A DNA stretch of 64,000 bases from Sporomusa sphaeroides DSM 2875 (GTDB lineage: Bacteria > Bacillota > Negativicutes > Sporomusales > Sporomusaceae). The position numbers and the translations under genes were made by a program. The DNA lies in NCBI RefSeq assembly GCF_001941975.2, contig NZ_CP146991.1:1241501-1305500 (forward strand), given 5' to 3'. This document shows, one piece after another, positions 1-64,000 of this stretch. Under the pieces are notes generated by a model. The model saw only the letters and a list, made by a program, of their open reading frames with translations, searched no databases and had not been told where the DNA came from. Numbering within the stretch: position 1 is the stretch's first letter; every line of letters begins with the position of its first letter.

Positions 1-198
1 AATCTGCAGCGGGAAGAAATAATTGCTATAGGCGACAGCGCCAATGATATTTCCATGATAGAATATGCCGGTTTGGGCATCGCTATGGGCAATGCTTTGG
101 CTAGTGTAAAACAATGCGCTGATTATATCACAGACTCTAATGATGAAGATGGAGTAGCTAACGCGATAAACAGGTTTGTTTTAGGGGCACAGTTTTGA
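1..198 (+). CDS. HAD-superfamily (Cof-type) phosphatase, C-terminal fragment
   Basis: The window opens inside this gene; 65 C-terminal codons are visible, ending in TGA at 196-198. The motif GDSANDISMIEYAG is the HAD motif IV (GDxxND, Mg2+-binding Asp) followed by the GLGIAMGNA stretch typical of Cof/YidA-like sugar-phosphate phosphatases, and the fragment ends with the usual DGVANAINRFV helix. These enzymes are cytosolic and dephosphorylate sugar phosphates or flavin precursors; the substrate cannot be told from the tail. The start lies outside the window. A strong terminator follows. Confidence 0.85.
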   Translation, partial: NLQREEIIAIGDSANDISMIEYAGLGIAMGNALASVKQCADYITDSNDEDGVANAINRFVLGAQF

Positions 199-320
199 AA
201 TACAATATTTAAACTGTGCTTACGCAAACGTCGGTTGTGCAGTGGTGGCAATAGAGCTAACTAAGTAACATAATTTCGGGATAGATTTTCATTAAAAGAT
301 ATACAGTTTTCTGGCAAAAA

Positions 321-370
321 AACAGCCGGGCGAAGACTTTGTTCAAGTCTCCGCCCGGCTGTTTTTTTTT
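321..370 (+). terminator. rho-independent terminator after the HAD gene
   Basis: A GC-rich stem of about 18 bp with one mismatch (arms from acagccgggcg to cgcccggctgt) around a gttc loop is followed by nine T residues. It isolates the HAD gene from the adhesin genes. Confidence 0.9.
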
Positions 371-591
371 ATTATGTTTATGAATATTTGGTAATTTAAA
401 TAAATATATTTTGGTAGACATCCAATAAATGGTAACAATTCATACTGGAGACCGGTCGATGTGCTGGGTTGAAGCGGGCAGCTATTTTGCCAGTCAATTT
501 AGCCGATCGTAGTCCGGGGAGACTTGGAGGTGGGATTACATTAGTTGGGAATAAGCCAAGGAATTGCTAAGAGTATGAGGGAGGTAAAATA
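371..591 (+). promoter_or_regulatory. 221-base untranslated leader/promoter region of the adhesin pair
   Basis: No coding sequence is seen. An AT-rich stretch (371-430) probably carries the promoter. A GC-richer part (about 445-560) could fold but matches no riboswitch class I can recognise. The region ends in a strong ribosome site (gggagg) seven bases before ATG 592. Confidence 0.4.
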
Positions 592-1539
592 ATGAAATTA
601 GGCAATGTGGGCAAGGGGTTTATCGGTCTTTTATGTATCTGTGTAGTTTTAATGAGCGCCGCTCCGGTGTGGGCGGGTAACGCGGACATTGGTAATAGCC
701 CTGCTGTTGCCGATGAAACCGCTAGCTCGGATGATACGAAAGCCACTGCTGCAGATAGTAACGTTACGGAAATTGGTACTTATGCAAATGCTGAAGGTGA
801 AAATGCAACAGCGGTTGGCACTAATGCCAATGCTGTAGGCAAAAACGTTACGGCGATTGGCACTTATGCCAATGCTACCGGTGAAAACACTACGGCGATT
901 GGTGCCCATGCGACTGCTACCGGCAACAACGCTACAGCCATTGGTGACTATGCAAAAGCTACGGCTGAGAATAGTGTGGCCTTAGGCGCCGGCTCAGAAA
1001 CGGGTAATCGGACAAATACCGTATCTGTTGGCGCGCCGGGAGCAGAGCGCCAAATTACCAATGTTGCCGACGGGGTGGCACCGACAGATGCTGTCAACGT
1101 CCGTCAGTTGAATCGTCTCTCGCTGAGACTGGACCGCGTAGGTGCATTGGCAGCCGCCATGTCCGGTTTGGCTCCCCTGGCCTATAAGGCTGATGAACCG
1201 ACGCAAGGCTCGATTGCTACCGGTATGTATTCGGGTGAAACCGCGGTAGCCGGTGGTTTATATCATTATACGCATGAAGATGTTTTACTAAATGCTGCTT
1301 TCGCAATCTGTGGCAGTGAAAAAATGGGGCGTATGGGTGTATCTTTCCGTTTTCCCAAGGGTAAAGATAAAAACGTAACAGAAGCTCCCGTTACTCCGAC
1401 AGCACCTGTTGCTCCGGTGGATCCGGCTACTCCAACGGAAATTCAGGAACTGGAACCTGTAGCGGTGATTTCTGAAGCAACTTTACCCGCTCATCAGACT
1501 ACTGACGCGGCTGCTGCCGACACTGAAGTGAAAGGTTAG
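592..1539 (+). CDS. YadA-like trimeric autotransporter adhesin (short)
   Basis: 315 residues. A Sec signal peptide ends near APVWA (residue about 28). Residues 55-130 hold YadA-head repeats of about 14 residues (pattern NATAIGxxAxAxGxN). A neck follows (NTVSVGAPGAERQITNV, then APTDAVNVRQL), then a short stalk and a YadA-anchor beta-barrel (about 175-260; LAPLAYK, YSGETAVAGGLYHYTHEDVL). By family, three chains form one 12-strand outer-membrane barrel displaying the head. About 55 residues of Pro/Ala/Thr-rich tail follow the last barrel strand (SFRFPKG), whereas classical YadA proteins end at the barrel. The start has an ideal ribosome site. The next gene, 40 bases on, is a larger paralogue, so the two form an operon. 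Ligand unknown. Confidence 0.88.
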   Translation: MKLGNVGKGFIGLLCICVVLMSAAPVWAGNADIGNSPAVADETASSDDTKATAADSNVTEIGTYANAEGENATAVGTNANAVGKNVTAIGTYANATGENTTAIGAHATATGNNATAIGDYAKATAENSVALGAGSETGNRTNTVSVGAPGAERQITNVADGVAPTDAVNVRQLNRLSLRLDRVGALAAAMSGLAPLAYKADEPTQGSIATGMYSGETAVAGGLYHYTHEDVLLNAAFAICGSEKMGRMGVSFRFPKGKDKNVTEAPVTPTAPVAPVDPATPTEIQELEPVAVISEATLPAHQTTDAAAADTEVKG

Positions 1540-1579
1540 AAATGCAGCTAACAACAGCGTTTCTGATTGGAGGTAAAAC

Positions 1580-4500
1580 ATGAAACTGAGTAAATGGGGT
1601 AAAGTGTCAGTTATTTCGTTATGTGTAGCTGTGCAGACGCTTTATGTGGTGCCGGCATGGGCGGGCCCAAATGGAAACACTGAAAGTAATGGCGGTAAAG
1701 CCGGGCGACCGTATAACTTGGGGTGGACTACTAATAAAAACAACTCGGCAGACGGTGAAGGGGCCAGGGCGGGTAACAGTAAAACGTCTGTACTATTGGG
1801 AGGACATAATGAAGATAACCATGCAACCGGCAAGAAGGCTGAAGCAGGGAATGGTGATTATAATAAAGACAATATAGCCACTGGTGATTACGCACGGGCT
1901 GGAAACGGGCCTGGTGATGAAGGTGGTCCCAATATCGGCGGAGGCAATACAGGGAACAAAGCCGAAGGAGATTATGCGCAAGCCGGCAATGGTAATTTGA
2001 ATAAGAATAATGAAGCCGATGGCGACAATGCTCAGGCAGGGAATGGGACTGGCAATGAAGACAACAAAGCAGTTGGCAGTGGAGCAGAAGCGGGCAATGG
2101 CGAGTTAGGCTTTAATAAGCAGAACGAGGCCAACGGAACCAATGCGAAGGCAGGCAACGGTACACTAAATGTAGGCAATAAGGCCTCTGGTGATAATGCT
2201 CAGGCAGGCAATGGAATTGGTAATGAAAATAACAAAGCAGCAGGCAACGGAGCAGAAGCGGGCAATGGCGAGTTAGGCTTTAATAAGCAGAATGAGGCCA
2301 ACGGAACCAATGCCAAGGCAGGCAACGGTACACTAAATATAGGCAATAAGGCTTCTGGTGATAATGCTCAGGCAGGAAATGGAATTGGTAATGAAAATAA
2401 CAAAGCAGCAGGCAACGGAGCAGAAGCGGGCAATGGCGAGTTAGGCTTTAATAAGCAGAATGAGGCCAACGGAACCAATGCCAAGGCAGGCAACGGTACA
2501 CTAAATATAGGCAATAAGGCTTCTGGTGATAATGCTCAGGCAGGAAATGGAATTGGTAATGAAAATAACAAAGCAGCAGGCAACGGAGCAGAAGCGGGCA
2601 ATGGCGAGTTAGGCTTTAATAAGCAGAATGAGGCCAACGGAACCAATGCCAAGGCAGGCAACGGTACACTAAATATAGGCAATAAGGCTTCTGGTGATAA
2701 TGCTCAGGCAGGAAATGGAATTGGTAATGAAAATAACAAAGCAGCAGGCAACGGAGCAGAAGCGGGCAATGGTGAGTTAGGCTTTAATAAGCAGAACGAG
2801 GCCAACGGAACCAATGCCAAGGCCGGCAATGGTACACTAAATGTAGGCAATAAGGCCAATGGTGATAATGCTCAGGCAGGGAATGGGATTGGTAATAAAG
2901 ATAACAAAGCAGCAGGAAACGGAGCAAAAGCCGGTAATGGTATAATCAATACAGGAAACGAAGCCTATGGCGACAATGCCCAAGCAGGGAATGGGATTGG
3001 TAATAAAGATAACAAGGCAGCAGGAAACGGAGCAAAAGCCGGTAATGGTATAATCAATACAGGAAACGAAGCCTATGGCGACAATGCCCAAGCAGGGAAT
3101 GGGATTGGTAATAAAGATAACAAGGCAGCAGGAAACGGAGCAAAAGCCGGTAATGGTATAATCAATACAGGAAACGAAGCCTATGGCGACAATGCCCAAG
3201 CAGGGAATGGGATTGGTAATAAAGATAACAAAGCAGCAGGAAACGGAGCGAAGGCTGGCAATGGCATAATCAATACAGGAAACGAAGCCTATGGCGACAA
3301 TGCCCAGGCGGGGAATGGGATTGGTAATAAAGATAACAAAGCAGCGGGAATCGGAGCAAAAGCCGGTAATGGTATAATCAATGCAGGAAATGAAGCCTAT
3401 GGTGACAACGCCCAGGCAGGGAATGGGATTGGTAATAAAGATAACAAAGCAGCAGGAAACGGAGCGAAGGCTGGCAATGGCATAATCAATACAGGAAACG
3501 AAGCCTATGGCGACAATGCCCAGGCGGGGAATGGGATTGGTAATAAAGATAACAAAGCAGCAGGAAACGGAGCGAAGGCTGGCAATGGCATAATCAATAC
3601 AGGAAACGAAGCCTATGGCGACAACGCCCAAGCGGGGAATGGGATTGGTAATAAAGATAACAAAGCAGCGGGAATCGGAGCAAAAGCCGGTAATGGTATA
3701 ATCAATGCAGGAAATGAAGCCTACGGCAATAATGCTCAGGCAGGGAATGGAATCGGCAACGAAAATAATACAGCAGTTGGCAGTGGAGCAAAAGCTGGCA
3801 ATGGCATAATCAATACAGGAAACGAAGCCTATGGCGACAATGCCCAGGCAGGGAATGGGATTGGTAATAAAGATAACAAGGCAGCAGGAGACGGAGCAAA
3901 AGCTGGCAATGGTATAATCAATACAGGAAACGAAGGCTATGGCGACAATGCCCAAGCAGGGAATGGGATTGGTAATAAAGATAACAAGGCAGCAGGAAAC
4001 GGAGCAAAGGCTGGCAATGGCATAATCAATACAGGAAACGAAGCCTATGGCGACAATGCCCAGGCTGGGAATGGGATTGGTAATAAAGATAACAAAGCAG
4101 CAGGAGACGGAGCAAAAGCTGGCAATGGTATAATCAATGCAGGAAATGAAGCCTATGGCACTAATGCTCAAGCAGGCAATGGGATTGGCAACGCTGAAAA
4201 TACTGCAGTAGGTGTTAATGCAGTAGCAGGCAATGGTGTGCTAAATGATCGGAACCTGGCAAAGGGTCAAAAGGCTGCTGCCGGTAATGGAATTGACAAT
4301 GATGACAATACAGCTATCGGTCATGGAGTGGCAGCAGGCAATGGTATTGATAACGACAGAAATGTTGCAAAGGGTTATGAAGCAGCCGCCGGCAATGGCA
4401 TGTTAAATGACCGGAACCAGGCAAAGGGCAAGAATATTGCAGCCGGTAACGGTATTGATAATGACGACAATACAGCTATCGGTTATGAAGCAGCCGCCGG

Positions 4501-6403
4501 CAACGGTATGTTAAATGACCGGAACCAGGCAAAAGGCAAGAATATTGCAGCCGGTAACGGTATTGATAATGACGACAATACAGCTATCGGTTATGAAGCA
4601 GCCGCCGGCAATGGCATGTTAAATGACCGGAACCAGGCAAAGGGCAAAAATGTTGTAGCTGGTAACGGTATTGATAATGACGACAATACCGCAATCGGCC
4701 AAAAAGCAGCCGCCGGCAATGGTATGTTAAATGACCGGAACCAGGCAAAAGGCAAGAATGTTGCAGCCGGTAACGGTATTGACAATGATGGTAACACAGC
4801 TATCGGTCGTGAAGCAGCAGCAGGCAATGGTGCGCTAAATGACAAGAATATGGCAGTAGGTCACGAAGTAGCGGCCGGTAATGGCTTCGATAACGACAGA
4901 AATGTCGCCAAAGGCCATGAGGCAGCCGCCGGCAACGGCATGTTAAATGACCGGAACCAGGCAAAAGGCAAGAATGTTGCAGCTGGTAACGGTATTGACA
5001 ATGATGGTAACACAGCTATCGGCCATGAAGCGGCAGCAGGCAATGGCGCGTTTAATGACAAGAACAAGGCAATAGGCCATGAAGCAGCTGCCGGTAATGG
5101 TAAGAAGAACGATAACAATTTCGCAATTGGCATCGGCGAAAAGCATAATGAAGAGCCGGAGCCTGTTTATGCAACAAAAGGCGAAGCTGGTAAGCAGGAA
5201 GGAAACCATAAGGGGAATCGGGCAGACGTTGCCGCCGGTAACGGTTATGATAATAACTGGAATGCGGCAGTAGGTCAAAACGCCTATGCCGGCAACGGCG
5301 CATTTAATGATGGCAACCTGGCGATAGGCAGCAAAGTAGCGGCCGGCAATGGCACCGGCAATGATCAAAATGTGGCAGTTGGCTATAAAGCACTTGCTGG
5401 TAATGGTTTTGATAATAATCAAAACATAGCTGTGGGTGAAAAAGCAGCCGCCGGCAATGGCGCAAAAAATGATAACAACCTGGCAGTAGGCATAAATAAT
5501 TACGGTGATGATGAGCAGCCAACCTTCGATAATGAAGCAAAAGCCTTCAGCAGCCAAGTCAATGAGAAAAAACTGGGTAGAAAAGTTAATGCTGCAGCCG
5601 GTAACGGCTATGATAACAACGAAAATGCAGCTATTGGTCATCAAACGGCAGCCGGCAACGGCAAGTTCAATGACGGGAACCTGGCAGTTGGTCATGAAGC
5701 CGCCGCCGGCAACGGTGAGGGCAATATAGGTAATACGGCAGTTGGCTATCAGGCTCAGGCTGGCAATGGCAAAGGCGGGATAGGCAATACTGCAATCGGT
5801 AATCAAGCAAGGGCTTCCGGCTCAAATAGTGTTGCCGTAGGCCATAATTCTGCAACAGGCGGCCGCAGTAATGCCGTCTCTGTTGGGGAAGCCGGTAATG
5901 AACGGCAAATTATTAATGTACAAAGTGGTGTTTATCCTACAGATGTTATTAACATGAGCCAGCTTGACCGGCTGGATAGCCGGACCGATAAGGTAGGTGC
6001 TATGACAGCGGCTATCTCCGGTTTAGCGCCGTTGGCTTATAAGCCGGATCAGCCCACCCAAGCAGCCTTTGCCTGGGGTACGTATTCCGGCGAGAACGCA
6101 TTTGCCTTAGGTTTTTACCACTATATCCAACAAGATGTTTTATTGAATGCCGCTTTCTCTTTCTCCGGACATGAGCAGATGGGGCGTTTTGCTTTGTCAC
6201 TACGCTTTAGTACCGGCAGCAATAAGAAAGATATCGAAACTGAAATCAGTGACCCAGGTACGGTAAAGACAGAAACCGTCGAAGTTGCTGAAATCACTAC
6301 AACACCTGAACCCTCCGGATTGGTCGAAGCAGCAAGTATAAACAATACCGAAGGAAGCTTAGGGTTTGCCGGAGCCATGCAAGTTGGGGCCGGCGCTGCC
6401 TAA
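1580..6403 (+). CDS. Giant AGNG-repeat trimeric autotransporter adhesin
   Basis: 1607 residues. The signal peptide ends at VPAWA (residue about 28). Most of the protein (about 30-1430) is a chain of 18-residue units of pattern NxAxGxxAxAGNGxxNxx, a longer and Asn/Gly-richer version of the YadA-head repeat. Two non-repeat inserts interrupt it (around GEKHNEEPEPVY and NNYGDDEQPTFD). The end repeats the short paralogue: SNSVAVGHNSATGG, neck (AVSVGEAGNERQIINV), anchor barrel (LAPLAYKPDQPTQ, YSGENAFALGFYHYIQQDVL, SLRFSTG) and a tail of about 60 residues. Near-identical 168-bp and 108-bp DNA units make it prone to recombination and length change. It is expected as a long trimeric surface fibre for adhesion or biofilm (inference). 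The start follows tggagg with good spacing. Confidence 0.88.
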   Translation: MKLSKWGKVSVISLCVAVQTLYVVPAWAGPNGNTESNGGKAGRPYNLGWTTNKNNSADGEGARAGNSKTSVLLGGHNEDNHATGKKAEAGNGDYNKDNIATGDYARAGNGPGDEGGPNIGGGNTGNKAEGDYAQAGNGNLNKNNEADGDNAQAGNGTGNEDNKAVGSGAEAGNGELGFNKQNEANGTNAKAGNGTLNVGNKASGDNAQAGNGIGNENNKAAGNGAEAGNGELGFNKQNEANGTNAKAGNGTLNIGNKASGDNAQAGNGIGNENNKAAGNGAEAGNGELGFNKQNEANGTNAKAGNGTLNIGNKASGDNAQAGNGIGNENNKAAGNGAEAGNGELGFNKQNEANGTNAKAGNGTLNIGNKASGDNAQAGNGIGNENNKAAGNGAEAGNGELGFNKQNEANGTNAKAGNGTLNVGNKANGDNAQAGNGIGNKDNKAAGNGAKAGNGIINTGNEAYGDNAQAGNGIGNKDNKAAGNGAKAGNGIINTGNEAYGDNAQAGNGIGNKDNKAAGNGAKAGNGIINTGNEAYGDNAQAGNGIGNKDNKAAGNGAKAGNGIINTGNEAYGDNAQAGNGIGNKDNKAAGIGAKAGNGIINAGNEAYGDNAQAGNGIGNKDNKAAGNGAKAGNGIINTGNEAYGDNAQAGNGIGNKDNKAAGNGAKAGNGIINTGNEAYGDNAQAGNGIGNKDNKAAGIGAKAGNGIINAGNEAYGNNAQAGNGIGNENNTAVGSGAKAGNGIINTGNEAYGDNAQAGNGIGNKDNKAAGDGAKAGNGIINTGNEGYGDNAQAGNGIGNKDNKAAGNGAKAGNGIINTGNEAYGDNAQAGNGIGNKDNKAAGDGAKAGNGIINAGNEAYGTNAQAGNGIGNAENTAVGVNAVAGNGVLNDRNLAKGQKAAAGNGIDNDDNTAIGHGVAAGNGIDNDRNVAKGYEAAAGNGMLNDRNQAKGKNIAAGNGIDNDDNTAIGYEAAAGNGMLNDRNQAKGKNIAAGNGIDNDDNTAIGYEAAAGNGMLNDRNQAKGKNVVAGNGIDNDDNTAIGQKAAAGNGMLNDRNQAKGKNVAAGNGIDNDGNTAIGREAAAGNGALNDKNMAVGHEVAAGNGFDNDRNVAKGHEAAAGNGMLNDRNQAKGKNVAAGNGIDNDGNTAIGHEAAAGNGAFNDKNKAIGHEAAAGNGKKNDNNFAIGIGEKHNEEPEPVYATKGEAGKQEGNHKGNRADVAAGNGYDNNWNAAVGQNAYAGNGAFNDGNLAIGSKVAAGNGTGNDQNVAVGYKALAGNGFDNNQNIAVGEKAAAGNGAKNDNNLAVGINNYGDDEQPTFDNEAKAFSSQVNEKKLGRKVNAAAGNGYDNNENAAIGHQTAAGNGKFNDGNLAVGHEAAAGNGEGNIGNTAVGYQAQAGNGKGGIGNTAIGNQARASGSNSVAVGHNSATGGRSNAVSVGEAGNERQIINVQSGVYPTDVINMSQLDRLDSRTDKVGAMTAAISGLAPLAYKPDQPTQAAFAWGTYSGENAFALGFYHYIQQDVLLNAAFSFSGHEQMGRFALSLRFSTGSNKKDIETEISDPGTVKTETVEVAEITTTPEPSGLVEAASINNTEGSLGFAGAMQVGAGAA
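2063..2902 (+). repeat. Tandem array of five 168-bp units
   Basis: Five in-frame copies of a 56-codon unit (20+18+18 residues; includes AGNGELGFNKQNEANG) lie head to tail. Copies two to four are almost identical at DNA level; the first and last carry a few changes. Confidence 0.9.
2903..4198 (+). repeat. Tandem array of twelve 108-bp units
   Basis: Twelve in-frame copies of a 36-codon unit (two 18-residue repeats; includes AGNGIINTGNEAYGDNAQ). Several neighbours are identical apart from synonymous changes, showing recent tandem duplication. More diverged 18-residue repeats continue to about 5810. Confidence 0.9.
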
Positions 6404-6427
6404 TCTCTTTTAGCTAAGGTTAGTTAT

Positions 6428-6477
6428 AGATCGTTCAGCTATTTGGACTAATAGACCTAGTAGCTGAACGATCTTTT
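6428..6477 (+). terminator. terminator of the adhesin operon
   Basis: A perfect 14-bp stem (agatcgttcagcta / tagctgaacgatct) with a 19-base loop and a short T run follows the adhesin gene. Confidence 0.8.
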
Positions 6478-6530
6478 GCTTGATCCTGCCGGCATGTACT
6501 TGTGCCGAGCCTTTGACGGCGTGTTAGAAA

Positions 6531-6572
6531 AGAAAAATACCTTGAACTCAGGCTGGGTAGAGTTCAAGGTAT
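6531..6572 (-). terminator. terminator of the pyridoxal kinase gene
   Basis: The 13-bp stem ataccttgaactc / gagttcaaggtat, read on the minus strand, runs into a T-rich tract (complement of agaaaaa). It lies just past the stop of the minus-strand kinase gene. Confidence 0.85.
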
Positions 6573-6600
6573 CTAATGACAGCGAAATTAAGTTAAAGCC

Positions 6601-7410
6601 TTACTTGTTCAGACGATGGGCGGCATGATAAGTCGGTCCGACATAAGCATTCAGCGGGAATGAGGCCTGGATGGCGGCGGTAATGAATTCTTTTGCTTGT
6701 TTAACGGCCTCGTGCACAGGCAAGCCCTTGGCCAGTCCGGCGGTGATCGCCGATGCGTAGGTGCAGCCGGCGCCATGAGTGTAAGTTGTATTGAATTTCG
6801 GGGAACGCAGGATGGTACATTCGTTGCCATCGTACAATACATCGACAGCATCCGGGGTGTCGATTTTGGCTCCGCCTTTTATTAGTACATTCTTGGGACC
6901 CAACTTGTGTATTTCGACAGCGGCAGCCTTCATATCCTCAACAGAACGAATGGAACGAATGCCGCTTAACTGGGTGGCTTCAAAAATATTAGGTGTTATG
7001 AGGCGAGCGCGGGGGGCCAGTATTTCGCGCAGGCCAATCGTTGTTTCCGGGTGGAGAACCTCATCGGTGCCTTTGCAGGCCATAACCGGGTCAATTACGA
7101 CATTGTTAACCCCATATTTATCAATTTTTTTGGCGACAAGCGAGATGACTTCGGTAGTTGCCAGCATGCCTGTTTTCAAGGCATCAATGCCAATTCCGCC
7201 AAGTACGGTTTCCATTTGCGCTTCCAGTACTTCCAGCGGCAGGGGATAGATATCATGGGACCAGTTATTGTTTGGGTTTTGTGAAACAATGACAGTGATG
7301 GCAGTCATGCCATATACGCCTAGCTCCTGAAAGGTTTTTAAGTCTGCTTGCAGTCCTGCGCCGCCGCTTGTATCTGAACCGGCTACGGCAAGTGCCTTGA
7401 ATATTCTCAT
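6601..7410 (-). CDS. pdxK: Pyridoxal/pyridoxine kinase, dual-cysteine ThiD-like type
   Basis: 269 residues, ribokinase fold of the ThiD branch (VAGSDTSGGAGLQADLKTF at the N-terminus). Two features fit the dual-cysteine pyridoxal kinases known from Staphylococcus and Bacillus rather than true HMP-phosphate kinase: a lid cysteine in DPVMACKGTDEVL and an active-site cysteine in HGAGCTYASAI, with the late YVGPTYHAAH motif. The reaction is ATP-dependent phosphorylation of pyridoxal/pyridoxine to the 5'-phosphate in the cytosol (B6 salvage). Divergent transcription with a MocR-type PLP-sensing regulator supports B6 over thiamin. A ThiD activity on HMP cannot be excluded from sequence alone. Confidence 0.82.
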   Translation of the reverse strand: MRIFKALAVAGSDTSGGAGLQADLKTFQELGVYGMTAITVIVSQNPNNNWSHDIYPLPLEVLEAQMETVLGGIGIDALKTGMLATTEVISLVAKKIDKYGVNNVVIDPVMACKGTDEVLHPETTIGLREILAPRARLITPNIFEATQLSGIRSIRSVEDMKAAAVEIHKLGPKNVLIKGGAKIDTPDAVDVLYDGNECTILRSPKFNTTYTHGAGCTYASAITAGLAKGLPVHEAVKQAKEFITAAIQASFPLNAYVGPTYHAAHRLNK

Positions 7411-7543
7411 AAGTAACTCCCCTTTGGTTTATGTGTATTTGTAAATATAGCTTTCAAAAAATATAGTTGTATTATAAAATAAAAATGAACCTTTTAAAAT
7501 ATACAGAATAGATAACTTTGATAGGTACAGTTTGGAGGATGTC

Positions 7544-8947
7544 ATGGATGTAATTATGCTTGACTTTACTAGCAAAGCCCCCCTGTATATGCAGCTATAT
7601 CACTACTTTAAGCAGGAAATTGAACAAAACCGCTTGCACGAAGGGGAGAAGCTGCCATCTATCCGGGGACTGTCGGCGAGTCTTTCGGTGAGTAAAATAA
7701 CTGTGGAAAAAGCGTATCAACAGCTGATGAGCGAGGGCTATATTTTAAATTGCAATCGTTCGCGCTATCTGGTGAACAAGTTTGATGGCATTAGTATCAA
7801 AAAAAGTACCGGCTTCATCCCTGAGCGTGAGGTTGACAGGCAGCCGCCGGCAGAGTGCAACATAGTATATGATTTTGCCAGTGGCGGGATGGACATTGAT
7901 GGCTTTGATTTTTCTTTGTGGAAACGCTATATCAACAAAGTGTTTTTAAACAAAGAACGCCTTGTCGGGTACGGGCATATTCAAGGCGAGCCGGAGCTGC
8001 GCCGGGAGATTGCAGCCTATATCCGTAATTCAAGAGGTGTCTATACCTATCCGGAGCAAATTATCATCGGTCCCGGGGTGCAAAGTTTGTTAAATACTCT
8101 TTGCAGTTTATTGAAGTCGGAAACCAATAGTATTGCCTTTGAAGACCCGGGTTTTAAAAATGGCAGACGCATTTTTGCCAATTATTCGTATAACATCATT
8201 GCCATACCGATGCGCAAAGACGGCATTGATATGGACAGTTTGCTGGGCAGTGGGGCGAAGCTTGTTTATGTAAGCCCGTCACACCAATTTCCTACCGGTT
8301 ATATTATGCCTGTTGGTAAAAGAACACAATTGTTGAATTGGGCTGAGCGGGTAAATGGTATTATTATCGAAGATGATTATGACAGTGAGTTTCGCTATTA
8401 CGGGCGTCCGATTCCGGCGTTAAAAGGCCTTGATAACAAGGAAACCGTAGTATATCTGGGGTCCTTATCCAAGATAATACCGCCATCCATCCGTGTCAGC
8501 TATATGGTGCTGCCGGAGAAGCTGCTTGCCGTTTTTCAGCAAAACGCGGCATTATACAACCAGGCGGCTTCAACCATTGAGCAGCTCGCACTGGCTCAAT
8601 TTATGGCAGATGGCTGTTTAGAGCGTCAAATCCGGCGGTTGCGTAAATTATATTATGGAAAAAAATTAATACTGGTAGAGGCAGTCAAGAACATTTTAGG
8701 CAATCATGTGGAATTTGAGGGAAGTGATTCCGGGCTTCATACCATTTTGCACGTCAAATCGGAACTAAAAGCCGGGCAATTGGTGGAACGGGCGCTGGCA
8801 AAAGGCTGTCGGGTGGCTTCTGTTCAAGATTATTATTTGCAGAATACACCGGAAAACACGTCACGTATCCTCCTTTATTTCTCGAAAATTCCTGCCGGTG
8901 AAATAGAACCCGCGGTTAAGCTGCTAAAAGCTGCGTGGTTTGGGTAG
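7544..8947 (+). CDS. MocR-family (GntR-aminotransferase) regulator, PdxR-like
   Basis: About 467 residues. An N-terminal GntR winged helix (APLYMQLYHYFKQEIE, GEKLPSIRGLSASLSVSKIT) is fused to a fold-type I aminotransferase domain. It keeps the PLP lysine region (YLGSLSKIIPPSIRVSYMV), the DDYDSEF motif and the substrate Arg region near the end. An upstream in-frame TTG (7532) overlaps the ggagg sequence, so ATG 7544, six bases after ggagg, is the better start. MocR proteins bind PLP in the aminotransferase fold and switch vitamin B6 genes. Its divergent neighbour is a pyridoxal kinase, so it probably controls B6 salvage (inference). The 133-bp gap should hold both promoters and the operator. 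Confidence 0.85.
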   Translation: MDVIMLDFTSKAPLYMQLYHYFKQEIEQNRLHEGEKLPSIRGLSASLSVSKITVEKAYQQLMSEGYILNCNRSRYLVNKFDGISIKKSTGFIPEREVDRQPPAECNIVYDFASGGMDIDGFDFSLWKRYINKVFLNKERLVGYGHIQGEPELRREIAAYIRNSRGVYTYPEQIIIGPGVQSLLNTLCSLLKSETNSIAFEDPGFKNGRRIFANYSYNIIAIPMRKDGIDMDSLLGSGAKLVYVSPSHQFPTGYIMPVGKRTQLLNWAERVNGIIIEDDYDSEFRYYGRPIPALKGLDNKETVVYLGSLSKIIPPSIRVSYMVLPEKLLAVFQQNAALYNQAASTIEQLALAQFMADGCLERQIRRLRKLYYGKKLILVEAVKNILGNHVEFEGSDSGLHTILHVKSELKAGQLVERALAKGCRVASVQDYYLQNTPENTSRILLYFSKIPAGEIEPAVKLLKAAWFG

Positions 8948-8961
8948 TATGCAGCGGCAGC

Positions 8962-9017
8962 TAAAAAGACCAAGCCGCTCACCCGGCGCAAACGCGGGAC
9001 AGGAGAGTGGCTTGGTC
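8962..9017 (-). terminator. terminator of the dnaK-dnaJ operon
   Basis: The stem gaccaagccgctc / gagtggcttggtc (G-U pairs allowed), read on the minus strand, continues into ggtctttttag. Confidence 0.8.
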
Positions 9018-9061
9018 GGTGGCTGGACAAGAGCCTGATGCAGATTTTGAATCGCGGGGGC

Positions 9062-10093
9062 TTATGAAGCTATTCCCGCTTGATCTGTATTGACAGCGGT
9101 TGTTTTGGTTTCCCGTATTTTCCGGTAAAGTGCCTTTTCAGCTTCTGACAGTTCGCGGGGGATATCGATACGGATTTTTATATACAGGTCGCCAACCCCC
9201 TGTTTTTTCGGCAGGCCTTTATTTTTTACCCGGAGTCTTTGACCGGTGTGAGTACCTGGCTGCACTTTAAGCTGGACTGAACCATGCGGTGTGGTAACAT
9301 TGATGGTGTCGCCCAGGACGGCTTGCTCAGGCTGAAGCGTGAGATCGGTTTCCACATCACTGCCCTGTATTTGCCAGACAGGATGGGGAGCAACCTGGAT
9401 TTGCAGGTAGAGGTCGCCTGCAGGGGCTGCGCCATAGCCTTGGCCGCCTAAGCCTTTCAGTCGCAATGATGCCCCGGGATAGAGTCCGGCAGGAATTTTT
9501 ACTTTAACTGTTTTGCTGCCTGCCATAGCGCCTGTACCGCCGCAGGCCTGACAGAGGCCGCGTTGGCTGAAGCGCCGCCCTTCGCACGCGGTGCAGACGG
9601 TGGAGGCTGCCAGGTGCAGTTCCTTTTCCGCTCCCCGGAGGAGCTCCTCTATCGCCAAACTTATTTCTGCCTGGACATCTTCGCCTTTGCTGTTCCTTTG
9701 CCGTGTACGGCTTTCATAGTGCTGTTTGGCCGCAAAATCCTGACCAAACAGGCTGGAAAAGAAATGGCTGAATTCAAAGCCATTGGGATCAAAGTCGGCA
9801 TTTCCCTGATAGGTATAGGTACGGGCAGCACCCTGAGCGGGGTCAAAAGGGAATTCATCGCCTGAGCGCCAATTCATGCCTAATTGATCATACTTGGCCC
9901 GCTTATCAGGGTCTCCCAACACTTCATAAGCTTCATTGATGAGCTTGAATTGTTCTTCCGCAGCGGCCTTGGCATCGCCTTGATGAAGATCAGGGTGATG
10001 CTGGCGGGCCAGTTTGCGGTAGGCTTGCTTGATTTCTTTTTCCGAGGCGGTTTTGGCAACCCCCAGTGTTTCGTAATAATCAATATATTTCAT
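9062..10093 (-). CDS. dnaJ: DnaJ/CbpA-type Hsp40 co-chaperone with a reduced zinc finger
   Basis: 343 residues. The J domain (residues 4-70) has HPD in [16 protein letters not shown] Gly/Phe-containing linker follows, then a short Cys region and the two beta substrate-binding domains ([12 protein letters not shown] through [12 protein letters not shown]). The Cys region holds only CTAC and CQACGGTG, two CxxC pairs and so one zinc site, where classical DnaJ has four CxxCxGxG units and two sites. By family it delivers clients to DnaK and stimulates its ATPase. It lies 38 bases after dnaK in the same operon. No grpE or hrcA is present, so this may be a second, dedicated DnaK-DnaJ pair (inference). 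The start has AGGGG eight bases upstream. Confidence 0.88.
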
Positions 10094-10131
10094 AACCCAT
10101 CACCCCTTTTGCTTCATTAATAGTCGACGGT

Positions 10132-12000
10132 TTACTCGTACTCAACGTCGATGATGTCATCCTCTGGTTTGCCTTGTTTGCCGGTAGTACCTTGCTGTTG
10201 CCCGGCAGCATCAGGCTGCCACTGAGAGGCCTGGCTGTAGGCTTGCTCTAACTCAGCTTTGAGTTGATGCAGCTTATTGCTGTCAAGGCTGTCTTCACCG
10301 GCTTGCTTGGCGGCTTCGAGGGCGGCAGTCAGGCGTCCGCCGATATGGGCCGGCAGTGTAGCTCCTTTTTCTGTTATCAGGTTTTGCGCCTGATAGGACA
10401 GGGAATCCAATTCATTTTTTAATTCCGCATATTGGCGGCGGTTTTTATCTTCGGCTGCATATTGTTTGGCATCAGCCACCATGCGGTCAATATCGGCTTT
10501 ATCCAGGTTGCTGGAACCGCTGATGGTGATGGATTGCTCCTTGCCGGTGGCCTTGTCCTGGGCACTGACGGTGAGAATCCCATTGGCGTCAATGTCGAAG
10601 GTGACTTCTATTTGTGGCAGCCCGCGAGCTGCCGGGGGGATACCGGTTAATTTGAAACGGCCCAGGGTACGGTTGTCACCGGCCATTTCCCGTTCGCCCT
10701 GCAGCACATGAATCTCTACGTCGGCCTGATTATCCTCGGCAGTGCTGAAGCTTTGGCTGCGGCGGGCGGGAATGGTCGTATTGCGTTCGATAATCCTGGT
10801 CATTACTCCGCCCAGGGTTTCCACACCCAAGGATAAGGGGGTAACGTCCAGCAGCACGACATCCTTAAGGTCGCCGCTTAAGACAGCACCTTGAATAGCC
10901 GCGCCCACGGCTACGACTTCGTCAGGATTGACGCTTTGGTTGGGGGTTTTGCCTGTCAGTTGTTTGACTAATTGCTGTACTGCCAGGATACGGGTGGAAC
11001 CGCCCACCAGGATGATTTCATCGATATCGCCGGCTGTTAGTTTGGCGTCAGCCAGCGCTTTTTCTACCGGAATACGGCAGCGTTCTACCAGGCTGCGGGT
11101 GATTTCATCAAATTTAGCCCGGGTGATTTTGGCATCCAGGTGCTTTGGACCGCCGGCATCGGCGGTGATGAAGGGCAGATTGACGGTTGTTTCGGTAACG
11201 GCAGATAATTCAATTTTAGCCTTTTCGGCTGCTTCGGTCAGACGCTGCAAGGCTTGTTTGTCCTGCAGCAGATCAATACCGTTATTTTTCTTGAATTCAC
11301 CTGCCAGCCACTCGACAACTGCTTTATCGAAGTCGTCGCCTCCCAGGTGGGTATCACCGTTGGTGGCTTTTACTTCAAATACGCCATCGCCAACATCCAG
11401 AATGGATACGTCAAAGGTTCCGCCACCCAGGTCAAAAACCAAAATGGTTTCGTTCTTTTTCTTATCCAAACCATAAGCCAGCGCTGCGGCGGTAGGTTCA
11501 TTGATGATTCTCAGCACATTAAGGCCGGCAACCCGTCCGGCGTCTTTGGTGGCCTGGCGCTGGGCATCGTTAAAATAAGCAGGAACTGTGATAACGGCAT
11601 CGGTTAGCTTTTCACCCAGATATTTGCTGGCGTCATCTACCAGTTTGCGCAGTACCTGGGCTGAGATTTCTTCCGGTGCATATTGTTTATCGTCCACCAG
11701 GAACTTGACGGTATTCTCAGAACCCTGAACTATTTTGTAGGGAACTAATGTCATTTCAGCATCGACTTCATCGAAGCGGCGGCCGATGAAGCGTTTTACC
11801 GAATAAAATGTTTTTGCCGGATTTAAGACAGCCTGACGTTTGGCTAATTGACCGACAAGACGTTCGTTATCGCGAAAGGCGACAACCGAGGGAGTCGTCC
11901 GGGCGCCTTCGGCATTGACAATAACCTCAGGACGGCCTCCTTCCAATACAGCAATACAAGAATTGGTAGTACCTAAATCAATGCCAACTACTTTTCCCAT
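10132..12000 (-). CDS. dnaK: Chaperone DnaK (Hsp70)
   Basis: 622 residues from [15 protein letters not shown]. An in-frame extension of 19 codons upstream has no ribosome site, while GGAGG lies nine bases before this ATG. The nucleotide-binding domain (1-about 365) has the phosphate loops IDLGTTNS and [11 protein letters not shown] and the [10 protein letters not shown] motif. Then come the linker [12 protein letters not shown], the beta-sandwich, the helical lid, and a Gln-rich tail ending DDIIDVEYE, close to the usual EEVD-like ending. It folds and rescues proteins in the cytosol with DnaJ, encoded just downstream. A sigma-A-type promoter and a CtsR-like box lie upstream. Confidence 0.96.
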
Positions 12001-12072
12001 AATACACGCCTCCTCTTTATTAAAAATTGCGGGATAGTACCTTAGCTCTAAATCCATATTACCAGATAGACG

Positions 12073-12101
12073 TTATTAAGAGAAAAACGAAAAAAGTTCA
12101 A
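12073..12101 (-). promoter_or_regulatory. dnaK sigma-A-type promoter
   Basis: On the minus strand, TTGAAC (12101-12096), a 17-base spacer and TAATAA (12078-12073) form a good vegetative promoter about 70 bases before the dnaK start. Confidence 0.65.
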
Positions 12102-12171
12102 AAATACCCGCTTAGCAGCAATTTAGCCATTTTAGCGATATGATGGTGAATTTTCACAGGCAGGCTAATTA

Positions 12172-12205
12172 TTTTGACCTTTCTTGACTTTTTGACCTTT
12201 TGACT
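12172..12205 (-). promoter_or_regulatory. CtsR-like operator: four GTCAA direct repeats
   Basis: Minus-strand reading gives AGTCAA / GGTCAA / AGTCAA / GGTCAA repeats. One pair, AGTCAAGAAAGGTCAAA (12189-12173), matches the CtsR heptad consensus (A/GGTCAAA-NAN-A/GGTCAAA) with one mismatch and the correct 10-base period. The other repeats are 8 bases apart. The box is about 75-100 bases upstream of the dnaK promoter. Confidence 0.55.
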
Positions 12206-12241
12206 TTGTGCTTTGCCTGCCGGGAGAGGGGGACCGAGACG

Positions 12242-12284
12242 ACAAAAGACGCGGCAGCAAGTGTTGTTGCTTGCTGTCGCGTCT
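12242..12284 (-). terminator. terminator of the peroxiredoxin gene
   Basis: The 15-bp stem agacgcggcagcaag / cttgctgtcgcgtct (one G-U pair) ends on the minus strand in cttttgtc. Confidence 0.85.
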
Positions 12285-12303
12285 TTATACTGTTAAATAC
12301 TTA

Positions 12304-12765
12304 TTACGCTTTTTTGACTTGTTCCAATACTTCCGCTATATCCGGCAGTTCGGGAATGGGATAAATCTTGACCCAAAGGACTTTGCCGTCCTCACCGACA
12401 AGTACATTTGCCCGTTCCGAGAAGCCTTCCTGTTGACGGAAGAGACCGTATTTCTGGGCAATTTCGCCGTGGGGCCAAAAATCAGCCAATAGCTTTACCG
12501 TAGCAATCCCTAATTCTTTGGCCCAGGCATTCTTGCACGGATAGGAATCAATGCTTAAGCCGAGCGGAACGGTGTTATTGCTCTCGAATTCTGCCAAATT
12601 GGCTTCTAATGCTTTCATTTGTTCGGCACAAACACTTGTCCAGGCAAGAGGATGCCAGGAGAGCAGCACTTTTTTGCCTTTATAGTCTGTCAGGCGAATT
12701 TCTTCTCCACGGTTGTCTTTCAGAAGAAAATCGGGTGCATAATCGCCAACCTTAATTCTGTCCAC
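12304..12765 (-). CDS. Peroxiredoxin (AhpC/TSA family)
   Basis: 153 residues from a GTG start (MDRIKVGDYAPDFLL) that has GGAGG eight bases upstream; a longer frame to 12816 lacks a ribosome site. It is a thioredoxin-fold peroxidase. The peroxidatic cysteine lies in WHPLAWTSVCAEQMKAL (equivalent of the usual TPVCT), and a second Cys in SIDSYPCKNAWAKELG could resolve it. It would reduce hydrogen peroxide or organic peroxides in the cytosol using a thioredoxin-like donor, a sensible defence in an anaerobe. Single-gene unit with its own terminator. Confidence 0.88.
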   Translation of the reverse strand: MDRIKVGDYAPDFLLKDNRGEEIRLTDYKGKKVLLSWHPLAWTSVCAEQMKALEANLAEFESNNTVPLGLSIDSYPCKNAWAKELGIATVKLLADFWPHGEIAQKYGLFRQQEGFSERANVLVGEDGKVLWVKIYPIPELPDIAEVLEQVKKA

Positions 12766-12901
12766 TGCAATCGCCTCCACATATGTTTTAAATTTACCTA
12801 TTATATAATTTAACAAAACTCACCTAAAAATCCTTCTTTTACAACACAGTCAGGAGAATTTTACAGGGAATATTTTAATGGGTATACAGCCGGCTGCCCG
12901 C

Positions 12902-14890
12902 TTATATACGGAATTTGCCAATGGCTTCCTGTAATTCTGCAGCCATGTTGCTGAGATTTTGACTTGATGAAGCGATTTCCTGCATGGCTGCCGACTGCTC
13001 CTCAGTAGCTGCCGATACGGTCTGGGCTTCATCGGTCATGGTGTTGGTCAAAGCTGCAATATTTTCGACTGCTGCTACAATTTGCTGGCTGCCACCTTCG
13101 GTATGCTGGATGGCGACGGTAATTTCCTTTACTTGTTGTGAAAGCTCAGCAATCATATCAATGATTTTTTGGAATGCAGTACCTGCTTCATTTACCACAA
13201 TGGTGCAGGTTTTAACCTTGCTGTTGCCGGAATTCATGGTCTGCACTGCTTTGTCGGTTTCATTCTGAATATCTCGAATCAGTGCTTCAATCTGTTTGGC
13301 AGCCACTTGGGACTGTTCGGCCAATTTGCGGACTTCCTCGGCAACTACCGCAAAACCGCGTCCTTGTTCGCCGGCGCGTGCAGCTTCAATGGCTGCGTTC
13401 AGAGCAAGGAGATTGGTTTGACCGGCTATACCGGAAATGGTATTTACGATCTGGCCGATTTCTTTAGATCGTTCTCCCAACTCGGTCACTTCTTTTGCTG
13501 TCGAGTTCACTGTTGCCTCGAGTTCTGTCATTTGATTTACCGCGTTTTGGATGGCTATGCCACCTTCCTGGGCGGTTACCGCAGTCAGTGCTGATTGCTC
13601 TGAAACTGCACCGGCATTTGCTGCTATCGAGGAAACATTTTCAGACATTCGGGTTACTATTCCGGAGGCTGAATCTACTACGAGGCGCTGTTGTTCGGCG
13701 CTTTGCGCCACTTCGGTTATGGAGGAGGCTACCTGATTAGCGGCCTGGGCTGATTGTTCAGAACTGGCATTCAGTTGTTCAGAGGAGGCTGCAACCAGTT
13801 CTGCGTTGCCTTGTATTTGACGGATCAGCTGTGTTAAGTTGAGAACCATGGTATTGAAGGCATCTGCCAGTAGACCTAACTCATCTTTTGAAGTTGCTTC
13901 CAGTCTTTTAATGGTTAAATCGCCTTTAGCAACCTGATTGGCGGCAGCGACAAGGGCAAGAATGGGTTTGGTGGCAATGGTTGAAAGATAGAAAGCTGCC
14001 GCACCTGTTAATGCTATCAACAGTAAGCCAATAAAGGAAGTTTGAATGGCTCCATTTATGCTGCTGGCATTGATAACATGGTATGGAACTTCGGTGCAGA
14101 TCAGCCAGCCGGATTTCTCATTTTTAACATAGCTTATCAGCAGCTTTTGGTCATTTATCGTAACTTCTTCGGAACCGCTTTGGCCTGACAGACCGTTTTT
14201 AGCAAAGCTATAGCTGGAAAAATCAGTGCGTTCTTCCGGCTTTTGCATATTTTTGGTGGGATGTGCCAGCAGTTTTCCGTCCTGGTCCAGGATAAAAGCG
14301 GTAACTTCATCATTAGACAACGTCTTAACAAAGTCGTTTAATACGGCAAGCTCAACCGTCCCCTGGATAACCCCTGTTACATTATTGTTGAAAAAATCCC
14401 GTATCGGGGCAGCCAGTACTGCGATAAGATGCCCGTTGTCCTTACTTACAAGAACTTCTGATATTACCTCTGGCTGGCCTTGCATACCCAGTTTGAAGAA
14501 ATTGCGGTCAGAAACATTTGTTAGCGGTCCGTCATCACTTCTTGCAACTTGGGTTCCCGAAGCACCGGTAACAATCATCAGCGCAAGTTCCGGGTATACC
14601 TTTACCGCATCTGTAACCAGAGTTTTAATTTCTTTCGGGTCACGCGAACCATAGGCGCGAATCGAGGGATTGGTCGCCATGACTTTAACCCCAAATAGAT
14701 TTTTATTAATAAAACTGTCTACTTTCTCGTGAACAACTTCCGCCCGTTTTAAATTTTCCGCCATCGCGTTTTGTTCCGCGAGCTGTATGGAATTGTTTAA
14801 GCTAATACAAGTGAAAATGATAAGAGGTATTGCACTTGCCAATAATAATAAGAACGTCAGTTTTTTTCTAATATTCAAAAATATCTCCAT
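12902..14890 (-). CDS. Methyl-accepting chemotaxis protein with dCache-type sensor
   Basis: About 660 residues. TM1 (8-28), a large extracytoplasmic double-Cache-like domain (about 35-275; [19 protein letters not shown]), TM2 (about 283-303, [14 protein letters not shown]), HAMP, and a signalling domain with the hairpin tip [20 protein letters not shown]. It binds small ligands outside and controls CheA/CheW. ATG 14890 directly abuts AAAGG, too close for use. A TTG five codons in (14878, [11 protein letters not shown]) is correctly spaced from ggatggag and is probably the true start. There is no adjacent che gene. Ligand unknown, though dCache sensors often bind amino acids or organic acids. 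Confidence 0.92.
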
Positions 14891-15119
14891 CCTTTACAAC
14901 AATATGCCTGGACATCTCGTGAATTATATTTGGCAAATAAAACCATATACCTCCGGAATATATTGATGAATAGTATGAATTTATTGACAATATGGCACAT
15001 ATTGATACAACAGTACCTGTTCTGGCAATTTTTTAATTTATGGCAGGAGTTTTGCTGTTCATATGGGAAATAGTATTAATTTACAAGCACTTACTATCTG
15101 GAAATGTAGAGGTATCGTT

Positions 15120-16367
15120 ATGACAATAAAGACAAAGCGTGTAATTGTTGTCGGCGGTGGCGCTGCCGGGATGCTGGCGGCCATTTCAGCAAGCCGGCAG
15201 GGGGCCGGTGTGACAATATTGGAGCGCAATCCCCGTGTCGGGAAGAAACTATTAACAACAGGAAATGGGCGGTGTAATTTTACCAACATCTATGCCGATA
15301 GCACCCGTTACTATGGTACTAATCCCGATTTTGCCCAAACCGGACTGGCAAAATTCAGCATTCAGGCAACAATTGCCTTTTTTGAAGAATTAGGAATTGC
15401 CCACAAGGTGGAGGATGGCGGCAAGGTGTTCCCGATGTCAGATCAGGCGTCCAGTGTTTTGGATGTATTAAGACATGAGCTCAATGAACGGGCGGTCACT
15501 ATTAACTGTGATGCGTATGTCGGAGAAATAAGAAAACAGCAAGGAACCTTTACCATTACCCTGGAAAGCGGAGCGACATTGCAGGCAGATAGCGTCATCC
15601 TGGCTGCCGGAGGGAAGGCAATGCCCTCTACCGGTTCGGATGGTAATGGCTTTTTGTTGGCAGAAAAACTGGGACACACTGTTATCAATGCGTTTCCCGG
15701 GCTTGTGCAACTTAAGCTGGAAGGACCTTTTTTCAAACAAATTGATGGAGTTAAGTTTGTCGGTACTGTGGAAATTTTACATAATGGCAAATCGGCAGCC
15801 AAAGACCGGGGCGATATTTTATTTGGCAACTATGGTGTCTCCGGTCCGCCGGTATTACAGGTGAGCAGAACAGCAGCACAGCTTCTTCATGAGAAAAAGG
15901 CAGTTCAATTAAAAATTACTATGTTGGACACCATTTCCCCGGATAATCTCAAAAAGCTGCTGGCAGCACGCTTCGACCGGCAATCCAGTAAAACAATTGA
16001 ATTTAGTTTAGTTGGGTTGATCAATAAAAGGCTTATCCCTGTAATACTGAAGGAAGCCGGTATTGAGGAGATAAAGCGTCCTGTTGCCAGCCTGTCTGCC
16101 CGGGAACAGGAAAAAATCATGGGAATACTGACAGATTGGCGCTTCACGGTGACAGGTACAAAAGGCTGGCCTTGCGCCCAGGTAACCGCAGGTGGTGTTG
16201 CCACTGACGAGATTAATCCCTATACTATGGAATCGAACCTGGTAAAAGGTTTGTTTTTTGCCGGTGAAATTATGGATATCGACGGACAGTGCGGGGGGTT
16301 CAACCTTCAATGGGCATGGTCTTCCGGTTTTATTGCCGGACAGAATGCGGCTCTCGAAAATAATTAA
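15120..16367 (+). CDS. BaiN/HI0933-family FAD-dependent oxidoreductase
   Basis: 415 residues from ATG 15120, which has agagg seven bases upstream; an in-frame ATG at 15063 has none. The N-terminal Rossmann FAD site is VIVVGGGAAGMLAA, followed by the family signature RNPRVGKKLLTTGNGRCNFTN. A middle barrel domain and a C-terminal FAD closure (GLFFAGEIMDIDGQCGGFNLQWAW) complete the fold. Members are flavoproteins of mostly unknown substrate; BaiN acts on bile-acid intermediates in gut clostridia. No neighbour suggests a pathway. Cytosolic. Confidence 0.87.
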   Translation: MTIKTKRVIVVGGGAAGMLAAISASRQGAGVTILERNPRVGKKLLTTGNGRCNFTNIYADSTRYYGTNPDFAQTGLAKFSIQATIAFFEELGIAHKVEDGGKVFPMSDQASSVLDVLRHELNERAVTINCDAYVGEIRKQQGTFTITLESGATLQADSVILAAGGKAMPSTGSDGNGFLLAEKLGHTVINAFPGLVQLKLEGPFFKQIDGVKFVGTVEILHNGKSAAKDRGDILFGNYGVSGPPVLQVSRTAAQLLHEKKAVQLKITMLDTISPDNLKKLLAARFDRQSSKTIEFSLVGLINKRLIPVILKEAGIEEIKRPVASLSAREQEKIMGILTDWRFTVTGTKGWPCAQVTAGGVATDEINPYTMESNLVKGLFFAGEIMDIDGQCGGFNLQWAWSSGFIAGQNAALENN

Positions 16368-16472
16368 TCGCTACAATGTTTTTGCTATTTATTCTGCTGA
16401 AAACACACCAACCAATATTGCAGCTTACTATTGAATGAAGGCTTTAGGTGAAAGCTGATGGGGGGAGATAAT

Positions 16473-17162
16473 GTGCTGACAGTAGGGATATTAGGCGGCA
16501 TGGGTCCGATGGCGACAGTTGATTTATTTGCTAAGATTGTCGAGTGTACGCCAGCTGCCTGTGATCAGGATCATATCAAAATCATAGTGTATAACAATCC
16601 TCAGATACCTTCGCGGATCGAGGCGATCCTAAATGGCAGCAGGAGCCCTGCCGGAGCACTTATTGATTCGGCCCGGTTCCTGGAAAACGCGGGGGCAAAC
16701 CTTCTGGTCATGCCGTGCAATACCGCGCATTATTGGTATCAGGATATTCAGGCGGCAATTACTATCAAACTGATCAATATGATTGAGAATACGGCTAATG
16801 CTGTAGCTTCCCGGGAAAATAGCGGAGATATTGTGCTGTTTGCCTCTGCCGGCACAGTTCAAACCGCACTGTATCAAAAAGCATTTCTGGCTAAAAACAT
16901 TTCCTTGCTCATCCCGAAACCTGACGAGCAGCAGATTATATCCCTGGCAATAACGGCGGCAAAGGCGGGACAGCTGGAAAATAACCCGTATCTCGGTCAA
17001 CTTGACGAAATAATGTTTGCCTACCAACAGGCAGGGGCCAATTCCTTTATCGGCGGCTGTACCGAAATTCCACTCTTATTTAAATATAGCAGCAGGGAGT
17101 GCTGCCGAATTGACCCAACACGGCTGTTGGCTCAGGAAGTTGTACGGCAGGCTTTACTGTGA
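16473..17162 (+). CDS. Aspartate/glutamate racemase family protein (RacX/YgeA-like)
   Basis: About 229 residues. GTG 16473 (MLTVGILGGMGPMATVDLF) has gggggag five bases upstream and is preferred over ATG 16458. The two catalytic cysteines of the cofactor-independent racemase fold are visible in LLVMPCNTAHYWY and FIGGCTEIPLLF, and the N-terminal GILGGMGPMAT motif is typical. It interconverts L- and D-amino acids, probably aspartate or a broader set. It may supply D-amino acids for the wall or spore (inference). A shared terminator separates it from the convergent LysR gene. Confidence 0.88.
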   Translation: MLTVGILGGMGPMATVDLFAKIVECTPAACDQDHIKIIVYNNPQIPSRIEAILNGSRSPAGALIDSARFLENAGANLLVMPCNTAHYWYQDIQAAITIKLINMIENTANAVASRENSGDIVLFASAGTVQTALYQKAFLAKNISLLIPKPDEQQIISLAITAAKAGQLENNPYLGQLDEIMFAYQQAGANSFIGGCTEIPLLFKYSSRECCRIDPTRLLAQEVVRQALL

Positions 17163-17223
17163 AGCCTGTCCGGCGGTGCTGAGCGATGTTGCGGCAATAA
17201 GAAAAACCCTTAGACATATAAGA

Positions 17224-17258
17224 GAAAGAGCATTGCGTTTTAGCAATGCTCTTTCTTT
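17224..17258. terminator. bidirectional terminator between racemase and LysR genes
   Basis: A perfect 13-bp stem gaaagagcattgc / gcaatgctctttc is followed by ttt on the plus strand and by A/T-rich sequence on the other side. Confidence 0.8.
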
Positions 17259-17292
17259 AGGATCGCACCGGGCAAAGTTAGCTTTCTTCCGG

Positions 17293-18201
17293 TTACCGAT
17301 GTTTAATTTGGTTCAGGTAGTCAAATTGCGTGTATAGCTCGGCGGCAAAAGCTTCAAAAATAGCTAACGCTTCTTTGGTACTGGATTTAGCCATTTTGTG
17401 AGTTAATTTATAACATATCCGGTCAGGCGGGGGATCGGTAAGCTTTTGAATGGTGTATTTGCTGGTTGCTGCTGCGGATTGGGCAATAGATAGGGGAACA
17501 ATGGCCCACTGGTGTGCCGTCCGCAGTAAGGGCAATACCATGGGACCGTTGCTTACCTGAATGTGAGGCGGTTTGAGCGGGTCCCACCATTTGCTATGCC
17601 AGATCTGATAGGTTGGAAACCATTCATGGTATAATTCATCACTTGGATTTAGCTGTTCGGGATGAATGTACTGAACAGCCTGATGCTCCGGCAGGGCTAA
17701 ACGCAGGACGACCATAGGCTCTGCAAAAAAAGGTGATAACTCGATATTTTTTATCAGCCTTTCCTGCAGGACAAACGCAATGTCAATCGTGCGCTGCTCC
17801 AGTAAATCATACAGTTCGGTTGAATTTTTGGTATAAATATGCAAGCGCATGGCAGGATGCTGACTAATGATCTTCTGATAAACATTAGGCAGTAAATATG
17901 TGCTGACACTGTCGACAGAACCAATTGCCAGTGATAAGCTGGTACGTGATTTTAGCGATTGGGTTTCCAGCAGCAGATGCATCCATTTTTCCGCCACCTG
18001 AATGAAATCTTCACCGGCAGGAGTAAGGGTGACGGTTTTTAGGCCTTTTCGCCGTTCCACCAGCACCAGGCCGAGCTCCCGCTCGAGATTCTTGAGGCGG
18101 TGGCTTACGGAGGATTGGGATAAGTGCAGAAATTCAGCCGCTTTTGTTAAACTTTGATTGGCAACGATGGCGAGAAATGCTTGAATGTCATCAATATTCA
18201 T
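17293..18201 (-). CDS. LysR-family transcriptional regulator
   Basis: 302 residues. The N-terminal winged helix (MNIDDIQAFLAIVANQSLTK, then LSQSSVSHRLKNLERELG) is followed by a periplasmic-binding-like effector domain (from about residue 88). It is transcribed away from a TauE-type permease gene 172 bases off, the usual LysR-target layout, so it probably controls that exporter and itself in response to a small anion or acid (inference). A 15-bp palindrome lies in the shared gap. Confidence 0.9.
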   Translation of the reverse strand: MNIDDIQAFLAIVANQSLTKAAEFLHLSQSSVSHRLKNLERELGLVLVERRKGLKTVTLTPAGEDFIQVAEKWMHLLLETQSLKSRTSLSLAIGSVDSVSTYLLPNVYQKIISQHPAMRLHIYTKNSTELYDLLEQRTIDIAFVLQERLIKNIELSPFFAEPMVVLRLALPEHQAVQYIHPEQLNPSDELYHEWFPTYQIWHSKWWDPLKPPHIQVSNGPMVLPLLRTAHQWAIVPLSIAQSAAATSKYTIQKLTDPPPDRICYKLTHKMAKSSTKEALAIFEAFAAELYTQFDYLNQIKHR

Positions 18202-18242
18202 GATCTTTGTCCTTTTGCCCGAATATTAAAGTTTTGCATGTT

Positions 18243-18257
18243 ATTAATGAAATTAAT
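18243..18257. promoter_or_regulatory. T-N11-A palindrome, candidate LysR box
   Basis: ATTAAT-gaa-ATTAAT is a perfect palindrome containing the LysR-type T-N11-A pattern, in the divergent gap between the regulator and the permease. Confidence 0.45.
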
Positions 18258-18373
18258 TCGTTTTACTTAAGTATAAGCACTGGCTATAATGAACTCAAGA
18301 GGCGGCACTTGCCATTTTTTTATTTTTTACATAAGTTGAAGCAATTGTGCATGGAAAATAGGAGGTCAATAGT

Positions 18374-19138
18374 ATGGATAGTATTAGTATGGAAATGATT
18401 AGCTTTTTACTGGTAGCAGGTTTTGTCGGGGCATTTATCGACTCGGTTGTTGGCGGCGGCGGTTTAATCTCCATGCCGGCACTGATGATGACCGGCTTAC
18501 CGCCCAGTGTTGTATTAGGGACCAATAAGCTTGCCGCCATATGCTGTTCTGCGACAAGCAGCATATCCTTTTTGCGCTCAGGCAAGATGGATCTTGGTTT
18601 AATTAAGTATCTGTTTCCGGTGTCTTTACTTGGTTCCATCCTGGGAGCGTACACGGTAAGACTGATTCCGCCCGAATTTTTAAAACCGTTAGTTGTGGTC
18701 ATGCTGATTTTGGTAGCCATTTATACAGTGTTTAAAAAGGACTGGGGTGATACCTCTACTTATCAGGGGGTAAATCAAAAAGTGGGTATCTTGAGCGGCT
18801 GTGCTGCTTTTGTGCTGGGTTTTTATGACGGTTTTTTCGGACCGGGGACAGGCTCCTTCTTAATCTTTGTATTCTTGATGCTGGGCTTTGACTTTGTTGT
18901 GGCTGCCGGCAATGCCAAGGCGCTCAATATGGCGAGCAATCTTGGTGCACTCGCAACTTTTCTGGTGTTTGGTTCAGTCAATTTTGTATATGGTTTTACC
19001 ATGGGCATTGCGATGATTATTGGTGCGATTGCCGGTTCAAAATTTGCCATTGCCAAAGGTGCTGCCTATGTTAAGCCTTTATTTATATCTGTGACAACAC
19101 TGTTGGTTGGAAAACAATTATGGGATCTTTTACCATAA
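18374..19138 (+). CDS. TauE/SafE-family membrane permease
   Basis: 254 residues, about eight transmembrane helices. The family halves begin with GAFIDSVVGGGGLISMPAL and with GFYDGFFGPGTGSFLIF, both typical of the TSUP/TauE/SafE fold. Members export sulfite, sulfoacetate or other small organic anions across the inner membrane; the substrate here is unknown. ATG follows aggagg with an eight-base gap. It is divergent from a LysR regulator that likely controls it. Confidence 0.88.
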   Translation: MDSISMEMISFLLVAGFVGAFIDSVVGGGGLISMPALMMTGLPPSVVLGTNKLAAICCSATSSISFLRSGKMDLGLIKYLFPVSLLGSILGAYTVRLIPPEFLKPLVVVMLILVAIYTVFKKDWGDTSTYQGVNQKVGILSGCAAFVLGFYDGFFGPGTGSFLIFVFLMLGFDFVVAAGNAKALNMASNLGALATFLVFGSVNFVYGFTMGIAMIIGAIAGSKFAIAKGAAYVKPLFISVTTLLVGKQLWDLLP

Positions 19139-19158
19139 ACCAAATGATAAGAAATAGC

Positions 19159-19205
19159 AGGGGACAGGTTCAGTGTTGGACGAAACACCGGCCTGTCCCT
19201 TGTTT
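19159..19205 (+). terminator. terminator-like hairpin of the GGGACAGG family
   Basis: Arms aggggacagg and cctgtccct enclose an inner gtgtt/aacac stem, followed by tgtttt. It also belongs to a dispersed hairpin family seen at 57236, 58413 and 62885. Confidence 0.65.
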
Positions 19206-19244
19206 TATCTGATGACTAAGATTCAGCTGGGATTAAAACCCCAG
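19202..19244. repeat. dispersed element with hairpin (gatgactaagattcag)
   Basis: The stretch tgatgactaagattcagctg continues into a perfect hairpin (gattcagctggg / cccagctgaatc). Its left part recurs at 40311-40341 with only a few differences. It lies between the convergent permease and TetR genes and could also terminate the TetR gene. Confidence 0.6.
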
Positions 19245-19277
19245 CTGAATCAAGTTTCCATGTATCTCTTGTTGTTG

Positions 19278-19925
19278 CTAAATAACTTGAGGTTCATCTA
19301 AATGAATGCTGCCGGGGGAGGCTCCAAACAAAGTCTCTAACATTTTTTCGGCAATTGTTAATTTGGCTCTCAAAATTTGGGGATTGGACTCGTGGCCAAA
19401 CTCCAGAGGTGAACTTGCTTCCAGCAGTGCGGCCATAACACCGCCAAAAAAACAGAGGGTTTCATCTATGTGAATAACATGAGTCACTCCGGCCTGGTTG
19501 CATTGCTCAAGAATGTGTGACAAAAGCGGATTGGTTATGGTAATGGTTTGGCGCCATAATTTATTGATTAACAACCCTTGTTTTTCTTTATACAACACCT
19601 TGCTGATTAATCCCGGTTCGCCAAGGTAGCTCAACCGGTAAAAGCGATTAATAAAAAATTGAAGTTTTTCTAAAATATTGTCAGGCTTAAACGCCTGAAT
19701 TTCAGCTATCATATTTTGCACATGACTAATCAGGATAGCTTCCAAAATGGCCTCTTTTGAAGGGAAATAATAGTAAAAGGTTCCTTGCGCCACATTGACG
19801 TGTTTGACAATGTCCTGCACAGTCGTTTTTTGATATCCGTTGGCAAGAAAGAGTTCCAGTGCTGTGTCCATTAACTCAGCCTGGCGCACCTGAGGATCTT
19901 TGGTAACTCTAGAAATAGGAAACAC
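19278..19925 (-). CDS. TetR-family regulator of the iron-uptake locus
   Basis: 215 residues. The N-terminal TetR helix-turn-helix is clear (LMDTALELFLANGYQKTTVQ, then AQGTFYYYFPSKEAILEAI), followed by a helical ligand domain. The gene sits at the 3' end of a minus-strand TonB/ABC operon but has its own promoter, with an inverted repeat over the start region. The same core (GACTGACA-CAGT type) recurs twice upstream of the TonB receptor gene, so the protein probably represses itself and the transport operon. Its ligand may be the transported compound (inference). Confidence 0.88.
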   Translation of the reverse strand: MFPISRVTKDPQVRQAELMDTALELFLANGYQKTTVQDIVKHVNVAQGTFYYYFPSKEAILEAILISHVQNMIAEIQAFKPDNILEKLQFFINRFYRLSYLGEPGLISKVLYKEKQGLLINKLWRQTITITNPLLSHILEQCNQAGVTHVIHIDETLCFFGGVMAALLEASSPLEFGHESNPQILRAKLTIAEKMLETLFGASPGSIHLDEPQVI

Positions 19926-19932
19926 TCCCCTT

Positions 19933-19960
19933 ATTTTAACTGACTGACATCAGTTAAAAT
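19933..19960. promoter_or_regulatory. TetR operator site 1 (autoregulatory)
   Basis: The perfect inverted repeat attttaactga-ctgaca-tcagttaaaat overlaps the edge of the -10 box and the start region of the TetR gene. Confidence 0.7.
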
Positions 19961-19987
19961 ATTAAAATAAAAAGAAAATATTGTCAA
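19959..19987 (-). promoter_or_regulatory. TetR gene promoter
   Basis: On the minus strand, TTGACA (19987-19982), a 17-base spacer and TAATAT (19964-19959) form a near-consensus promoter. Confidence 0.75.
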
Positions 19988-20000
19988 TCATCTTTTTATT

Positions 20001-20046
20001 AAAAGCTAGTGGTCTGTCTACGCTTTTTGCGTAGACAGACCACTAG
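20001..20046 (-). terminator. terminator of the TonB/ABC operon
   Basis: A perfect 18-bp stem (ctagtggtctgtctacgc and its complement) with a five-base loop overlaps the stop codon of the binding-protein gene and continues on the minus strand into cttttaat. Confidence 0.85.
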
Positions 20047-21083
20047 TCAAAGCATTCCGGATATAATGTTTTGGCGATTTTTTCCACAACATCTATTATA
20101 CGTACTCCGCCGTTATTTACACTAAAGAAAGGGACATTGATGATATTCCCCTGCTCAATGGCCCGCATACTTTGCAGTTCCCGGATGCCTTTCAGGTGAG
20201 TTATCGCTTCCTGATCGGTAAGATCTTTGGCAGCATCTTTCCTATTGACGGATACGAAGAGGATGAAATCGGGGTCGTGGGACAATACTTCTTCGGCACC
20301 GACGATAGCTGTCAGCGTGTCGCCGATGTGTTGGCCGCCGGCACTGGCAATCAGCGAGCTGACAAGATAGCTGCTGTCATACAGGGAAAACTTGCCGTCT
20401 AAATGATCCTGCAAGACCAAGACGGTTTTCTTTTGCGGGATGTTCCGTACTGCTGCCTCTACGCGGGCAACACGCTGCCGGCAGTCCTGGATATATTGAT
20501 TGGCCTGATCCGGTATGCCAAAAATTTTACCGATATCGGCAATATAAGTGTAGACGTTATTTTCCAGCAGGGGCTTTGTTTGGCGTAAGGTACTGGGGAC
20601 AATGAAGGTTGCCACGCCCCGTGTATGCCAGCTTTGTATATCGCCAAAGACATTTTCACTGAAGTGGTGGGGCCAGCCAATCACCATGTCAGGTTCCAGG
20701 TCCAGTATTTCCTCCCGGGAGGGGGCATACTGGGCCTGCAAAATTTTTGTTTTGGCATATTTTTCTCTCAATCGCTCCAACGGAGGGCCATAGGGTGCGA
20801 CTGTAGCCAGGATACGGTCTTCGAGGCCTAATTCCAGCAGGAGTTCGGTTGCGCCCGGATGAGTAACGACCACACGGGTGGGAATCTGGCGGTATGTATA
20901 TTCCACCAGGTTCCCGGCGGCATCAAAATTAGTAATGGTCACAGACGGGTAGCCTGTGCCGGTGGAAATAACAGGCAGACCTTTCGACGGATCTGGCGGC
21001 AGGGTGCCGCAGCCTGTGAGCGATAATGCGAGTAAACAGCTTATCAGTAGGAAGTTGATGTTTCTATTCAGCCTTATCGGCAT
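20043..21083 (-). CDS. ABC importer substrate-binding lipoprotein (FecB/BtuF family)
   Basis: 346 residues. The lipoprotein signal ends in the lipobox LSLTGC (Cys about 25). The mature part has the two lobes and linker helix of class III binding proteins (IPTRVVVTHPGATELLLELG at the start, EPDMVIGWP, then PFFSVNNGGVRI near the end). It is membrane-anchored and would catch a siderophore, heme or corrinoid delivered by the TonB receptor and pass it to the FecCD/ATPase pair encoded just upstream. The start follows AAGGAGA. Last gene of the operon. Substrate not determined. Confidence 0.88.
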   Translation of the reverse strand: MPIRLNRNINFLLISCLLALSLTGCGTLPPDPSKGLPVISTGTGYPSVTITNFDAAGNLVEYTYRQIPTRVVVTHPGATELLLELGLEDRILATVAPYGPPLERLREKYAKTKILQAQYAPSREEILDLEPDMVIGWPHHFSENVFGDIQSWHTRGVATFIVPSTLRQTKPLLENNVYTYIADIGKIFGIPDQANQYIQDCRQRVARVEAAVRNIPQKKTVLVLQDHLDGKFSLYDSSYLVSSLIASAGGQHIGDTLTAIVGAEEVLSHDPDFILFVSVNRKDAAKDLTDQEAITHLKGIRELQSMRAIEQGNIINVPFFSVNNGGVRIIDVVEKIAKTLYPECFD

Positions 21084-21095
21084 TGCTCTATCTCC

Positions 21096-21872
21096 TTATG
21101 CATACCGGTGGGTAGGATAGTACGTTATCGACAAATAGCCGGTATCGGGGTTTTCCCGGATGTCACAATCAATTTCATACACATCCCGTACCAGACCGGG
21201 AGTCAAGACTTCTTTGGGAGAGCCATGGGCAATCAGCTTGCCGTCCTGCATCACATAAAGTTTGTCACAGTACATGGCAGCCAGGCTGAGGTCATGCAAA
21301 GCCGCAAGAATTCCAATTCCCAGTGATTTTACAATGGTAAGCAGCTGCAGTTGATACTTGATATCCAGATGATTGGTCGGTTCGTCCAGAACCAGTATCT
21401 CGGGCTGTTGTGCCAGCGCCCGGGCAAGAGTAACCCGTTGCTTTTCTCCGCCGGAAAGTGTTGAGAAACTACGGTCGGCATAGTGCTCCATACCTACTTT
21501 GCGGATTGCCTCCAGTGTAAGTTCATAATCGGAACGGTTATTGGTACCAAGGAAGCTCTTATGAGGTGTTCGTCCCATCATTACCATATCAAACACGGTA
21601 AAATCAAAATTTATGTTATTAAACTGTCCGACTACAGCCATCTTTTTGGCCGATTCCGCCAGTTTGACTTTTTTGTAGTCATTACCGTCCAAGAGAATGG
21701 TGCCGGTTGTCGGTTGGATTACCCGGTAGATGGTACGCAACAGGGTAGATTTGCCGCTGCCGTTTGGGCCGATAATCCCAACAAATTGCCCTTTTTTAGC
21801 ATCTAGTGAGACATCCTGGATGATGTTTTTTTGGCAAAGGGTCACATTGATATTCTTCAGTGATAAATCCAT
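21096..21872 (-). CDS. ABC importer ATPase (FecE/BtuD family)
   Basis: 258 residues. Walker A GPNGSGKSTLLRT, Q-loop region, signature LSGGEKQRVTLA, Walker B ILVLDEPTNHLD and switch His (ALHDLSLAA). It has the C-terminal extension usual in iron-siderophore/cobalamin ATPases. It powers the FecCD-type permease whose gene ends 11 bases upstream. Cytosolic face of the inner membrane. Confidence 0.93.
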   Translation of the reverse strand: MDLSLKNINVTLCQKNIIQDVSLDAKKGQFVGIIGPNGSGKSTLLRTIYRVIQPTTGTILLDGNDYKKVKLAESAKKMAVVGQFNNINFDFTVFDMVMMGRTPHKSFLGTNNRSDYELTLEAIRKVGMEHYADRSFSTLSGGEKQRVTLARALAQQPEILVLDEPTNHLDIKYQLQLLTIVKSLGIGILAALHDLSLAAMYCDKLYVMQDGKLIAHGSPKEVLTPGLVRDVYEIDCDIRENPDTGYLSITYYPTHRYA

Positions 21873-21883
21873 GCCGATCCCCC

Positions 21884-22981
21884 CTACTTATTAGAAAATC
21901 CAAGCGAATTCTTAAATAAAACATACATGAAAAAAGGTGCGCCGATCAGTGCGGTAATAATGCCAATCGGCAGTTCGCCTGATGGCAGCGCTGTTCGCGC
22001 CAGCACATCTGCCCAAATGAGGAAGAGTGCTCCTGTCAGCATGGCAGATGGTAAGAGCCGTCTATGATCAGAACCCACAAACCCACGGACAATATGGGGT
22101 ATGATTAAGCCGACAAAGCCGATTACCCCACAGGAGGAAACAATCAGGCCGGTGAGCAGGGCGGTAACAAGAATGATATTTCGCCGCACAGTTTGTAACG
22201 TAATGCCTAAGGTGGTGGCAGCTTCTTCGCCAAGCAGCAGGGCATTGAGATTACGCGACTGTGCCAGGAGGAATATAGAACCTAACAGTACACCCAGGCC
22301 TGGGAGCAATATATTGTTCCATTTGGCGGCAGCCAGTGAACCCATTGTCCAGAACGTTACCGTGCGGATGCCTTCAGCGCTGCTGGCAATGTAGATAATA
22401 AAGCTGGAAAAGGCACTAAATAACGCATTGGCGATAGTGCCGGCCAACACCATTTTGACTGTGGATACCTGACTGCCGATACCTGATAGTACCATGACCA
22501 ACAAAGAGGCAGCCAGTGCTCCAATGAAAGCCCAAAAGGCGGTTGGCAAGCCGGAAAATATGCCGGACGCGTTAAGCAGGATAGAAAAGGTGGCACCAAG
22601 TGAAGCTCCGGCCGATATGCCCAAAATATAAGGATCAGCCAGTGGATTTTGCACCGAAGATTGCATGGCAGTGCCGCACATAGCCAGCCCGGCTCCGGTA
22701 ATAACAGCCATAAGGATGCGGGGAAACCGGATTTCCCAGATGATGTCCAGATGAGCGCGTGATGCCTGGGCAGCAATATCGCCAATATTCATGTGGAACA
22801 TTTTGAACAAAATAATCTTTAAGGCCGCTTCGGGGGCAATTTTTACCGTTCCAAAACAAACCGCCAGCAGCACTGATACTAGAACGCCGGTTATCAGTAC
22901 TGTTGTCCAGCCGAGAAAAACTTGTTTTTTGCGGATAACTGCATCAAAGGGAAAGGGTTGCCGAGAGGGTACTTGCATCAT
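21884..22981 (-). CDS. ABC importer permease (FecCD/BtuC family)
   Basis: About 365 residues with roughly ten transmembrane helices. FecCD signatures are present: MCGTAMQSSVQNPLADPYILGISAGASLG, here cited by its parts GTAMQSSVQNPLADP and GISAGASLGA, and VGLIIPHIVRGFVGSDHR. ATG 22981 has AGGAGA upstream. A GTG at 23029 overlaps the previous stop as GTGA and would add 16 residues, so coupled translation from there is also possible. It forms the channel for the binding protein and ATPase of the same operon. Confidence 0.9.
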   Translation of the reverse strand: MMQVPSRQPFPFDAVIRKKQVFLGWTTVLITGVLVSVLLAVCFGTVKIAPEAALKIILFKMFHMNIGDIAAQASRAHLDIIWEIRFPRILMAVITGAGLAMCGTAMQSSVQNPLADPYILGISAGASLGATFSILLNASGIFSGLPTAFWAFIGALAASLLVMVLSGIGSQVSTVKMVLAGTIANALFSAFSSFIIYIASSAEGIRTVTFWTMGSLAAAKWNNILLPGLGVLLGSIFLLAQSRNLNALLLGEEAATTLGITLQTVRRNIILVTALLTGLIVSSCGVIGFVGLIIPHIVRGFVGSDHRRLLPSAMLTGALFLIWADVLARTALPSGELPIGIITALIGAPFFMYVLFKNSLGFSNK

Positions 22982-23025
22982 GTGAGCTGGTCTCCTATTC
23001 GTTTTTGCCTGGGTGTAGTGGTATT

Positions 23026-24762
23026 TCACGCTATTTGAGAAGCACAGAGGCGGGCATACAGCCCTGCTTTTGCCAACAGTTCTTCATGCGACCCCTGCTC
23101 AACAATGTTGGTATCATCCAGCACAATGATTTTGTCTGCCCGGCGTACGGTGGAAAGACGGTGAGCAATGACCAGCAGGGTCCTGGTTCCGGCAAGCTGC
23201 TGGATCGCCTTTTGAATTTGTTTTTCGGCTTCCATATCGACAGATGCTGTTGCTTCATCCAGAATTAGCAGCGGGGTGTTGCGCAAAAGTGCCCGCGCAA
23301 TTGCCAGACGTTGCTTTTGACCGCCGGACAGCAGGATTCCCCGCTCACCTACCAGGGAAGCGTAGCCTTGTGGCAGTGAGGCAATGAAGTCATGAATATA
23401 CGCTTTTTTTGCCGCTTGTATCAGTTCTTCCGGGGTTGCATCCGGCCTCCCATAAGCAATGTTTTCAGCAATCGTGCCATTAAATAAAAATACTTCCTGA
23501 GGCACTACGCTCATTTGGCTGCGCAAGGATGCAAGCTCAATATCGCGCAGATCAACCCCGTCGAACTTAATCCGGCCGGAGTTCGGGTCATAAAAGCGGG
23601 TAATTAATGAAGCGATGGTGGTTTTACCTACACCGGTGGGGCCGACAAAAGCCACCATTTCTCCTGGTGCTATTGTAAACGAGATGTCCTCTAATACCGG
23701 GGAAGCTTTGTCATAACTAAAAGTGACGTTTTCAAAAACAAGGTGTCCCTTAGCGGCCGGCAGGCGGAGGGCAGCAGGCTTATCTTTAATCTCAGGTTCG
23801 GCATCCAGAAGGTCAAATACGCGTTCAGCTCCGGCAACAGCCTGGAGGAGACTGTCAACTGAGGTAACTAAGGTGGCAATCGGGGCATAAAACAGGGTGA
23901 GATATAACAGAAATCGTACAATATCGCCGACACTTAGAATTCCTTCTAATGCCATGATGCCGCCAAAACCAACCACCACGACTGTGCCCAGTGATAGAAC
24001 GGCTTCCACAGTCGGATGATAGATACCGCCTAGCCAGACAACCTTCATAACTGCGTCCCGCCATCTGTATGTCTGGAAACTAAAGACTTCTGACGCGCTG
24101 TTTTGCCGGCCAAAAAGCTGAATTTCTTTTAATCCGGTGAGGTTATCCTGCAGTACGGCATTCATGTCGCCCAAACAGGTTTGATGCAGGCTGTAGGCTG
24201 GATAAATTTTTTTACTGTAGTACAGGCTGAAAGCCACCATAAAGGGAACCGGGATAAAGGTCAAAAGAGCCAGCCAGGGGTTAAGCAGTACCAGCAAAAT
24301 AGCAACTCCGGCTACAATAAGTGCACTGCTTAAAATATTAGGAATGGCGTGGGCGATAAGCAATTCAAACTGAGCTGTGTCGTTCATCACCCTGCTCATA
24401 ATCTGTCCGGTTTGTTTGTCACTATAATAGCCTAATGATAGTTTCTGCAAATGATCATATACCTTGATCCGCATTTTGGCAACGATATTCCAGGCGGCAC
24501 AATGTGCCCAATAGTCACTGCCCAGACGAAAAAATGCCCGGAGCAGATAGGTACAGAACAGCAATAGGGCGAGGCGTTGAACCTCGGGAATATTTGCTTT
24601 GCTGAAATTGCCTGTCAGTAAGTCGATGAGATTACTGATTAAACCGGGACCAATCAGGTTGAGCGCGGTGTAGATGACAATACTGGCAACTGCGCTGGCA
24701 AGCATCCAATAATATTCCTTTGATGCGTAAAGTAATCTTCCGATATATTTCATAAAATGCAT
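23026..24762 (-). CDS. ABC exporter, fused membrane and ATPase domains (ABCB type)
   Basis: About 578 residues from ATG 24762, which has gaggag just upstream; an in-frame extension to 24816 lacks a ribosome site. Six N-terminal transmembrane helices (about 20-300) precede an ATPase with Walker A VGPTGVGKTTIAS, signature LLSGGQKQRLAIA and Walker B LLILDEATASVD. It works as a homo- or heterodimer. In siderophore loci such half-exporters may export a metallophore or move it across the inner membrane; which applies here is open. It lies between the TonB receptor and the importer genes in one operon. Confidence 0.9.
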   Translation of the reverse strand: MHFMKYIGRLLYASKEYYWMLASAVASIVIYTALNLIGPGLISNLIDLLTGNFSKANIPEVQRLALLLFCTYLLRAFFRLGSDYWAHCAAWNIVAKMRIKVYDHLQKLSLGYYSDKQTGQIMSRVMNDTAQFELLIAHAIPNILSSALIVAGVAILLVLLNPWLALLTFIPVPFMVAFSLYYSKKIYPAYSLHQTCLGDMNAVLQDNLTGLKEIQLFGRQNSASEVFSFQTYRWRDAVMKVVWLGGIYHPTVEAVLSLGTVVVVGFGGIMALEGILSVGDIVRFLLYLTLFYAPIATLVTSVDSLLQAVAGAERVFDLLDAEPEIKDKPAALRLPAAKGHLVFENVTFSYDKASPVLEDISFTIAPGEMVAFVGPTGVGKTTIASLITRFYDPNSGRIKFDGVDLRDIELASLRSQMSVVPQEVFLFNGTIAENIAYGRPDATPEELIQAAKKAYIHDFIASLPQGYASLVGERGILLSGGQKQRLAIARALLRNTPLLILDEATASVDMEAEKQIQKAIQQLAGTRTLLVIAHRLSTVRRADKIIVLDDTNIVEQGSHEELLAKAGLYARLCASQIA

Positions 24763-24900
24763 GCTCTCCTCTGTAATTGAGGTTAATTTTTTGTAAGCAC
24801 CGTTACGCTGCTCCACTCAGCTATGTCACAGGTTAATTTTAGAATGGCAGCCGGGCATGGGGACAGGAGATTGTGGGGCAATCTCCTGTTTGCTTTAGGG

Positions 24901-26838
24901 CTAAATTTTGTGTTCCAGGCCAAAATAGAAACTGCGTGACGGCATAGGGAATTGTCCCGGATGGCGTTGGCCGAAGCTGTCAGACCAATAGCTGGCTGCT
25001 GATTCGTACGCCTTATTGGTCAGGTTATAGCCTTTGAAATAGATGCGGGTGTCGGAATTGCACTTATAATTGACCGTCATATCCAAAGTCAGGTACGATT
25101 TGCCGGAAAAAACACTGGTATCGCGGCCGGTGACGCTCCTGAGGGTAAGGCCGGTATTGAGCTTATCCTGATCATATTCAACATTGAGACGGTAGCCGTT
25201 AGGCTGACTGGTGCGCGGATCGTTCGAATAAGCAGTTTCCGTACTGGATTGGTTTTGGATCTTTACATACGTATAACCGGCGGCTATATTCCACTGTGGC
25301 GATAACTGCCGCGACAGCGTGAGGTCAAAGCCCTGACGTTTTTGCTTATTCACATTTATATATTTGGTATATTCAATGCCATTGTTATCCCAATCCCGCC
25401 AAGCCCAGTCAAGGGCATTATCGATTTGGCTGCGGTAAACACTGGTCTGCAGTTTTGTTCCATGCCCCAATTCGGTGTTTAGACCCAGAGTTATTGTCTG
25501 GCCTTTCTCCGGGTCCAGATCAGGGTTGCCTTTCCAGTATATGGTATTGCTGTACATCTGTGCAATAGTCGGGTTTTTGACATATTGCCCCCAGGAGGCA
25601 TAAAGATTGGTTGTGGAATTAATTTCACGGTTAGCCGTCAACCGTGAGGTGAAGTGGCCGCCGACTACACTGTGATGATCATAGCGCGCTCCGGCCGATA
25701 GTGTCCAATTGCTGGGGAGGCTCCAGCGATTTTCGGCGAAAACGGCTCCGGTAGTAACGCTTTCATCAATAGAGCTATTGTCATTTATTGTTTCCTGCCG
25801 CCATTCACCACCGCCAACCAAGGTGTGTTTTTCTCCTAGTTTCCAGCTTTGCTGCCAGTCAAGGCCGGTAGCCTCCAACTCATCGATAGCAAACAGGGAA
25901 TTATAATATGTGGCTTCATAGTGGTTGCGATATACGCGCAGCAAATTGTTGGCTCCGGTATCTTTTCCCCATTGGTAGGTAAGTGCCACGTTGTTGTCCA
26001 GGCTGGTACGGTAACCCCCGGGGTATTCTGATCTGCCGTCCGGATGTATGTAACCGGCAAATCCTGACTCATCTTCGGTATGCTCGAATTGCAAAGACAG
26101 AGAGCGTCCGCCCTTCAGCTCCTTGTCCAGACGCAGGGTCAAAAACTCCCGGTCCAGCTGGCTATCGTTATGGGTTCTGATTTTACCTGTCCGGAAGTCT
26201 TTGTACTCAAAGCTATCTTGCTGTTTCTTTTCTGCTGTCAGCAAATAACTGATATCACTGGATTTACCCTGGCTGGTAAGATTATAGCGTTTAAAGCCCC
26301 AGCTGCCGAATTCAGAAGCCACCGATGTCCGGGTTTCACCGGCTTTGCGGGTAATGATATTAATGACTCCGCCTGCCGCTTCGCTGCCGTATAGCGAGGA
26401 AGACGGACCGCGGACAATTTCAATGCGTTCAATATTTTCAACGGCCAGCAGATCCAGGATTGCACCTGAGTTGCTGCCGCTGGCAACAAGATGACTCCAA
26501 TTCATGCGGCGGCCGTCAATCAATACCAGCACCCGTTCGTCACCATTGAGTAAAGGGATAGTAGCCCCACTGTTTTTTTCTAAGGTTATGCTGCTTTTCC
26601 TTAATACATCAGGCACACTGCTGTAGCCGCCTTTTTCAATTTCTTCACGGGTAATAACCGTGACATTTGCCGCTATTTCTGTCTGTTTTACAGGAATGCG
26701 GTTGGCGGTAACAACATATTCATCCAGGGCATACTCGTGCTGGTCGGCGGCTTCCTCGGCCGGTGTGGCTAACGGTGTCCCTAATAATAAGGCACTGCTC
26801 AAAAGGGAACACATAACTTGGCGTTGTCGCTTATTCAT
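24901..26838 (-). CDS. TonB-dependent outer-membrane receptor
   Basis: 645 residues from ATG 26838, seven bases after GGGAGG; the frame runs on to 26880 without a ribosome site. A signal peptide ends near PLATPA. The TonB-box/plug region (DEYVVTANRIPVKQTEIA, then RIEIVRGPSSSLYGSEAAGG and GVINIITRKAG) is followed by a 22-strand-type barrel ending in FYFGLEHKI. It imports a scarce metal chelate (siderophore, heme or corrinoid) using TonB energy; tonB/exbBD are not in this window. First gene of the operon, behind a long structured leader, TetR operators and a Fur box. Confidence 0.92.
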   Translation of the reverse strand: MNKRQRQVMCSLLSSALLLGTPLATPAEEAADQHEYALDEYVVTANRIPVKQTEIAANVTVITREEIEKGGYSSVPDVLRKSSITLEKNSGATIPLLNGDERVLVLIDGRRMNWSHLVASGSNSGAILDLLAVENIERIEIVRGPSSSLYGSEAAGGVINIITRKAGETRTSVASEFGSWGFKRYNLTSQGKSSDISYLLTAEKKQQDSFEYKDFRTGKIRTHNDSQLDREFLTLRLDKELKGGRSLSLQFEHTEDESGFAGYIHPDGRSEYPGGYRTSLDNNVALTYQWGKDTGANNLLRVYRNHYEATYYNSLFAIDELEATGLDWQQSWKLGEKHTLVGGGEWRQETINDNSSIDESVTTGAVFAENRWSLPSNWTLSAGARYDHHSVVGGHFTSRLTANREINSTTNLYASWGQYVKNPTIAQMYSNTIYWKGNPDLDPEKGQTITLGLNTELGHGTKLQTSVYRSQIDNALDWAWRDWDNNGIEYTKYINVNKQKRQGFDLTLSRQLSPQWNIAAGYTYVKIQNQSSTETAYSNDPRTSQPNGYRLNVEYDQDKLNTGLTLRSVTGRDTSVFSGKSYLTLDMTVNYKCNSDTRIYFKGYNLTNKAYESAASYWSDSFGQRHPGQFPMPSRSFYFGLEHKI

Positions 26839-27084
26839 AACAAATTCCTCCCAGGATTTTAGGATTACGTATAATATCAAAAGATAAAACGACTGACATC
26901 AGTCAATGAATTCCCTGAAAAAACATCTCTGCCAACTTTCAAACTCCTTTCTTGTTTCATTTGGTAGCCTTGTTGCCGGGGCTTTTGGTGCAACAGGTTC
27001 TCTTAAGCATTCGCCGTGCACAGTGTATATCCGGTGACTAGCCCGTGCTAAGGATTTCCGCACTTATAGGTGGGCGTCACCAGG
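26839..27084 (-). promoter_or_regulatory. structured 5' leader of the TonB-receptor operon
   Basis: If transcription starts near the 27085-27126 palindrome, a leader of about 245 bases precedes the receptor ATG. On the minus strand its 5' end folds into a nested stem: GGTGAC (27081-27076) with GTCACC (27038-27033), GCCC with GGGC, and GTGC with GCAC. Further GTGCA/TGCAC pairing is possible downstream. I recognise no known riboswitch consensus. The TetR site at 26891 lies in its 3' part. Confidence 0.45.
26891..26904. promoter_or_regulatory. TetR operator site 2
   Basis: GACTGA-CA-TCAGTC is a perfect inverted repeat, 53 bases upstream of the TonB-receptor ATG. It matches site 1 at 13 of 14 positions. 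Confidence 0.65.
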
Positions 27085-27126
27085 TTTATTTTATATTTGA
27101 CTGACAACAGTCAAATATAAAATAAA
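27085..27126. promoter_or_regulatory. TetR operator site 3, 42-bp palindrome
   Basis: Two perfect 19-bp arms (tttattttatatttgactg and its complement) flank acaa. The core GACTGACAACAGTC differs from site 2 by one base. It lies beside the Fur box, in the likely promoter of the uptake operon. Confidence 0.7.
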
Positions 27127-27137
27127 GTATTACATGG

Positions 27138-27157
27138 AATGAAAATCATTATCATTA
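27138..27157. promoter_or_regulatory. Fur box
   Basis: The stretch aatgaaaatcattatcatt closely follows the Fur consensus (GATAATGATAATCATTATC), directly upstream of the site 3 palindrome. Confidence 0.7.
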
Positions 27158-27276
27158 AGATTATAACTGCCATTCGTCAAATTGGCAATACTTTTTTTTG
27201 GACATTTTTTGCGATTTACTGAAAGGGTTTTGAACCTGTTTTTATATAGCTTGTTGACATTCGTTTGCCGACATTA

Positions 27277-27324
27277 AAAGGACGGTGCAGCTGCCGGCAG
27301 ATAAAGCAAAGGGGCAGCTGCACC
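27277..27324 (-). terminator. terminator of the malate/lactate dehydrogenase gene
   Basis: The 12-bp stem ggtgcagctgcc / ggcagctgcacc, read on the minus strand, ends in gtccttttaatg. Confidence 0.8.
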
Positions 27325-27335
27325 AGACAAGGAGA

Positions 27336-28241
27336 TTATACCTCTAATTCATCGACATATCTTTTTATATTGGCAACCGAGTGAGCAAAGGCCGTAGTTT
27401 CAGACGGAGACATAGGAATGTTAAGGACCGGCCCTGCTCCATGCCGGCCTACTACTGTGGGCAGACTGACCGCAGTTTTATACCTGCTGTTAAAGCTGGA
27501 GACCGGCAGAACTTTCCGGTCGTCGTTTACGATAGCTCCCAGGATCTCGCAGGCAGATGCCGCAGGAGCGTAAATAGTGCCTCCTTTTAATGCAATTACT
27601 TGCCCGGAAGCGGCCTCTACTTCCTGACCAATGCGTGTGATGACAGTGTTATCATAAGCCGGCAGGGTAGCTAAAGGTACGCCTTTGATGGTTATATTGC
27701 CTGTTAGCGGCACCATCGTTTCCCCATGTTCTCCTATTACATAGGCGTCAATGTCACGGGCATCCACACTAAAATGCTGTGCAAGATAGGAACGGTAGCG
27801 GGCGGTGTCAAGGACAGTTCCCATACCTATCACCCGTTCGGCAGGAAGGCCGGAGACTTGATAGGCTAAATGGGTCATGACATCAAGTGGATTAGTAATA
27901 ATTAGTAATATACACTGCGGACTTAAGGCAACTGCTTCTTTTACGATCGCGGCAATTAAACTTGCGTTGCGGGAAAGCAGCATTACGCGCGGCTCGTCTG
28001 CCCGGCGGGGAATACCGGCGCTGATAACTACAATATCCGAATTGGCGGTATCCCGGATTTGGCCATGCGTAATACGGGCTTGAGGGCAAAAGGCCTGGCA
28101 TTGCAGGAGGTCAAGGGCTTCTCCGTAAGCTTTGTCGGCAGAGGCATCGGTTAACAGAATTTCCTGAGCCAGTCCTTTTAATGCCGCCGTATACGCTGCA
28201 GCTACTCCGACTTTACCGCTGCCAATAAATGAAATCTTCAT
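27336..28241 (-). CDS. Lactate/malate dehydrogenase family, malate-type specificity loop
   Basis: 301 residues. NAD site KISFIGSGKVGVAAAY; catalytic His in VIGEHGETMVPL; substrate Arg in VLDTARYRS; late GGTIYAPAASACEIL. The specificity loop reads AGIPRRADEPRVML: the position that is Gln in lactate dehydrogenases (AGxNQKPGETR) is Arg here, as in LDH-like malate dehydrogenases (AGLPRKPGMSR). It probably interconverts malate and oxaloacetate with NADH, though the ADEP sequence is unusual for either enzyme. Cytosolic, monocistronic. Confidence 0.82.
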   Translation of the reverse strand: MKISFIGSGKVGVAAAYTAALKGLAQEILLTDASADKAYGEALDLLQCQAFCPQARITHGQIRDTANSDIVVISAGIPRRADEPRVMLLSRNASLIAAIVKEAVALSPQCILLIITNPLDVMTHLAYQVSGLPAERVIGMGTVLDTARYRSYLAQHFSVDARDIDAYVIGEHGETMVPLTGNITIKGVPLATLPAYDNTVITRIGQEVEAASGQVIALKGGTIYAPAASACEILGAIVNDDRKVLPVSSFNSRYKTAVSLPTVVGRHGAGPVLNIPMSPSETTAFAHSVANIKRYVDELEV

Positions 28242-28624
28242 AGTTTATTCTCCTAAGCTGATATTGTATTGTCACTATAAAATATTTTGCTCGCGGTAAA
28301 AGTGTTTATACCACCTTGTACCATCCTGGAAATTTATGAAACTATAATATTGTTGAAATAATATAAGGCATGAAAAATACACAAAAAAACAGTTGCTTAT
28401 TTGACAAAAGTCTGTCTAGATGTTACAAAATAAGCTAAAATTTATTTAATACAGACATTTGGTGTTTATATAAACTAATTATGTTTACGAGAAAAAGAAA
28501 AACATGCGCCCTGAATGAAATAAAGCTTTCCGCTTGCAGGAAATCAGCGGTAAGGCGCGAATACAAAAAAATGTAAATTGGTAAAAGGAATTGCTTTTAC
28601 CTTAGTTGATTGGGAGGGGAAAGT
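28242..28624. other. 383-base divergent gap with two hairpins
   Basis: No gene is seen between the dehydrogenase and TRAP genes. The left half is AT-rich and should carry both promoters. On the TRAP side a gcgcc/ggcgc stem (28506-28558) and a perfect hairpin ggtaaaag/cttttacc (28580-28601) precede gggagggg and the TRAP ATG. The last hairpin could modulate translation. No known riboswitch recognised. Confidence 0.4.
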
Positions 28625-29587
28625 ATGAAAAAGGTGTTGTCAATTTTAGCTGTGTCCATGCTCCTCATTGGAATGCTGGCCGGCTGTGGCGGAGGAAAGT
28701 CCACGGAACAAGCAGCGGCAAAGAAAGAATTTGTAAACATTGCTACCGGTGGCACTGCGGGAACATATTATCCCTTGGGTGGAGCTCTTGCAGAAATTCT
28801 TAACAAAAATGTTGCCAATGTAAATGCCAGTGCGCAAAGCACCGGTGCTTCGGTGGCCAATATTAATCTGCTGAAAGACGGCAAAGTTGAAATGGCGTTA
28901 GTGCAAAACGATATTGCCTATTATGCCGTCAAAGGAACCGAGATGTTCACCGGTAAGCAGGTTCCCAGCTTGAAGGCAATTGCCACTTTGTATCCTGAAA
29001 CCATTCAAATTGTAACTGTAGACAAAACCGGGATCAAGAGCATTGCTGATTTGAAAGGCAAGCGTATTGCCGTTGGTGCGGCAGGCAGTGGTACCGAGGC
29101 CAATGCCCGCCAAATTCTTGAAACCTATGGTATTACCTACGATGATATCAAAGTTCAGTACCTGTCCTTTGGCGAAGCCGCCAGCGGCCTGAAAGACGGA
29201 AATGTTGATGTTGCTTTCGTAACCGCCGGTTTCCCGACGGCAGCGATTCAGGACATTGCGGCCCAGCATAAGGTCGTGCTTATTCCGGTGGAAGCCGATA
29301 AAGCCGATGCCTTAATTAAAAAATATCCTTTTTATGCAAAAGTGACCATTCCGGTGAACGCTTATCCCAATCAGGCCGCCGATATTCCTGCTGTAGCGGT
29401 CAAGGCTATGCTTGTAGTCACCGACAAAATGAATGCCGATCTTACCTTCAATATTACCAAAGCGATGTATGATAACCTGGAGCGTTTGAAAGCCGCTCAC
29501 TCTGTCGGCAAGATGATTACTAAAGAAAATTCCCAGGAAGGAATGTCGATTGAATTACATCCTGGCGCTGCCAAGTTCTTTAAATAG
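28625..29587 (+). CDS. TAXI-family TRAP transporter solute receptor (lipoprotein)
   Basis: 321 residues from ATG 28625 after gggagggg; a TTG 15 bases upstream overlaps that site. The lipobox is GMLAGC. The mature protein starts with the TAXI signature VNIATGGTAGTYYPLGGALAE and continues with the two-lobed fold (LKGKRIAVGAAGSGTEANAR). It binds a small solute, by family often glutamate or another dicarboxylate, and hands it to the fused permease encoded two genes downstream. A hairpin after its stop may raise its expression over the permease. Confidence 0.92.
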   Translation: MKKVLSILAVSMLLIGMLAGCGGGKSTEQAAAKKEFVNIATGGTAGTYYPLGGALAEILNKNVANVNASAQSTGASVANINLLKDGKVEMALVQNDIAYYAVKGTEMFTGKQVPSLKAIATLYPETIQIVTVDKTGIKSIADLKGKRIAVGAAGSGTEANARQILETYGITYDDIKVQYLSFGEAASGLKDGNVDVAFVTAGFPTAAIQDIAAQHKVVLIPVEADKADALIKKYPFYAKVTIPVNAYPNQAADIPAVAVKAMLVVTDKMNADLTFNITKAMYDNLERLKAAHSVGKMITKENSQEGMSIELHPGAAKFFK

Positions 29588-29604
29588 TCACTCTGGGAGG
29601 GAAT

Positions 29605-29638
29605 GCCGGACAACAGGTAACCCGTTGTCCGGCTTTTT
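29605..29638 (+). terminator. attenuator-type terminator inside the TRAP operon
   Basis: A perfect 10-bp stem gccggacaac / gttgtccggc is followed by five T residues. It lies between the receptor gene and the next start codon, which begins right after the T run. Partial read-through would explain receptor excess over permease. Confidence 0.75.
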
Positions 29639-30124
29639 ATGATAAGAACACGGTTTTATCCGGTTATTGCCGTCAGTATCCTTGGCGGATGTATCCTTTG
29701 GTTTGCCGGAGTCATATTGCCGCCACGTGTATTTATTGAGACAACTCAGGGAATTTATCAAACCATCCCGGTGAAAGCCGGCGAGCAGTTAAGTCTCTCC
29801 TTTGTCCATTCTGTGCAGCGGACACCGGTTATTGAAAATTTTATTATTGAAGACTCGGGTATTTTCATTTTGGATTCCACCGAGTATCAATCTTTTGGGG
29901 TGGGACTTCCTTTTTTAACAGAAGATGGGATTTTCCAGGCAGAGAAGGGTAAATTTGTTATGCGGGGAATGAACAGACCCCAACAGTGCTTACGTCTGCG
30001 TACCGGGCCGGAAGCAAAATTATCGCTAACTTACGCTGGCCGGACGATTCCTCTCTATAGCGTATTTCCGGCGGGAACTCTCGTTACTGTTCGGGTGGGA
30101 CCGCTGTATTCACGTTGGTTTTGA
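29639..30124 (+). CDS. DUF1850 protein of the TAXI-TRAP operon
   Basis: 161 residues. One N-terminal membrane segment (VIAVSILGGCILWFAGVI) and an extracytoplasmic beta-rich domain with the family's LSFVHSVQRTPVIENF and YQSFGVGLPF motifs. DUF1850 genes habitually lie between the receptor and the fused permease of TAXI-type TRAP systems, as here; the role is unknown but is presumed tied to the permease. No ribosome site precedes ATG 29639, which directly follows the T tract of a terminator hairpin, so the true start or its translation mode is uncertain. Confidence 0.82.
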   Translation: MIRTRFYPVIAVSILGGCILWFAGVILPPRVFIETTQGIYQTIPVKAGEQLSLSFVHSVQRTPVIENFIIEDSGIFILDSTEYQSFGVGLPFLTEDGIFQAEKGKFVMRGMNRPQQCLRLRTGPEAKLSLTYAGRTIPLYSVFPAGTLVTVRVGPLYSRWF

Positions 30125-30196
30125 CGGGAGGCTTCCGTTCTGGGATGTATCACATACTTTTTCGCACAAAAGATGATGGGAGGCGAATTTGACTCA

Positions 30197-32134
30197 ATGA
30201 AGCAAAGTCTTTCCGCTGAAGAAATATTAAAAAAATATGACAAAGAATCCGACTCACGCCAGTATACCGGCTCTATGTCCTATGTTGTCAGTGTTCTTGC
30301 TATTGTTTTTTCCTTGTTTCAATTATATACTGCGATATTTGGCGTTCTGGATGCTCATTTGCAGCGGGCAATCCACCTGGGGTTTGGACTTGCGCTTGTG
30401 TATTTGCTGTATCCGGCGCGTAAATCCTGGTCAAGAAGCAAGTTGCATCCTTTTGACTTGCTGATGGCGATTCTTGGCGTCGCGGCTCCTGTATATGTTG
30501 TCACGTTCTATCAAGAGCTTGTTCTAAGAGCCGGTACGGTGACAAGCAGCGATTTTGCTATGGGTTTGCTGGGCGTTGTGCTGGTTTTGGAAGCTGCCCG
30601 GCGGGTTGTTGGCTGGCCTATGGTCATCGTCGCGTGTGCTTTTATTGTGTATGCTTTTGCCGGCCCTTATATGCCGGATATGCTGGCACATAAAGGCGTT
30701 GATATCGGTGAGCTGGTCGGCCATTTATTCTTTACTACCGAAGGCATCTTCGGTATTCCTTTGGGCGTTTCTTCCACCTTTATCTTTTTGTTTATTCTGT
30801 TTGGCGCGTATTTGGAAATGACCGGTCTGGGTAAATTTTTTATTGATATAGCCAATGCTATAGCCGGCTGGGCCAGAGGCGGGCCGGCCAAGGTTGCTGT
30901 TTTATCCAGTGCTTTAATGGGAACTGTTTCCGGCAGTTCGGTTGCCAATGTTGTTGGCACAGGCAGTCTTACGATCCCCATGATGAAAAAGCTTGGCTAT
31001 AAGCCAGAATTTGCCGGGGCCGTCGAAGCGACTGCCTCAACAGGCGGACAGATAATGCCGCCTGTCATGGGAGCGGCGGCGTTCCTTATGGCTGAATTTG
31101 TTGGTATTCCTTATATTGAGGTAGTTAAGGCAGCTGTGATTCCGGCCGTTCTTTATTATGCCGGCATTTGGATCGGGATTCATTTTGAAGCCCGTAAGGA
31201 AGGCTTGCAAGGCATTCCCCGGAAGGAGCTGCCTAAGTTTAAGACGCTGTTTCTTGAGCGGGGCCATCTGGCGCTGCCTTTGATTGTCATTGTTTATTTG
31301 CTGGTTGCAGGCTATACGCCGATGAAAGCCGCTCTGTGGGCGATTGTTCTTGCTATTTTGGCCTCTATGCTGCGCAAATCTACCAGGATAACTCCCAAAC
31401 AAATCATTCAGGGCTTGGAGAATGGTGCGCGCGGTGTGCTGGGAGTTTTAGTGGCCTGTGCCACTGCCGGTATTATCATTGGTGTTGTCACCAAAACCGG
31501 GATTGGCTTAAAGCTGGCGTCAGCGCTGATTGAGCTGGCTGGCGGGCAGCTGCTGCCGGCCATGTTCTTTACCATGATCACCTCGTTGATTCTGGGCATG
31601 GGTGTTCCTACAACAGCCAACTATGTAATTACCTCGACGATTGCTGCTCCGGCGCTGGTGCAGATGGGAGTGCCTATATTGGCGGCGCATATGTTTGTTT
31701 TCTATTTTGGCATTATTGCCGATATTACTCCGCCGGTAGCGTTGGCTGCGTTTGCCGGCGCAGGCATTGCCGGTGCGGCGCCGATGCGAACAGGTGTTAA
31801 TGCGGCAAAGCTGGCGATAGCGGCCTTTATTGTCCCGTACATCTTTGTGCTTTCACCGATATTGCTGATGATTGGCGCAACGGCAGGATCAATACTTTTT
31901 AGCAGTCTAACAGCCATTTGCGGGATGATGGGCTTGAGTATAGCGATGGTGGGCTATTGCATCACCGACGCCAATTATATTGAACGGGCCCTCTTTTTCC
32001 TGGGGGGGATTTTGATGGTTGATCCGGGCTTGGTTACCGATGCCATCGGACTTGTTATTTTGCTTTTTGTTACAGGCTTCCAAATCATGAAGGCTCGCCG
32101 GCAAAAGCAGAATGCAAAAGGAGTAGCTCAATAA
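30197..32134 (+). CDS. TRAP transporter fused permease (DctQM type)
   Basis: About 645 residues with roughly 16-18 transmembrane helices. The small (DctQ-like) part is fused to the large DctM-like part, which carries VSGSSVANVVGTGSLTIPMM and TASTGGQIMPPVMGAAAFLM, typical of TAXI-TRAP permeases. It imports the solute caught by the receptor using the sodium or proton gradient. ATG 30197 has gggagg 13 bases upstream; in-frame ATGs at 30173/30176 overlap that site. Third gene of the operon. Confidence 0.92.
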   Translation: MKQSLSAEEILKKYDKESDSRQYTGSMSYVVSVLAIVFSLFQLYTAIFGVLDAHLQRAIHLGFGLALVYLLYPARKSWSRSKLHPFDLLMAILGVAAPVYVVTFYQELVLRAGTVTSSDFAMGLLGVVLVLEAARRVVGWPMVIVACAFIVYAFAGPYMPDMLAHKGVDIGELVGHLFFTTEGIFGIPLGVSSTFIFLFILFGAYLEMTGLGKFFIDIANAIAGWARGGPAKVAVLSSALMGTVSGSSVANVVGTGSLTIPMMKKLGYKPEFAGAVEATASTGGQIMPPVMGAAAFLMAEFVGIPYIEVVKAAVIPAVLYYAGIWIGIHFEARKEGLQGIPRKELPKFKTLFLERGHLALPLIVIVYLLVAGYTPMKAALWAIVLAILASMLRKSTRITPKQIIQGLENGARGVLGVLVACATAGIIIGVVTKTGIGLKLASALIELAGGQLLPAMFFTMITSLILGMGVPTTANYVITSTIAAPALVQMGVPILAAHMFVFYFGIIADITPPVALAAFAGAGIAGAAPMRTGVNAAKLAIAAFIVPYIFVLSPILLMIGATAGSILFSSLTAICGMMGLSIAMVGYCITDANYIERALFFLGGILMVDPGLVTDAIGLVILLFVTGFQIMKARRQKQNAKGVAQ

Positions 32135-32173
32135 CATCCCGGGAGAGCCCGGGCTTGGGTACAGATAATTGTA

Positions 32174-32206
32174 CAAGAGGCAGGTTCTCCGGAAGCTGCC
32201 TCTTGT
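32174..32206 (+). terminator. hairpin after the TRAP operon
   Basis: Perfect 10-bp stem caagaggcag / ctgcctcttg with only a weak T tract; a probable, not ideal, terminator. Confidence 0.5.
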
Positions 32207-32347
32207 GCTAGGTATTTACTTGATAAAGTGACAATAAATATACTTTGATATTGCCAGATATGATGTATACAGCTTGACATTTATTCCTATGGATTGCTAC
32301 AATTATACGTGTTACTTATAAATGAGTAAGGGGAAGGTTGAGCGAGG

Positions 32348-33211
32348 ATGAAAAATTACAAAACGATGTTGAGGATGGTACTGTGCTTAGCAATAGTCGC
32401 TTTTGGCGTGATGCTGGCCGGATGTTCCGGTGACAAAAAAGCAGCAGAGAACAAACCGGCGGACAAAAAGGTGCTGCGCGTTGGTATGGAATGTGGTTAT
32501 GCTCCGTTTAACTGGACGCAAACTACGCCTGATAACGGAGCGGTACAAATTAAGGGCAGTCAGGAATATGCCTTGGGCTATGATGTGATGATAGCTAAAA
32601 AGATTGCCGACTCTATGGGGTATGAACTGGAAATACATAAAATTGAGTGGGATGGCTTGGCCCCTGCTATCAACGCCGGTAAGATTGACGCAGCTATCGC
32701 TGGTATGAGTATTACCAGCAAGCGTAAAGAAACAGTGGATTTTTCTTCTGTTTATTACAATGCGGATATTGTTGCCCTTACGAAGAAAAACACCCCTTTT
32801 GCTGATGCTAAGAATCTGGACAGCCTTAAAGGCGCTGTTGCTACATCGCAGCTTAATACCGTTTGGTATGACTTGCTAAAACAAATTCCTGATGCGAAGA
32901 TCCAACCTGCTATTGATAATGTTCCAGGGATGATTGTTGCCCTGACTTCCGGTAAGGTAGATGTTGTGGCTACCGATAAGCCGACGGCTATGGCTGCCGT
33001 ATATGCCAATCCCGGATTAGTTATGCTGGACTTTAAAGATGGACAAGGCTTTAAAGTAGAAAAAGAAGAAGTTGAAATGGGTATTGCGGTTGCTAAAGGA
33101 ACCAGTGCAGAACTGCTGAAGAAAATTAATACAGCACTGAGTACAATGACAGAAGCTGATCGCGATAAAATGATGGAAGAAGCCATTAAGAAACAACCAT
33201 TAGCGAAATAA
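32348..33211 (+). CDS. Polar amino-acid ABC transporter substrate-binding lipoprotein
   Basis: 287 residues. Lipobox VMLAGC, then the class II binding-protein fold (KVLRVGMECGYAPFNW, GYDVMIAKKIADSMGYELE, AGKIDAAIAGMSIT, RKETVDFSSVYY). The alpha-amino/carboxyl-binding region resembles arginine/glutamine/histidine receptors. It works with the permease and ATPase encoded downstream to import an amino acid. The hairpin after its stop probably protects its message so that the receptor is in excess. Confidence 0.92.
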   Translation: MKNYKTMLRMVLCLAIVAFGVMLAGCSGDKKAAENKPADKKVLRVGMECGYAPFNWTQTTPDNGAVQIKGSQEYALGYDVMIAKKIADSMGYELEIHKIEWDGLAPAINAGKIDAAIAGMSITSKRKETVDFSSVYYNADIVALTKKNTPFADAKNLDSLKGAVATSQLNTVWYDLLKQIPDAKIQPAIDNVPGMIVALTSGKVDVVATDKPTAMAAVYANPGLVMLDFKDGQGFKVEKEEVEMGIAVAKGTSAELLKKINTALSTMTEADRDKMMEEAIKKQPLAK

Positions 33212-33220
33212 TCAGTAGTA

Positions 33221-33248
33221 CTTAGGGATGGCAGCCGCCATCCCTAAG
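33221..33248 (+). other. intercistronic hairpin (mRNA stabiliser or attenuator)
   Basis: Perfect 12-bp stem cttagggatggc / gccatccctaag with an agcc loop and no T tract, just after the binding-protein gene. Confidence 0.6.
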
Positions 33249-33368
33249 ATTTGTTATCCTAACAGCAAGTATAACTTTCTTAAAAACAAGATAAGGGCAA
33301 TATCGACTTATGCCGTCGTCAAAGGCGGTACAAGCCGTATGTACTTTATCAATCAAGGTGGAAAAAAC

Positions 33369-34163
33369 ATGACAAGTGCTATGCCAGTAACCTTTTTTGA
33401 GTGGGTTTATTTTCTTCTCCAGCAATATGGTGCACTTTTTGTAAAAGGTGCCCTTGTTACACTGCTATTGGCTGTCGGTGGTACCATCATCGGCTGTGTA
33501 ATTGGTTTATTTGTCGGTATTTTGCAAACTATCCCGATTAATCCTAAGGATGGGATTGTTAAACGAGGCTTTTTTCGGTGCATCAGAGCTTTTTTGGCTG
33601 CCTATGTTGAGTTGTTCCGCGGTACACCTATGATAGTGCAGGCAATGGTTGTATATTACGGCTCGATGCAGGTTTACGATATTGATATGTCACCGCTGTT
33701 CGCAGGCTTTTTGGTGGTGTCTGTAAATACCGGTGCCTATATGGCGGAGACTGTCCGCGGTGGCATCATCTCCATTGATGTTGGTCAAAAAGAAGCTGCC
33801 AAAGCCATTGGCATGAATCACTTTCAGCTTATGTCCTATGTTATTTTGCCGCAGGCTTTACGCAATATTATGCCGCAAATTGGCAACAACCTGATTATTA
33901 ATATTAAGGATACCTCGGTACTTAATGTTATTTCGGTAACTGAGCTATACTTCTTGTCCAAATCGGCCGCAGGGGCCTATTACCGGTATTTTGAAGTATT
34001 CTTTATTACTTGTGCGATTTATTTTATCATGACCTTTGCCGTATCCCGCTTTTTACTCTGGATAGAAAAGCGTATGGATGGTCCTGACAACTATGCTTTA
34101 GTTCCGTATGATCCTTTGGCTGATCCCTGTGGGCCGTTTACTCCAACGAAAGGCGGGAATTAG
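33369..34163 (+). CDS. Amino-acid ABC transporter permease (HisM/GlnP type)
   Basis: 264 residues from ATG 33369 (MTSAMPVTFFEWVYFLLQQ), preceded by aaggtgg; the frame extends 47 codons upstream without a signal. Five or so transmembrane helices; the EAA-loop equivalent is visible (GQKEAAKAIGMNHFQLMSYV), as is ELFRGTPMIVQAMVVYY. It forms a homodimeric channel with the downstream ATPase. The ATPase start follows five bases after its stop. Confidence 0.92.
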   Translation: MTSAMPVTFFEWVYFLLQQYGALFVKGALVTLLLAVGGTIIGCVIGLFVGILQTIPINPKDGIVKRGFFRCIRAFLAAYVELFRGTPMIVQAMVVYYGSMQVYDIDMSPLFAGFLVVSVNTGAYMAETVRGGIISIDVGQKEAAKAIGMNHFQLMSYVILPQALRNIMPQIGNNLIINIKDTSVLNVISVTELYFLSKSAAGAYYRYFEVFFITCAIYFIMTFAVSRFLLWIEKRMDGPDNYALVPYDPLADPCGPFTPTKGGN

Positions 34164-34167
34164 ACAG

Positions 34168-34929
34168 ATGGATAATAAAATTTCCGCAAAGGGCTCACAG
34201 CAGGTGCTGAAAATTAAAAACCTGGTTAAGTATTTTGGTAAGCGTGAGATCCTCAAAAATGTTAGTTTTGATGTTTTTCAGGGTGATGTTATTTGTATTA
34301 TTGGTGCGTCAGGTTCCGGTAAATCGACCATGCTCCGCTGCATCAACATGTTGGAAACACCGACCTCGGGCGAGATCATTCACGCCGACCGGAATGTTGT
34401 GGAAGAACAGGACAAACTTACACTGTACCGGACAAAAGTGGGTATGGTATTTCAACAGTTTAATCTGTTTAATAATATGACCGTACTGGAAAACTGTATG
34501 GTAGGTTTAGTCAAGGTGTTAAAGCAGGATAAGCAAACGGCTATGCAAACAGCTCTGCGCTTTTTAGAGAAAGTTGGTATGGCGCAATATATTAATGCCA
34601 AGCCGCATCAGCTGTCAGGCGGCCAAAAGCAGAGGGTAGCCATTGCCCGCGCGCTCGCTATCCAGCCACAGGTTCTGTTGATGGACGAACCTACCTCAGC
34701 GCTGGACACGCAAATGGTTGGTGAAGTATTGGCCGTTATGCGTGAACTGGCTAAGGAAGGCTTAACCATGCTGATTGTCACCCATGAGATTGCCTTTGCC
34801 CGCGACGTTGCCACCAGAATCATTTATGTGGAAGATGGTGTCATTGTAGAGGATGATACACCTGATGTCATCTTCAACCAGCCTAAGGATGCGCGGACGA
34901 AAGCCTTTCTTTCACGGGTTACTAACTGA
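34168..34929 (+). CDS. Amino-acid ABC transporter ATPase (GlnQ/HisP type)
   Basis: 253 residues from ATG 34168 (MDNKISAKGSQQVLKIKNL). Walker A IIGASGSGKSTMLRC, signature LSGGQKQRVAIA, Walker B VLLMDEPTSALD, switch His in IVTHEIAFARD. The frame's upstream ATG at 34108 lies inside the permease gene and is not the start. Third gene of the amino-acid importer operon, followed by a strong terminator. Confidence 0.94.
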   Translation: MDNKISAKGSQQVLKIKNLVKYFGKREILKNVSFDVFQGDVICIIGASGSGKSTMLRCINMLETPTSGEIIHADRNVVEEQDKLTLYRTKVGMVFQQFNLFNNMTVLENCMVGLVKVLKQDKQTAMQTALRFLEKVGMAQYINAKPHQLSGGQKQRVAIARALAIQPQVLLMDEPTSALDTQMVGEVLAVMRELAKEGLTMLIVTHEIAFARDVATRIIYVEDGVIVEDDTPDVIFNQPKDARTKAFLSRVTN

Positions 34930-34950
34930 ATTAACCAATAAGAGCATTAT

Positions 34951-34991
34951 ACCTCCTATGACTGAAACATCTGTCATAGGAGGTGTTTTTT
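34951..34991 (+). terminator. terminator of the amino-acid ABC operon
   Basis: Perfect 12-bp stem acctcctatgac / gtcataggaggt with a ten-base loop and six T residues. Confidence 0.9.
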
Positions 34992-35080
34992 AGTTTAATA
35001 AAAAAACAGCAGTAGCGTTACTTTTTGCTGGAATAGACGTTTAATAGTTTGTAGATGAACTGTATGACAGGAGGAAAACA

Positions 35081-36040
35081 ATGAAAAGAATTTTATCAGC
35101 CATTCTCGCAATTACAGTGATGGTAAGTATGACAACAGGCTTTGCTCAGGCGGCGGGTGCTGTTGCTGCAGCAACAATCGAAACTCCGGTACCTAAGGTA
35201 ATTTCGACAAAAGGTAAAATTGCAGAAATTGGCGACAACCGAATAAGGGTTGCCGGAAAAGGTTCATATAACGAAATAGTGCTACATATACAAGAGGGCA
35301 CTTATATTGTGGATGCAGAGGATGGTACGCACATTCCCTTCACAGACTTGAAAGCAGGTGATGTGGTAACAGCTTACTACAGCCCGGTTGTTACCAGAAG
35401 TATCCCGCCGCAAAGCAGTGCCATTGCTTTAGTTATCGGGACACCCGAAAAGGGTAATCCGGGTCAGTACATGCAGGTTGCTGCGGTAGAGCAAAGACCG
35501 GACGGCAGCGTTAGAGTGCTTTGTACCAATTCAGAAAGACTTGTGACCATTTATCCTGAAATTTTTGCCCAGCCGGCAGCCATCAAAGTTGGTTCTGAAT
35601 TAATTGTGTGGTACGATATAATGACAATGAGCATGCCTGCACAGGCAGGTGCAACCAAAGCGGTACTATTGCCGGTTAACGCCGATATAAGAGTCCATAC
35701 CGGTGCCGGTACAATTGTTATAGATAAAAAAGAATTAGAATTAGGTGAACATGATATTTTAAAAACCAATGCGAATACATTAATGCTGCCGCTCCGTGTT
35801 ATTGCCGAAAGTTTGGGCTATACTGTGGTTTGGAATGGCGAGGCAAGAACCGTTGAGCTTCAAAACGGTATGGGGACAATGGCGACGGTGACAATCGGCA
35901 GCAACAATTATGGCAGGTTAAAAATGGCTGTTCAGTTAGACACCGCACCGGAAATTGTTAATGGTACAACACTTGTTCCTGTTGAATTTTTTACAGACGT
36001 GCTGAATTTGACAGTAGATATAAACGATAGTCATATTTAG
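35081..36040 (+). CDS. Secreted protein with copper-amine-oxidase-like N-terminal domain
   Basis: 319 residues. Sec signal peptide (to about VSMTTGFAQA). Residues 40-205 form a beta-rich region with OB-like repeats (STKGKIAEIGDNRIRVAGKG). Residues 215-310 match the stalk-like copper-amine-oxidase N domain of clostridia (LMLPLRVIAESLGYTVVWNG, then TVELQNG, LVPVEFFTDVL). That domain has no oxidase activity and is thought to act in cell-envelope contacts. Exported, role unknown. Ribosome site aggagg. Confidence 0.8.
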   Translation: MKRILSAILAITVMVSMTTGFAQAAGAVAAATIETPVPKVISTKGKIAEIGDNRIRVAGKGSYNEIVLHIQEGTYIVDAEDGTHIPFTDLKAGDVVTAYYSPVVTRSIPPQSSAIALVIGTPEKGNPGQYMQVAAVEQRPDGSVRVLCTNSERLVTIYPEIFAQPAAIKVGSELIVWYDIMTMSMPAQAGATKAVLLPVNADIRVHTGAGTIVIDKKELELGEHDILKTNANTLMLPLRVIAESLGYTVVWNGEARTVELQNGMGTMATVTIGSNNYGRLKMAVQLDTAPEIVNGTTLVPVEFFTDVLNLTVDINDSHI

Positions 36041-36424
36041 CAGAAACAGACAACAGGTGGAGCGTTTACCCCGCCGATAGCGGGGCAGGAGGTTTTGCTT
36101 CGTATCCAGAATAAAACAAGAAAATGGGGCTTGTCACACTAACTTTTCTTAGTGCGGCAAGCCCCTGCTTTATCGGCTGCAGGCGGGCAGGAAGCTGTTT
36201 CAGTCATTAGTCTTGCGGCAGCCCCCTGTTTGATTGAACAATGCAGTATATAAAAGGATACTATAATACAAATAAGTGCGTACTTGCCTAAATGTATCCT
36301 GGCATGTAGTATTATAGCAGAAGAGAAATTCTTTGGAAAGGAGTGACCGCAGGCAGCAATTGTTGCTAGTGCCACCAATGCCAATATCTAAATCATTGTT
36401 ACAATGAAAGGACGTGTGATTGAT
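36041..36424. other. 384-base gap with interleaved inverted repeats
   Basis: No convincing gene. Contains the accccgccgatagcggggc hairpin (about 36070), a terminator (36126-36170), and two interleaved repeat pairs: aggatac/gtatcct (36255-36261, 36294-36300) and ctataatac/gtattatag (36261-36269, 36309-36317). The A-B-A'-B' order would allow a pseudoknot or alternative hairpins upstream of the flavoprotein gene. Confidence 0.4.
36126..36170 (+). terminator. terminator downstream of the 35081 gene
   Basis: Stem ggggcttg-cactaa / ttagtg-caagcccc with small bulges, followed by tgctttat. Confidence 0.7.
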
Positions 36425-37003
36425 TTGAAAGTGATTGCGTTTAACGGAAGTCCCAGAATTAATGGCAATACAGCACAAAGCTTGCAAATCGTTCTGGCAG
36501 AACTGGAAAAGGAAGGAGTCGAGACGGAATTCATCCAACTGGGCGGGCGCAAAGTTTTCGGCTGCCTGGCTTGTGGCAAGTGCTGGGAAACAAAAGATAA
36601 CCGCTGTATACGCCAGGACGATGAAATGAATACCTTTATCCAGAAGATGATAGAAGCCGACGGAATTATTATTGGCTCTCCCACCTATTTTAGCAATGTG
36701 TCCACAGAAGTTAAGGCACTTATTGACCGCTGTGGCTTTGTTGCCAAAGCGAATGGCGGTGATATGCTGCGCGGTAAAATTGGTGCTGCAGTGGTTGCTG
36801 TGCGTAGAGCCGGAGCAACGTTTACTTATTCGGCAATCAACTTCTTTTTTGGTATTGCCGAGATGACTATCCCTTCCTCCCACTATTGGAATATGACATT
36901 GGCTCTTAATCCGGGTGATGTTCAAAAGGATGAAGAAGGTATCGCAACCTTCCAAACTCTGGGTAAAAATATGGCAGAGCTTTTAAAGCAGGTGAGAGGT
37001 TAA
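36425..37003 (+). CDS. Iron-sulfur flavoprotein / NADPH-dependent FMN reductase family
   Basis: 192 residues from a TTG (MKVIAFNGSPRINGNTAQSL), or up to 7 residues more from ATG 36404; the family normally begins at MKVIAFNGSPR, but the aaagga site is 12 bases before the TTG. Flavodoxin-like fold with FMN-phosphate loop NGSPRINGNTAQS and the GIIIGSPTYFSN loop. The Cys set CLACGKCWETKDNRC (CX2CX2CX7C) is the compact [4Fe-4S] motif of archaeal/clostridial iron-sulfur flavoproteins. It probably transfers electrons or reduces quinones or oxidants in the cytosol. Convergent with a UspA gene only nine bases off. Confidence 0.84.
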   Translation: MKVIAFNGSPRINGNTAQSLQIVLAELEKEGVETEFIQLGGRKVFGCLACGKCWETKDNRCIRQDDEMNTFIQKMIEADGIIIGSPTYFSNVSTEVKALIDRCGFVAKANGGDMLRGKIGAAVVAVRRAGATFTYSAINFFFGIAEMTIPSSHYWNMTLALNPGDVQKDEEGIATFQTLGKNMAELLKQVRG

Positions 37004-37012
37004 GGCCAGGCA

Positions 37013-37447
37013 TTAGTCGGAATCGCGGATGATTAATGTCGGGCAGGCGGCGTAGTGAAGGACATAATTGCTGACACTGCCGATTAAAAGTTTGGCGACA
37101 TCACTGATACCGCGGCGTCCCATGATAATTAATGAATAGTTGTTTTCCTTGCTTATTTCCGTAATTTTAATGCCGGGATGACCATATTCTATGCGGGTAG
37201 TTACATAACCATCAAAATCCTGAAAGATTTCTGATGCTTGCTCTAAAACTTCTTTGCCTCTTTCGTCCAAACTTTCGATTACCGAGCTTGGTACCGCATG
37301 GGCACCGGACATAATGTAAGCCGAATGCTGAATGATGTGGAGTAAGGTTACGGAGCTGCCAAATTTCTCAGCAATTTTTCGTGAATATTTTGCTGCTGCG
37401 AGTGCTTCTGTTGAGCCATCAATGGGAACCAAAATTTTTCTAAACAT
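37013..37447 (-). CDS. Universal stress protein (UspA family)
   Basis: 144 residues from ATG 37447 (MFRKILVPIDGSTEALAAA), five bases after gaggg; an ATG 12 bases upstream is also in frame. The ATP-binding signature GRRGISDVAKLLIGSVS fits G-x2-G-x9-G-S, so this is probably an ATP-binding UspA. Cytosolic dimer linked to stress survival; exact role unknown. Confidence 0.9.
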   Translation of the reverse strand: MFRKILVPIDGSTEALAAAKYSRKIAEKFGSSVTLLHIIQHSAYIMSGAHAVPSSVIESLDERGKEVLEQASEIFQDFDGYVTTRIEYGHPGIKITEISKENNYSLIIMGRRGISDVAKLLIGSVSNYVLHYAACPTLIIRDSD

Positions 37448-37590
37448 GCTATCCCTCATTTCTTTGTTGATTATCCCGGGTCATAGGATACAGGTAAATT
37501 ATATTTTCCGTATGTAAGCAGATTTTTCCTCTTTTTGGCGGTTCTGTAATCTGACGTAAAAGGCTCTCAGATAGGGTGCTATTCAACATA

Positions 37591-37632
37591 AAGAAACCGC
37601 CGGCAATTAGTTACAAACTAATGTCGGCGGTT
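37591..37632 (-). terminator. terminator of the zinc-ribbon/Gly-rich gene
   Basis: Stem aaccgccggcaattagt / actaatgtcggcggtt with one G-T mismatch position; on the minus strand it runs into tttctttatg. Confidence 0.75.
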
Positions 37633-37650
37633 CTGCTGGTTATCGGCGTA

Positions 37651-38016
37651 TTATTCGTCTGCGTCTTCGTCCTCCGCCAGCTCACTCATTACCTTGACTT
37701 TATGTCCATAGCCGCCAGGCCGGACAAACCCACCGGGGCCAAAACCGCCAAAGCCGAAGCCGCCAGGTCCGAAACTACCAGGGCCGAAGTTACCAGGACC
37801 GAAGCCGCCGGAGCCAAAGCTGCCAGGTACATGATTTCTGCAACGCGGGCATATATGATGAAACTGGGGTTCATATTCAAAACCGCATACGGAACAAACC
37901 TTAACTACTATACGACAGCATACTTCATAAATTTTGAATTTTTCATTGAATTTTCCTATACATTTTGGTGGTTTACAACCATGATGCATAGGTCTATCTT
38001 CATTACAACGCTCCAC
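37651..38016 (-). CDS. Small zinc-ribbon protein with a GFGPG-repeat tail
   Basis: 121 residues. GTG 38016 sits six bases after a perfect aaaggagg, which supports this strand over the overlapping plus-strand frame. The N-terminal half is Cys-rich (CKPPKC, CC, VCSVCGFEY, ICPRCRNH), enough for one or two zinc sites. The second half is eight or so copies of GFGPG/SFGPG, ending in an acidic tail (SELAEDEDADE). There is no signal peptide or membrane segment. The Gly-Phe-Pro region resembles low-complexity coat or matrix proteins. Function unknown; a spore-coat or structural role is only a guess. Confidence 0.72.
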   Translation of the reverse strand: MERCNEDRPMHHGCKPPKCIGKFNEKFKIYEVCCRIVVKVCSVCGFEYEPQFHHICPRCRNHVPGSFGSGGFGPGNFGPGSFGPGGFGFGGFGPGGFVRPGGYGHKVKVMSELAEDEDADE

Positions 38017-38196
38017 ACATGCAACCTCCTTTATGCTTTTTAATACATTATATGTTAACTTTTATTTTATGTTACAATAGGAAAATAGAACTCTTGTCAG
38101 GAAGGCTATCTCTGGGAGAAAAGAGCAAACAGATGCGTGTTGATATGCAGCTGTCTGCTCATGAGCCTAATCGTACAGTGATTGCTTCAGTTTTTG

Positions 38197-38655
38197 CTAC
38201 TTTTCAAATTCTGTGGCAATAAAGGTAATTGGTCCGATAACTGTCGCCGCACTGCCGACATCAAGAAGTTCTGCGGTGAGAAAATAGCTGGGCGGCCTTG
38301 AGGACCGTAAATCAAAGTTGCTATCGACATGAGTAAAGCTGGTTACCTTTCTGTTGTCAAAATCGCTTTCGCCGCTGTCAACGACACTGAAAATTAAATT
38401 ACCTGTTGCAGGGCTGCCGCGCCAAATTTTAAATAACACATTGACTCTGTCTATTCCTGTGCCATTAGTTACCGCCAGCCAGCCGACAGTTGCATTCAAG
38501 ACTACGGCTCTGCCGCAATCAAAGTTGGAACGCAGGGTAATAGAGGCCAAAGGTGTAGGAGTTGGCGACAAGGTAAGCGGTATCGACACACTCCCGGTTG
38601 TGTTGTTGCGTAATACGTAAAATCTAACATTATTAATCTCGACATCATGACCCAT
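38197..38655 (-). CDS. Signal-less beta-rich protein of unknown function
   Basis: 152 residues from ATG 38655 (MGHDVEINNVRFYVLRNNT), which follows aaggagg; the frame extends to 38688 without need. It is Ser/Thr/Asn-rich, alternates short hydrophobic strands (SVSIPLTLSPTPTPLASITL, RVNVLFKIWRGSP, YFLTAELLDVG), and lacks a signal peptide, membrane segment or enzyme motif. This looks like a jelly-roll or exosporium-tip-like fold. Similar in style to the proteins at 57365 and 57741. Spore or surface role is inference only. Confidence 0.65.
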   Translation of the reverse strand: MGHDVEINNVRFYVLRNNTTGSVSIPLTLSPTPTPLASITLRSNFDCGRAVVLNATVGWLAVTNGTGIDRVNVLFKIWRGSPATGNLIFSVVDSGESDFDNRKVTSFTHVDSNFDLRSSRPPSYFLTAELLDVGSAATVIGPITFIATEFEK

Positions 38656-38756
38656 CAGAAGTACCTCCTTACTATATTCTATTAACATAATATTAATTAC
38701 TGAGGCTAATTGTTACAAATTACTTTATTTTGCAGAACATTGAATTTGGAGGAAAC

Positions 38757-39248
38757 ATGAATATGTTAACAATACGAAATGTAAAAAAAGAAGATTTACC
38801 TGAGCTTGTAGTCATTGAGCAGCTTTGCTTTTCACCGGCAGAGGCTGCGACGCGAGCAGCGTTTGCAAGACGCATTCAATTTATTCCGGATAGTTTTTTT
38901 ATAGCGGAAGAGAATGGCAGCATCATCGGCTTAGTGAACGGACCGGTCATTAACACCGCTTTCATTACTGATGACTTGTTTGGTGATATAAAAGAAAATC
39001 CTGCGTTTGGCGGCCATCAAAGTATTTTAGGATTAGCGGTGGCCCCAGCCTTTCAAAAACGGGGTATAGCTTCAAAGCTGCTTACACATCTCGAAAAAGA
39101 AGCAAGAATGAAGCAACGTGAAACGATTACCCTTACCTGTAAGGAGAACTTAATTCATTTCTATGAAAGTCACGGGTATCTCAACAACGGTGTTTCAAGC
39201 TCTGAGCATGGTGGAGCCATTTGGTACAACATGAGTAAAAAGCTGTAA
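38757..39248 (+). CDS. GNAT-family N-acetyltransferase
   Basis: 163 residues from ATG 38757 (MNMLTIRNVKKEDLPELV), preceded by tggagga. GNAT fold: acetyl-CoA loop ILGLAVAPAFQKRGIASKLL (Q/RxxGxA-type) and the late NLIHFYESHGYLN helix. The sequence resembles arylalkylamine/serotonin N-acetyltransferase-like members. It acetylates an amine with acetyl-CoA in the cytosol; acceptor unknown. Confidence 0.88.
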   Translation: MNMLTIRNVKKEDLPELVVIEQLCFSPAEAATRAAFARRIQFIPDSFFIAEENGSIIGLVNGPVINTAFITDDLFGDIKENPAFGGHQSILGLAVAPAFQKRGIASKLLTHLEKEARMKQRETITLTCKENLIHFYESHGYLNNGVSSSEHGGAIWYNMSKKL

Positions 39249-39307
39249 TAAATATCATTTCCAGACCTATTCGCGCGCAGGTGTATATGCAATTAAAACA
39301 AGCTGGG

Positions 39308-39356
39308 CAGGCCTCTTATGACAGACACAATTGATGTAGGAGGCTTGTCTTTATAG
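39308..39356. terminator. probable terminator between GNAT and hydrolase genes
   Basis: Eight-bp stem caggcctc / gaggcttg around a long loop, followed by tcttta; the genes on either side converge here. Confidence 0.45.
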
Positions 39357-39382
39357 TTTTGGCAAGCCTGTTATTCTCCCCT

Positions 39383-40195
39383 TTACTCATCAATAAAATC
39401 TGTCAATTCCTTATTGAACTTATCACACTCGTCATAGAATAATCCGTGACCGCTATATTGGAACGGCACAAGCTTGGCGTTTCTAATTCCTTTCTTTTGG
39501 GCAAGCGCCAATGGGAATAAACAAACTTTGTCATGAATGCCATGCAGAATTAAAGTAGGAACATGGATTTTTCCAAGATCAGAAAAAAGTTCCTCATCCA
39601 GCCAGGCAGCCGCAACCGCCGCGGTGGACCAGCTTGCTGCCTGCAGCCCCAGGTTGAAGAACCAATCTGAGAGAGGCTGGGTTATATGCTGAAAGAAAAA
39701 CATATTTCCAAATCCCCGTAACATTTCCGGACGGTCAGTATAGGTCCCCTGAATGATTCGGGTTACATCTTCCCGCTGTAATCCGTAAGGGAAATAGGGA
39801 CGCTGGATCAGGCTGGGAGCCGCAGCTGCAAACAGGGCTAGCTTGGATACCCCGAATCCTCGGTGGCGGGCCATGTAGCGGATGGCAATTGCTCCACCGG
39901 TGGAATGGCCTGCAAGTGTAAAGTCGTGCAAATCGAGTGCTTCTACCACACAACGGATATCATCTGCCAAGGTATCGTAGTCGTAGCCTCTCCAGGGCTT
40001 ATCGGAATTGCCGAATCCCCTGGTGTCTACACCAACGCATCGATATCCCATCTTGGGAAGCTGGTTAAACTGATATTCAAACATCTGATAGTTTGCCGGC
40101 CAACCGTGTATAAATAAAATTGTTTTATCGCCTTCCGGGTTAAGGTCCTCTACATAAACGTTTACGTCCGATTCTACGTCAATATATAATCCCAC
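39383..40195 (-). CDS. Alpha/beta-hydrolase (non-heme haloperoxidase/esterase-like)
   Basis: 270 residues. Oxyanion region ILFIHGWPANYQMFEYQ, nucleophile elbow LAGHSTGGAIAIRYM (Ser in GHSTG), acid in ILHGIHDKVC, and catalytic His in QYSGHGLFYDE. The fold matches cofactor-free haloperoxidases and esterases; substrate unknown. Cytosolic, no signal. Strong ggagg upstream of ATG 40195 (complement of cctcc). Confidence 0.87.
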   Translation of the reverse strand: MGLYIDVESDVNVYVEDLNPEGDKTILFIHGWPANYQMFEYQFNQLPKMGYRCVGVDTRGFGNSDKPWRGYDYDTLADDIRCVVEALDLHDFTLAGHSTGGAIAIRYMARHRGFGVSKLALFAAAAPSLIQRPYFPYGLQREDVTRIIQGTYTDRPEMLRGFGNMFFFQHITQPLSDWFFNLGLQAASWSTAAVAAAWLDEELFSDLGKIHVPTLILHGIHDKVCLFPLALAQKKGIRNAKLVPFQYSGHGLFYDECDKFNKELTDFIDE

Positions 40196-40310
40196 ATAAA
40201 GGCCTCCTTTAAGTTTTAATTCCTTAGATTATGTTATGCGCTTTGTAGTAGCCGGGTGATATCTGTTATGCCTGAGAAGCGTAAACACGGTCCACGTGAT
40301 ACTTTGCTGT

Positions 40311-40341
40311 TTGTTTATCCGATGACTAAGATTCAGGTGGG
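40311..40341. repeat. partial copy of the gatgactaagattcag element
   Basis: Matches the left part of the element at 19202-19232 (shared core gatgactaagattcag, flanked by tttatc/tttatcc and tggg). The hairpin's right arm is missing here. Confidence 0.55.
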
Positions 40342-40443
40342 GAAGGGAATAGAACTTTTTTGTTGAAAATAATAATCTAAGTTCTTTTTATTTAGTTGCA
40401 GCAATAATCCTAATTTATTTATTCAAATGGAGGTAGCAATCCT

Positions 40444-41946
40444 ATGGCAATATCTCAAACTACAGAAGTTGTAAGAATTCGCAGCCAGGTTTTAGAAGAA
40501 ATTACAAAAATGGCATATGAGAACCGTCTGGAAAAAGACATTGTGAATGTGAGGGATATTATCGTATCTGAGGAGGGGCCCCGTTATCGGTGCTGTATTC
40601 ATAAAGAGAAAGCGGTGTTGCGTCAACGCATTAATCTGACTTTGAGTCAATCGTTGAAGCTGTCTCAGGAAGAAGCCGCAGCGGCGGCTATGGCCGGCAA
40701 AGTGGAAGACATGCCTCTTATTACGGTAATGCCGGAAGCTTGCGACCAGTGCCCGATAGACAAATATTTGGTTACCGATGCCTGCCGCAATTGTTTGGCG
40801 CATAACTGTATCCACAGTTGTCCTAAAGCAGCCATTATGGTGGTACAGAACCGGGCCTATATAGATAAAAGCCGTTGTGTGGAATGCGGCCTGTGCAAAA
40901 AATCCTGCCAATATGGCGCCATTATTGAGATAAGTCGACCGTGCGAACGGGTATGTGCCGTCAAAGCTATTGTTGCCGGTGGTGACCGTAAGGCAGTAAT
41001 TGACCAGAAAAAGTGCGTTGAGTGCGGATCATGCCGGGAAGCTTGTCCTTTTGGCGCTATCGGCGATAGTTCTGCAGTAGTCCAGGTTATCCAGCACATT
41101 CTAAACGGCAAGCAGGTATATGCTATGCTGGCACCGGCTTTTGCCGGACATTTTGGTCCTAAAACTAAACCAGGCCAAATCGTTGAGGCAATTAAACAGT
41201 TAGGTTTTTATGCGGTCCAAGAAGTGGCCTACGGAGCCGATATTGTAACCCTTAACGAAGCCAAAGAATTTTTGGCAACTGTGCCTGAACAGCGTCCATT
41301 TATGACCTCATCCTGCTGCCCGGCTTTTGTTACTATGATAGAGAAGCATTTTTCAGATATAAAAGACAGAATATCCTCTACTGTTTCACCGATGCTGGCA
41401 ACAGCCCGGCTGATTAAAGCCAATAACCCGGCCGCGGTTACCGTTTTTATCGGGCCCTGTATTGCCAAAAAGGCGGAAGCCCGCAAGCATGCCGGATTAG
41501 TGGACTATGCCCTTACTTTTGAAGAACTGACCGCTATGTTTACCGGCAAGGGAATTGAACTTGATTTGGTGCCTGATAAGGGTTTTGAGTCGGCCGCTTC
41601 AGGTACTGGGAACGGCTTTGCCTGTGCCGGTGGATTGGTGAAAGCAGTCCAGTCAGCAGTAGCCGGGCTTGATCCTGCAGCTGTCGTCAAACCTCTTAAT
41701 GCCGAAGGAATTGAGAATTGTGCGGAGGCTGTTCAGCAGCTCCAGGCTGGCAAAGTAGAGGCAAATTTCCTGGAAGGCATGTCGTGTTACGGCGGCTGCA
41801 TTGGTGGTCCCGGTGGGCTGGCCAATGTCCGGGTAGCTAAAAAGCTGGTGGATAACTTTACTCAAAAATCCGCAGCTGCCACCGCTTTGGACAATGAATC
41901 GGCCGCTATTGACAACGAAAAGATCGGACACTGGCATTGCCGATAG
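40444..41946 (+). CDS. [FeFe]-hydrogenase, multi-cluster, group-B-like
   Basis: 500 residues. The N-terminal 220 residues hold several Fe-S motifs: CDQC/CRNCLAHNCIHSCP, CVECGLCKKSCQYGAI with CERVC, and CVECGSCREACPFGAI. The C-terminal H-domain has the three H-cluster motifs: TSSCCPAFVTM, IGPCIAKKAEARK and EGMSCYGGCIGGPGG. TSCCPAF with GPCxAKK is what I know of the poorly studied group B hydrogenases rather than classical group A (TSCCPxW, MPCxxKKxE). It oxidises or evolves hydrogen in the cytosol with ferredoxin-type partners. Maturases HydEFG are not in the window. Single gene, aggtagc ribosome site (ggaggtag upstream). Confidence 0.9.
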   Translation: MAISQTTEVVRIRSQVLEEITKMAYENRLEKDIVNVRDIIVSEEGPRYRCCIHKEKAVLRQRINLTLSQSLKLSQEEAAAAAMAGKVEDMPLITVMPEACDQCPIDKYLVTDACRNCLAHNCIHSCPKAAIMVVQNRAYIDKSRCVECGLCKKSCQYGAIIEISRPCERVCAVKAIVAGGDRKAVIDQKKCVECGSCREACPFGAIGDSSAVVQVIQHILNGKQVYAMLAPAFAGHFGPKTKPGQIVEAIKQLGFYAVQEVAYGADIVTLNEAKEFLATVPEQRPFMTSSCCPAFVTMIEKHFSDIKDRISSTVSPMLATARLIKANNPAAVTVFIGPCIAKKAEARKHAGLVDYALTFEELTAMFTGKGIELDLVPDKGFESAASGTGNGFACAGGLVKAVQSAVAGLDPAAVVKPLNAEGIENCAEAVQQLQAGKVEANFLEGMSCYGGCIGGPGGLANVRVAKKLVDNFTQKSAAATALDNESAAIDNEKIGHWHCR

Positions 41947-41958
41947 CAGCTATCATAA

Positions 41959-42018
41959 AAAAAACAGAGATGCTCCCGCTAATTTGGCTGAATCTGGCAG
42001 GTGCTTTCTGTTTTTCTA
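41959..42018 (+). terminator. terminator of the hydrogenase gene
   Basis: An imperfect stem pairs aaacagagatgct with aggtgctttctgttt and is followed by a T run. Confidence 0.6.
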
Positions 42019-42114
42019 GCAATAAATATCCGGCACTCAAGCGGGCTGTCTTGTATTGGTATAAAGAGCGGGTAATACTAAATACAACAGACTAACAGAC
42101 GCAAAGGAGATACG

Positions 42115-43587
42115 ATGATGGAGGAAAATGCAATAGCTGAAACAGGCTGGAATCTGGACAACAGTTATGCCGGCCTGCCGCAAGCATTTTTTAGCAGCCT
42201 TAATCCAACCCCTGTACGCTCACCTAACCTGGTGTTGCTTAATCATCCTTTGGCAGCATCCCTGGGTCTGAATGTCCAGGTACTGCAAAGCCAAGCTGGC
42301 GTGGCCGCACTTGCCGGCAATCGTATCCCTGACGGTGCTTTGCCGCTTGCTCAAGCATATGCGGGTCATCAATTCGGGCAATTTACGATGTTGGGAGACG
42401 GCCGGGCGCTATTGCTTGGCGAACAGATCACTCCCCAGGGTGAACGGTTCGATATCCAGCTCAAGGGTTCAGGCAGAACTCCCTATTCCCGCCGGGGTGA
42501 CGGGCGTGCGGCACTTGGACCGATGCTGCGTGAATACATTATCAGCGAAGCCATGCATGGGCTGGGTATTGCCACCACCCGCAGCCTGGCGGTGGTAACA
42601 ACCGGTGAGCCGGTGCTCCGCGAAACCGCACAGCCTGGCGCAATTATGACCCGTGTGGCGGCAAGTCATCTACGTGTCGGGACTTTTCAATATGTTTCGA
42701 ACTGGGGTACCCTTGAGGAGCTCCGGGTTCTGGCTGACTATACCCTAAAGCGTCATTTTCCCAACATTGAAACCGATGGGAATCGATACCTTGTGCTGCT
42801 CCGGGAAGTGGTCAGGCGTCAGGCGCTACTGATTGCCAAATGGCAACTGGTGGGCTTTATCCACGGAGTAATGAATACCGATAACATGACCATTAGCGGG
42901 GAGACCATTGATTATGGCCCTTGTGCCTTTATGGATACCTTTGATCCGGCGACCGTCTTCAGCTCTATTGACGTTCAAGGCCGCTATGCCTATGGCAACC
43001 AGCCGCAGATTGCCGGGTGGAATCTTGCTCGCTTTGCTGAAACCCTATTGCCGCTGCTGCATGCCGAGCAAGAGCAGGCTGTTAAACTGGCCCAGGATGC
43101 GATTGCCGATTTTGCTGAGTTGTATCACCGCAATTGGCTTGCGGGAATGAGAGCGAAACTGGGAATAGCTAACCAAGAGGCACTGGATACGGCTCTCATT
43201 ACCGAACTTCTCCGTATCATGCAGCAGTATCGTGCAGACTATACCAACACCTTCCTGGCGTTAACTTTTGCAAAACCGGAAGATACGGTCCTGTTTGGCA
43301 CCGCCGAGTTTGCTCAGTGGTATGAACTATGGCAGGCGAGACTAGGCAGGCAGCAAGAATCAAAAGCGGCCGCTGACCAGTTGATGCGCAGCCACAACCC
43401 TGCGGTAATTCCTCGCAACCATCGTGTCGAAGCCGTACTGGCAGCCGCAGGGCAAGGAGATTACAGCCCGATGCACCGGTTCCTGGATGTCCTGGCAAGC
43501 CCTTACGCACACTCACCGGAACAAGCTGCTTACTCCAAGCCGCCTGAGCCATCAACCCTTCCTTATCAAACCTTTTGCGGTACCTGA
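42115..43587 (+). CDS. selO: SelO / YdiU protein adenylyltransferase
   Basis: 490 residues, the usual family length. Pseudokinase-fold hallmarks: [55 protein letters not shown], and the metal region [20 protein letters not shown]. The C-terminus YQTFCGT has Cys where animal SelO has selenocysteine. SelO proteins transfer AMP to Ser/Thr/Tyr of other proteins and respond to oxidative stress. Ribosome site ggag before ATG 42115. Confidence 0.93.
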
Positions 43588-43600
43588 TATGAGTTAAGAT

Positions 43601-43655
43601 GAGTCAAGAGACGGCCCCCTTGAGTCAGGGAACGGTTCTCTGACTCATTTTGTAT
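43601..43655 (+). terminator. terminator of selO
   Basis: Stem gagtca-agagac / gttctc-tgactc with an internal loop, followed by attttgtattttt. Confidence 0.65.
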
Positions 43656-43804
43656 TTTTGAAAAAATGTGATAGGCATACTGATTCTAAGAAAAATCTAA
43701 AAATTATCAGGTAAAATTTTCTTAGTAGATAATTATATGGGTAAGTTACTTACCTCAAAAAAAAGAGCTTGGTAGAACAGTTATAATTTAAAGGAGGAGT
43801 TACA

Positions 43805-44299
43805 ATGAAAAAGAGTTTACTTATTTTAGGGGCGTTCGTTACTTTGAGTGCAGGGACGGCTTTTGCCGCACCGCTTAACAATCTGGATAACGGACAAACG
43901 GCAGTGGGGGTAAGTGGTGATACGGTCTATATTGAACATAAGCTTGCAGACCGTTTTACGATTGGCTATCAATCCATTGACCGTGATTACTATGGTGATA
44001 TGAAAGACTTTTATGGGCAATATCAGTTTTCTAATAATCTCAAAGGCATAATTGGCCACCGGGATTTTGATTATAATGATTCATCCATGTATCTCGGCCT
44101 GGGTTTGCAGGGGCCGTTGGCGCCAAAGCTTGATGGTTTTGCTGCTTTCATAGCTGGTGATGAATTTAACGAAGTACAAGTAGGTGCCGGCTATCAAATA
44201 GCTGCCAATGTTGATCTTAATCTTACATACACCAATTTCATGCCTGATCATGGCAGGGATAAAGATGAATTTGCCATTGGTGCAACCCTTAAGTTTTAA
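43805..44299 (+). CDS. Small outer-membrane beta-barrel-like protein
   Basis: 164 residues. Clean signal peptide ending TAFAA. The mature part alternates aromatic and hydrophobic residues in strand-like segments (TVYIEHKLADRFTIGYQSI, MYLGLGLQGPL, QVGAGYQIAANVDLNLTYT) and ends in FAIGATLKF with the C-terminal Phe expected for BAM-assembled barrels. An 8-strand OmpX/OmpW-like barrel is likely. Function unknown. Preceded by ggaggag; own terminator. Confidence 0.78.
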   Translation: MKKSLLILGAFVTLSAGTAFAAPLNNLDNGQTAVGVSGDTVYIEHKLADRFTIGYQSIDRDYYGDMKDFYGQYQFSNNLKGIIGHRDFDYNDSSMYLGLGLQGPLAPKLDGFAAFIAGDEFNEVQVGAGYQIAANVDLNLTYTNFMPDHGRDKDEFAIGATLKF

Positions 44300-44328
44300 A
44301 GCCGGACGGGTGTAGTAATCTATACAAC

Positions 44329-44366
44329 AAATCCACCGTTCCCTACACAGGGACAACGGTGGATTT
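44329..44366 (+). terminator. terminator of the barrel gene
   Basis: Stem aaatccaccgttccct / agggacaacggtggattt with one bulge, then tattg. Confidence 0.75.
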
Positions 44367-44479
44367 ATTGTTCCCCTTGCCGGTTTATCCAAGGTTCAGG
44401 TAAGCGGATAAGTCCTTGGAAGGGATCACTGGGGATATTAAAATAAAGATTTCGCAACCGGCTCGTTGGAACTATGGGG

Positions 44480-44504
44480 GACAGGTTATTAAACCTGTCT
44501 TTTT
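44480..44504. terminator. gacaggtt hairpin with T tract
   Basis: Perfect 8-bp stem gacaggtt / aacctgtc with an atta loop followed by ttttt; related to the GGGACAGG hairpin family. Confidence 0.6.
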
Positions 44505-44511
44505 AAAATCA

Positions 44512-44540
44512 TTGAAAATAATTATCATTGGTGTTAGAAT
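44512..44540 (+). promoter_or_regulatory. promoter with embedded Fur box
   Basis: TTGAAA (44512-44517), 17-base spacer, TAGAAT (44535-44540). The spacer and -35 hold ttgaaaataattatcattg, a good Fur-box match, so iron-replete repression is likely. Confidence 0.65.
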
Positions 44541-44621
44541 ATAAATATCGTTACAATATGCTTTATGAGTTCAGGCAGGTTCTTGGTTTTTTCGTAAAAT
44601 AATATGAGGAAGTGTTAACAC

Positions 44622-44933
44622 ATGTGTACTTCGTGTAATGCAGCATTCACAATATTTTCTGTTGAAATTGTTACAAAAGAGCCGGTTAGTACAAATACGG
44701 AATTATATAAGGAAATGGCTCGCAGATTATTTCAAAACAAAGTAATTTCAAATCTTCACGTTGGCAACAATAAAGCCTATACTGTTAATGACAGGCAAAT
44801 ATTTGGGTTCGATCTTCATTTGGCTAATGCCAATAACCCTCTTACGGTAACTCTTGCTAATATTGAGAAGGCACTGAGCGGGGTCCTGGACGATTTTGAG
44901 GACTATGATGAGCTGAAGATAGAACTGAATTAA
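44622..44933 (+). CDS. Small unknown protein behind a Fur-type promoter
   Basis: 103 residues; I do not recognise the family. It begins MCTSCNAAFTIFSVEIV with a CxxC pair, has a central region NNKAYTVNDRQIFGFDLHLA, and ends in an acidic stretch (LDDFEDYDELKIELN). No signal peptide or membrane segment, so cytosolic. ATG follows aggaagtg. The promoter carries a Fur box and a terminator follows directly, so this is a single-gene, probably iron-responsive unit. A metal or Fe-S handling role is possible but unproven. Confidence 0.7.
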   Translation: MCTSCNAAFTIFSVEIVTKEPVSTNTELYKEMARRLFQNKVISNLHVGNNKAYTVNDRQIFGFDLHLANANNPLTVTLANIEKALSGVLDDFEDYDELKIELN

Positions 44934-44945
44934 ATGTTACAGCTA

Positions 44946-44968
44946 AGCATCCTGCGGGGTGCTTTTTA
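44946..44968 (+). terminator. terminator of the 44622 gene
   Basis: Seven-bp stem agcatcc / ggggtgct (one G-U) followed by ttttta. Confidence 0.7.
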
Positions 44969-45190
44969 TAATTTTTTCAATGAATATCGGAGAGTTCGTG
45001 GGAGGCGGAAGCGAAAGAATAGGAGAAGCCCATATTTTTAATTGCAGCTATGATAATTTAACAGGAAAAAGCATATGAAATACAGAATATTAATTATAGC
45101 CATGTATCTTTCGCACAGAAAGTTATGGTTATTTTTGCGTAATGGCAGCTATATAACTGCAATATAGAATCAGCAGGGGAGTGGCGTATT

Positions 45191-45754
45191 GTGCGTAGAT
45201 TAATTTATTTCATAGCGATCATTAATTTTTTTCTGATTTGCCTGCCGGCAAATTCATATTGCTATGCGGCCGAATCCAAGCTTGAGCTGAACTGGGATTA
45301 CCTGACTCCACACTCAAGTGACCGCGATCTTGATACGGTATCACTACATATACTAGAAAAAATTTCTGAAAAAAAGAATAAGTCCATTTATAGAGGCATT
45401 ACAATAACCCGGCCGCGCGGGGATGTAACCTTAAAGTACCGAGAGCCTCAAGACAGTTCCGCGGTCGGCATCGGGCCTATTTACATGATTCGCGATGAAA
45501 AATATCACTCAGGCAAACTAGCGGCAGCATTAGAGATGAGTGGCGGCGTTATCCTATATGATAAAGTATTTCCCGCCGGAGGAAGATATTATAATTTTAT
45601 GTGGCGGATTGGACCGACATTCAGTTATAAAATCAGTGAAGACTCTTCACTGAATCTCGGATATATGTTCATGCATGTTTCTAATGGTTTTAAAACCCAT
45701 AATCCCGGGTATGACGCCCATGGAGTTTCCTTTGGTTTTGTAACAAAGTTCTAA
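45191..45754 (+). CDS. PagL-like lipid A 3-O-deacylase (acyloxyacyl hydrolase family)
   Basis: 187 residues from GTG 45191, nine bases after ggggag. Signal peptide to about SYCYA. The C-terminal half is an outer-membrane barrel with the family motif YMFMHVSNGFKTHNPGYD and the terminal aromatic (FGFVTKF). In Pseudomonas PagL the His and Ser of HxSN and a later Glu (GIE) form the catalytic triad. Here HVSN is kept, but the Glu position reads Asp (GYD). It would remove the 3-linked acyl chain of lipid A in the outer leaflet, if active. Confidence 0.75.
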   Translation: MRRLIYFIAIINFFLICLPANSYCYAAESKLELNWDYLTPHSSDRDLDTVSLHILEKISEKKNKSIYRGITITRPRGDVTLKYREPQDSSAVGIGPIYMIRDEKYHSGKLAAALEMSGGVILYDKVFPAGGRYYNFMWRIGPTFSYKISEDSSLNLGYMFMHVSNGFKTHNPGYDAHGVSFGFVTKF

Positions 45755-45803
45755 TTGCCACATGCGTGCAATTGCACCTGGATAGGATTGTATTAAAAAA
45801 GTA

Positions 45804-45832
45804 TTGACCTTTACCGGTAATCAGTGTATATT
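45804..45832 (+). promoter_or_regulatory. promoter with palindromic spacer
   Basis: TTGACC, 17-base spacer, TATATT. The spacer contains the perfect palindrome ttaccggtaa (45811-45820), a natural place for a repressor. Confidence 0.65.
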
Positions 45833-45895
45833 TGAATTACTAAATAATAGAAGATATTAATTGACACAACAACAATAGTGGAAGGGGCGGGGTCA

Positions 45896-46024
45896 TTGAA
45901 AAAAGAAGATGATAAACGTAAAGTTGAGGAAGTTTTGGTTTGTGAAGAATCACGTTGTGACAGTGAAGATACCAGTTGCCCGGAACACTGTGAACTAGTT
46001 GAAAAGAATGTTCCAGAAAAATAG
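45896..46024 (+). CDS. 42-residue acidic Cys-rich peptide
   Basis: A TTG start lies five bases after a strong ggaaggggcgg site and opens a 42-codon frame: MKKEDDKRKVEEVLVCEESR, then CDSEDTSCPEHCELVEKN. It has four Cys (VC, RC, SC, HC) in a highly charged chain, no signal peptide and no membrane segment. A strong promoter 64 bases upstream and a terminator 11 bases after the stop frame it as a real mini-gene. The Cys spacing could bind zinc or copper. I recognise no family. Confidence 0.65.
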   Translation: MKKEDDKRKVEEVLVCEESRCDSEDTSCPEHCELVEKNVPEK

Positions 46025-46035
46025 AATTTGACTAT

Positions 46036-46067
46036 AAGCTGCCTTTGAAACAGGCAGCTTTTTTTTG
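46036..46067 (+). terminator. terminator of the small-peptide gene
   Basis: Perfect 9-bp stem aagctgcct / aggcagctt and seven or more T residues. Confidence 0.9.
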
Positions 46068-46208
46068 TTTTGGGTAAGGCAGGATATTATTCTTTTGCCG
46101 TCATTATGATATAATTAGAAATTAACTATAGAACAAATGATATGGATATAGGCCGAACAATAGGATACCATGCTTTTGCAAATGCTGGTATATTAAAGGG
46201 GGGTAACA

Positions 46209-47369
46209 ATGAATGAATTTAGCTTGCTCTCAAGAAACTTTGTTTTAGTTTGTCTTTCCGGCTTTTTATATTTCGGCAGCTTTTACTTATTACTGCCGAC
46301 AATCCCGCAATTTGTAGCAGAATTGGGAGGAACAACAAGTCAGATCGGGATCGTGGTCGGAATTTTTACTATGGCCTCTGTTATCTTACGACCCTACTTC
46401 GGCAAGCAAGCCGATGGCTACGGCCGGAAGAAAATGATGCTATTGGGTGCCGGCTTTTTTTCATTACTATTTGTGCTATATGGGCAGATACAACAGGTTG
46501 TTCCGTTGTATGCATTGAGAACATTTCATGGTATTGCCCATGGTTGTTATTTAGCTGCCGCCTTTGCTTATGTTGCAGATTTAGCCCCCCATAACCGGCG
46601 CGGAGAAGTCATGGGGGTTTATGGTGTGGCCAATGTGGTGGCGATGGCACTTTTCCCTGCCTGGGGTACTATGATTATCGCGACAACGCATGATTTTTCT
46701 CAGTTATTCCTCTATTCTTTCCTTACCGCCGCCGCAGGCTTTTTAGCCACTTGCTTCATTGATGAAATCAGGCCGGAAGCCGGCAATAAACAAACCATCA
46801 GTATTTGGGCAGTTGCCCGCCAAAAAGCGGTTATGGTTGCTTCAATGACTTTTTTTGCGGCGGCCACTTTATATGGTGCAATAATCACCTTTTTGCCTGT
46901 ATATGCACCCAAACAGGGGATAGTTAACTTTGGCGTATTTTTTACAACCTACGCAATCTTTACGCTAATCAGTCGGGTATTAGCCGGAAAGCTGTCTGAC
47001 CGTTACGGACGGCGGAAAGTAATTCTTCCTTTCCTGGCGCTTTTGGCGATAGCCGCTTTTCTACTGCCATTTTTAGAAAGTGTAGAAATGCTGATTATAA
47101 TAGCCGGGTTCTTTGGGTTGGGATTTGGTGCATTTATGCCTGCACTCAACGCTTTTGTGGTAGACCGGACATTACCTCATGAGAGAGCAAGCGCACTGGC
47201 TTTTTTTACTTCGTTTATGGATATTGGCATTACCACCGGGGCAGTGATACTCGGAATTGTCGGAGAGTACTGGGGATACGGGATAATGTATGGTGTGGGC
47301 GGATGTATTATCTGTTTAGGATTTATCGGGTTTTCCCTTGGCTCAAAAGAAGCACAGCGCAATATATAA
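46209..47369 (+). CDS. MFS transporter (drug/sugar efflux type)
   Basis: 386 residues, 12 transmembrane helices. Motif A of the first half is GKQADGYGRKKMM; its repeat in the second half is GKLSDRYGRRKVI. The 12-helix drug:proton antiporter layout and FHGIAHGCYLAAAFAYVADL (helix 4-5) fit the family. It exports or imports a small compound by proton exchange; substrate unknown. Followed by its own terminator. Confidence 0.9.
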   Translation: MNEFSLLSRNFVLVCLSGFLYFGSFYLLLPTIPQFVAELGGTTSQIGIVVGIFTMASVILRPYFGKQADGYGRKKMMLLGAGFFSLLFVLYGQIQQVVPLYALRTFHGIAHGCYLAAAFAYVADLAPHNRRGEVMGVYGVANVVAMALFPAWGTMIIATTHDFSQLFLYSFLTAAAGFLATCFIDEIRPEAGNKQTISIWAVARQKAVMVASMTFFAAATLYGAIITFLPVYAPKQGIVNFGVFFTTYAIFTLISRVLAGKLSDRYGRRKVILPFLALLAIAAFLLPFLESVEMLIIIAGFFGLGFGAFMPALNAFVVDRTLPHERASALAFFTSFMDIGITTGAVILGIVGEYWGYGIMYGVGGCIICLGFIGFSLGSKEAQRNI

Positions 47370-47371
47370 TC

Positions 47372-47412
47372 AAATCCTGCATCCATATGATAATGGTGCA
47401 GGATTTTTATTT
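47372..47412 (+). terminator. terminator of the MFS gene
   Basis: Perfect 10-bp stem aaatcctgca / tgcaggattt with T-rich sequence after it. Confidence 0.85.
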
Positions 47413-47461
47413 CCATAATCGAAGGTGTTAGAGATTGCATAAATAGATGGGAGTGTAAACT

Positions 47462-47821
47462 ATGGAAAAAATAGTTCTTGCAGAGAAATTTAATCTTTTT
47501 ACAGAGCATTGGAGTCCTAAAATTGTCGCTGAATTAAATGATTCCTATATCAAGCTGGCCAAATTAAAAGGAGAATTTGTTTGGCATCACCATGATGAAG
47601 AGGAGGAACTGTTTTTTGTTGTAAAAGGAACATTATTAATAAAATTCAGGGATAAAGAGGTATTGCTGAATGAAGGTGAATGTATTGTCATTCCCAAAGG
47701 CGTTGAACATCTTCCTGTTGCAGACGAGGAAGTGCATGTAATGCTTATTGAGCCGAAAACAACGTTAAATACTGGTAATGTGGTAAATGAAAGAACAGTT
47801 AAAGCCTTGAACAAAATATAA
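47462..47821 (+). CDS. Small single-domain cupin
   Basis: 119 residues. Cupin motif 1 is FVWHHHDEEEELFFVVKG and motif 2 PKGVEHLPVADEE, giving the usual His/Glu metal ligands. Typical of small cytosolic metal-binding cupins of unknown reaction. ATG 47462 follows gggag (from tgggagtg). Single-gene unit. Confidence 0.87.
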   Translation: MEKIVLAEKFNLFTEHWSPKIVAELNDSYIKLAKLKGEFVWHHHDEEEELFFVVKGTLLIKFRDKEVLLNEGECIVIPKGVEHLPVADEEVHVMLIEPKTTLNTGNVVNERTVKALNKI

Positions 47822-47830
47822 TTCGTAAAC

Positions 47831-47884
47831 AATATGAAATCCAATGAAGTTTTAAAAACTTTATTGGATTTCATATGTTTTTTG
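47831..47884. terminator. bidirectional terminator, cupin / chemoreceptor genes
   Basis: Long stem aatatgaaatccaat(g)aagttt / aactttattggatttcatat with a T run on the plus strand. Confidence 0.85.
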
Positions 47885-47895
47885 TCTCTAGTTAG

Positions 47896-49584
47896 TTATA
47901 CCCTGAATTTTCTGATGGTTTCATTAAGAGCAGTAGCCAATTCTGCCAGTGCTTCTGCGCTGCTGCTAATTTCGCTCAGACTGGCGTTCTGTTCTTCAGC
48001 TGCCGCTGCCACTGTCTGAGTGCTGGCATTGGTTTTCTCTGATACTGTGCTGATATTCTGCACATTGGCTACAATGGCCTGCATACCTTTGGCCGTCTCT
48101 TCAACGGCATGGGTGATCTGTTCCATACCGGACTGTGTTTGTGCCAGTTTTTCAACAATGGCTTCAAACCCTTGCTCGGTTTCTGCGGCAGCAAGTTTTC
48201 CGACCTCAACCTCTGTATTCGCCTTATTCACCACATTAACGGAAAAATCAATATCTGTGGTCATCTGGCGGATGATTTCTCCGATATTCCGGGTTGCATC
48301 AGCACTCTGTTCCGCGAGTTTCCGTACCTCTTCCGCCACCACAGCAAAGCCCCGGCCTGCCTCACCCGCACGAGCGGCCTCTATGGCAGCGTTAAGAGCA
48401 AGCAGATTGGTTTGACTGGCAATATTGCTGATTACAGTAATTATATCCTGTATTTTTGCAGAGCCGGCTACTAGTGAATTAGCTACCTCTTTAATATCCT
48501 GCATTGAACTTTCAATGGTTGTATTTTGTGCAACCATTTTCCGGATAAGCAGCATGCCGCGATTGGCATCGGCAACCGCCTCCTGTGTACCATGATTTAC
48601 CTCGGCAGCGCTGGCGCTCATCTCCTGGGTGCCGGCGGTTACTTGCTCAATGACAGCCGATATCTCTGTAATATTAGTGGTATTCTCGGATGACCCTGCC
48701 GCAATCTGCCCGGTAGTATCGGCAATGATCCCGGAGGTGCGCAACTGTTCTTCCACCGTTGAGGTCAGTTCCTCACTGGAGGCCGCCAGTGTATCGGCAC
48801 TATTTCTAACATTATTAACAATATTCCGCAAGGCGTTTTTCATAGTGATAACGGCTTTTGCCATATCGCCAATTTCATCATTGCGGGTTGAAGCAACATC
48901 CGGTGTGCTGATATCCAGACTGCTCACAGCCAACAATTCGTCGCGCAGTATATTAACCCGTGTGGCCAAATTGCGGCTGTACCAGATAACCAGTATAATC
49001 GTCACAACAATGACGGCTATGCTGAAACCGATAACAACCCTTAACACCAACTCCTGCTCCTGGTTCAAAAGCTCTACGCTTTGGTGGCGAACCTTATTTT
49101 GAATGTCAAAAGCGACCTGAAACTGTGTATTCACTTGTTCTGTTTTTTCCCTGGCTGCAATTATGGCCGCATCCATCCCAGGGTCCTTGGTTTGTTTCAT
49201 GATAATTATTCTTTTCATATCGTCCACATAGGAAATCACGTCTTTTTCTAATTTTTCCGCCTCTCGTTTGGCTTCCGGTGAATTTACATCTTCCTTAAAC
49301 TGCTTAATGTCGTTCAAGCTTACAGCATACTTATCCAGGGCAGCTTTTGCGTAATGTTCTTCACCATAGCTCATATATCCCCGGTATTCAGCCACTCCGC
49401 TGTGAAAATGGTCTTGAGCCCGGAGCAACTCTACGGTTCTTGCTACAGAACCGGTCAATAAATCCTGATAGTTCACCATCGCCGACTGAAACTGATAAAT
49501 GATAACCCCCAGTAATACGGCTAAAAATGTAAGGACAATCCCAAACATTGCGCCTAATTGGCTTCTAATTGTTATACGTGTCAT
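47896..49584 (-). CDS. Methyl-accepting chemotaxis protein with four-helix-bundle sensor
   Basis: 562 residues from ATG 49584 ([20 protein letters not shown]), seven bases after gaggagg. TM1 (14-34), an extracytoplasmic all-helical region of about 150 residues (4HB_MCP type), TM2 (about 190-210), HAMP, and a signalling domain with tip [20 protein letters not shown]. Detects an unknown ligand and signals to CheA. A mini-CheW-like gene lies just upstream in the same direction, probably in one operon. Confidence 0.92.
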
Positions 49585-49635
49585 TGTTTTCCTCCTCTTT
49601 ATACCTGGCACCCGGATGTAGCTTTGTACATACCT

Positions 49636-49893
49636 TTACAGCCGCCAGATTTGAAAATTTCCCAGACCTGTTACCAATGTGGGCTGCTTAGCTTCTAGTT
49701 CAGATATTTTAATAATTTCATCAGCAATTATTGTTATCTGAATTCCATCAACATAGATAAGTAGGGAGCTCTGCCTACCTAAATCAGACAGTTTACCCAA
49801 TTTTGTGTTCCCGATGATTCCCTTAACATATTCAACAGGCACTCCATATTTTGCAGCCCCATATTTGAATATTAATAGCTGTACTTTTTTCAC
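49636..49893 (-). CDS. Short CheW-like protein
   Basis: 85 residues, start preceded by gaggagaag. The first half matches the CheW N-terminal strands (KVQLLIFKYGAAKYGVPVEY, then VKGIIGNTKLG), and the second has SSLLIYVDGIQITIIADEII. A full CheW is about 140-160 residues; here only about one half of the double barrel is present. It may be a degenerate coupling protein or a partner dedicated to the chemoreceptor 51 bases downstream. Confidence 0.68.
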   Translation of the reverse strand: MKKVQLLIFKYGAAKYGVPVEYVKGIIGNTKLGKLSDLGRQSSLLIYVDGIQITIIADEIIKISELEAKQPTLVTGLGNFQIWRL

Positions 49894-49938
49894 TCTTCTC
49901 CTCCTTTATAGTCTTAGGACACATTACTGGCTAAACCC

Positions 49939-50099
49939 TAGTACCCTGTGTCACCTAAAGGCATGGCTTATTTTGCAGTCTTTTTCCGCACGGCGGAGTC
50001 GGCGTCGCCTTACACATGTCCGAGATGCGAGGCTTTTACGCCTGTATTGCGAAAAAATTCTCGGCGACTAATCTCATGTTTAAGTGACGCAGGGTACTA
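49939..50099. mobile_element. MITE-like element with 21-bp terminal inverted repeats
   Basis: Ends tagtaccctgtgtcacctaa(a) and tttaagtgacgcagggtac(ta) are inverted copies with two mismatches in 21 bases. The outermost TA on each side could be the duplicated target of a Tc1/mariner-IS630 type transposase. The 161-bp element has no gene. Confidence 0.6.
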
Positions 50100-50151
50100 A
50101 CTTTTTCTGTCAACCCACAGCTACATAATAAAGCAAACGGCAGCAACTAAC

Positions 50152-50166
50152 ATCTATCGAAAGTTA
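50152..50166 (+). repeat. direct repeat 1 (atctatcgaaagtta)
   Basis: A perfect 15-base copy of the sequence at 50244; the two are 92 bases apart upstream of a LuxR-type response-regulator gene. Confidence 0.6.
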
Positions 50167-50243
50167 TACGTCAAAAATAATAAATATTATATGAGACTCC
50201 TTTATTTACTTGCTTTTTCCTGGTATTTTACATAATCATAGAA

Positions 50244-50258
50244 ATCTATCGAAAGTTA
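50244..50258 (+). repeat. direct repeat 2, next to the -35 region
   Basis: The second perfect copy ends just upstream of where the -35 box would be for the TATAAT at 50283-50288. No good -35 is present, fitting an activator-dependent promoter. Confidence 0.55.
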
Positions 50259-50282
50259 GAGGAAATATCGGCATCAATGTAA

Positions 50283-50288
50283 TATAAT
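50283..50288 (+). promoter_or_regulatory. -10 box of the response-regulator gene
   Basis: A consensus TATAAT lies 49 bases upstream of the TTG start. The base string at the -35 distance (aggaaa) is poor. Confidence 0.45.
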
Positions 50289-50336
50289 TATTAGTTGCCG
50301 TTATTTTTGCAGGTCTGTTTGAGAGGAGGTGACGCG

Positions 50337-51017
50337 TTGGCTCATCCAGCAGTTATTACCCGAATCTTGATCGTCGATGATGATGAAAAATTTCTTGCCT
50401 CCATGCGGCGTATAATGCAAGGGTATTTCGAAATAGTTACAACCAAGGACCCCATCCAGGCCCTGAAGCTTTTTGAATATCAGGGGCCTTTTGCAGCCGT
50501 AATTTCGGACTACCGTATGCCGTTGATGAACGGCATAGAGCTTTTCGCCAGGCTGCTTGCTTTGGATACAAACGTTCAAAGAATTATGCTCACAGGCCAC
50601 GCAGAGCTGCAAATGGCTATTGATGCAGTAAATCATGGCAAAATTAACGCCTTTCTTACTAAACCTACCCCGGCAGTCTCTATCAGGTCGGTTATTGTAG
50701 AGGCCATCCGGGCTTATAATCGCGATGCCGGTAATGTCCTCTTGTCCAAAGGCAATCCGGAAAGCCATACCAGAACAGCACTGCCAGAAGCTACCCTGGA
50801 AAATTATGACCCGCTAACAGTAAAAGAAAAAGAAGTTCTCGCCTTGCTGGCAAGGGGCTGTTCCAATAGTGAAATATCGGCAAAGCTTAATATAACTGTC
50901 GGCACGGTAAAAAGCCATGTAAGCAATCTTTTCGGAAAATTAGATGTAAACAGCCGCTCCAAAGTGATTGCAAAATCGATAACGCTCGGTCTAATCAAGA
51001 ACGAACTTACCGAGTAA
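50337..51017 (+). CDS. NarL/LuxR-family response regulator
   Basis: 226 residues from TTG 50337, six bases after gaggaggt; the frame's upstream extension has no start signal. The receiver domain (8-125) has the acidic pair in ILIVDDDE, phospho-Asp D58 in VISDYRMP, Thr 86 and Lys 109 (FLTKP). The C-terminal LuxR helix-turn-helix is VKEKEVLALLARGCSNSEIS and LNITVGTVKSHVSNLFGKL. It probably pairs with the convergent histidine kinase, from which it is separated only by a shared terminator. Two 15-base direct repeats upstream may be its own sites. Confidence 0.92.
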   Translation: MAHPAVITRILIVDDDEKFLASMRRIMQGYFEIVTTKDPIQALKLFEYQGPFAAVISDYRMPLMNGIELFARLLALDTNVQRIMLTGHAELQMAIDAVNHGKINAFLTKPTPAVSIRSVIVEAIRAYNRDAGNVLLSKGNPESHTRTALPEATLENYDPLTVKEKEVLALLARGCSNSEISAKLNITVGTVKSHVSNLFGKLDVNSRSKVIAKSITLGLIKNELTE

Positions 51018-51026
51018 CAATACTAT

Positions 51027-51064
51027 AGAAAAGACAACCTTTATTTAAAGGTTGTCTTTTCTAC
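51027..51064. terminator. bidirectional terminator between response regulator and kinase
   Basis: Stem tagaaaagacaacctttat / aaaggttgtcttttcta is a near-perfect palindrome with T/A runs on both sides. Confidence 0.9.
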
Positions 51065-51133
51065 AAATGTTCCGGGATCAATTATGCCAGGCCGCATTGC
51101 TGCAGCAGGCGCCCCGAAAGGGTGCTGCCAGCA

Positions 51134-53086
51134 TTAGACACCGCCGTATTTCATGGGTAGTTTTACAATAAATATTGTTCCTGTGCCCTGACCGCTTTCA
51201 ACCAATATTTCGCCTTTATGGTGATTAGCAATAATATCATAGGAAATACTCAGGCCCATTCCGCTTCCCTGCCCGACAGGTTTGGTGGTGAAAAACGGGT
51301 TGAAAATATTATTTAGGTTTTCCGGGGCAATGCCGGCACCATCGTCCTGAACAGAGCAATAGGCAAAAACCTCATCATGCCAGGTGGATACGGTAATAGC
51401 TCCTAAACCGGTAGTATGCTTGTCTCTAATAGCCTGTGCGGCGTTAACAATGAGGTTAAGCAATACTTGGTTAATTTCGCTGCCAACAGCTTCGATAACC
51501 GGTAGTTTTCCCAGCCTTTTTTCTACACTGGCATAATATCTGATCTCATTCTGGGCGACTAATAAAGTGCTTTCCAGTCCTTCGTTCAAATCATAAGGTT
51601 CGGCTACTTGCTGATTGATATGGGAGAAGCGCCGCATTCCTTTGACTATTTTGTTCATGCGATCAAGCCCTTCGATGGTATCCTTAAACAGTTCCGAAAA
51701 GTCATTCAGGATATAATCCAGGTCTTTGTCCTTTTCATGCCAGGCTATCTGTTTCAGTTTTGCTGCTACTGCCGCATCATCTATGGCGGGAAGTATCGAA
51801 ATCAGCTCCCGGTATTGGGGTATTACACTGCCGAAAGCCGAAAAATATTGCTCCAGTGTCTCAATATTGCTGGTTACAAACCCCAAAGGGTTATTAATCT
51901 CATGCGCTACCCCGGCGGCCAGTTGCCCGATACCTGCTAATTTTTCTTGCTGGGCCAGCCGCTTCTGTGCATTTTCAATAGTTTCTAAAGCTGCCGTAAG
52001 TTCGTAATTTCTTTGTGTGAGTTCTTGGTTGGCGGTAAACAGTTCCTGGGTTCTTCTCACCACTTCAAGTTCAAGATTGTCCCGGATTTGCTTTAATGCA
52101 TTCTCTGTGCGCTTTTGCCGGCCGGTAATAATGAGCAATATCACAACAAAAATGCTTATTACCACCGAACTGATACCGGCTATCCGGTAATAGCTGCTAA
52201 GTCGCTTATTCACGTCACGGAAAACTTCTTCTTCACTAATGCCTACCGACACCACAAAGGGATAGTCACTTAAGGCCCGGTAACTATGAAGTCTTTTGAC
52301 TTTATCAATGGAACTCGTTGAAAAATAGTTCCCCGCTGTGCTGACTGCCAGTTGCTCCATTAATGTGCTGTTGCTCATATCCTGTCCAATAGCCGAAAAT
52401 CCGCCAGAGTCCCGCGCCCGCACGATCCCGTCCCGGCCTACCAACGTAATTGTGGAATCTTTACCTAAATTTACTTGTTTATAGAATTTTGTAAAATACC
52501 CCGGATCAATAGAAATAAAGGCAACTCCACCGAAGGAACCGTCAGGCTTATTTATCCGCCGCGTCATTTGAAGGGACCACTTGCCGGAGGCGTGTCCCAA
52601 TACCGGTTTACTGATAAAGAGCTGGCCGCTGTCGGCAGTCTGGTGAACCTTAAAATTCTCACAGTCCTCTAGGGAGGACGGAAGAAACCGTACCTGGTCG
52701 CTTACCGCCAGATCCCCCTGTTCGTCAATCACGCTCAACAGCACGAAAGGCTGGCTGGTAAGTCTGCCTTCTTTTATATACTGAGGAATATCAATACTTC
52801 GGCCCTCTTGTTCATATTGATATTTTAAAAATAATACCGTCTGATCTATGCTTTTAATTGTACGTAACGTATGCTCTTCAAATGCCCGGGCAAAATTGGC
52901 CGTATCTTTGAAGGCACTGGCAATTGCGAGTTGCCGCTCGTTTTGCTCTTGGTAATACAGGCCTGTCCAGAGGAATGAAAGCAAACTAATGCCAAATAAA
53001 ATAATGATAGCACGAGTACTGCATATAGTTAAATTTACAGACAATAGAGAACCCGGATTTAGCCTTTTCAATAACATGCATGGCAC
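51134..53086 (-). CDS. Membrane sensor histidine kinase with Cache domain
   Basis: About 650 residues (GTG 53086; an ATG nine bases later is equally possible). TM1 (about 28-46), dCache-like sensor (50-300; FISIDPGYFTKFYKQV), TM2 (about 305-328), coiled linker, H-box GVAHEINNPLGFV, N-box LNLIVNAAQAI, and G-boxes DDGAGIAPENL and GSGMGLSISYD. The type resembles NtrB/HPK4-family kinases. It likely phosphorylates the LuxR-type regulator encoded convergently (inference from proximity). Confidence 0.9.
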   Translation of the reverse strand: MPCMLLKRLNPGSLLSVNLTICSTRAIIILFGISLLSFLWTGLYYQEQNERQLAIASAFKDTANFARAFEEHTLRTIKSIDQTVLFLKYQYEQEGRSIDIPQYIKEGRLTSQPFVLLSVIDEQGDLAVSDQVRFLPSSLEDCENFKVHQTADSGQLFISKPVLGHASGKWSLQMTRRINKPDGSFGGVAFISIDPGYFTKFYKQVNLGKDSTITLVGRDGIVRARDSGGFSAIGQDMSNSTLMEQLAVSTAGNYFSTSSIDKVKRLHSYRALSDYPFVVSVGISEEEVFRDVNKRLSSYYRIAGISSVVISIFVVILLIITGRQKRTENALKQIRDNLELEVVRRTQELFTANQELTQRNYELTAALETIENAQKRLAQQEKLAGIGQLAAGVAHEINNPLGFVTSNIETLEQYFSAFGSVIPQYRELISILPAIDDAAVAAKLKQIAWHEKDKDLDYILNDFSELFKDTIEGLDRMNKIVKGMRRFSHINQQVAEPYDLNEGLESTLLVAQNEIRYYASVEKRLGKLPVIEAVGSEINQVLLNLIVNAAQAIRDKHTTGLGAITVSTWHDEVFAYCSVQDDGAGIAPENLNNIFNPFFTTKPVGQGSGMGLSISYDIIANHHKGEILVESGQGTGTIFIVKLPMKYGGV

Positions 53087-53528
53087 CTGTTAACCTCAAT
53101 AACAGCCCACTCCGTGATAACAAATTTTTTATATATAACCGGTTGCTCAGACCGGCTTCCGGCCCGGGCTTTCCGGGTACTGAGGGAAGGGGGGGCCGTA
53201 GGATAAAACAAAGTATTTTTACACGCCCTTTCACGTTAATACATTACCTTAATATGCTGCTTCATTAACGTCATACTGTAAATTATACTGTAATTGGTGC
53301 CAAAGAGATATATAGGCGGGAAATCCCTGTAAGATAATTTGTCGAATAACTGCTAAGGACAAGAAAAAGTACTGAAGCGATAAGATCGCAAATTTAAACC
53401 CAAAAAGCGATATCACATATTTGCTGTGATATCGCTTCTTTGTTTACCTGGGCAAACCATAAATCTACCGCTACATTCTCCATTCCTGTGTATTTTTGTA
53501 CCTGCATTGAATTACTGAACAGCATTAC
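53087..53528. other. 442-base gap without a gene
   Basis: A GC-rich patch (about 53140-53195) that can self-pair lies upstream of the kinase gene. AT-rich sequence follows, then the terminator of the XRE gene (53402). No coding sequence seen. Confidence 0.4.
53402..53437 (-). terminator. terminator of the XRE-regulator gene
   Basis: Perfect 12-bp stem aagcgatatcac / gtgatatcgctt; the minus strand reads into a five-T run. Confidence 0.8.
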
Positions 53529-53867
53529 TCATTGTTTATACTTAGTGATGAGTTTAGCTATATCAATTATTAGTTGACGCTGCTCTGGTGGAAGGTCTTG
53601 CAGAAACTGGCTTATATCAAATTTCAGATAATCCTTTGCAGAATAGGAAACACCGGTAATAAAATAGCCAGGGTTAGTGTCTAGCAAATTTGCTATGCGT
53701 ATTAGCATTTCAAGACTTAATTTCGTTTTGCCGTTTTCTACTTGGCTAATATACACGGGTGAAACTTCCAGATTCTCAGCCAGTTTTTCTTGTGTAAAAT
53801 GTTTTTGTTTGCGTATTTTTTTTATTCGTTGTCCAATGGTATGGTAATCAATATACATGCACATCAC
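53529..53867 (-). CDS. XRE-family helix-turn-helix regulator
   Basis: About 112 residues. HTH in residues 8-65: IGQRIKKIRKQKHFTQEKLA and LEVSPVYISQVENGKTKLSL, typical of Cro/CI-type proteins. The C-terminal 40 residues form an oligomerisation-like helix pair (QFLQDLPPEQRQLIIDIAKL). The GTG 53867 start is uncertain; ATG 53858 has a better ggtgat-type site. It is divergent from a GGDEF gene 163 bases away and may control it, though no operator is evident. Confidence 0.87.
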   Translation of the reverse strand: MMCMYIDYHTIGQRIKKIRKQKHFTQEKLAENLEVSPVYISQVENGKTKLSLEMLIRIANLLDTNPGYFITGVSYSAKDYLKFDISQFLQDLPPEQRQLIIDIAKLITKYKQ

Positions 53868-54030
53868 CCAACTTAACTATATCAATGGGAAAGAGTGTTT
53901 ACATATAGTTATTGCTTAATATTAAGTAATACGTTAAAATTAATGAATAAATTAATATTAAGTCTAGGATTTTGTTTGGATAGATAGTAAAACTCTCTAG
54001 TGTTCAGGGAAATAGAGGGGGCCAGTCTAA

Positions 54031-54693
54031 GTGTTTTATAAGCATGCACGCTTTATACTTAGTATGCTTGGAGTAGTGATCGGCATAACAGGATATTATT
54101 TGCAATTATATTGTCCGGTCGGCCATGAAAGAAGCTTGTTGTGGATCGGGAGTACCCTGGTCTTTTCCATCGGAGGATTTATAATTGGCAGGATCATCGA
54201 AACGTTGAGTATTCGTTCCCATACCGATTATCTAACAGGCTTATGGAACAGGAGATACTTTCATTTGAAACTGCGCGAGATAGTAGACCGAATAAATAAA
54301 GACAAGGGCCAGTTGTGTATCGCCATGATAGATGTGGATGGCTTCAAGAAGATTAACGATTTGTACGGTCATGTTACTGGTGACGTACTATTGTGTGGCA
54401 TTGCAGCAATTTTAAAAGAAGGCACCAGCAATAATGATATTGTTATCCGTTTGGGTGGTGATGAATTCGCTGTTGTTTTTACTGAAACGAACTCTTTAAA
54501 AAATGCTCTTGAAATCATGGAGAGAATTCGCCGCAGGGTGGAAAACACTTTTTTATCATATCACCTGACCATCAGCACCGGGATTATTTCGCTGGAACAG
54601 GAACAGGATGTAAAAGACCTTTTAATTAAAGCCGATCAAACTTTGTATAAAGCAAAGGAACAAAAAAATGCGGTTATAGGTTATAAGTGGTAA
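54031..54693 (+). CDS. Membrane GGDEF diguanylate cyclase
   Basis: 220 residues from GTG 54031. Two N-terminal membrane segments (about 9-28 and 36-57) and a full GGDEF domain (65-215): DYLTGLWNRRYFHLKLRE, AMIDVDGFKKINDLYGH, and the active loop RLGGDEFAVVF. The inhibitory I-site RxxD upstream of GGDEF is absent (SNND), so product inhibition is not expected. It makes cyclic di-GMP from two GTP, perhaps tied to adhesion or motility. Confidence 0.9.
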   Translation: MFYKHARFILSMLGVVIGITGYYLQLYCPVGHERSLLWIGSTLVFSIGGFIIGRIIETLSIRSHTDYLTGLWNRRYFHLKLREIVDRINKDKGQLCIAMIDVDGFKKINDLYGHVTGDVLLCGIAAILKEGTSNNDIVIRLGGDEFAVVFTETNSLKNALEIMERIRRRVENTFLSYHLTISTGIISLEQEQDVKDLLIKADQTLYKAKEQKNAVIGYKW

Positions 54694-54746
54694 CTGACTA
54701 TGAATAGCAGCCACCTGATTGTTCACATTGATAACCGCCCTGTTAA

Positions 54747-54786
54747 AAAGTCTCAACCCAAACTCGACGGGGTTGAGACTTTTTTA
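54747..54786 (+). terminator. terminator of the GGDEF gene
   Basis: Stem aaagtctcaaccc / gggttgagacttt followed by further T residues. Confidence 0.85.
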
Positions 54787-54882
54787 ATAGGAGCCTCATT
54801 GGCAGCAAACGGAAGGTTAACTTATTTTGCTTACAGCTTTACATCTGACAGAACAAAATGTGTTTTTTCTAAGAGGACAAAA

Positions 54883-54914
54883 GTAAAATAGTTTACCTGA
54901 GGTAAACATTTTAC
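54883..54914. promoter_or_regulatory. 32-base palindrome upstream of the OPT gene
   Basis: gtaaaata-gtttacc-tga-ggtaaac-attttac: the inner 7-bp arms are perfect and the outer ones differ by one extra base. Looks like a repressor operator. TTTACC half-sites recall MntR-type boxes, but the regulator is unknown. Confidence 0.5.
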
Positions 54915-55095
54915 GGAAAATTTGAAGGAGTTTGCACAAATATATAGAAAGTTACCGAAGTTGGAATTTCGCGGATGCTTTCAATTTCAGTATAGCTGGG
55001 GACAATGAGGTGATAATTACGGTCACAGCAAGAGCAGTGGCTAATAAATAGTAAAGTGCAAGGTTAGTTTATATAGTGAGAGTATCGGAGAGGAA

Positions 55096-57150
55096 GTGCA
55101 AGGGTTGAAACAGGTAGATTTCATGAGTCATGACGTGAATCTCCCTGAACTTACGTTTAGGGGCATGTTGCTGGGAATGGTGATTACTATCATCTTTACA
55201 GCATCAAACGTTTATTTAGGATTAAAAGTCGGACTTACATTTTCGTCATCCATTCCGGCAGCCGTTATTTCTATGGCGGTTCTGAAAATGTTTAAGGATT
55301 CCAATGTTCTGGAAAACAATATGGTTCAGACGCAAGCTTCGGCAGCAGGGACTCTTTCTGCAGTCATATTTATCATTCCCGGCTTGCTAATGATCGGATA
55401 CTGGCAAGGGTTTGCTTTTTGGCAGACATTGATGATTTGTGCGTGTGGCGGCAGCCTGGGTGTTTTGTTTACCATTCCTTTACGCCGGGCAATGATTGTT
55501 AATAGTGACCTGCCTTATCCTGAGGGCCTGGCAGCTGCTGAAATCCTGAAAGTAGGCAGTGGCAACGCCGCCGGGACCAAAGAAAATGGCGCTAAAGATA
55601 TTTTAGCCGGCGGTTTTGTTTCGGCTATTATCAGTTTCTGCACAAGTGGCTTCCAAATTATTTCCTCAGAAGTGCACTACTGGTTTTCCTTGGGTAAAAT
55701 TACTTCCCAACTGCCTCTGGGCTTTTCTACAGCTCTGCTGGGAGCCGGCTATTTGATCGGTATTGCCAGCGGTATGGCAATTTTAGCAGGTGTTATTTTG
55801 GCGTGGGTTGTATTTGTACCTTATCTGACCTCGGTGCTGACACCGGCAGCCGGACAGAGCGCCAGCGCATTTGCGCAAGCCGTGTGGGCGCAAAAGGTAA
55901 GGCTTATCGGTGCCGGTACCATCGGCATTGCCGCAATCTGGACGCTGATTACCTTAGTTAAGCCAATCCTTGAAGGTATGCGTATTTCCATTGAAGCTAT
56001 GCGTAAGTCGGAAACCGGGAAAAACCTGCACCGTATGGACACAGATATGTCGCCGAAAGCGATCGGTATGGTGCTGGCTGTCATTATTGTCGGTTTGCTG
56101 GGAACCTTTTATTCCTTTATTGCCGATGCCCAGCTGGCTGCAAGTACTACCTGGATTTTTGTTATTGCCGGCGTTGGCGTTGCGATTGGTATGGGATTCT
56201 TTGTGGCTGCTGCCTGTGGTTATATGGCCGGTTTGATTGGTACTTCGGCCAGTCCGATCTCCGGTATCGGTATTTTGGGGATTATTATTTCCTCTCTTGT
56301 CGTATTGGGAATCGGTTCGACCGTCAGTCTTTTTGATACGGCAATGGGAACTAAATTTGCTATTGCTTTGGCGATTTTTATGACCAGTGTTATTGTCAGT
56401 ATCGCCGCAATTTCCAATGATAATCTGCAAGACTTAAAGACCGGTTATCTTGTTGGCGCCACCCCGTGGAAACAGCAGGTAGCCTTGCTGCTGGGCTGCA
56501 TCATCGGCGCTTTTGCGATTGCACCTGTATTGAATTTGCTGTATGAAGCATACGGCTTTGTCGGGGCTATGCCGCGTGCCGGAATGGACGAAAGCCAGGT
56601 TCTGTCCGCGCCGCAAGCAACTTTGATGGCTACGATTGCAACAGGTATTTTTAGCCATAATCTGGACTGGAATTACATTCTGTTTGGTGTGGGTGTCGGG
56701 ATTGTTGTAATCATTGTCGATTTACTGTTGAAAAAGGGAACGGCCAAATACTGCCTGCCGCCGTTAGCTGTGGGTATGGGAATCTATTTGCCGCCTACAC
56801 TGGAAACACCGCTAATTTTGGGTGCCGTTATGAGCTATTTTGTAACCCGGTATCTGCGTGACCGGGCACGTGAACGGAGTCCGCAGCATGTCGAGGAAGA
56901 TGTGGAATTTTGCAACCGCCGCGGTGTGCTGTTTGCATCCGGCCTGATTGTCGGTGAAAGCTTAATGGGGGTTATTATTGCCGTTATTATCGTATTTTCG
57001 GTAACCAGTGGCGGCAGTGACTCGCCGCTGGCGCTTGTAGGCAAGGACTTTGCCCGGACTGCCGATTGGTTAGGTTTGCTGGTATTTATCGGCATGATTG
57101 TCATGTTTATTCGCCGGATTATAAATGTAAAGTTTGAAGCGGATAAATAG
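55096..57150 (+). CDS. OPT-family oligopeptide/metal-chelate transporter
   Basis: 684 residues with about 15 transmembrane helices. OPT signatures: FTASNVYLGLKVGLTFSSSI near the N-terminus, LPYPEGLAAAEILKVG, and LPPLAVGMGIYLPPTLETP near the C-terminus. Bacterial OPT proteins import peptides or metal chelates by proton symport; substrate unknown. GTG 55096 follows ggagagga; a TTG nine bases later is possible. A palindromic operator about 180 bases upstream suggests repression by a metal or peptide sensor (inference). Between 54786 and the start no other gene is seen. Confidence 0.9.
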   Translation: MQGLKQVDFMSHDVNLPELTFRGMLLGMVITIIFTASNVYLGLKVGLTFSSSIPAAVISMAVLKMFKDSNVLENNMVQTQASAAGTLSAVIFIIPGLLMIGYWQGFAFWQTLMICACGGSLGVLFTIPLRRAMIVNSDLPYPEGLAAAEILKVGSGNAAGTKENGAKDILAGGFVSAIISFCTSGFQIISSEVHYWFSLGKITSQLPLGFSTALLGAGYLIGIASGMAILAGVILAWVVFVPYLTSVLTPAAGQSASAFAQAVWAQKVRLIGAGTIGIAAIWTLITLVKPILEGMRISIEAMRKSETGKNLHRMDTDMSPKAIGMVLAVIIVGLLGTFYSFIADAQLAASTTWIFVIAGVGVAIGMGFFVAAACGYMAGLIGTSASPISGIGILGIIISSLVVLGIGSTVSLFDTAMGTKFAIALAIFMTSVIVSIAAISNDNLQDLKTGYLVGATPWKQQVALLLGCIIGAFAIAPVLNLLYEAYGFVGAMPRAGMDESQVLSAPQATLMATIATGIFSHNLDWNYILFGVGVGIVVIIVDLLLKKGTAKYCLPPLAVGMGIYLPPTLETPLILGAVMSYFVTRYLRDRARERSPQHVEEDVEFCNRRGVLFASGLIVGESLMGVIIAVIIVFSVTSGGSDSPLALVGKDFARTADWLGLLVFIGMIVMFIRRIINVKFEADK

Positions 57151-57186
57151 CAGGCAATAGGATGAAATAAAAAGCTACTGATAAGC

Positions 57187-57231
57187 GATTAGCGGGAACT
57201 TCTGCGAGGAGGTTCCTGCTAATCTTTTTTT
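57187..57231 (+). terminator. terminator of the OPT gene
   Basis: Stem gattagcgggaac / gttcctgctaatc followed by seven T residues. Confidence 0.88.
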
Positions 57232-57235
57232 ACGG

Positions 57236-57264
57236 TGGGACAAGGGGACAGGTTCCTTGTCCCA
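57236..57264. repeat. GGGACAGG-family hairpin, copy 1
   Basis: Arms tgggacaagg and ccttgtccca are a perfect 10-bp inverted repeat around ggacaggtt. Confidence 0.7.
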
Positions 57265-57364
57265 TTTCTCTACAACTTAAAAAAATTGTGAAACAACTGT
57301 CAATCTATAATAAGCTACATATTATGTAATAGGTGTCCCTATTAATAAAGGAGGAGCTAGCAAT

Positions 57365-57649
57365 ATGGCAAGTGTTATTCATTCTCTAACCCAAAATGTT
57401 TCACTTTCGGATGATGGTTCTATTATTGATATAACTGTTACCAATAATGGTGCCACACCTATAGCCAGTCCAGGTTTTTATGTTACTGCCGTGTATGTTG
57501 ATGGAACAACTCAATATGTTCGTTCTCAGGTTGTTGATTCATTAGCAGCTTCGGCTTCCATTATTCTTAGTTTATCAATTGACGGTGTAGTAACTTATGA
57601 GGAAGAAAATTTGCATGTAGGGATAGGGTTTGTTCATACAACAACCTAG
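57365..57649 (+). CDS. Small CARDB-like beta-sandwich protein
   Basis: 94 residues after a perfect aaaggaggag. The sequence (MASVIHSLTQNVSLSDDGSI, then DITVTNNGATPIASPGFYV) has the CARDB/CARF-like pattern of a single seven-strand sandwich, with no signal peptide or membrane segment. It precedes a DNRLRE-type gene by 91 bases on the same strand. Function unknown; a structural surface or spore-layer role is a guess. Confidence 0.68.
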   Translation: MASVIHSLTQNVSLSDDGSIIDITVTNNGATPIASPGFYVTAVYVDGTTQYVRSQVVDSLAASASIILSLSIDGVVTYEEENLHVGIGFVHTTT

Positions 57650-57660
57650 CCGCAAAGTCT

Positions 57661-57685
57661 GAGGCTTGGGGAACACCCAAGCCTC
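57661..57685 (+). other. intercistronic hairpin
   Basis: Perfect 10-bp stem gaggcttggg / cccaagcctc with a five-base loop and no T tract, between two beta-rich protein genes. Confidence 0.55.
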
Positions 57686-57740
57686 CTACATAACAGTACA
57701 TGCGTATTCATTTTAGCCGTGGTGTTAGGAGTGGTGTGAT

Positions 57741-58367
57741 TTGTCAGTTATCAATATCTTAGCAAGCAAAAGCTTGACAGTATCTACTAGAAGATCGCGC
57801 CGAGGCATGAAAGGCAAAAAAATAATTGTCGGAAATAAACGTAAATGTAATTATTTCAGTTATCTTTTTTTTGATACTTCGGTAATCCCCAATAGCCTGT
57901 CGCTGTTATCTGCAAAATTAGTGTTATTCAAATTATGCGATTTCTTTAGCTGTACAGCCGTAACGTTTTCCGTCTATCCTTTATTAGATCAATTTAGTTC
58001 TTATACAACCTATGACAAGGATTGTTCCGTAAGTTTAGACCCGACACTTAAACAAGACTTCTTTCCCTTTACCTGTGAGGCAGCTATTGAAATAGATATA
58101 ACAACAATAGTTGATATGTGGCTTAAAAACACATTAGTGAACAGGGGCATAGTAATAAAAGGCAATAACACTCATTATCCCCCTTGTTGTTATACATCCT
58201 TTGGTTCTGCTTATAGTGCCGATAATACTGTAATTCCCTTTATCAGAGCAGCCTTTGCACAAGGCCCGTGCTTATGTTTTTTACCTAATTCAGACATTAC
58301 CTATACTGCGAAAGTTTTTCCAGCTAAAAATGCTAACTTCTCGGGACGAGCAGGTAACGGTCCGTAA
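57741..58367 (+). CDS. DNRLRE-domain protein without signal peptide
   Basis: 208 residues from TTG 57741, ten bases after ggag. It follows the DNRLRE pattern: FSYLFFDTSVIPNSLSLLSA (strand pair), KLVLFKL, then IEIDITTIVDMWLKNTLVNR and GIVIKGNN. It is rich in Cys (11 residues), unlike most relatives. No signal peptide. DNRLRE modules are usually surface or carbohydrate-associated; here the export route is unclear. Probably linked to the CARDB-like gene upstream. Confidence 0.68.
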   Translation: MSVINILASKSLTVSTRRSRRGMKGKKIIVGNKRKCNYFSYLFFDTSVIPNSLSLLSAKLVLFKLCDFFSCTAVTFSVYPLLDQFSSYTTYDKDCSVSLDPTLKQDFFPFTCEAAIEIDITTIVDMWLKNTLVNRGIVIKGNNTHYPPCCYTSFGSAYSADNTVIPFIRAAFAQGPCLCFLPNSDITYTAKVFPAKNANFSGRAGNGP

Positions 58368-58412
58368 CACTGCCTCGCCGTCAATCAGTTGAGGAGGGGA
58401 GAATAAAATTAA

Positions 58413-58443
58413 GTGGGACAAGGGACCTGTCCCCGTGTCCCAC
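58413..58443. repeat. GGGACAGG-family hairpin, copy 2
   Basis: Outer arms gtgggaca / tgtcccac with an inner ggacctgtcc pairing; a second gtgtcccac follows. Same family as 57236 and 62885. Confidence 0.7.
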
Positions 58444-58475
58444 GTGTCCCACGGAACTTGAAGAAGGAAGAGCTT

Positions 58476-59600
58476 TTAATTAACTGTATTGCTGTGTTGT
58501 AAATCATAAAGACAAAAGGCAAGCCGAATACGGCAGCGTTCTTCCATGGAAGACAGGTCACTCTGGAGCAGCTTTTTGATTTTGGCAACGCGGTAGTTAA
58601 TGGTGTTTCGATGCGTAAAGGTGTGCTCAGCAACGAGTTGGACACTAGAATTGAATTCAATATAATAGCGCAGTATTTCCAAGTAATTAGAATTGTGTTT
58701 TTGGTCATAATCAACAATGGTTTTTAGCGATTGTGTATATAAATTATCTAATATAGTCTCATCTGAAATACCTAGTATAATTTGATAAAGGCCTAAATTA
58801 TTATAGAAACAGTGGGGCTTTTTCGTAGCGATGGCCACCTGCAAGGCTTTATCTGCTTCAATTCGTTTGTTAAATAAGCATTGTAAGCCTTGCCCCAGCG
58901 TGGAAATGCCACAGTGAATATCATCATCGGTACTTAAAGAACTATGAAGGAAAGCCAGTGTAGCGGCAAAGTTATTCTCGGTTATGTTATATAGGATGGC
59001 ATACTGGGTAGTTTTTTTTGTCAGGAGCAGATATTTTTGTTCTGCTTGATTTAGAATCACGGTTAATTTATCGTTAGAGACATTTTTAAAAGCGACAATT
59101 CCATAGGTGGAATAGGAATAGGGTTTCATGTCTTCATGTTCAGCAATAAATGCATTATCAATCATATTATCAAATATGGCATTGGAGAATATCTTGCTAA
59201 AATATTCTTCTTCTTGTTTCTCTTTAATAATATCATTGAAGCCATCCTGCATAATGTCAGCAATATGTATTTCCCAGGGCATGATAAGCAGCGGCAGGTG
59301 ATTATTGTTGCAATAATCAATGAGATAATGGGGTATATCTTTAATATAATTTCCAATATTTAAAATAATACCGCTTGCACCTTTTTTGTTTACTGAATGA
59401 ATGAGTTCTTCAAGCCAGTGATCATAACTGTTGGCAAGCCCGGTTGTAATAATTAATTCTCCACCGCGAATAAAACTCATATTATTCAAGTCCTCTAGCA
59501 GATAAATCCATTTAAAAGAGGTATAAATACCTTTTTCGCCAGCTATTAGTTGTAGCTGGTGCTTTTTTCGGAACTTTTCATAAAATTGTTTTAGCGTCAA
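58476..59600 (-). CDS. PucR/CdaR-family transcriptional regulator
   Basis: 374 residues from TTG 59600 (MTLKQFYEKFRKKHQLQLIA), with gaggcagg upstream; the frame extends 39 codons further without a signal. N-terminal PucR domain (FIRGGELIITTGLANSYDHW, ASGIILNIGNYIKDIPHYLI), a central GGDEF-like remnant, and the C-terminal PucR helix-turn-helix (YYIEFNSSVQLVAEHTFTHR, NTINYRVAKIKKLL). Members sense small metabolites such as purines, GABA or proline. Divergent from the Fe-S/EamA cluster at 59796, which it likely controls (inference). Confidence 0.88.
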   Translation of the reverse strand: MTLKQFYEKFRKKHQLQLIAGEKGIYTSFKWIYLLEDLNNMSFIRGGELIITTGLANSYDHWLEELIHSVNKKGASGIILNIGNYIKDIPHYLIDYCNNNHLPLLIMPWEIHIADIMQDGFNDIIKEKQEEEYFSKIFSNAIFDNMIDNAFIAEHEDMKPYSYSTYGIVAFKNVSNDKLTVILNQAEQKYLLLTKKTTQYAILYNITENNFAATLAFLHSSLSTDDDIHCGISTLGQGLQCLFNKRIEADKALQVAIATKKPHCFYNNLGLYQIILGISDETILDNLYTQSLKTIVDYDQKHNSNYLEILRYYIEFNSSVQLVAEHTFTHRNTINYRVAKIKKLLQSDLSSMEERCRIRLAFCLYDLQHSNTVN

Positions 59601-59795
59601 TGATATATACCTGCCTCTCACTTGATATAAATAGTATAAAGTAATATAAATTGGTTGTACAGCACAAAAAACGGAGGTTTTTTTAGGCTTCAATCTTGTT
59701 GAATGCTGAAAAAACAAGTGCTAAAATACAAGTAAATTCAAAATTATACTGGTGTATGGGCATATTGAGCAAAGTGAAAGGAAGAGGTTATATTT

Positions 59796-60536
59796 ATGTC
59801 AATGAAAAATCAAATTGAACAGCTTATTGTTGAGAAAGTGGCATCATTAAACCGACCTGATCTATTTAGGAGGCCGATTGTAAGTTTTTCTTCTGCCACA
59901 GATAGTAGATATTCTGAATTAAAGGAGATTATTGGTCCATGGCATTTAAACCCTACTGAACTACTGCCAGATGCTCAAAGCGTCATCAGCTATTTTGTAC
60001 CGTTTACCAGCCTGGTGGTAGCAGCGCCGAAAACAGTTGACGGCGGTTCTGAGGCCTGGGGTGAAGCCTATGCCATAATTAATCCTTATTTCAATGTCGT
60101 GAATCAGGCGGTCATTCAATACTTGTCTGATTTAGGCTATTCAGCCAGTGCAGTACAGGCAACCCATACCTATGACCCCAAAGATATGAAATCAATATGG
60201 TCACACCGAAGTGCTGCTGCCATTGCAGGTCTAGGCACCTTTGGCGCAAATAGAATGCTTATTACCGAAAAAGGTTCTGGCGGACGATTCTGTTCAGTGT
60301 TAACATCTGCCACCCTGTATGAGGAACAAGCTCCGGCAGAAACCAGATGTTTATATGTTAAAAACGGCTCTTGCGGTCTATGTTTCAAAATCTGTCCGGT
60401 AAATGCCCTGGTGCCTGATTCTTTTGATAAATTTATTTGTCAAGACGAATGTAACAAGAACCAGAAGCAGGATAGGCATGGTGCCGATACTTGCGGCAAA
60501 TGTATTAGTGTATGCCCGGTGGCTTATATTGACTAG
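59796..60536 (+). CDS. QueG-like Fe-S protein A (epoxyqueuosine reductase-related)
   Basis: 246 residues. The N-terminal half resembles the cobalamin-binding half of QueG/reductive-dehalogenase-like proteins (SVISYFVPFTSLV, then AAIAGLGTFGANRMLITEKG). The C-terminal part has two ferredoxin-type motifs, CGLCFKICPVNAL and CGKCISVCPVAYID, plus ICQDEC. True QueG is about 380 residues with C-terminal repeats for tRNA; those are missing. It is probably a corrinoid- or Fe-S-dependent reductase of another substrate (inference). First gene after the divergent PucR regulator. Confidence 0.78.
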   Translation: MSMKNQIEQLIVEKVASLNRPDLFRRPIVSFSSATDSRYSELKEIIGPWHLNPTELLPDAQSVISYFVPFTSLVVAAPKTVDGGSEAWGEAYAIINPYFNVVNQAVIQYLSDLGYSASAVQATHTYDPKDMKSIWSHRSAAAIAGLGTFGANRMLITEKGSGGRFCSVLTSATLYEEQAPAETRCLYVKNGSCGLCFKICPVNALVPDSFDKFICQDECNKNQKQDRHGADTCGKCISVCPVAYID

Positions 60537-60596
60537 ATAATTCAACTTTAAAATCATTGCATGTGAATGTAAAATTATACTACCAGAAAGGAACCT

Positions 60597-61400
60597 ATGA
60601 TGGATTTTAAACAACTAATAACAACCATGATCCAAACCTATGTACAAGAATATCAGAAAAAGCCGGGCATTACCTCCGTATGGGGTGAGCCATTAGTTGG
60701 CTTTGCCGATGCAAATCATCCGGATATTTCCAACCTTAAGGATATTATTTCGCCGCAGCATGTTATGCCGCATGAGGTCATAGAAAATCCAACAATTATT
60801 ATTGCTTATTTTCTCCCTTTTACCAGGGAACTTGCCGATACAAACAAAGCACCCGGGAATGTGTCATCTCCCGAGTGGGCGCGTACTTATGAAGAAACTA
60901 ACAGGATGTTTGGAGAGTTAAACAATTACTTAATAGCAGCGATACAGGAAATGGGCTATGAAGCCGGAGTTTCTAAAGCGGCAACAACCTTTGACCAGGA
61001 AAGGTTAATAAGTAATTGGTCGCAGCGTCATATTGCCAGAGTGGCAGGACTTGGCACCTTTGGCCTTAATAATATGCTGATTAGCAGCAACGGCTGCTGT
61101 GGTCGCTACAGCACAGTAATTACGAATCTGCCAATAGAGCCGGATAAGCCGCTTGACGATAATTACTGCCTGTATAAAAGCAAAGGGATATGCGGCGCTT
61201 GTATAAAACACTGTCCCTCCGGGGCGCTAACTGTTACAGGCTATGACAGACAGAAATGTTTTCAGGTCTGCTTAAAAAATGCTGAGATCTATAAGGACTT
61301 TGGGAGTTCTTATTCAGATGAAACAGGAAAGAATGCGAATAGTGCCGGCAGTGAGGTCTGTGGTAAGTGTCTGGTGAATGTACCTTGCGCGTTTAAGTAA
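60597..61400 (+). CDS. QueG-like Fe-S protein B (paralogue)
   Basis: About 267 residues, with two ATGs after aaagga. Clearly homologous to the gene 60 bases upstream: SNWSQRHIARVAGLGTFGLN matches SIWSHRSAAAIAGLGTFGAN. The first ferredoxin motif is intact (CGACIKHCPSGAL), but the second reads CGKCLVNVPC, with the third Cys of CxxCxxxCP displaced. One cluster may therefore be altered or lost. KCFQVC is also kept. The pair may form a heterodimer (inference). Confidence 0.78.
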   Translation: MMDFKQLITTMIQTYVQEYQKKPGITSVWGEPLVGFADANHPDISNLKDIISPQHVMPHEVIENPTIIIAYFLPFTRELADTNKAPGNVSSPEWARTYEETNRMFGELNNYLIAAIQEMGYEAGVSKAATTFDQERLISNWSQRHIARVAGLGTFGLNNMLISSNGCCGRYSTVITNLPIEPDKPLDDNYCLYKSKGICGACIKHCPSGALTVTGYDRQKCFQVCLKNAEIYKDFGSSYSDETGKNANSAGSEVCGKCLVNVPCAFK

Positions 61401-61438
61401 ATGTGCTGTAGCATAATATAAAAGGAAGGTTTCCCCCG

Positions 61439-62407
61439 GTGAATAATGATAGTACTGTAAAATACTTTATGCAGGGTGTAGCGTACGCCTTGCCGCAGGT
61501 GCCGCCGAATAAATGCAAAGGCATTATCTTTACCATTTTGTCGGCTTTTTTGTTTGGAATTACTCCTGTGTTAACATCTCTTACATACAATATGGGCGGT
61601 ACACCTGAAACGGTGACGTTATTCCGGAATCTTTTCGCTATTCCTGTATTATTGCTGACACTTTGGCTGAAAAAGATACCGCTTTCGCTGCCGTTGCCAG
61701 TACTGCGTAATCTCGTGCTGTTTGGCATCATCGGCGGTGGCATAACAACGCTGCTGCTGTATATGTCCTATCCGTATGTAGGTATCGGAACTGCTACAAC
61801 TTTACATTTCTTATATCCGATCTTTGTTTGTCTTATGTGCCGCATCTTTTTTAAAGAACGTTTGGGACTGCAAAAAATTATTGTGCTCTTCATTGCGGGT
61901 GCCGGAATCTTATGTTTTATCGATGTTAAGCAAATAACGCAAATAACGCATATAACCGGGCTTGTGTTAGCAGGGGTGTCAGGCATAACCTATGCAATAT
62001 ATATGGTCGGTGTGGAAAAGAAGAAAATCGATCAATTGAATCCTTGGCTGATTATATTCTATATAGCTGTATCGGTGTCAATTTTTATGTTATTATATAG
62101 TATCCCGACCAATAAAATTGTACTGCTTTTACCGCTAAAAGCTTATTTTTACATGTTTGTTCTTTCTATGTTAACCTCACTTTTTGCAGTACTGCTGCTA
62201 CAATTGGGCATCAAATATCTGGGGGCTTCTGCAGCGGCGATTTTCAGCTTGTTTGAGCCTGTAACCAGTATAATTTCTGGGGGGATGTTTTTAAACGAGA
62301 CAATCACTGTCGGAAAAATTATGGGCTGCATCCTGATTTCTTTTGCGGTTATACTCCTTACCACTAATAAGCAAGTTCAAACGCGTGAAGTTTGTAATGA
62401 GGATTAA
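61439..62407 (+). CDS. EamA/DMT-family transporter
   Basis: 322 residues from GTG 61439, nine bases after aaggaagg. Ten transmembrane helices in two EamA halves (FTILSAFLFGITPVLTSLTY; YLGASAAAIFSLFEPVTSII). Such permeases move amino acids, nucleosides or other metabolites. It lies 38 bases after the second QueG-like gene, so the three form an operon that may take up or export the substrate or product of the Fe-S pair (inference). Confidence 0.9.
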   Translation: MNNDSTVKYFMQGVAYALPQVPPNKCKGIIFTILSAFLFGITPVLTSLTYNMGGTPETVTLFRNLFAIPVLLLTLWLKKIPLSLPLPVLRNLVLFGIIGGGITTLLLYMSYPYVGIGTATTLHFLYPIFVCLMCRIFFKERLGLQKIIVLFIAGAGILCFIDVKQITQITHITGLVLAGVSGITYAIYMVGVEKKKIDQLNPWLIIFYIAVSVSIFMLLYSIPTNKIVLLLPLKAYFYMFVLSMLTSLFAVLLLQLGIKYLGASAAAIFSLFEPVTSIISGGMFLNETITVGKIMGCILISFAVILLTTNKQVQTREVCNED

Positions 62408-62517
62408 AGTCCATCCTTTGGACTTATTTTGCAGCGGGAAGGGTTGTTGCTCCGTACCAGTAATGCCTTGTGCAGAATGCAGGGGGCATTACAAAGGTTA
62501 TCTTGGAGGAAACAAGT

Positions 62518-62877
62518 ATGCGTTTCAATAGGGTATGCAGGGCATGTGAGCGTAGTTTGGACGGAACGTACGGGCGCGCGCCGATTTCATTTAAATATTG
62601 TCCGCGCTGCGGTACAGACGGGAATCCTCAGATGAAAACAGTGCAGCATGGATGGCTGCACTGGTGGGGACTGGAATTGCTCTTCACGGCATGGGTAATT
62701 GTAGCAAGCGTTTTTCTGGGCAGCGTAATTATGGTGGTGTTTATGGGTGGCATAGGGTATATTGGAAATCGCCTGCTAACCAAGACCTGCAGGCACTGCC
62801 GTTCAATCACCAGTGCGATAACGCATACATATTGCCATAACTGCGGGCAGCAGCTGGGCCGGAACTTCCGGGAGTGA
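62518..62877 (+). CDS. Membrane protein with two zinc ribbons
   Basis: 119 residues from ATG 62518 (tggaggaaac upstream); an in-frame ATG at 62470 is not needed. N-terminal ribbon (VCRACERSLDG ... KYCPRCGTDG), one or two membrane helices (LELLFTAWVIVASVFLGSVI, MVVFMGGIGYIGN), then a C-terminal ribbon (KTCRHCRSIT ... YCHNCGQQLG). Two CxxC pairs per ribbon give two zinc sites. I know no function for this arrangement. Independent of its neighbours. Confidence 0.72.
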   Translation: MRFNRVCRACERSLDGTYGRAPISFKYCPRCGTDGNPQMKTVQHGWLHWWGLELLFTAWVIVASVFLGSVIMVVFMGGIGYIGNRLLTKTCRHCRSITSAITHTYCHNCGQQLGRNFRE

Positions 62878-62884
62878 CCATTTG

Positions 62885-62915
62885 CTGGGACAAGGGACCT
62901 GTCCCTGTGTCCCAG
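62885..62915. repeat. GGGACAGG-family hairpin, copy 3
   Basis: Outer arms ctgggaca / tgtcccag with inner gggacctgtccc. The core is almost identical to copy 2 at 58413, and the closing base pair has changed on both sides (GTGGGA to CTGGGA, TCCCAC to TCCCAG), which keeps the hairpin. Confidence 0.72.
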
Positions 62916-62949
62916 GAGAGTAGAATTTGTAATGGGGGAGTTTGATAGT

Positions 62950-63885
62950 ATGGTAGGATTTTTGCGAAAGCTCAATTGGAGGGGTGCTTTGGTATGGGGA
63001 TTGTTGTTGGTGGTGGTGAACAGTTCTGCTGTTTTTGCCGCTGAAAAACTATCACCGGAAAAGGCGTATTTAAGCGATGTATATAAAAATATGATGGATG
63101 TAACCGGCTTGCATTATGATGTCACGGTCACGGCTGAAACCCCAATGGGGGAAGTGGAAGCTGCCATCAATGGAGAGGCCCGGGAAAAACCGCTGAGCTT
63201 AACCCACGATATAAATATTTGTTACCGTGACGCACTGAATCAAGAAAAAACACTGACGCTAAAGCAGTACATAGAACAAAATCAGGACGATCTGGTGGTA
63301 TATTCATTAAGCAACGAAACCTGGACCAAACAAATTAGGCCGATTGATCCCGCTTTGAATAAAAAGCTTTCAGCAGAGGAAAAGAATTCTGACCGGATGA
63401 ATATGTTGCAGCTGGTGAAAGCGGTAAAGCTGAAAAAGGAAACACCATCCTACAAATATATGGAAATCACTTTGGATAGCATACAACTAAGTGATGCTGT
63501 CAGCGCAGACGCCAAACTAAAAAATCCGCAGGATAAGGAACTGTTGAGCAGGGCTGCGATAGTACGGCTGGGGCTGTTAGCTGTCGGCGATATAAAATAT
63601 ACTATCAAAGTCGATAAAGCGACTAAGCTGGTACAAGAAATAGATATGGATTTGACAGAGCCGGTTCGCAAAGGAGCAGGATTGTTTATGGATTTAATTA
63701 ACCCCAAGGACCGGGCTTTAGTCGAAGATTTTTTAACAAACTCGACGTTGAAGCTGCAGGTAGTTTACTCGCAGTATAATCAGGTAGCTCCGATAGAGAT
63801 TCCTCAGGATGTGCGAGACAACGCAAAAGAACCTGAACCGGCAGACAAGGCTACTCCTGCCAAAAGTGAACACATACTACTATGA
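62950..63885 (+). CDS. Exported protein of unknown function (LolA-like fold possible)
   Basis: 311 residues from ATG 62950, after gggggag. A Sec signal peptide (NWRGALVWGLLLVVVNSSAV, cleaving near VFAA) is followed by alternating strands (GLHYDVTVTAETPMGEVEAA, INGEA) and a mid-region with IKYTIKVDKATKLVQEIDMD. This pattern resembles LolA/LppX or DUF6612-type sheets that hold lipids or report on cell-envelope state. No lipobox or catalytic motif is seen. Pro/Lys-rich C-terminal tail. Recognised only as a secreted beta-rich protein. Confidence 0.72.
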   Translation: MVGFLRKLNWRGALVWGLLLVVVNSSAVFAAEKLSPEKAYLSDVYKNMMDVTGLHYDVTVTAETPMGEVEAAINGEAREKPLSLTHDINICYRDALNQEKTLTLKQYIEQNQDDLVVYSLSNETWTKQIRPIDPALNKKLSAEEKNSDRMNMLQLVKAVKLKKETPSYKYMEITLDSIQLSDAVSADAKLKNPQDKELLSRAAIVRLGLLAVGDIKYTIKVDKATKLVQEIDMDLTEPVRKGAGLFMDLINPKDRALVEDFLTNSTLKLQVVYSQYNQVAPIEIPQDVRDNAKEPEPADKATPAKSEHILL

Positions 63886-63895
63886 TTTATCAAGA

Positions 63896-63930
63896 AATCC
63901 GTACCGGCGTGATCGCTGGTACGGATTTTA
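63896..63930. terminator. terminator at the right end
   Basis: Stem aatccgtaccggcg / cgctggtacggatt (one G-T) around tgat, followed by T-rich sequence on both strands. Confidence 0.8.
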
Positions 63931-63934
63931 TAAG

Positions 63935-64000
63935 TTAAATATGAATTTTTTCTTGGTCATTCATGGAATAGCCATCTCTGAAGCTAACATGGCTCATATC
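63935..64000 (-). CDS. C-terminal end of an unidentified minus-strand gene
   Basis: Reading in from the window edge on the minus strand, an open frame gives DMSHVSFRDGYSMNDQEKIH and stops with TAA at 63937-63935, right before the bidirectional terminator. The position fits a real 3' end, but 21 residues are too few to identify a family. Confidence 0.35.
   Translation of the reverse strand, partial: DMSHVSFRDGYSMNDQEKIHI

Follow-up and report, generated by a model that had tools for sequence, protein, structure and literature searches.

The question raised by this locus of Sporomusa sphaeroides DSM 2875 is whether a long and highly repetitive gene encodes a new type of adhesin head or a modified version of a known one. 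The window, that is the whole stretch of 64,000 nucleotides that was analysed, contains an intact open reading frame of 1607 amino acids with an ATG start at positions 1580-6403 on the plus strand. Our analysis identified this frame, on the basis of sequence features, as a gene for a trimeric autotransporter adhesin (TAA), since it encodes a signal peptide, a degenerate neck, an anchor and a final head layer recognised by Pfam. It is the second and larger gene of a TAA pair, whose parts are as follows.

592-1539, plus strand: small TAA, first gene of the pair, 315 aa, with signal peptide, about five 14-residue YadA layers, neck, anchor and a 61-aa tail
1580-6403, plus strand: large TAA, second in the pair and separated from the small TAA by 40 bp, with a GGAGG ribosome-binding site just before the ATG
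1580-1663, plus strand: signal peptide, aa 1-28 (...VVPAWA/G), by inspection (basic start, hydrophobic core, AWA/G site)
1664-1816, plus strand: N-terminal cap, aa 29-79, ahead of the first regular unit and kept in the large TAAs of loci L079 and L086
1817-5785, plus strand: head body, aa 80-1402, with 67 strict 18-residue AGNG layers (some of 20 residues) and two interrupted ones
2009-2848, plus strand: five 168-bp units, each of 56 aa (20+18+18)
2849-4144, plus strand: twelve 108-bp units, each of 36 aa (18+18)
4253-5116, plus strand: eight 108-bp units, more diverged
5138-5227, plus strand: 30-residue insertion, aa 1187-1216, between G-x-x and A of one layer, placed from a 48-residue interval
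5498-5590, plus strand: 31-residue insertion, aa 1307-1337, at the same layer position as the 30-residue insertion, with an AF2 pLDDT of about 30
5786-5869, plus strand: two canonical 14-residue YadA layers, aa 1403-1430, the last before the neck (Pfam YadA_head, 26.0 bits)
5870-5983, plus strand: neck, aa 1431-1468 (YadA_stalk, PF05662, 20.2 bits against a cut-off of 28.4)
6038-6214, plus strand: YadA membrane anchor, aa 1487-1545 (PF03895, 29.7 bits against a cut-off of 22.7)
6215-6400, plus strand: C-terminal tail, aa 1546-1607 (62 residues), pI 4.05, by inspection neither SLH nor coiled coil

The assignment to a known export system, made in a first-pass annotation of this DNA, is upheld by the anchor, which scores above the Pfam cut-off, and by the signal peptide seen on inspection. 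The same annotation had described neck and anchor as normal, which did not hold: the neck scores below its cut-off, a stalk is missing and a 62-residue tail follows the anchor. Despite its low Pfam score the neck region aligns to the solved TAA necks 4usx, 7o23 and 2yo0, and the C-terminal part of the protein gave alignments to solved TAA heads and necks. No coiled-coil stalk was seen by inspection in the large TAA; the neck leads straight into the anchor, so that nearly the whole passenger is head. The lack of a stalk weakens the likeness to the classic lollipop-shaped TAAs but not the membership in type Vc, where a stalk is usual and not required. The tail behind the anchor is acidic and rich in Pro, Thr and Glu. 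Among loci L104-L132, every correctly oriented Negativicutes TAA that was read had a post-anchor tail (42-85 residues, mostly coiled-coil-like), and studies of Veillonella describe Negativicutes TAAs that continue past the anchor with an additional SLH or coiled-coil part (PMC5491611, PMC7549365). The tail differs from the proteobacterial norm and is a known trait of the Negativicutes. The term "giant" used for the adhesin appears too strong: with a rise of 4.8 A per YadA-type layer (PMC9543794) about 71 layers give an estimated rod of about 34 nm, and open frames of Negativicutes TAAs reach 6573 aa.

The head body was collected with the strict pattern N.[AG].G..[AVIT].[AV]GNG, or NxAxGxx[AVIT]xAGNGxxNxx when written out. 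This yielded 67 units with a spacing of 18 residues except for five spacings of 20 and three interruptions (28, 66 and 67), which bears out the claim of an 18-residue AGNG period in place of 14. Conservation over the 67 units was 67 for N1, G5, A10, G11, N12 and G13, 66 for A3 and 60 for N16, where the invariance of N1, G5 and G11-G13 is partly built in because these positions belong to the collecting pattern. The motif AGNG occurs 80 times in the large TAA, always within the unit array, and the unit, written as a DNA pattern, is matched exactly at 50 places in the window and at none in 100 dinucleotide shuffles. Within the 168-bp units, layers of 20 residues (GNGELGFNKQN) alternate with layers of 18. 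Gly and Asn account for 22% and 21% of the protein, together 43% of its residues. The 18-residue body was recognised by none of the Pfam or NCBIfam models and three fragments of it had no Pfam match, in agreement with the view that the unit is not already a standard head repeat; the last canonical layers were the sole YadA_head match in the large TAA. The 18-residue layer is undescribed in the family databases and literature searched, though it may appear in the TAA domain compilation published as a dictionary by Bassler et al. in 2015.

At the DNA level, tandem repeat analysis (TRF) and comparison of the copies confirmed the five 168-bp and twelve 108-bp units that had been noted before. TRF reported 5.5 copies of a 168-bp unit (95% match), 12.4 copies of a 108-bp unit (90%) and 6.5 copies of a 108-bp unit in a second, more diverged set (80%). 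The two main arrays had been placed at 2063-4198; the arrays are there, and their correct span is 2009-4144. They had also been called so alike that recombination should change their length, which is true for two identical copies in each array and less so for the others: the first of the five 168-bp copies is 20 nt off, and in the twelve-copy array (2849-4144) the rest differ by 4-23 nt. Between copies we obtained dN 0.03 and dS 0.24 for the 168-bp array, dN 0.03 and dS 0.51 for the twelve-copy array, and dN 0.21 and dS 1.0 for the diverged array at 4253-5116. With dN/dS ratios of about 0.06 to 0.2, the units are under purifying selection, and some stretches of the array were copied recently. 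Units were most alike within their own genome in 111 of 176 cases by protein and 130 of 176 by DNA, which is consistent with separate amplification. Elsewhere in the window, a frame at 37576-38043 carries 15/30-bp tandem repeats (37742-37828) and has no Pfam match.

How the unit relates to known heads becomes visible when the layers are split into halves. The standard YadA layer has 14 residues and a fixed Gly at position 8 (PMC9543794), and reads AxGxxAx plus AxGxNSx (7+7); the present layer reads AxGxxAx plus AGNGxxNxxNx (7+11). The 18-residue unit is therefore best read, judging from the sequences, as a YadA layer with an unchanged first half and a second half that would have gained four residues. 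We draw this mainly from relatives that join both layer lengths in one head and not from a family search; a comparison of 18- and 14-residue layer profiles with hhalign found nothing (probability 0.2). In genome G021 a head has layers of 22, 19, 19, 19, 18 and 18 residues followed by layers of 14, and the small TAA of genome G024 has thirteen 18-residue layers that are again followed by 14s. The 30- and 31-residue insertions of the large TAA each interrupt a layer at its other turn, within GxxA, and not on the AGNG side.

Two further proteins were observed in this context. The 909-aa TAA at locus L080 of G021 (6783-9509) passes from head layers of 22, 19 and 18 residues to 14-residue layers and then into a long stretch of other short repeats. 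A protein from a Bacteroidetes MAG (L033) has NTAIG-type layers about 16-17 residues apart and is perhaps another case of a lengthened beta-roll layer.

The explanation that we favour, with a probability of roughly 0.65 for the whole, is a stalk-less type Vc TAA with a trimeric left-handed beta-roll of lengthened YadA layers, Gly/Asn ladders, a companion TAA and a changeable reach. The repeat, its core, the anchor, the gene pair, the purifying selection between units and the relatives were observed. Export route, trimer, roll, ladders, adhesion and length change we infer: the polypeptide would be exported by Sec, and its YadA anchor would insert into the membrane as a trimeric barrel, with three chains forming the rod of about 34 nm. 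This rod would be a left-handed beta-roll whose second half-layer has grown from 7 (AxGxNSx) to 11 residues (AGNGxxNxxNx). The invariant Gly and Asn might stack layer on layer as ladders, and the four extra residues would then be an ordered ridge and not a loose loop. The small companion TAA is encoded alongside, probably in one operon. The fibre may act as a surface adhesin or aggregation fibre, a role suggested by analogy to VtaA in Veillonella (PMC7549365), and its reach may change as units of 36 or 56 residues are gained or lost; length change between strains by this route is plausible by analogy to BadA (PMC8859334).

For the beta-roll, structure prediction gives an indication that has to be read with care. 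AF2 was given eight 18-residue units as a single chain, with alignment rows from the window, SKW2 and D110 that are themselves regular. It returned a model with pLDDT 98.2 and pTM 0.90, in which every coil has strands at about positions 3-7, 10-11 and 14-15; the scores of the five models spread from 98 down to 69. By TM-score the top Foldseek match was the YadA-like head of BoaA (3s6l; TM 0.64/0.61, probability 1.00, E 0.14). UspA1, LpxD, GlmU and a ryegrass ice-binding protein also matched, and E-values were weak, the best being 5e-3 for the ryegrass protein. UspA1, LpxD/GlmU and the ryegrass protein are left-handed folds. AF2 thus predicts the eight-unit fragment to be a confident, probably left-handed beta-roll closest to the BoaA head, a confidence that applies to the most regular fragment only. 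The more varied neck-proximal fragment of 264 residues, which includes the neck, reached a pLDDT of only 64, with no TAA head among the 50 fold matches listed, which are meaningless. AF2 is known to fold random sequences that are perfectly repeated into beta-solenoids with high confidence (PMC11795689), and because of this bias, the regular rows and the 98-69 spread between models the high confidence must be discounted. The proposal of a new head architecture went further than such a prediction carries.

A stronger form of that proposal, which we regard as tentative and rather unlikely, describes a distinct trimeric beta-solenoid: the four extra residues would add a third side to the stack, on which Gly/Asn ladders run the whole length of the rod, stalk-free heads of any length could be built, and a two-gene cassette would have spread in the Negativicutes. 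If true, this would establish a new structural class among adhesin heads. A rival reading that we also hold to be unlikely is an ordinary YadA beta-roll that carries a four-residue surface loop on each layer, with an unchanged core trimer, AGNG as a plain turn and 18 residues as one more loop length and no new architecture. The AxGxxAxA core common to the 14-residue layers would fit such a loop, as would the direct succession of both layer types within a single head, the occurrence of layers of 18, 19, 20, 22 and 28 residues and the precedent of UspA1, whose 15-residue layer has an extra Gly (PMC9543794). A loose loop should not, however, hold G11, N12 and G13 at 67/67 and N16 at 60/67, and N16 is found at 75-93% in three other genomes (where GNG is part of the search pattern).

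An improbable alternative is a single-chain left-handed beta-helix of three sides, similar to LpxA/GlmU, with trimer contacts only near the neck. Hexapeptide left-handed helices have 18 residues per turn, the length of the present unit, and the AF2 monomer shows three strand segments per coil, with GlmU and LpxD among its fold matches; yet the BoaA head has a higher TM-score (0.64) than either of these (at most 0.45), inspection gave no sign of the hexapeptide pattern [LIV]-G-x4, and the array passes into YadA layers, a kind that forms trimers in the heads solved so far. Least probable is that the array is no beta-roll and instead a SEL1-like helical repeat or a disordered Asn/Gly-rich spacer: weak profile matches to the SEL1-repeat structures 6ork (E 1.4e-5) and 1ouv (7e-4), a repeat whose period is 36 residues, were set aside as a coincidence of spacing, and the high Gly and Asn content disfavours helices, the basic unit is 18 and not 36, the units pass straight into YadA layers, and the low dN/dS between them argues against an unconstrained spacer.

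The lengthened layer appears to be rare. In a scan of the contigs of 84,980 species genomes with a degenerate DNA pattern, AGNG arrays were detected in three Negativicutes MAGs (SKW2, D110 and D180), and the matches in other phyla were scattered single ones, outside any AGNG array; two of these (L035 and L037) were absent from the ORF read-out. The wider search that had been suggested thus found no array outside the Negativicutes. A profile search detected the unit in 6 of 380 genomes from the Negativicutes (of these 380, YadA anchors occur in 142), in none of eight genomes of the same genus, and among 398 genomes drawn from the phylum in one doubtful match besides the window's own genome. This doubtful match, the sole other one in the Bacillota (G690, E 8e-4), could not be verified as a head. 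Viral contigs had no match to the pattern and plasmids no tblastn match. Within the reach of an exact pattern and this genome sample, 18-residue arrays are rare and found only in a few Negativicutes.

In several lineages the long head comes with a companion. The small TAA of the window scores above the Pfam cut-offs for YadA_head (82.7 bits), YadA_stalk (42) and YadA_anchor (32.5), and its tail resembles that of the large TAA. A small TAA precedes a large AGNG TAA also in G015 (SKW2) and G110, with 61% and 52% identity to the small TAA of the window, and the N-terminal 107 aa of the large TAA have 56-59% identity in these two genomes. The pair is thereby present in three lineages of two orders (G000, which is the window's genome, and G015, with G110 in another order); G024 has the same small-then-large arrangement, but there the contig ends within the large gene. 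In a tree of anchors, a single clade (100/98) unites the large TAAs of G000, G015 and G110, and the small TAAs of G000 and G015 pair (88/90), so that small and large members probably diverged before the lineages did. A third, divergent TAA lies beside the pair of G110 on the opposite strand (L079, 1924-2931).

The pair is absent from genomes of the same genus. In the window it sits between HAD and ThiD-MocR, and ThiD, MocR and HAD are adjacent in three same-genus genomes. Horizontal transfer or repeated loss would both fit this patchy occurrence. Three same-genus genomes (G003-G005; L040, L043 and L083-L085) encode a different tandem TAA pair. Orthology with these tandem TAAs was considered and rejected: none of the tested flanking genes was found next to them, and by their anchors they fall into a clade of their own (100/99). 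In G004 both tandem TAAs carry heads of the 14-residue type, and their anchors are followed by a glutamine-rich tail that resembles a coiled coil. The passenger of a TAA fragment in G007 (L038) is a long NN-rich heptad array (REQDKNNQDQSQNN...) that runs directly into the anchor.

The lengthened layer would widen the range of TAA head layers from 14-15 to 18-20 residues with the core kept. Family models miss heads of this kind, and such genes are therefore recognisable by their ends only. The array might serve as a natural series for relating layer length, Asn ladders and trimer packing and is a candidate for modular protein rods, and the conserved pair offers a system for asking why a short and a long TAA stay together.

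Several known systems share features with this adhesin. The Veillonella parvula TAAs (VtaA-VtaH) also come from the Negativicutes and also extend beyond the anchor (PMC7549365, PMC5491611); the extension is SLH or coiled coil there and a short acidic tail rich in Pro, Thr and Glu here. BadA of Bartonella henselae likewise has tandem units within a TAA gene, and their number varies between strains (PMC8859334); in BadA it is neck/stalk units that vary, whereas the repeated units of the present gene are head layers and known from one genome of the species. The closest counterpart of the unit is the YadA-like head repeat (Ylhead, PF05658), the left-handed parallel beta-roll of YadA, BoaA and BpaC, which has the same AxGxxAxA core with a fixed Gly (G@8, PMC9543794) and, as here, precedes a neck. 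Ylhead has 14 residues per layer and the present unit 18 with an AGNGxxN insert, and Pfam is blind to the present body. The conserved Asn positions could form ladders as in the head of BpaC. The head of UspA1 (3pr7/3ntn; PMC9543794) is a known case of lengthening in which an extra Gly is present: each of its layers has 15 residues, that is one more than the standard layer, compared to four more in the present unit.
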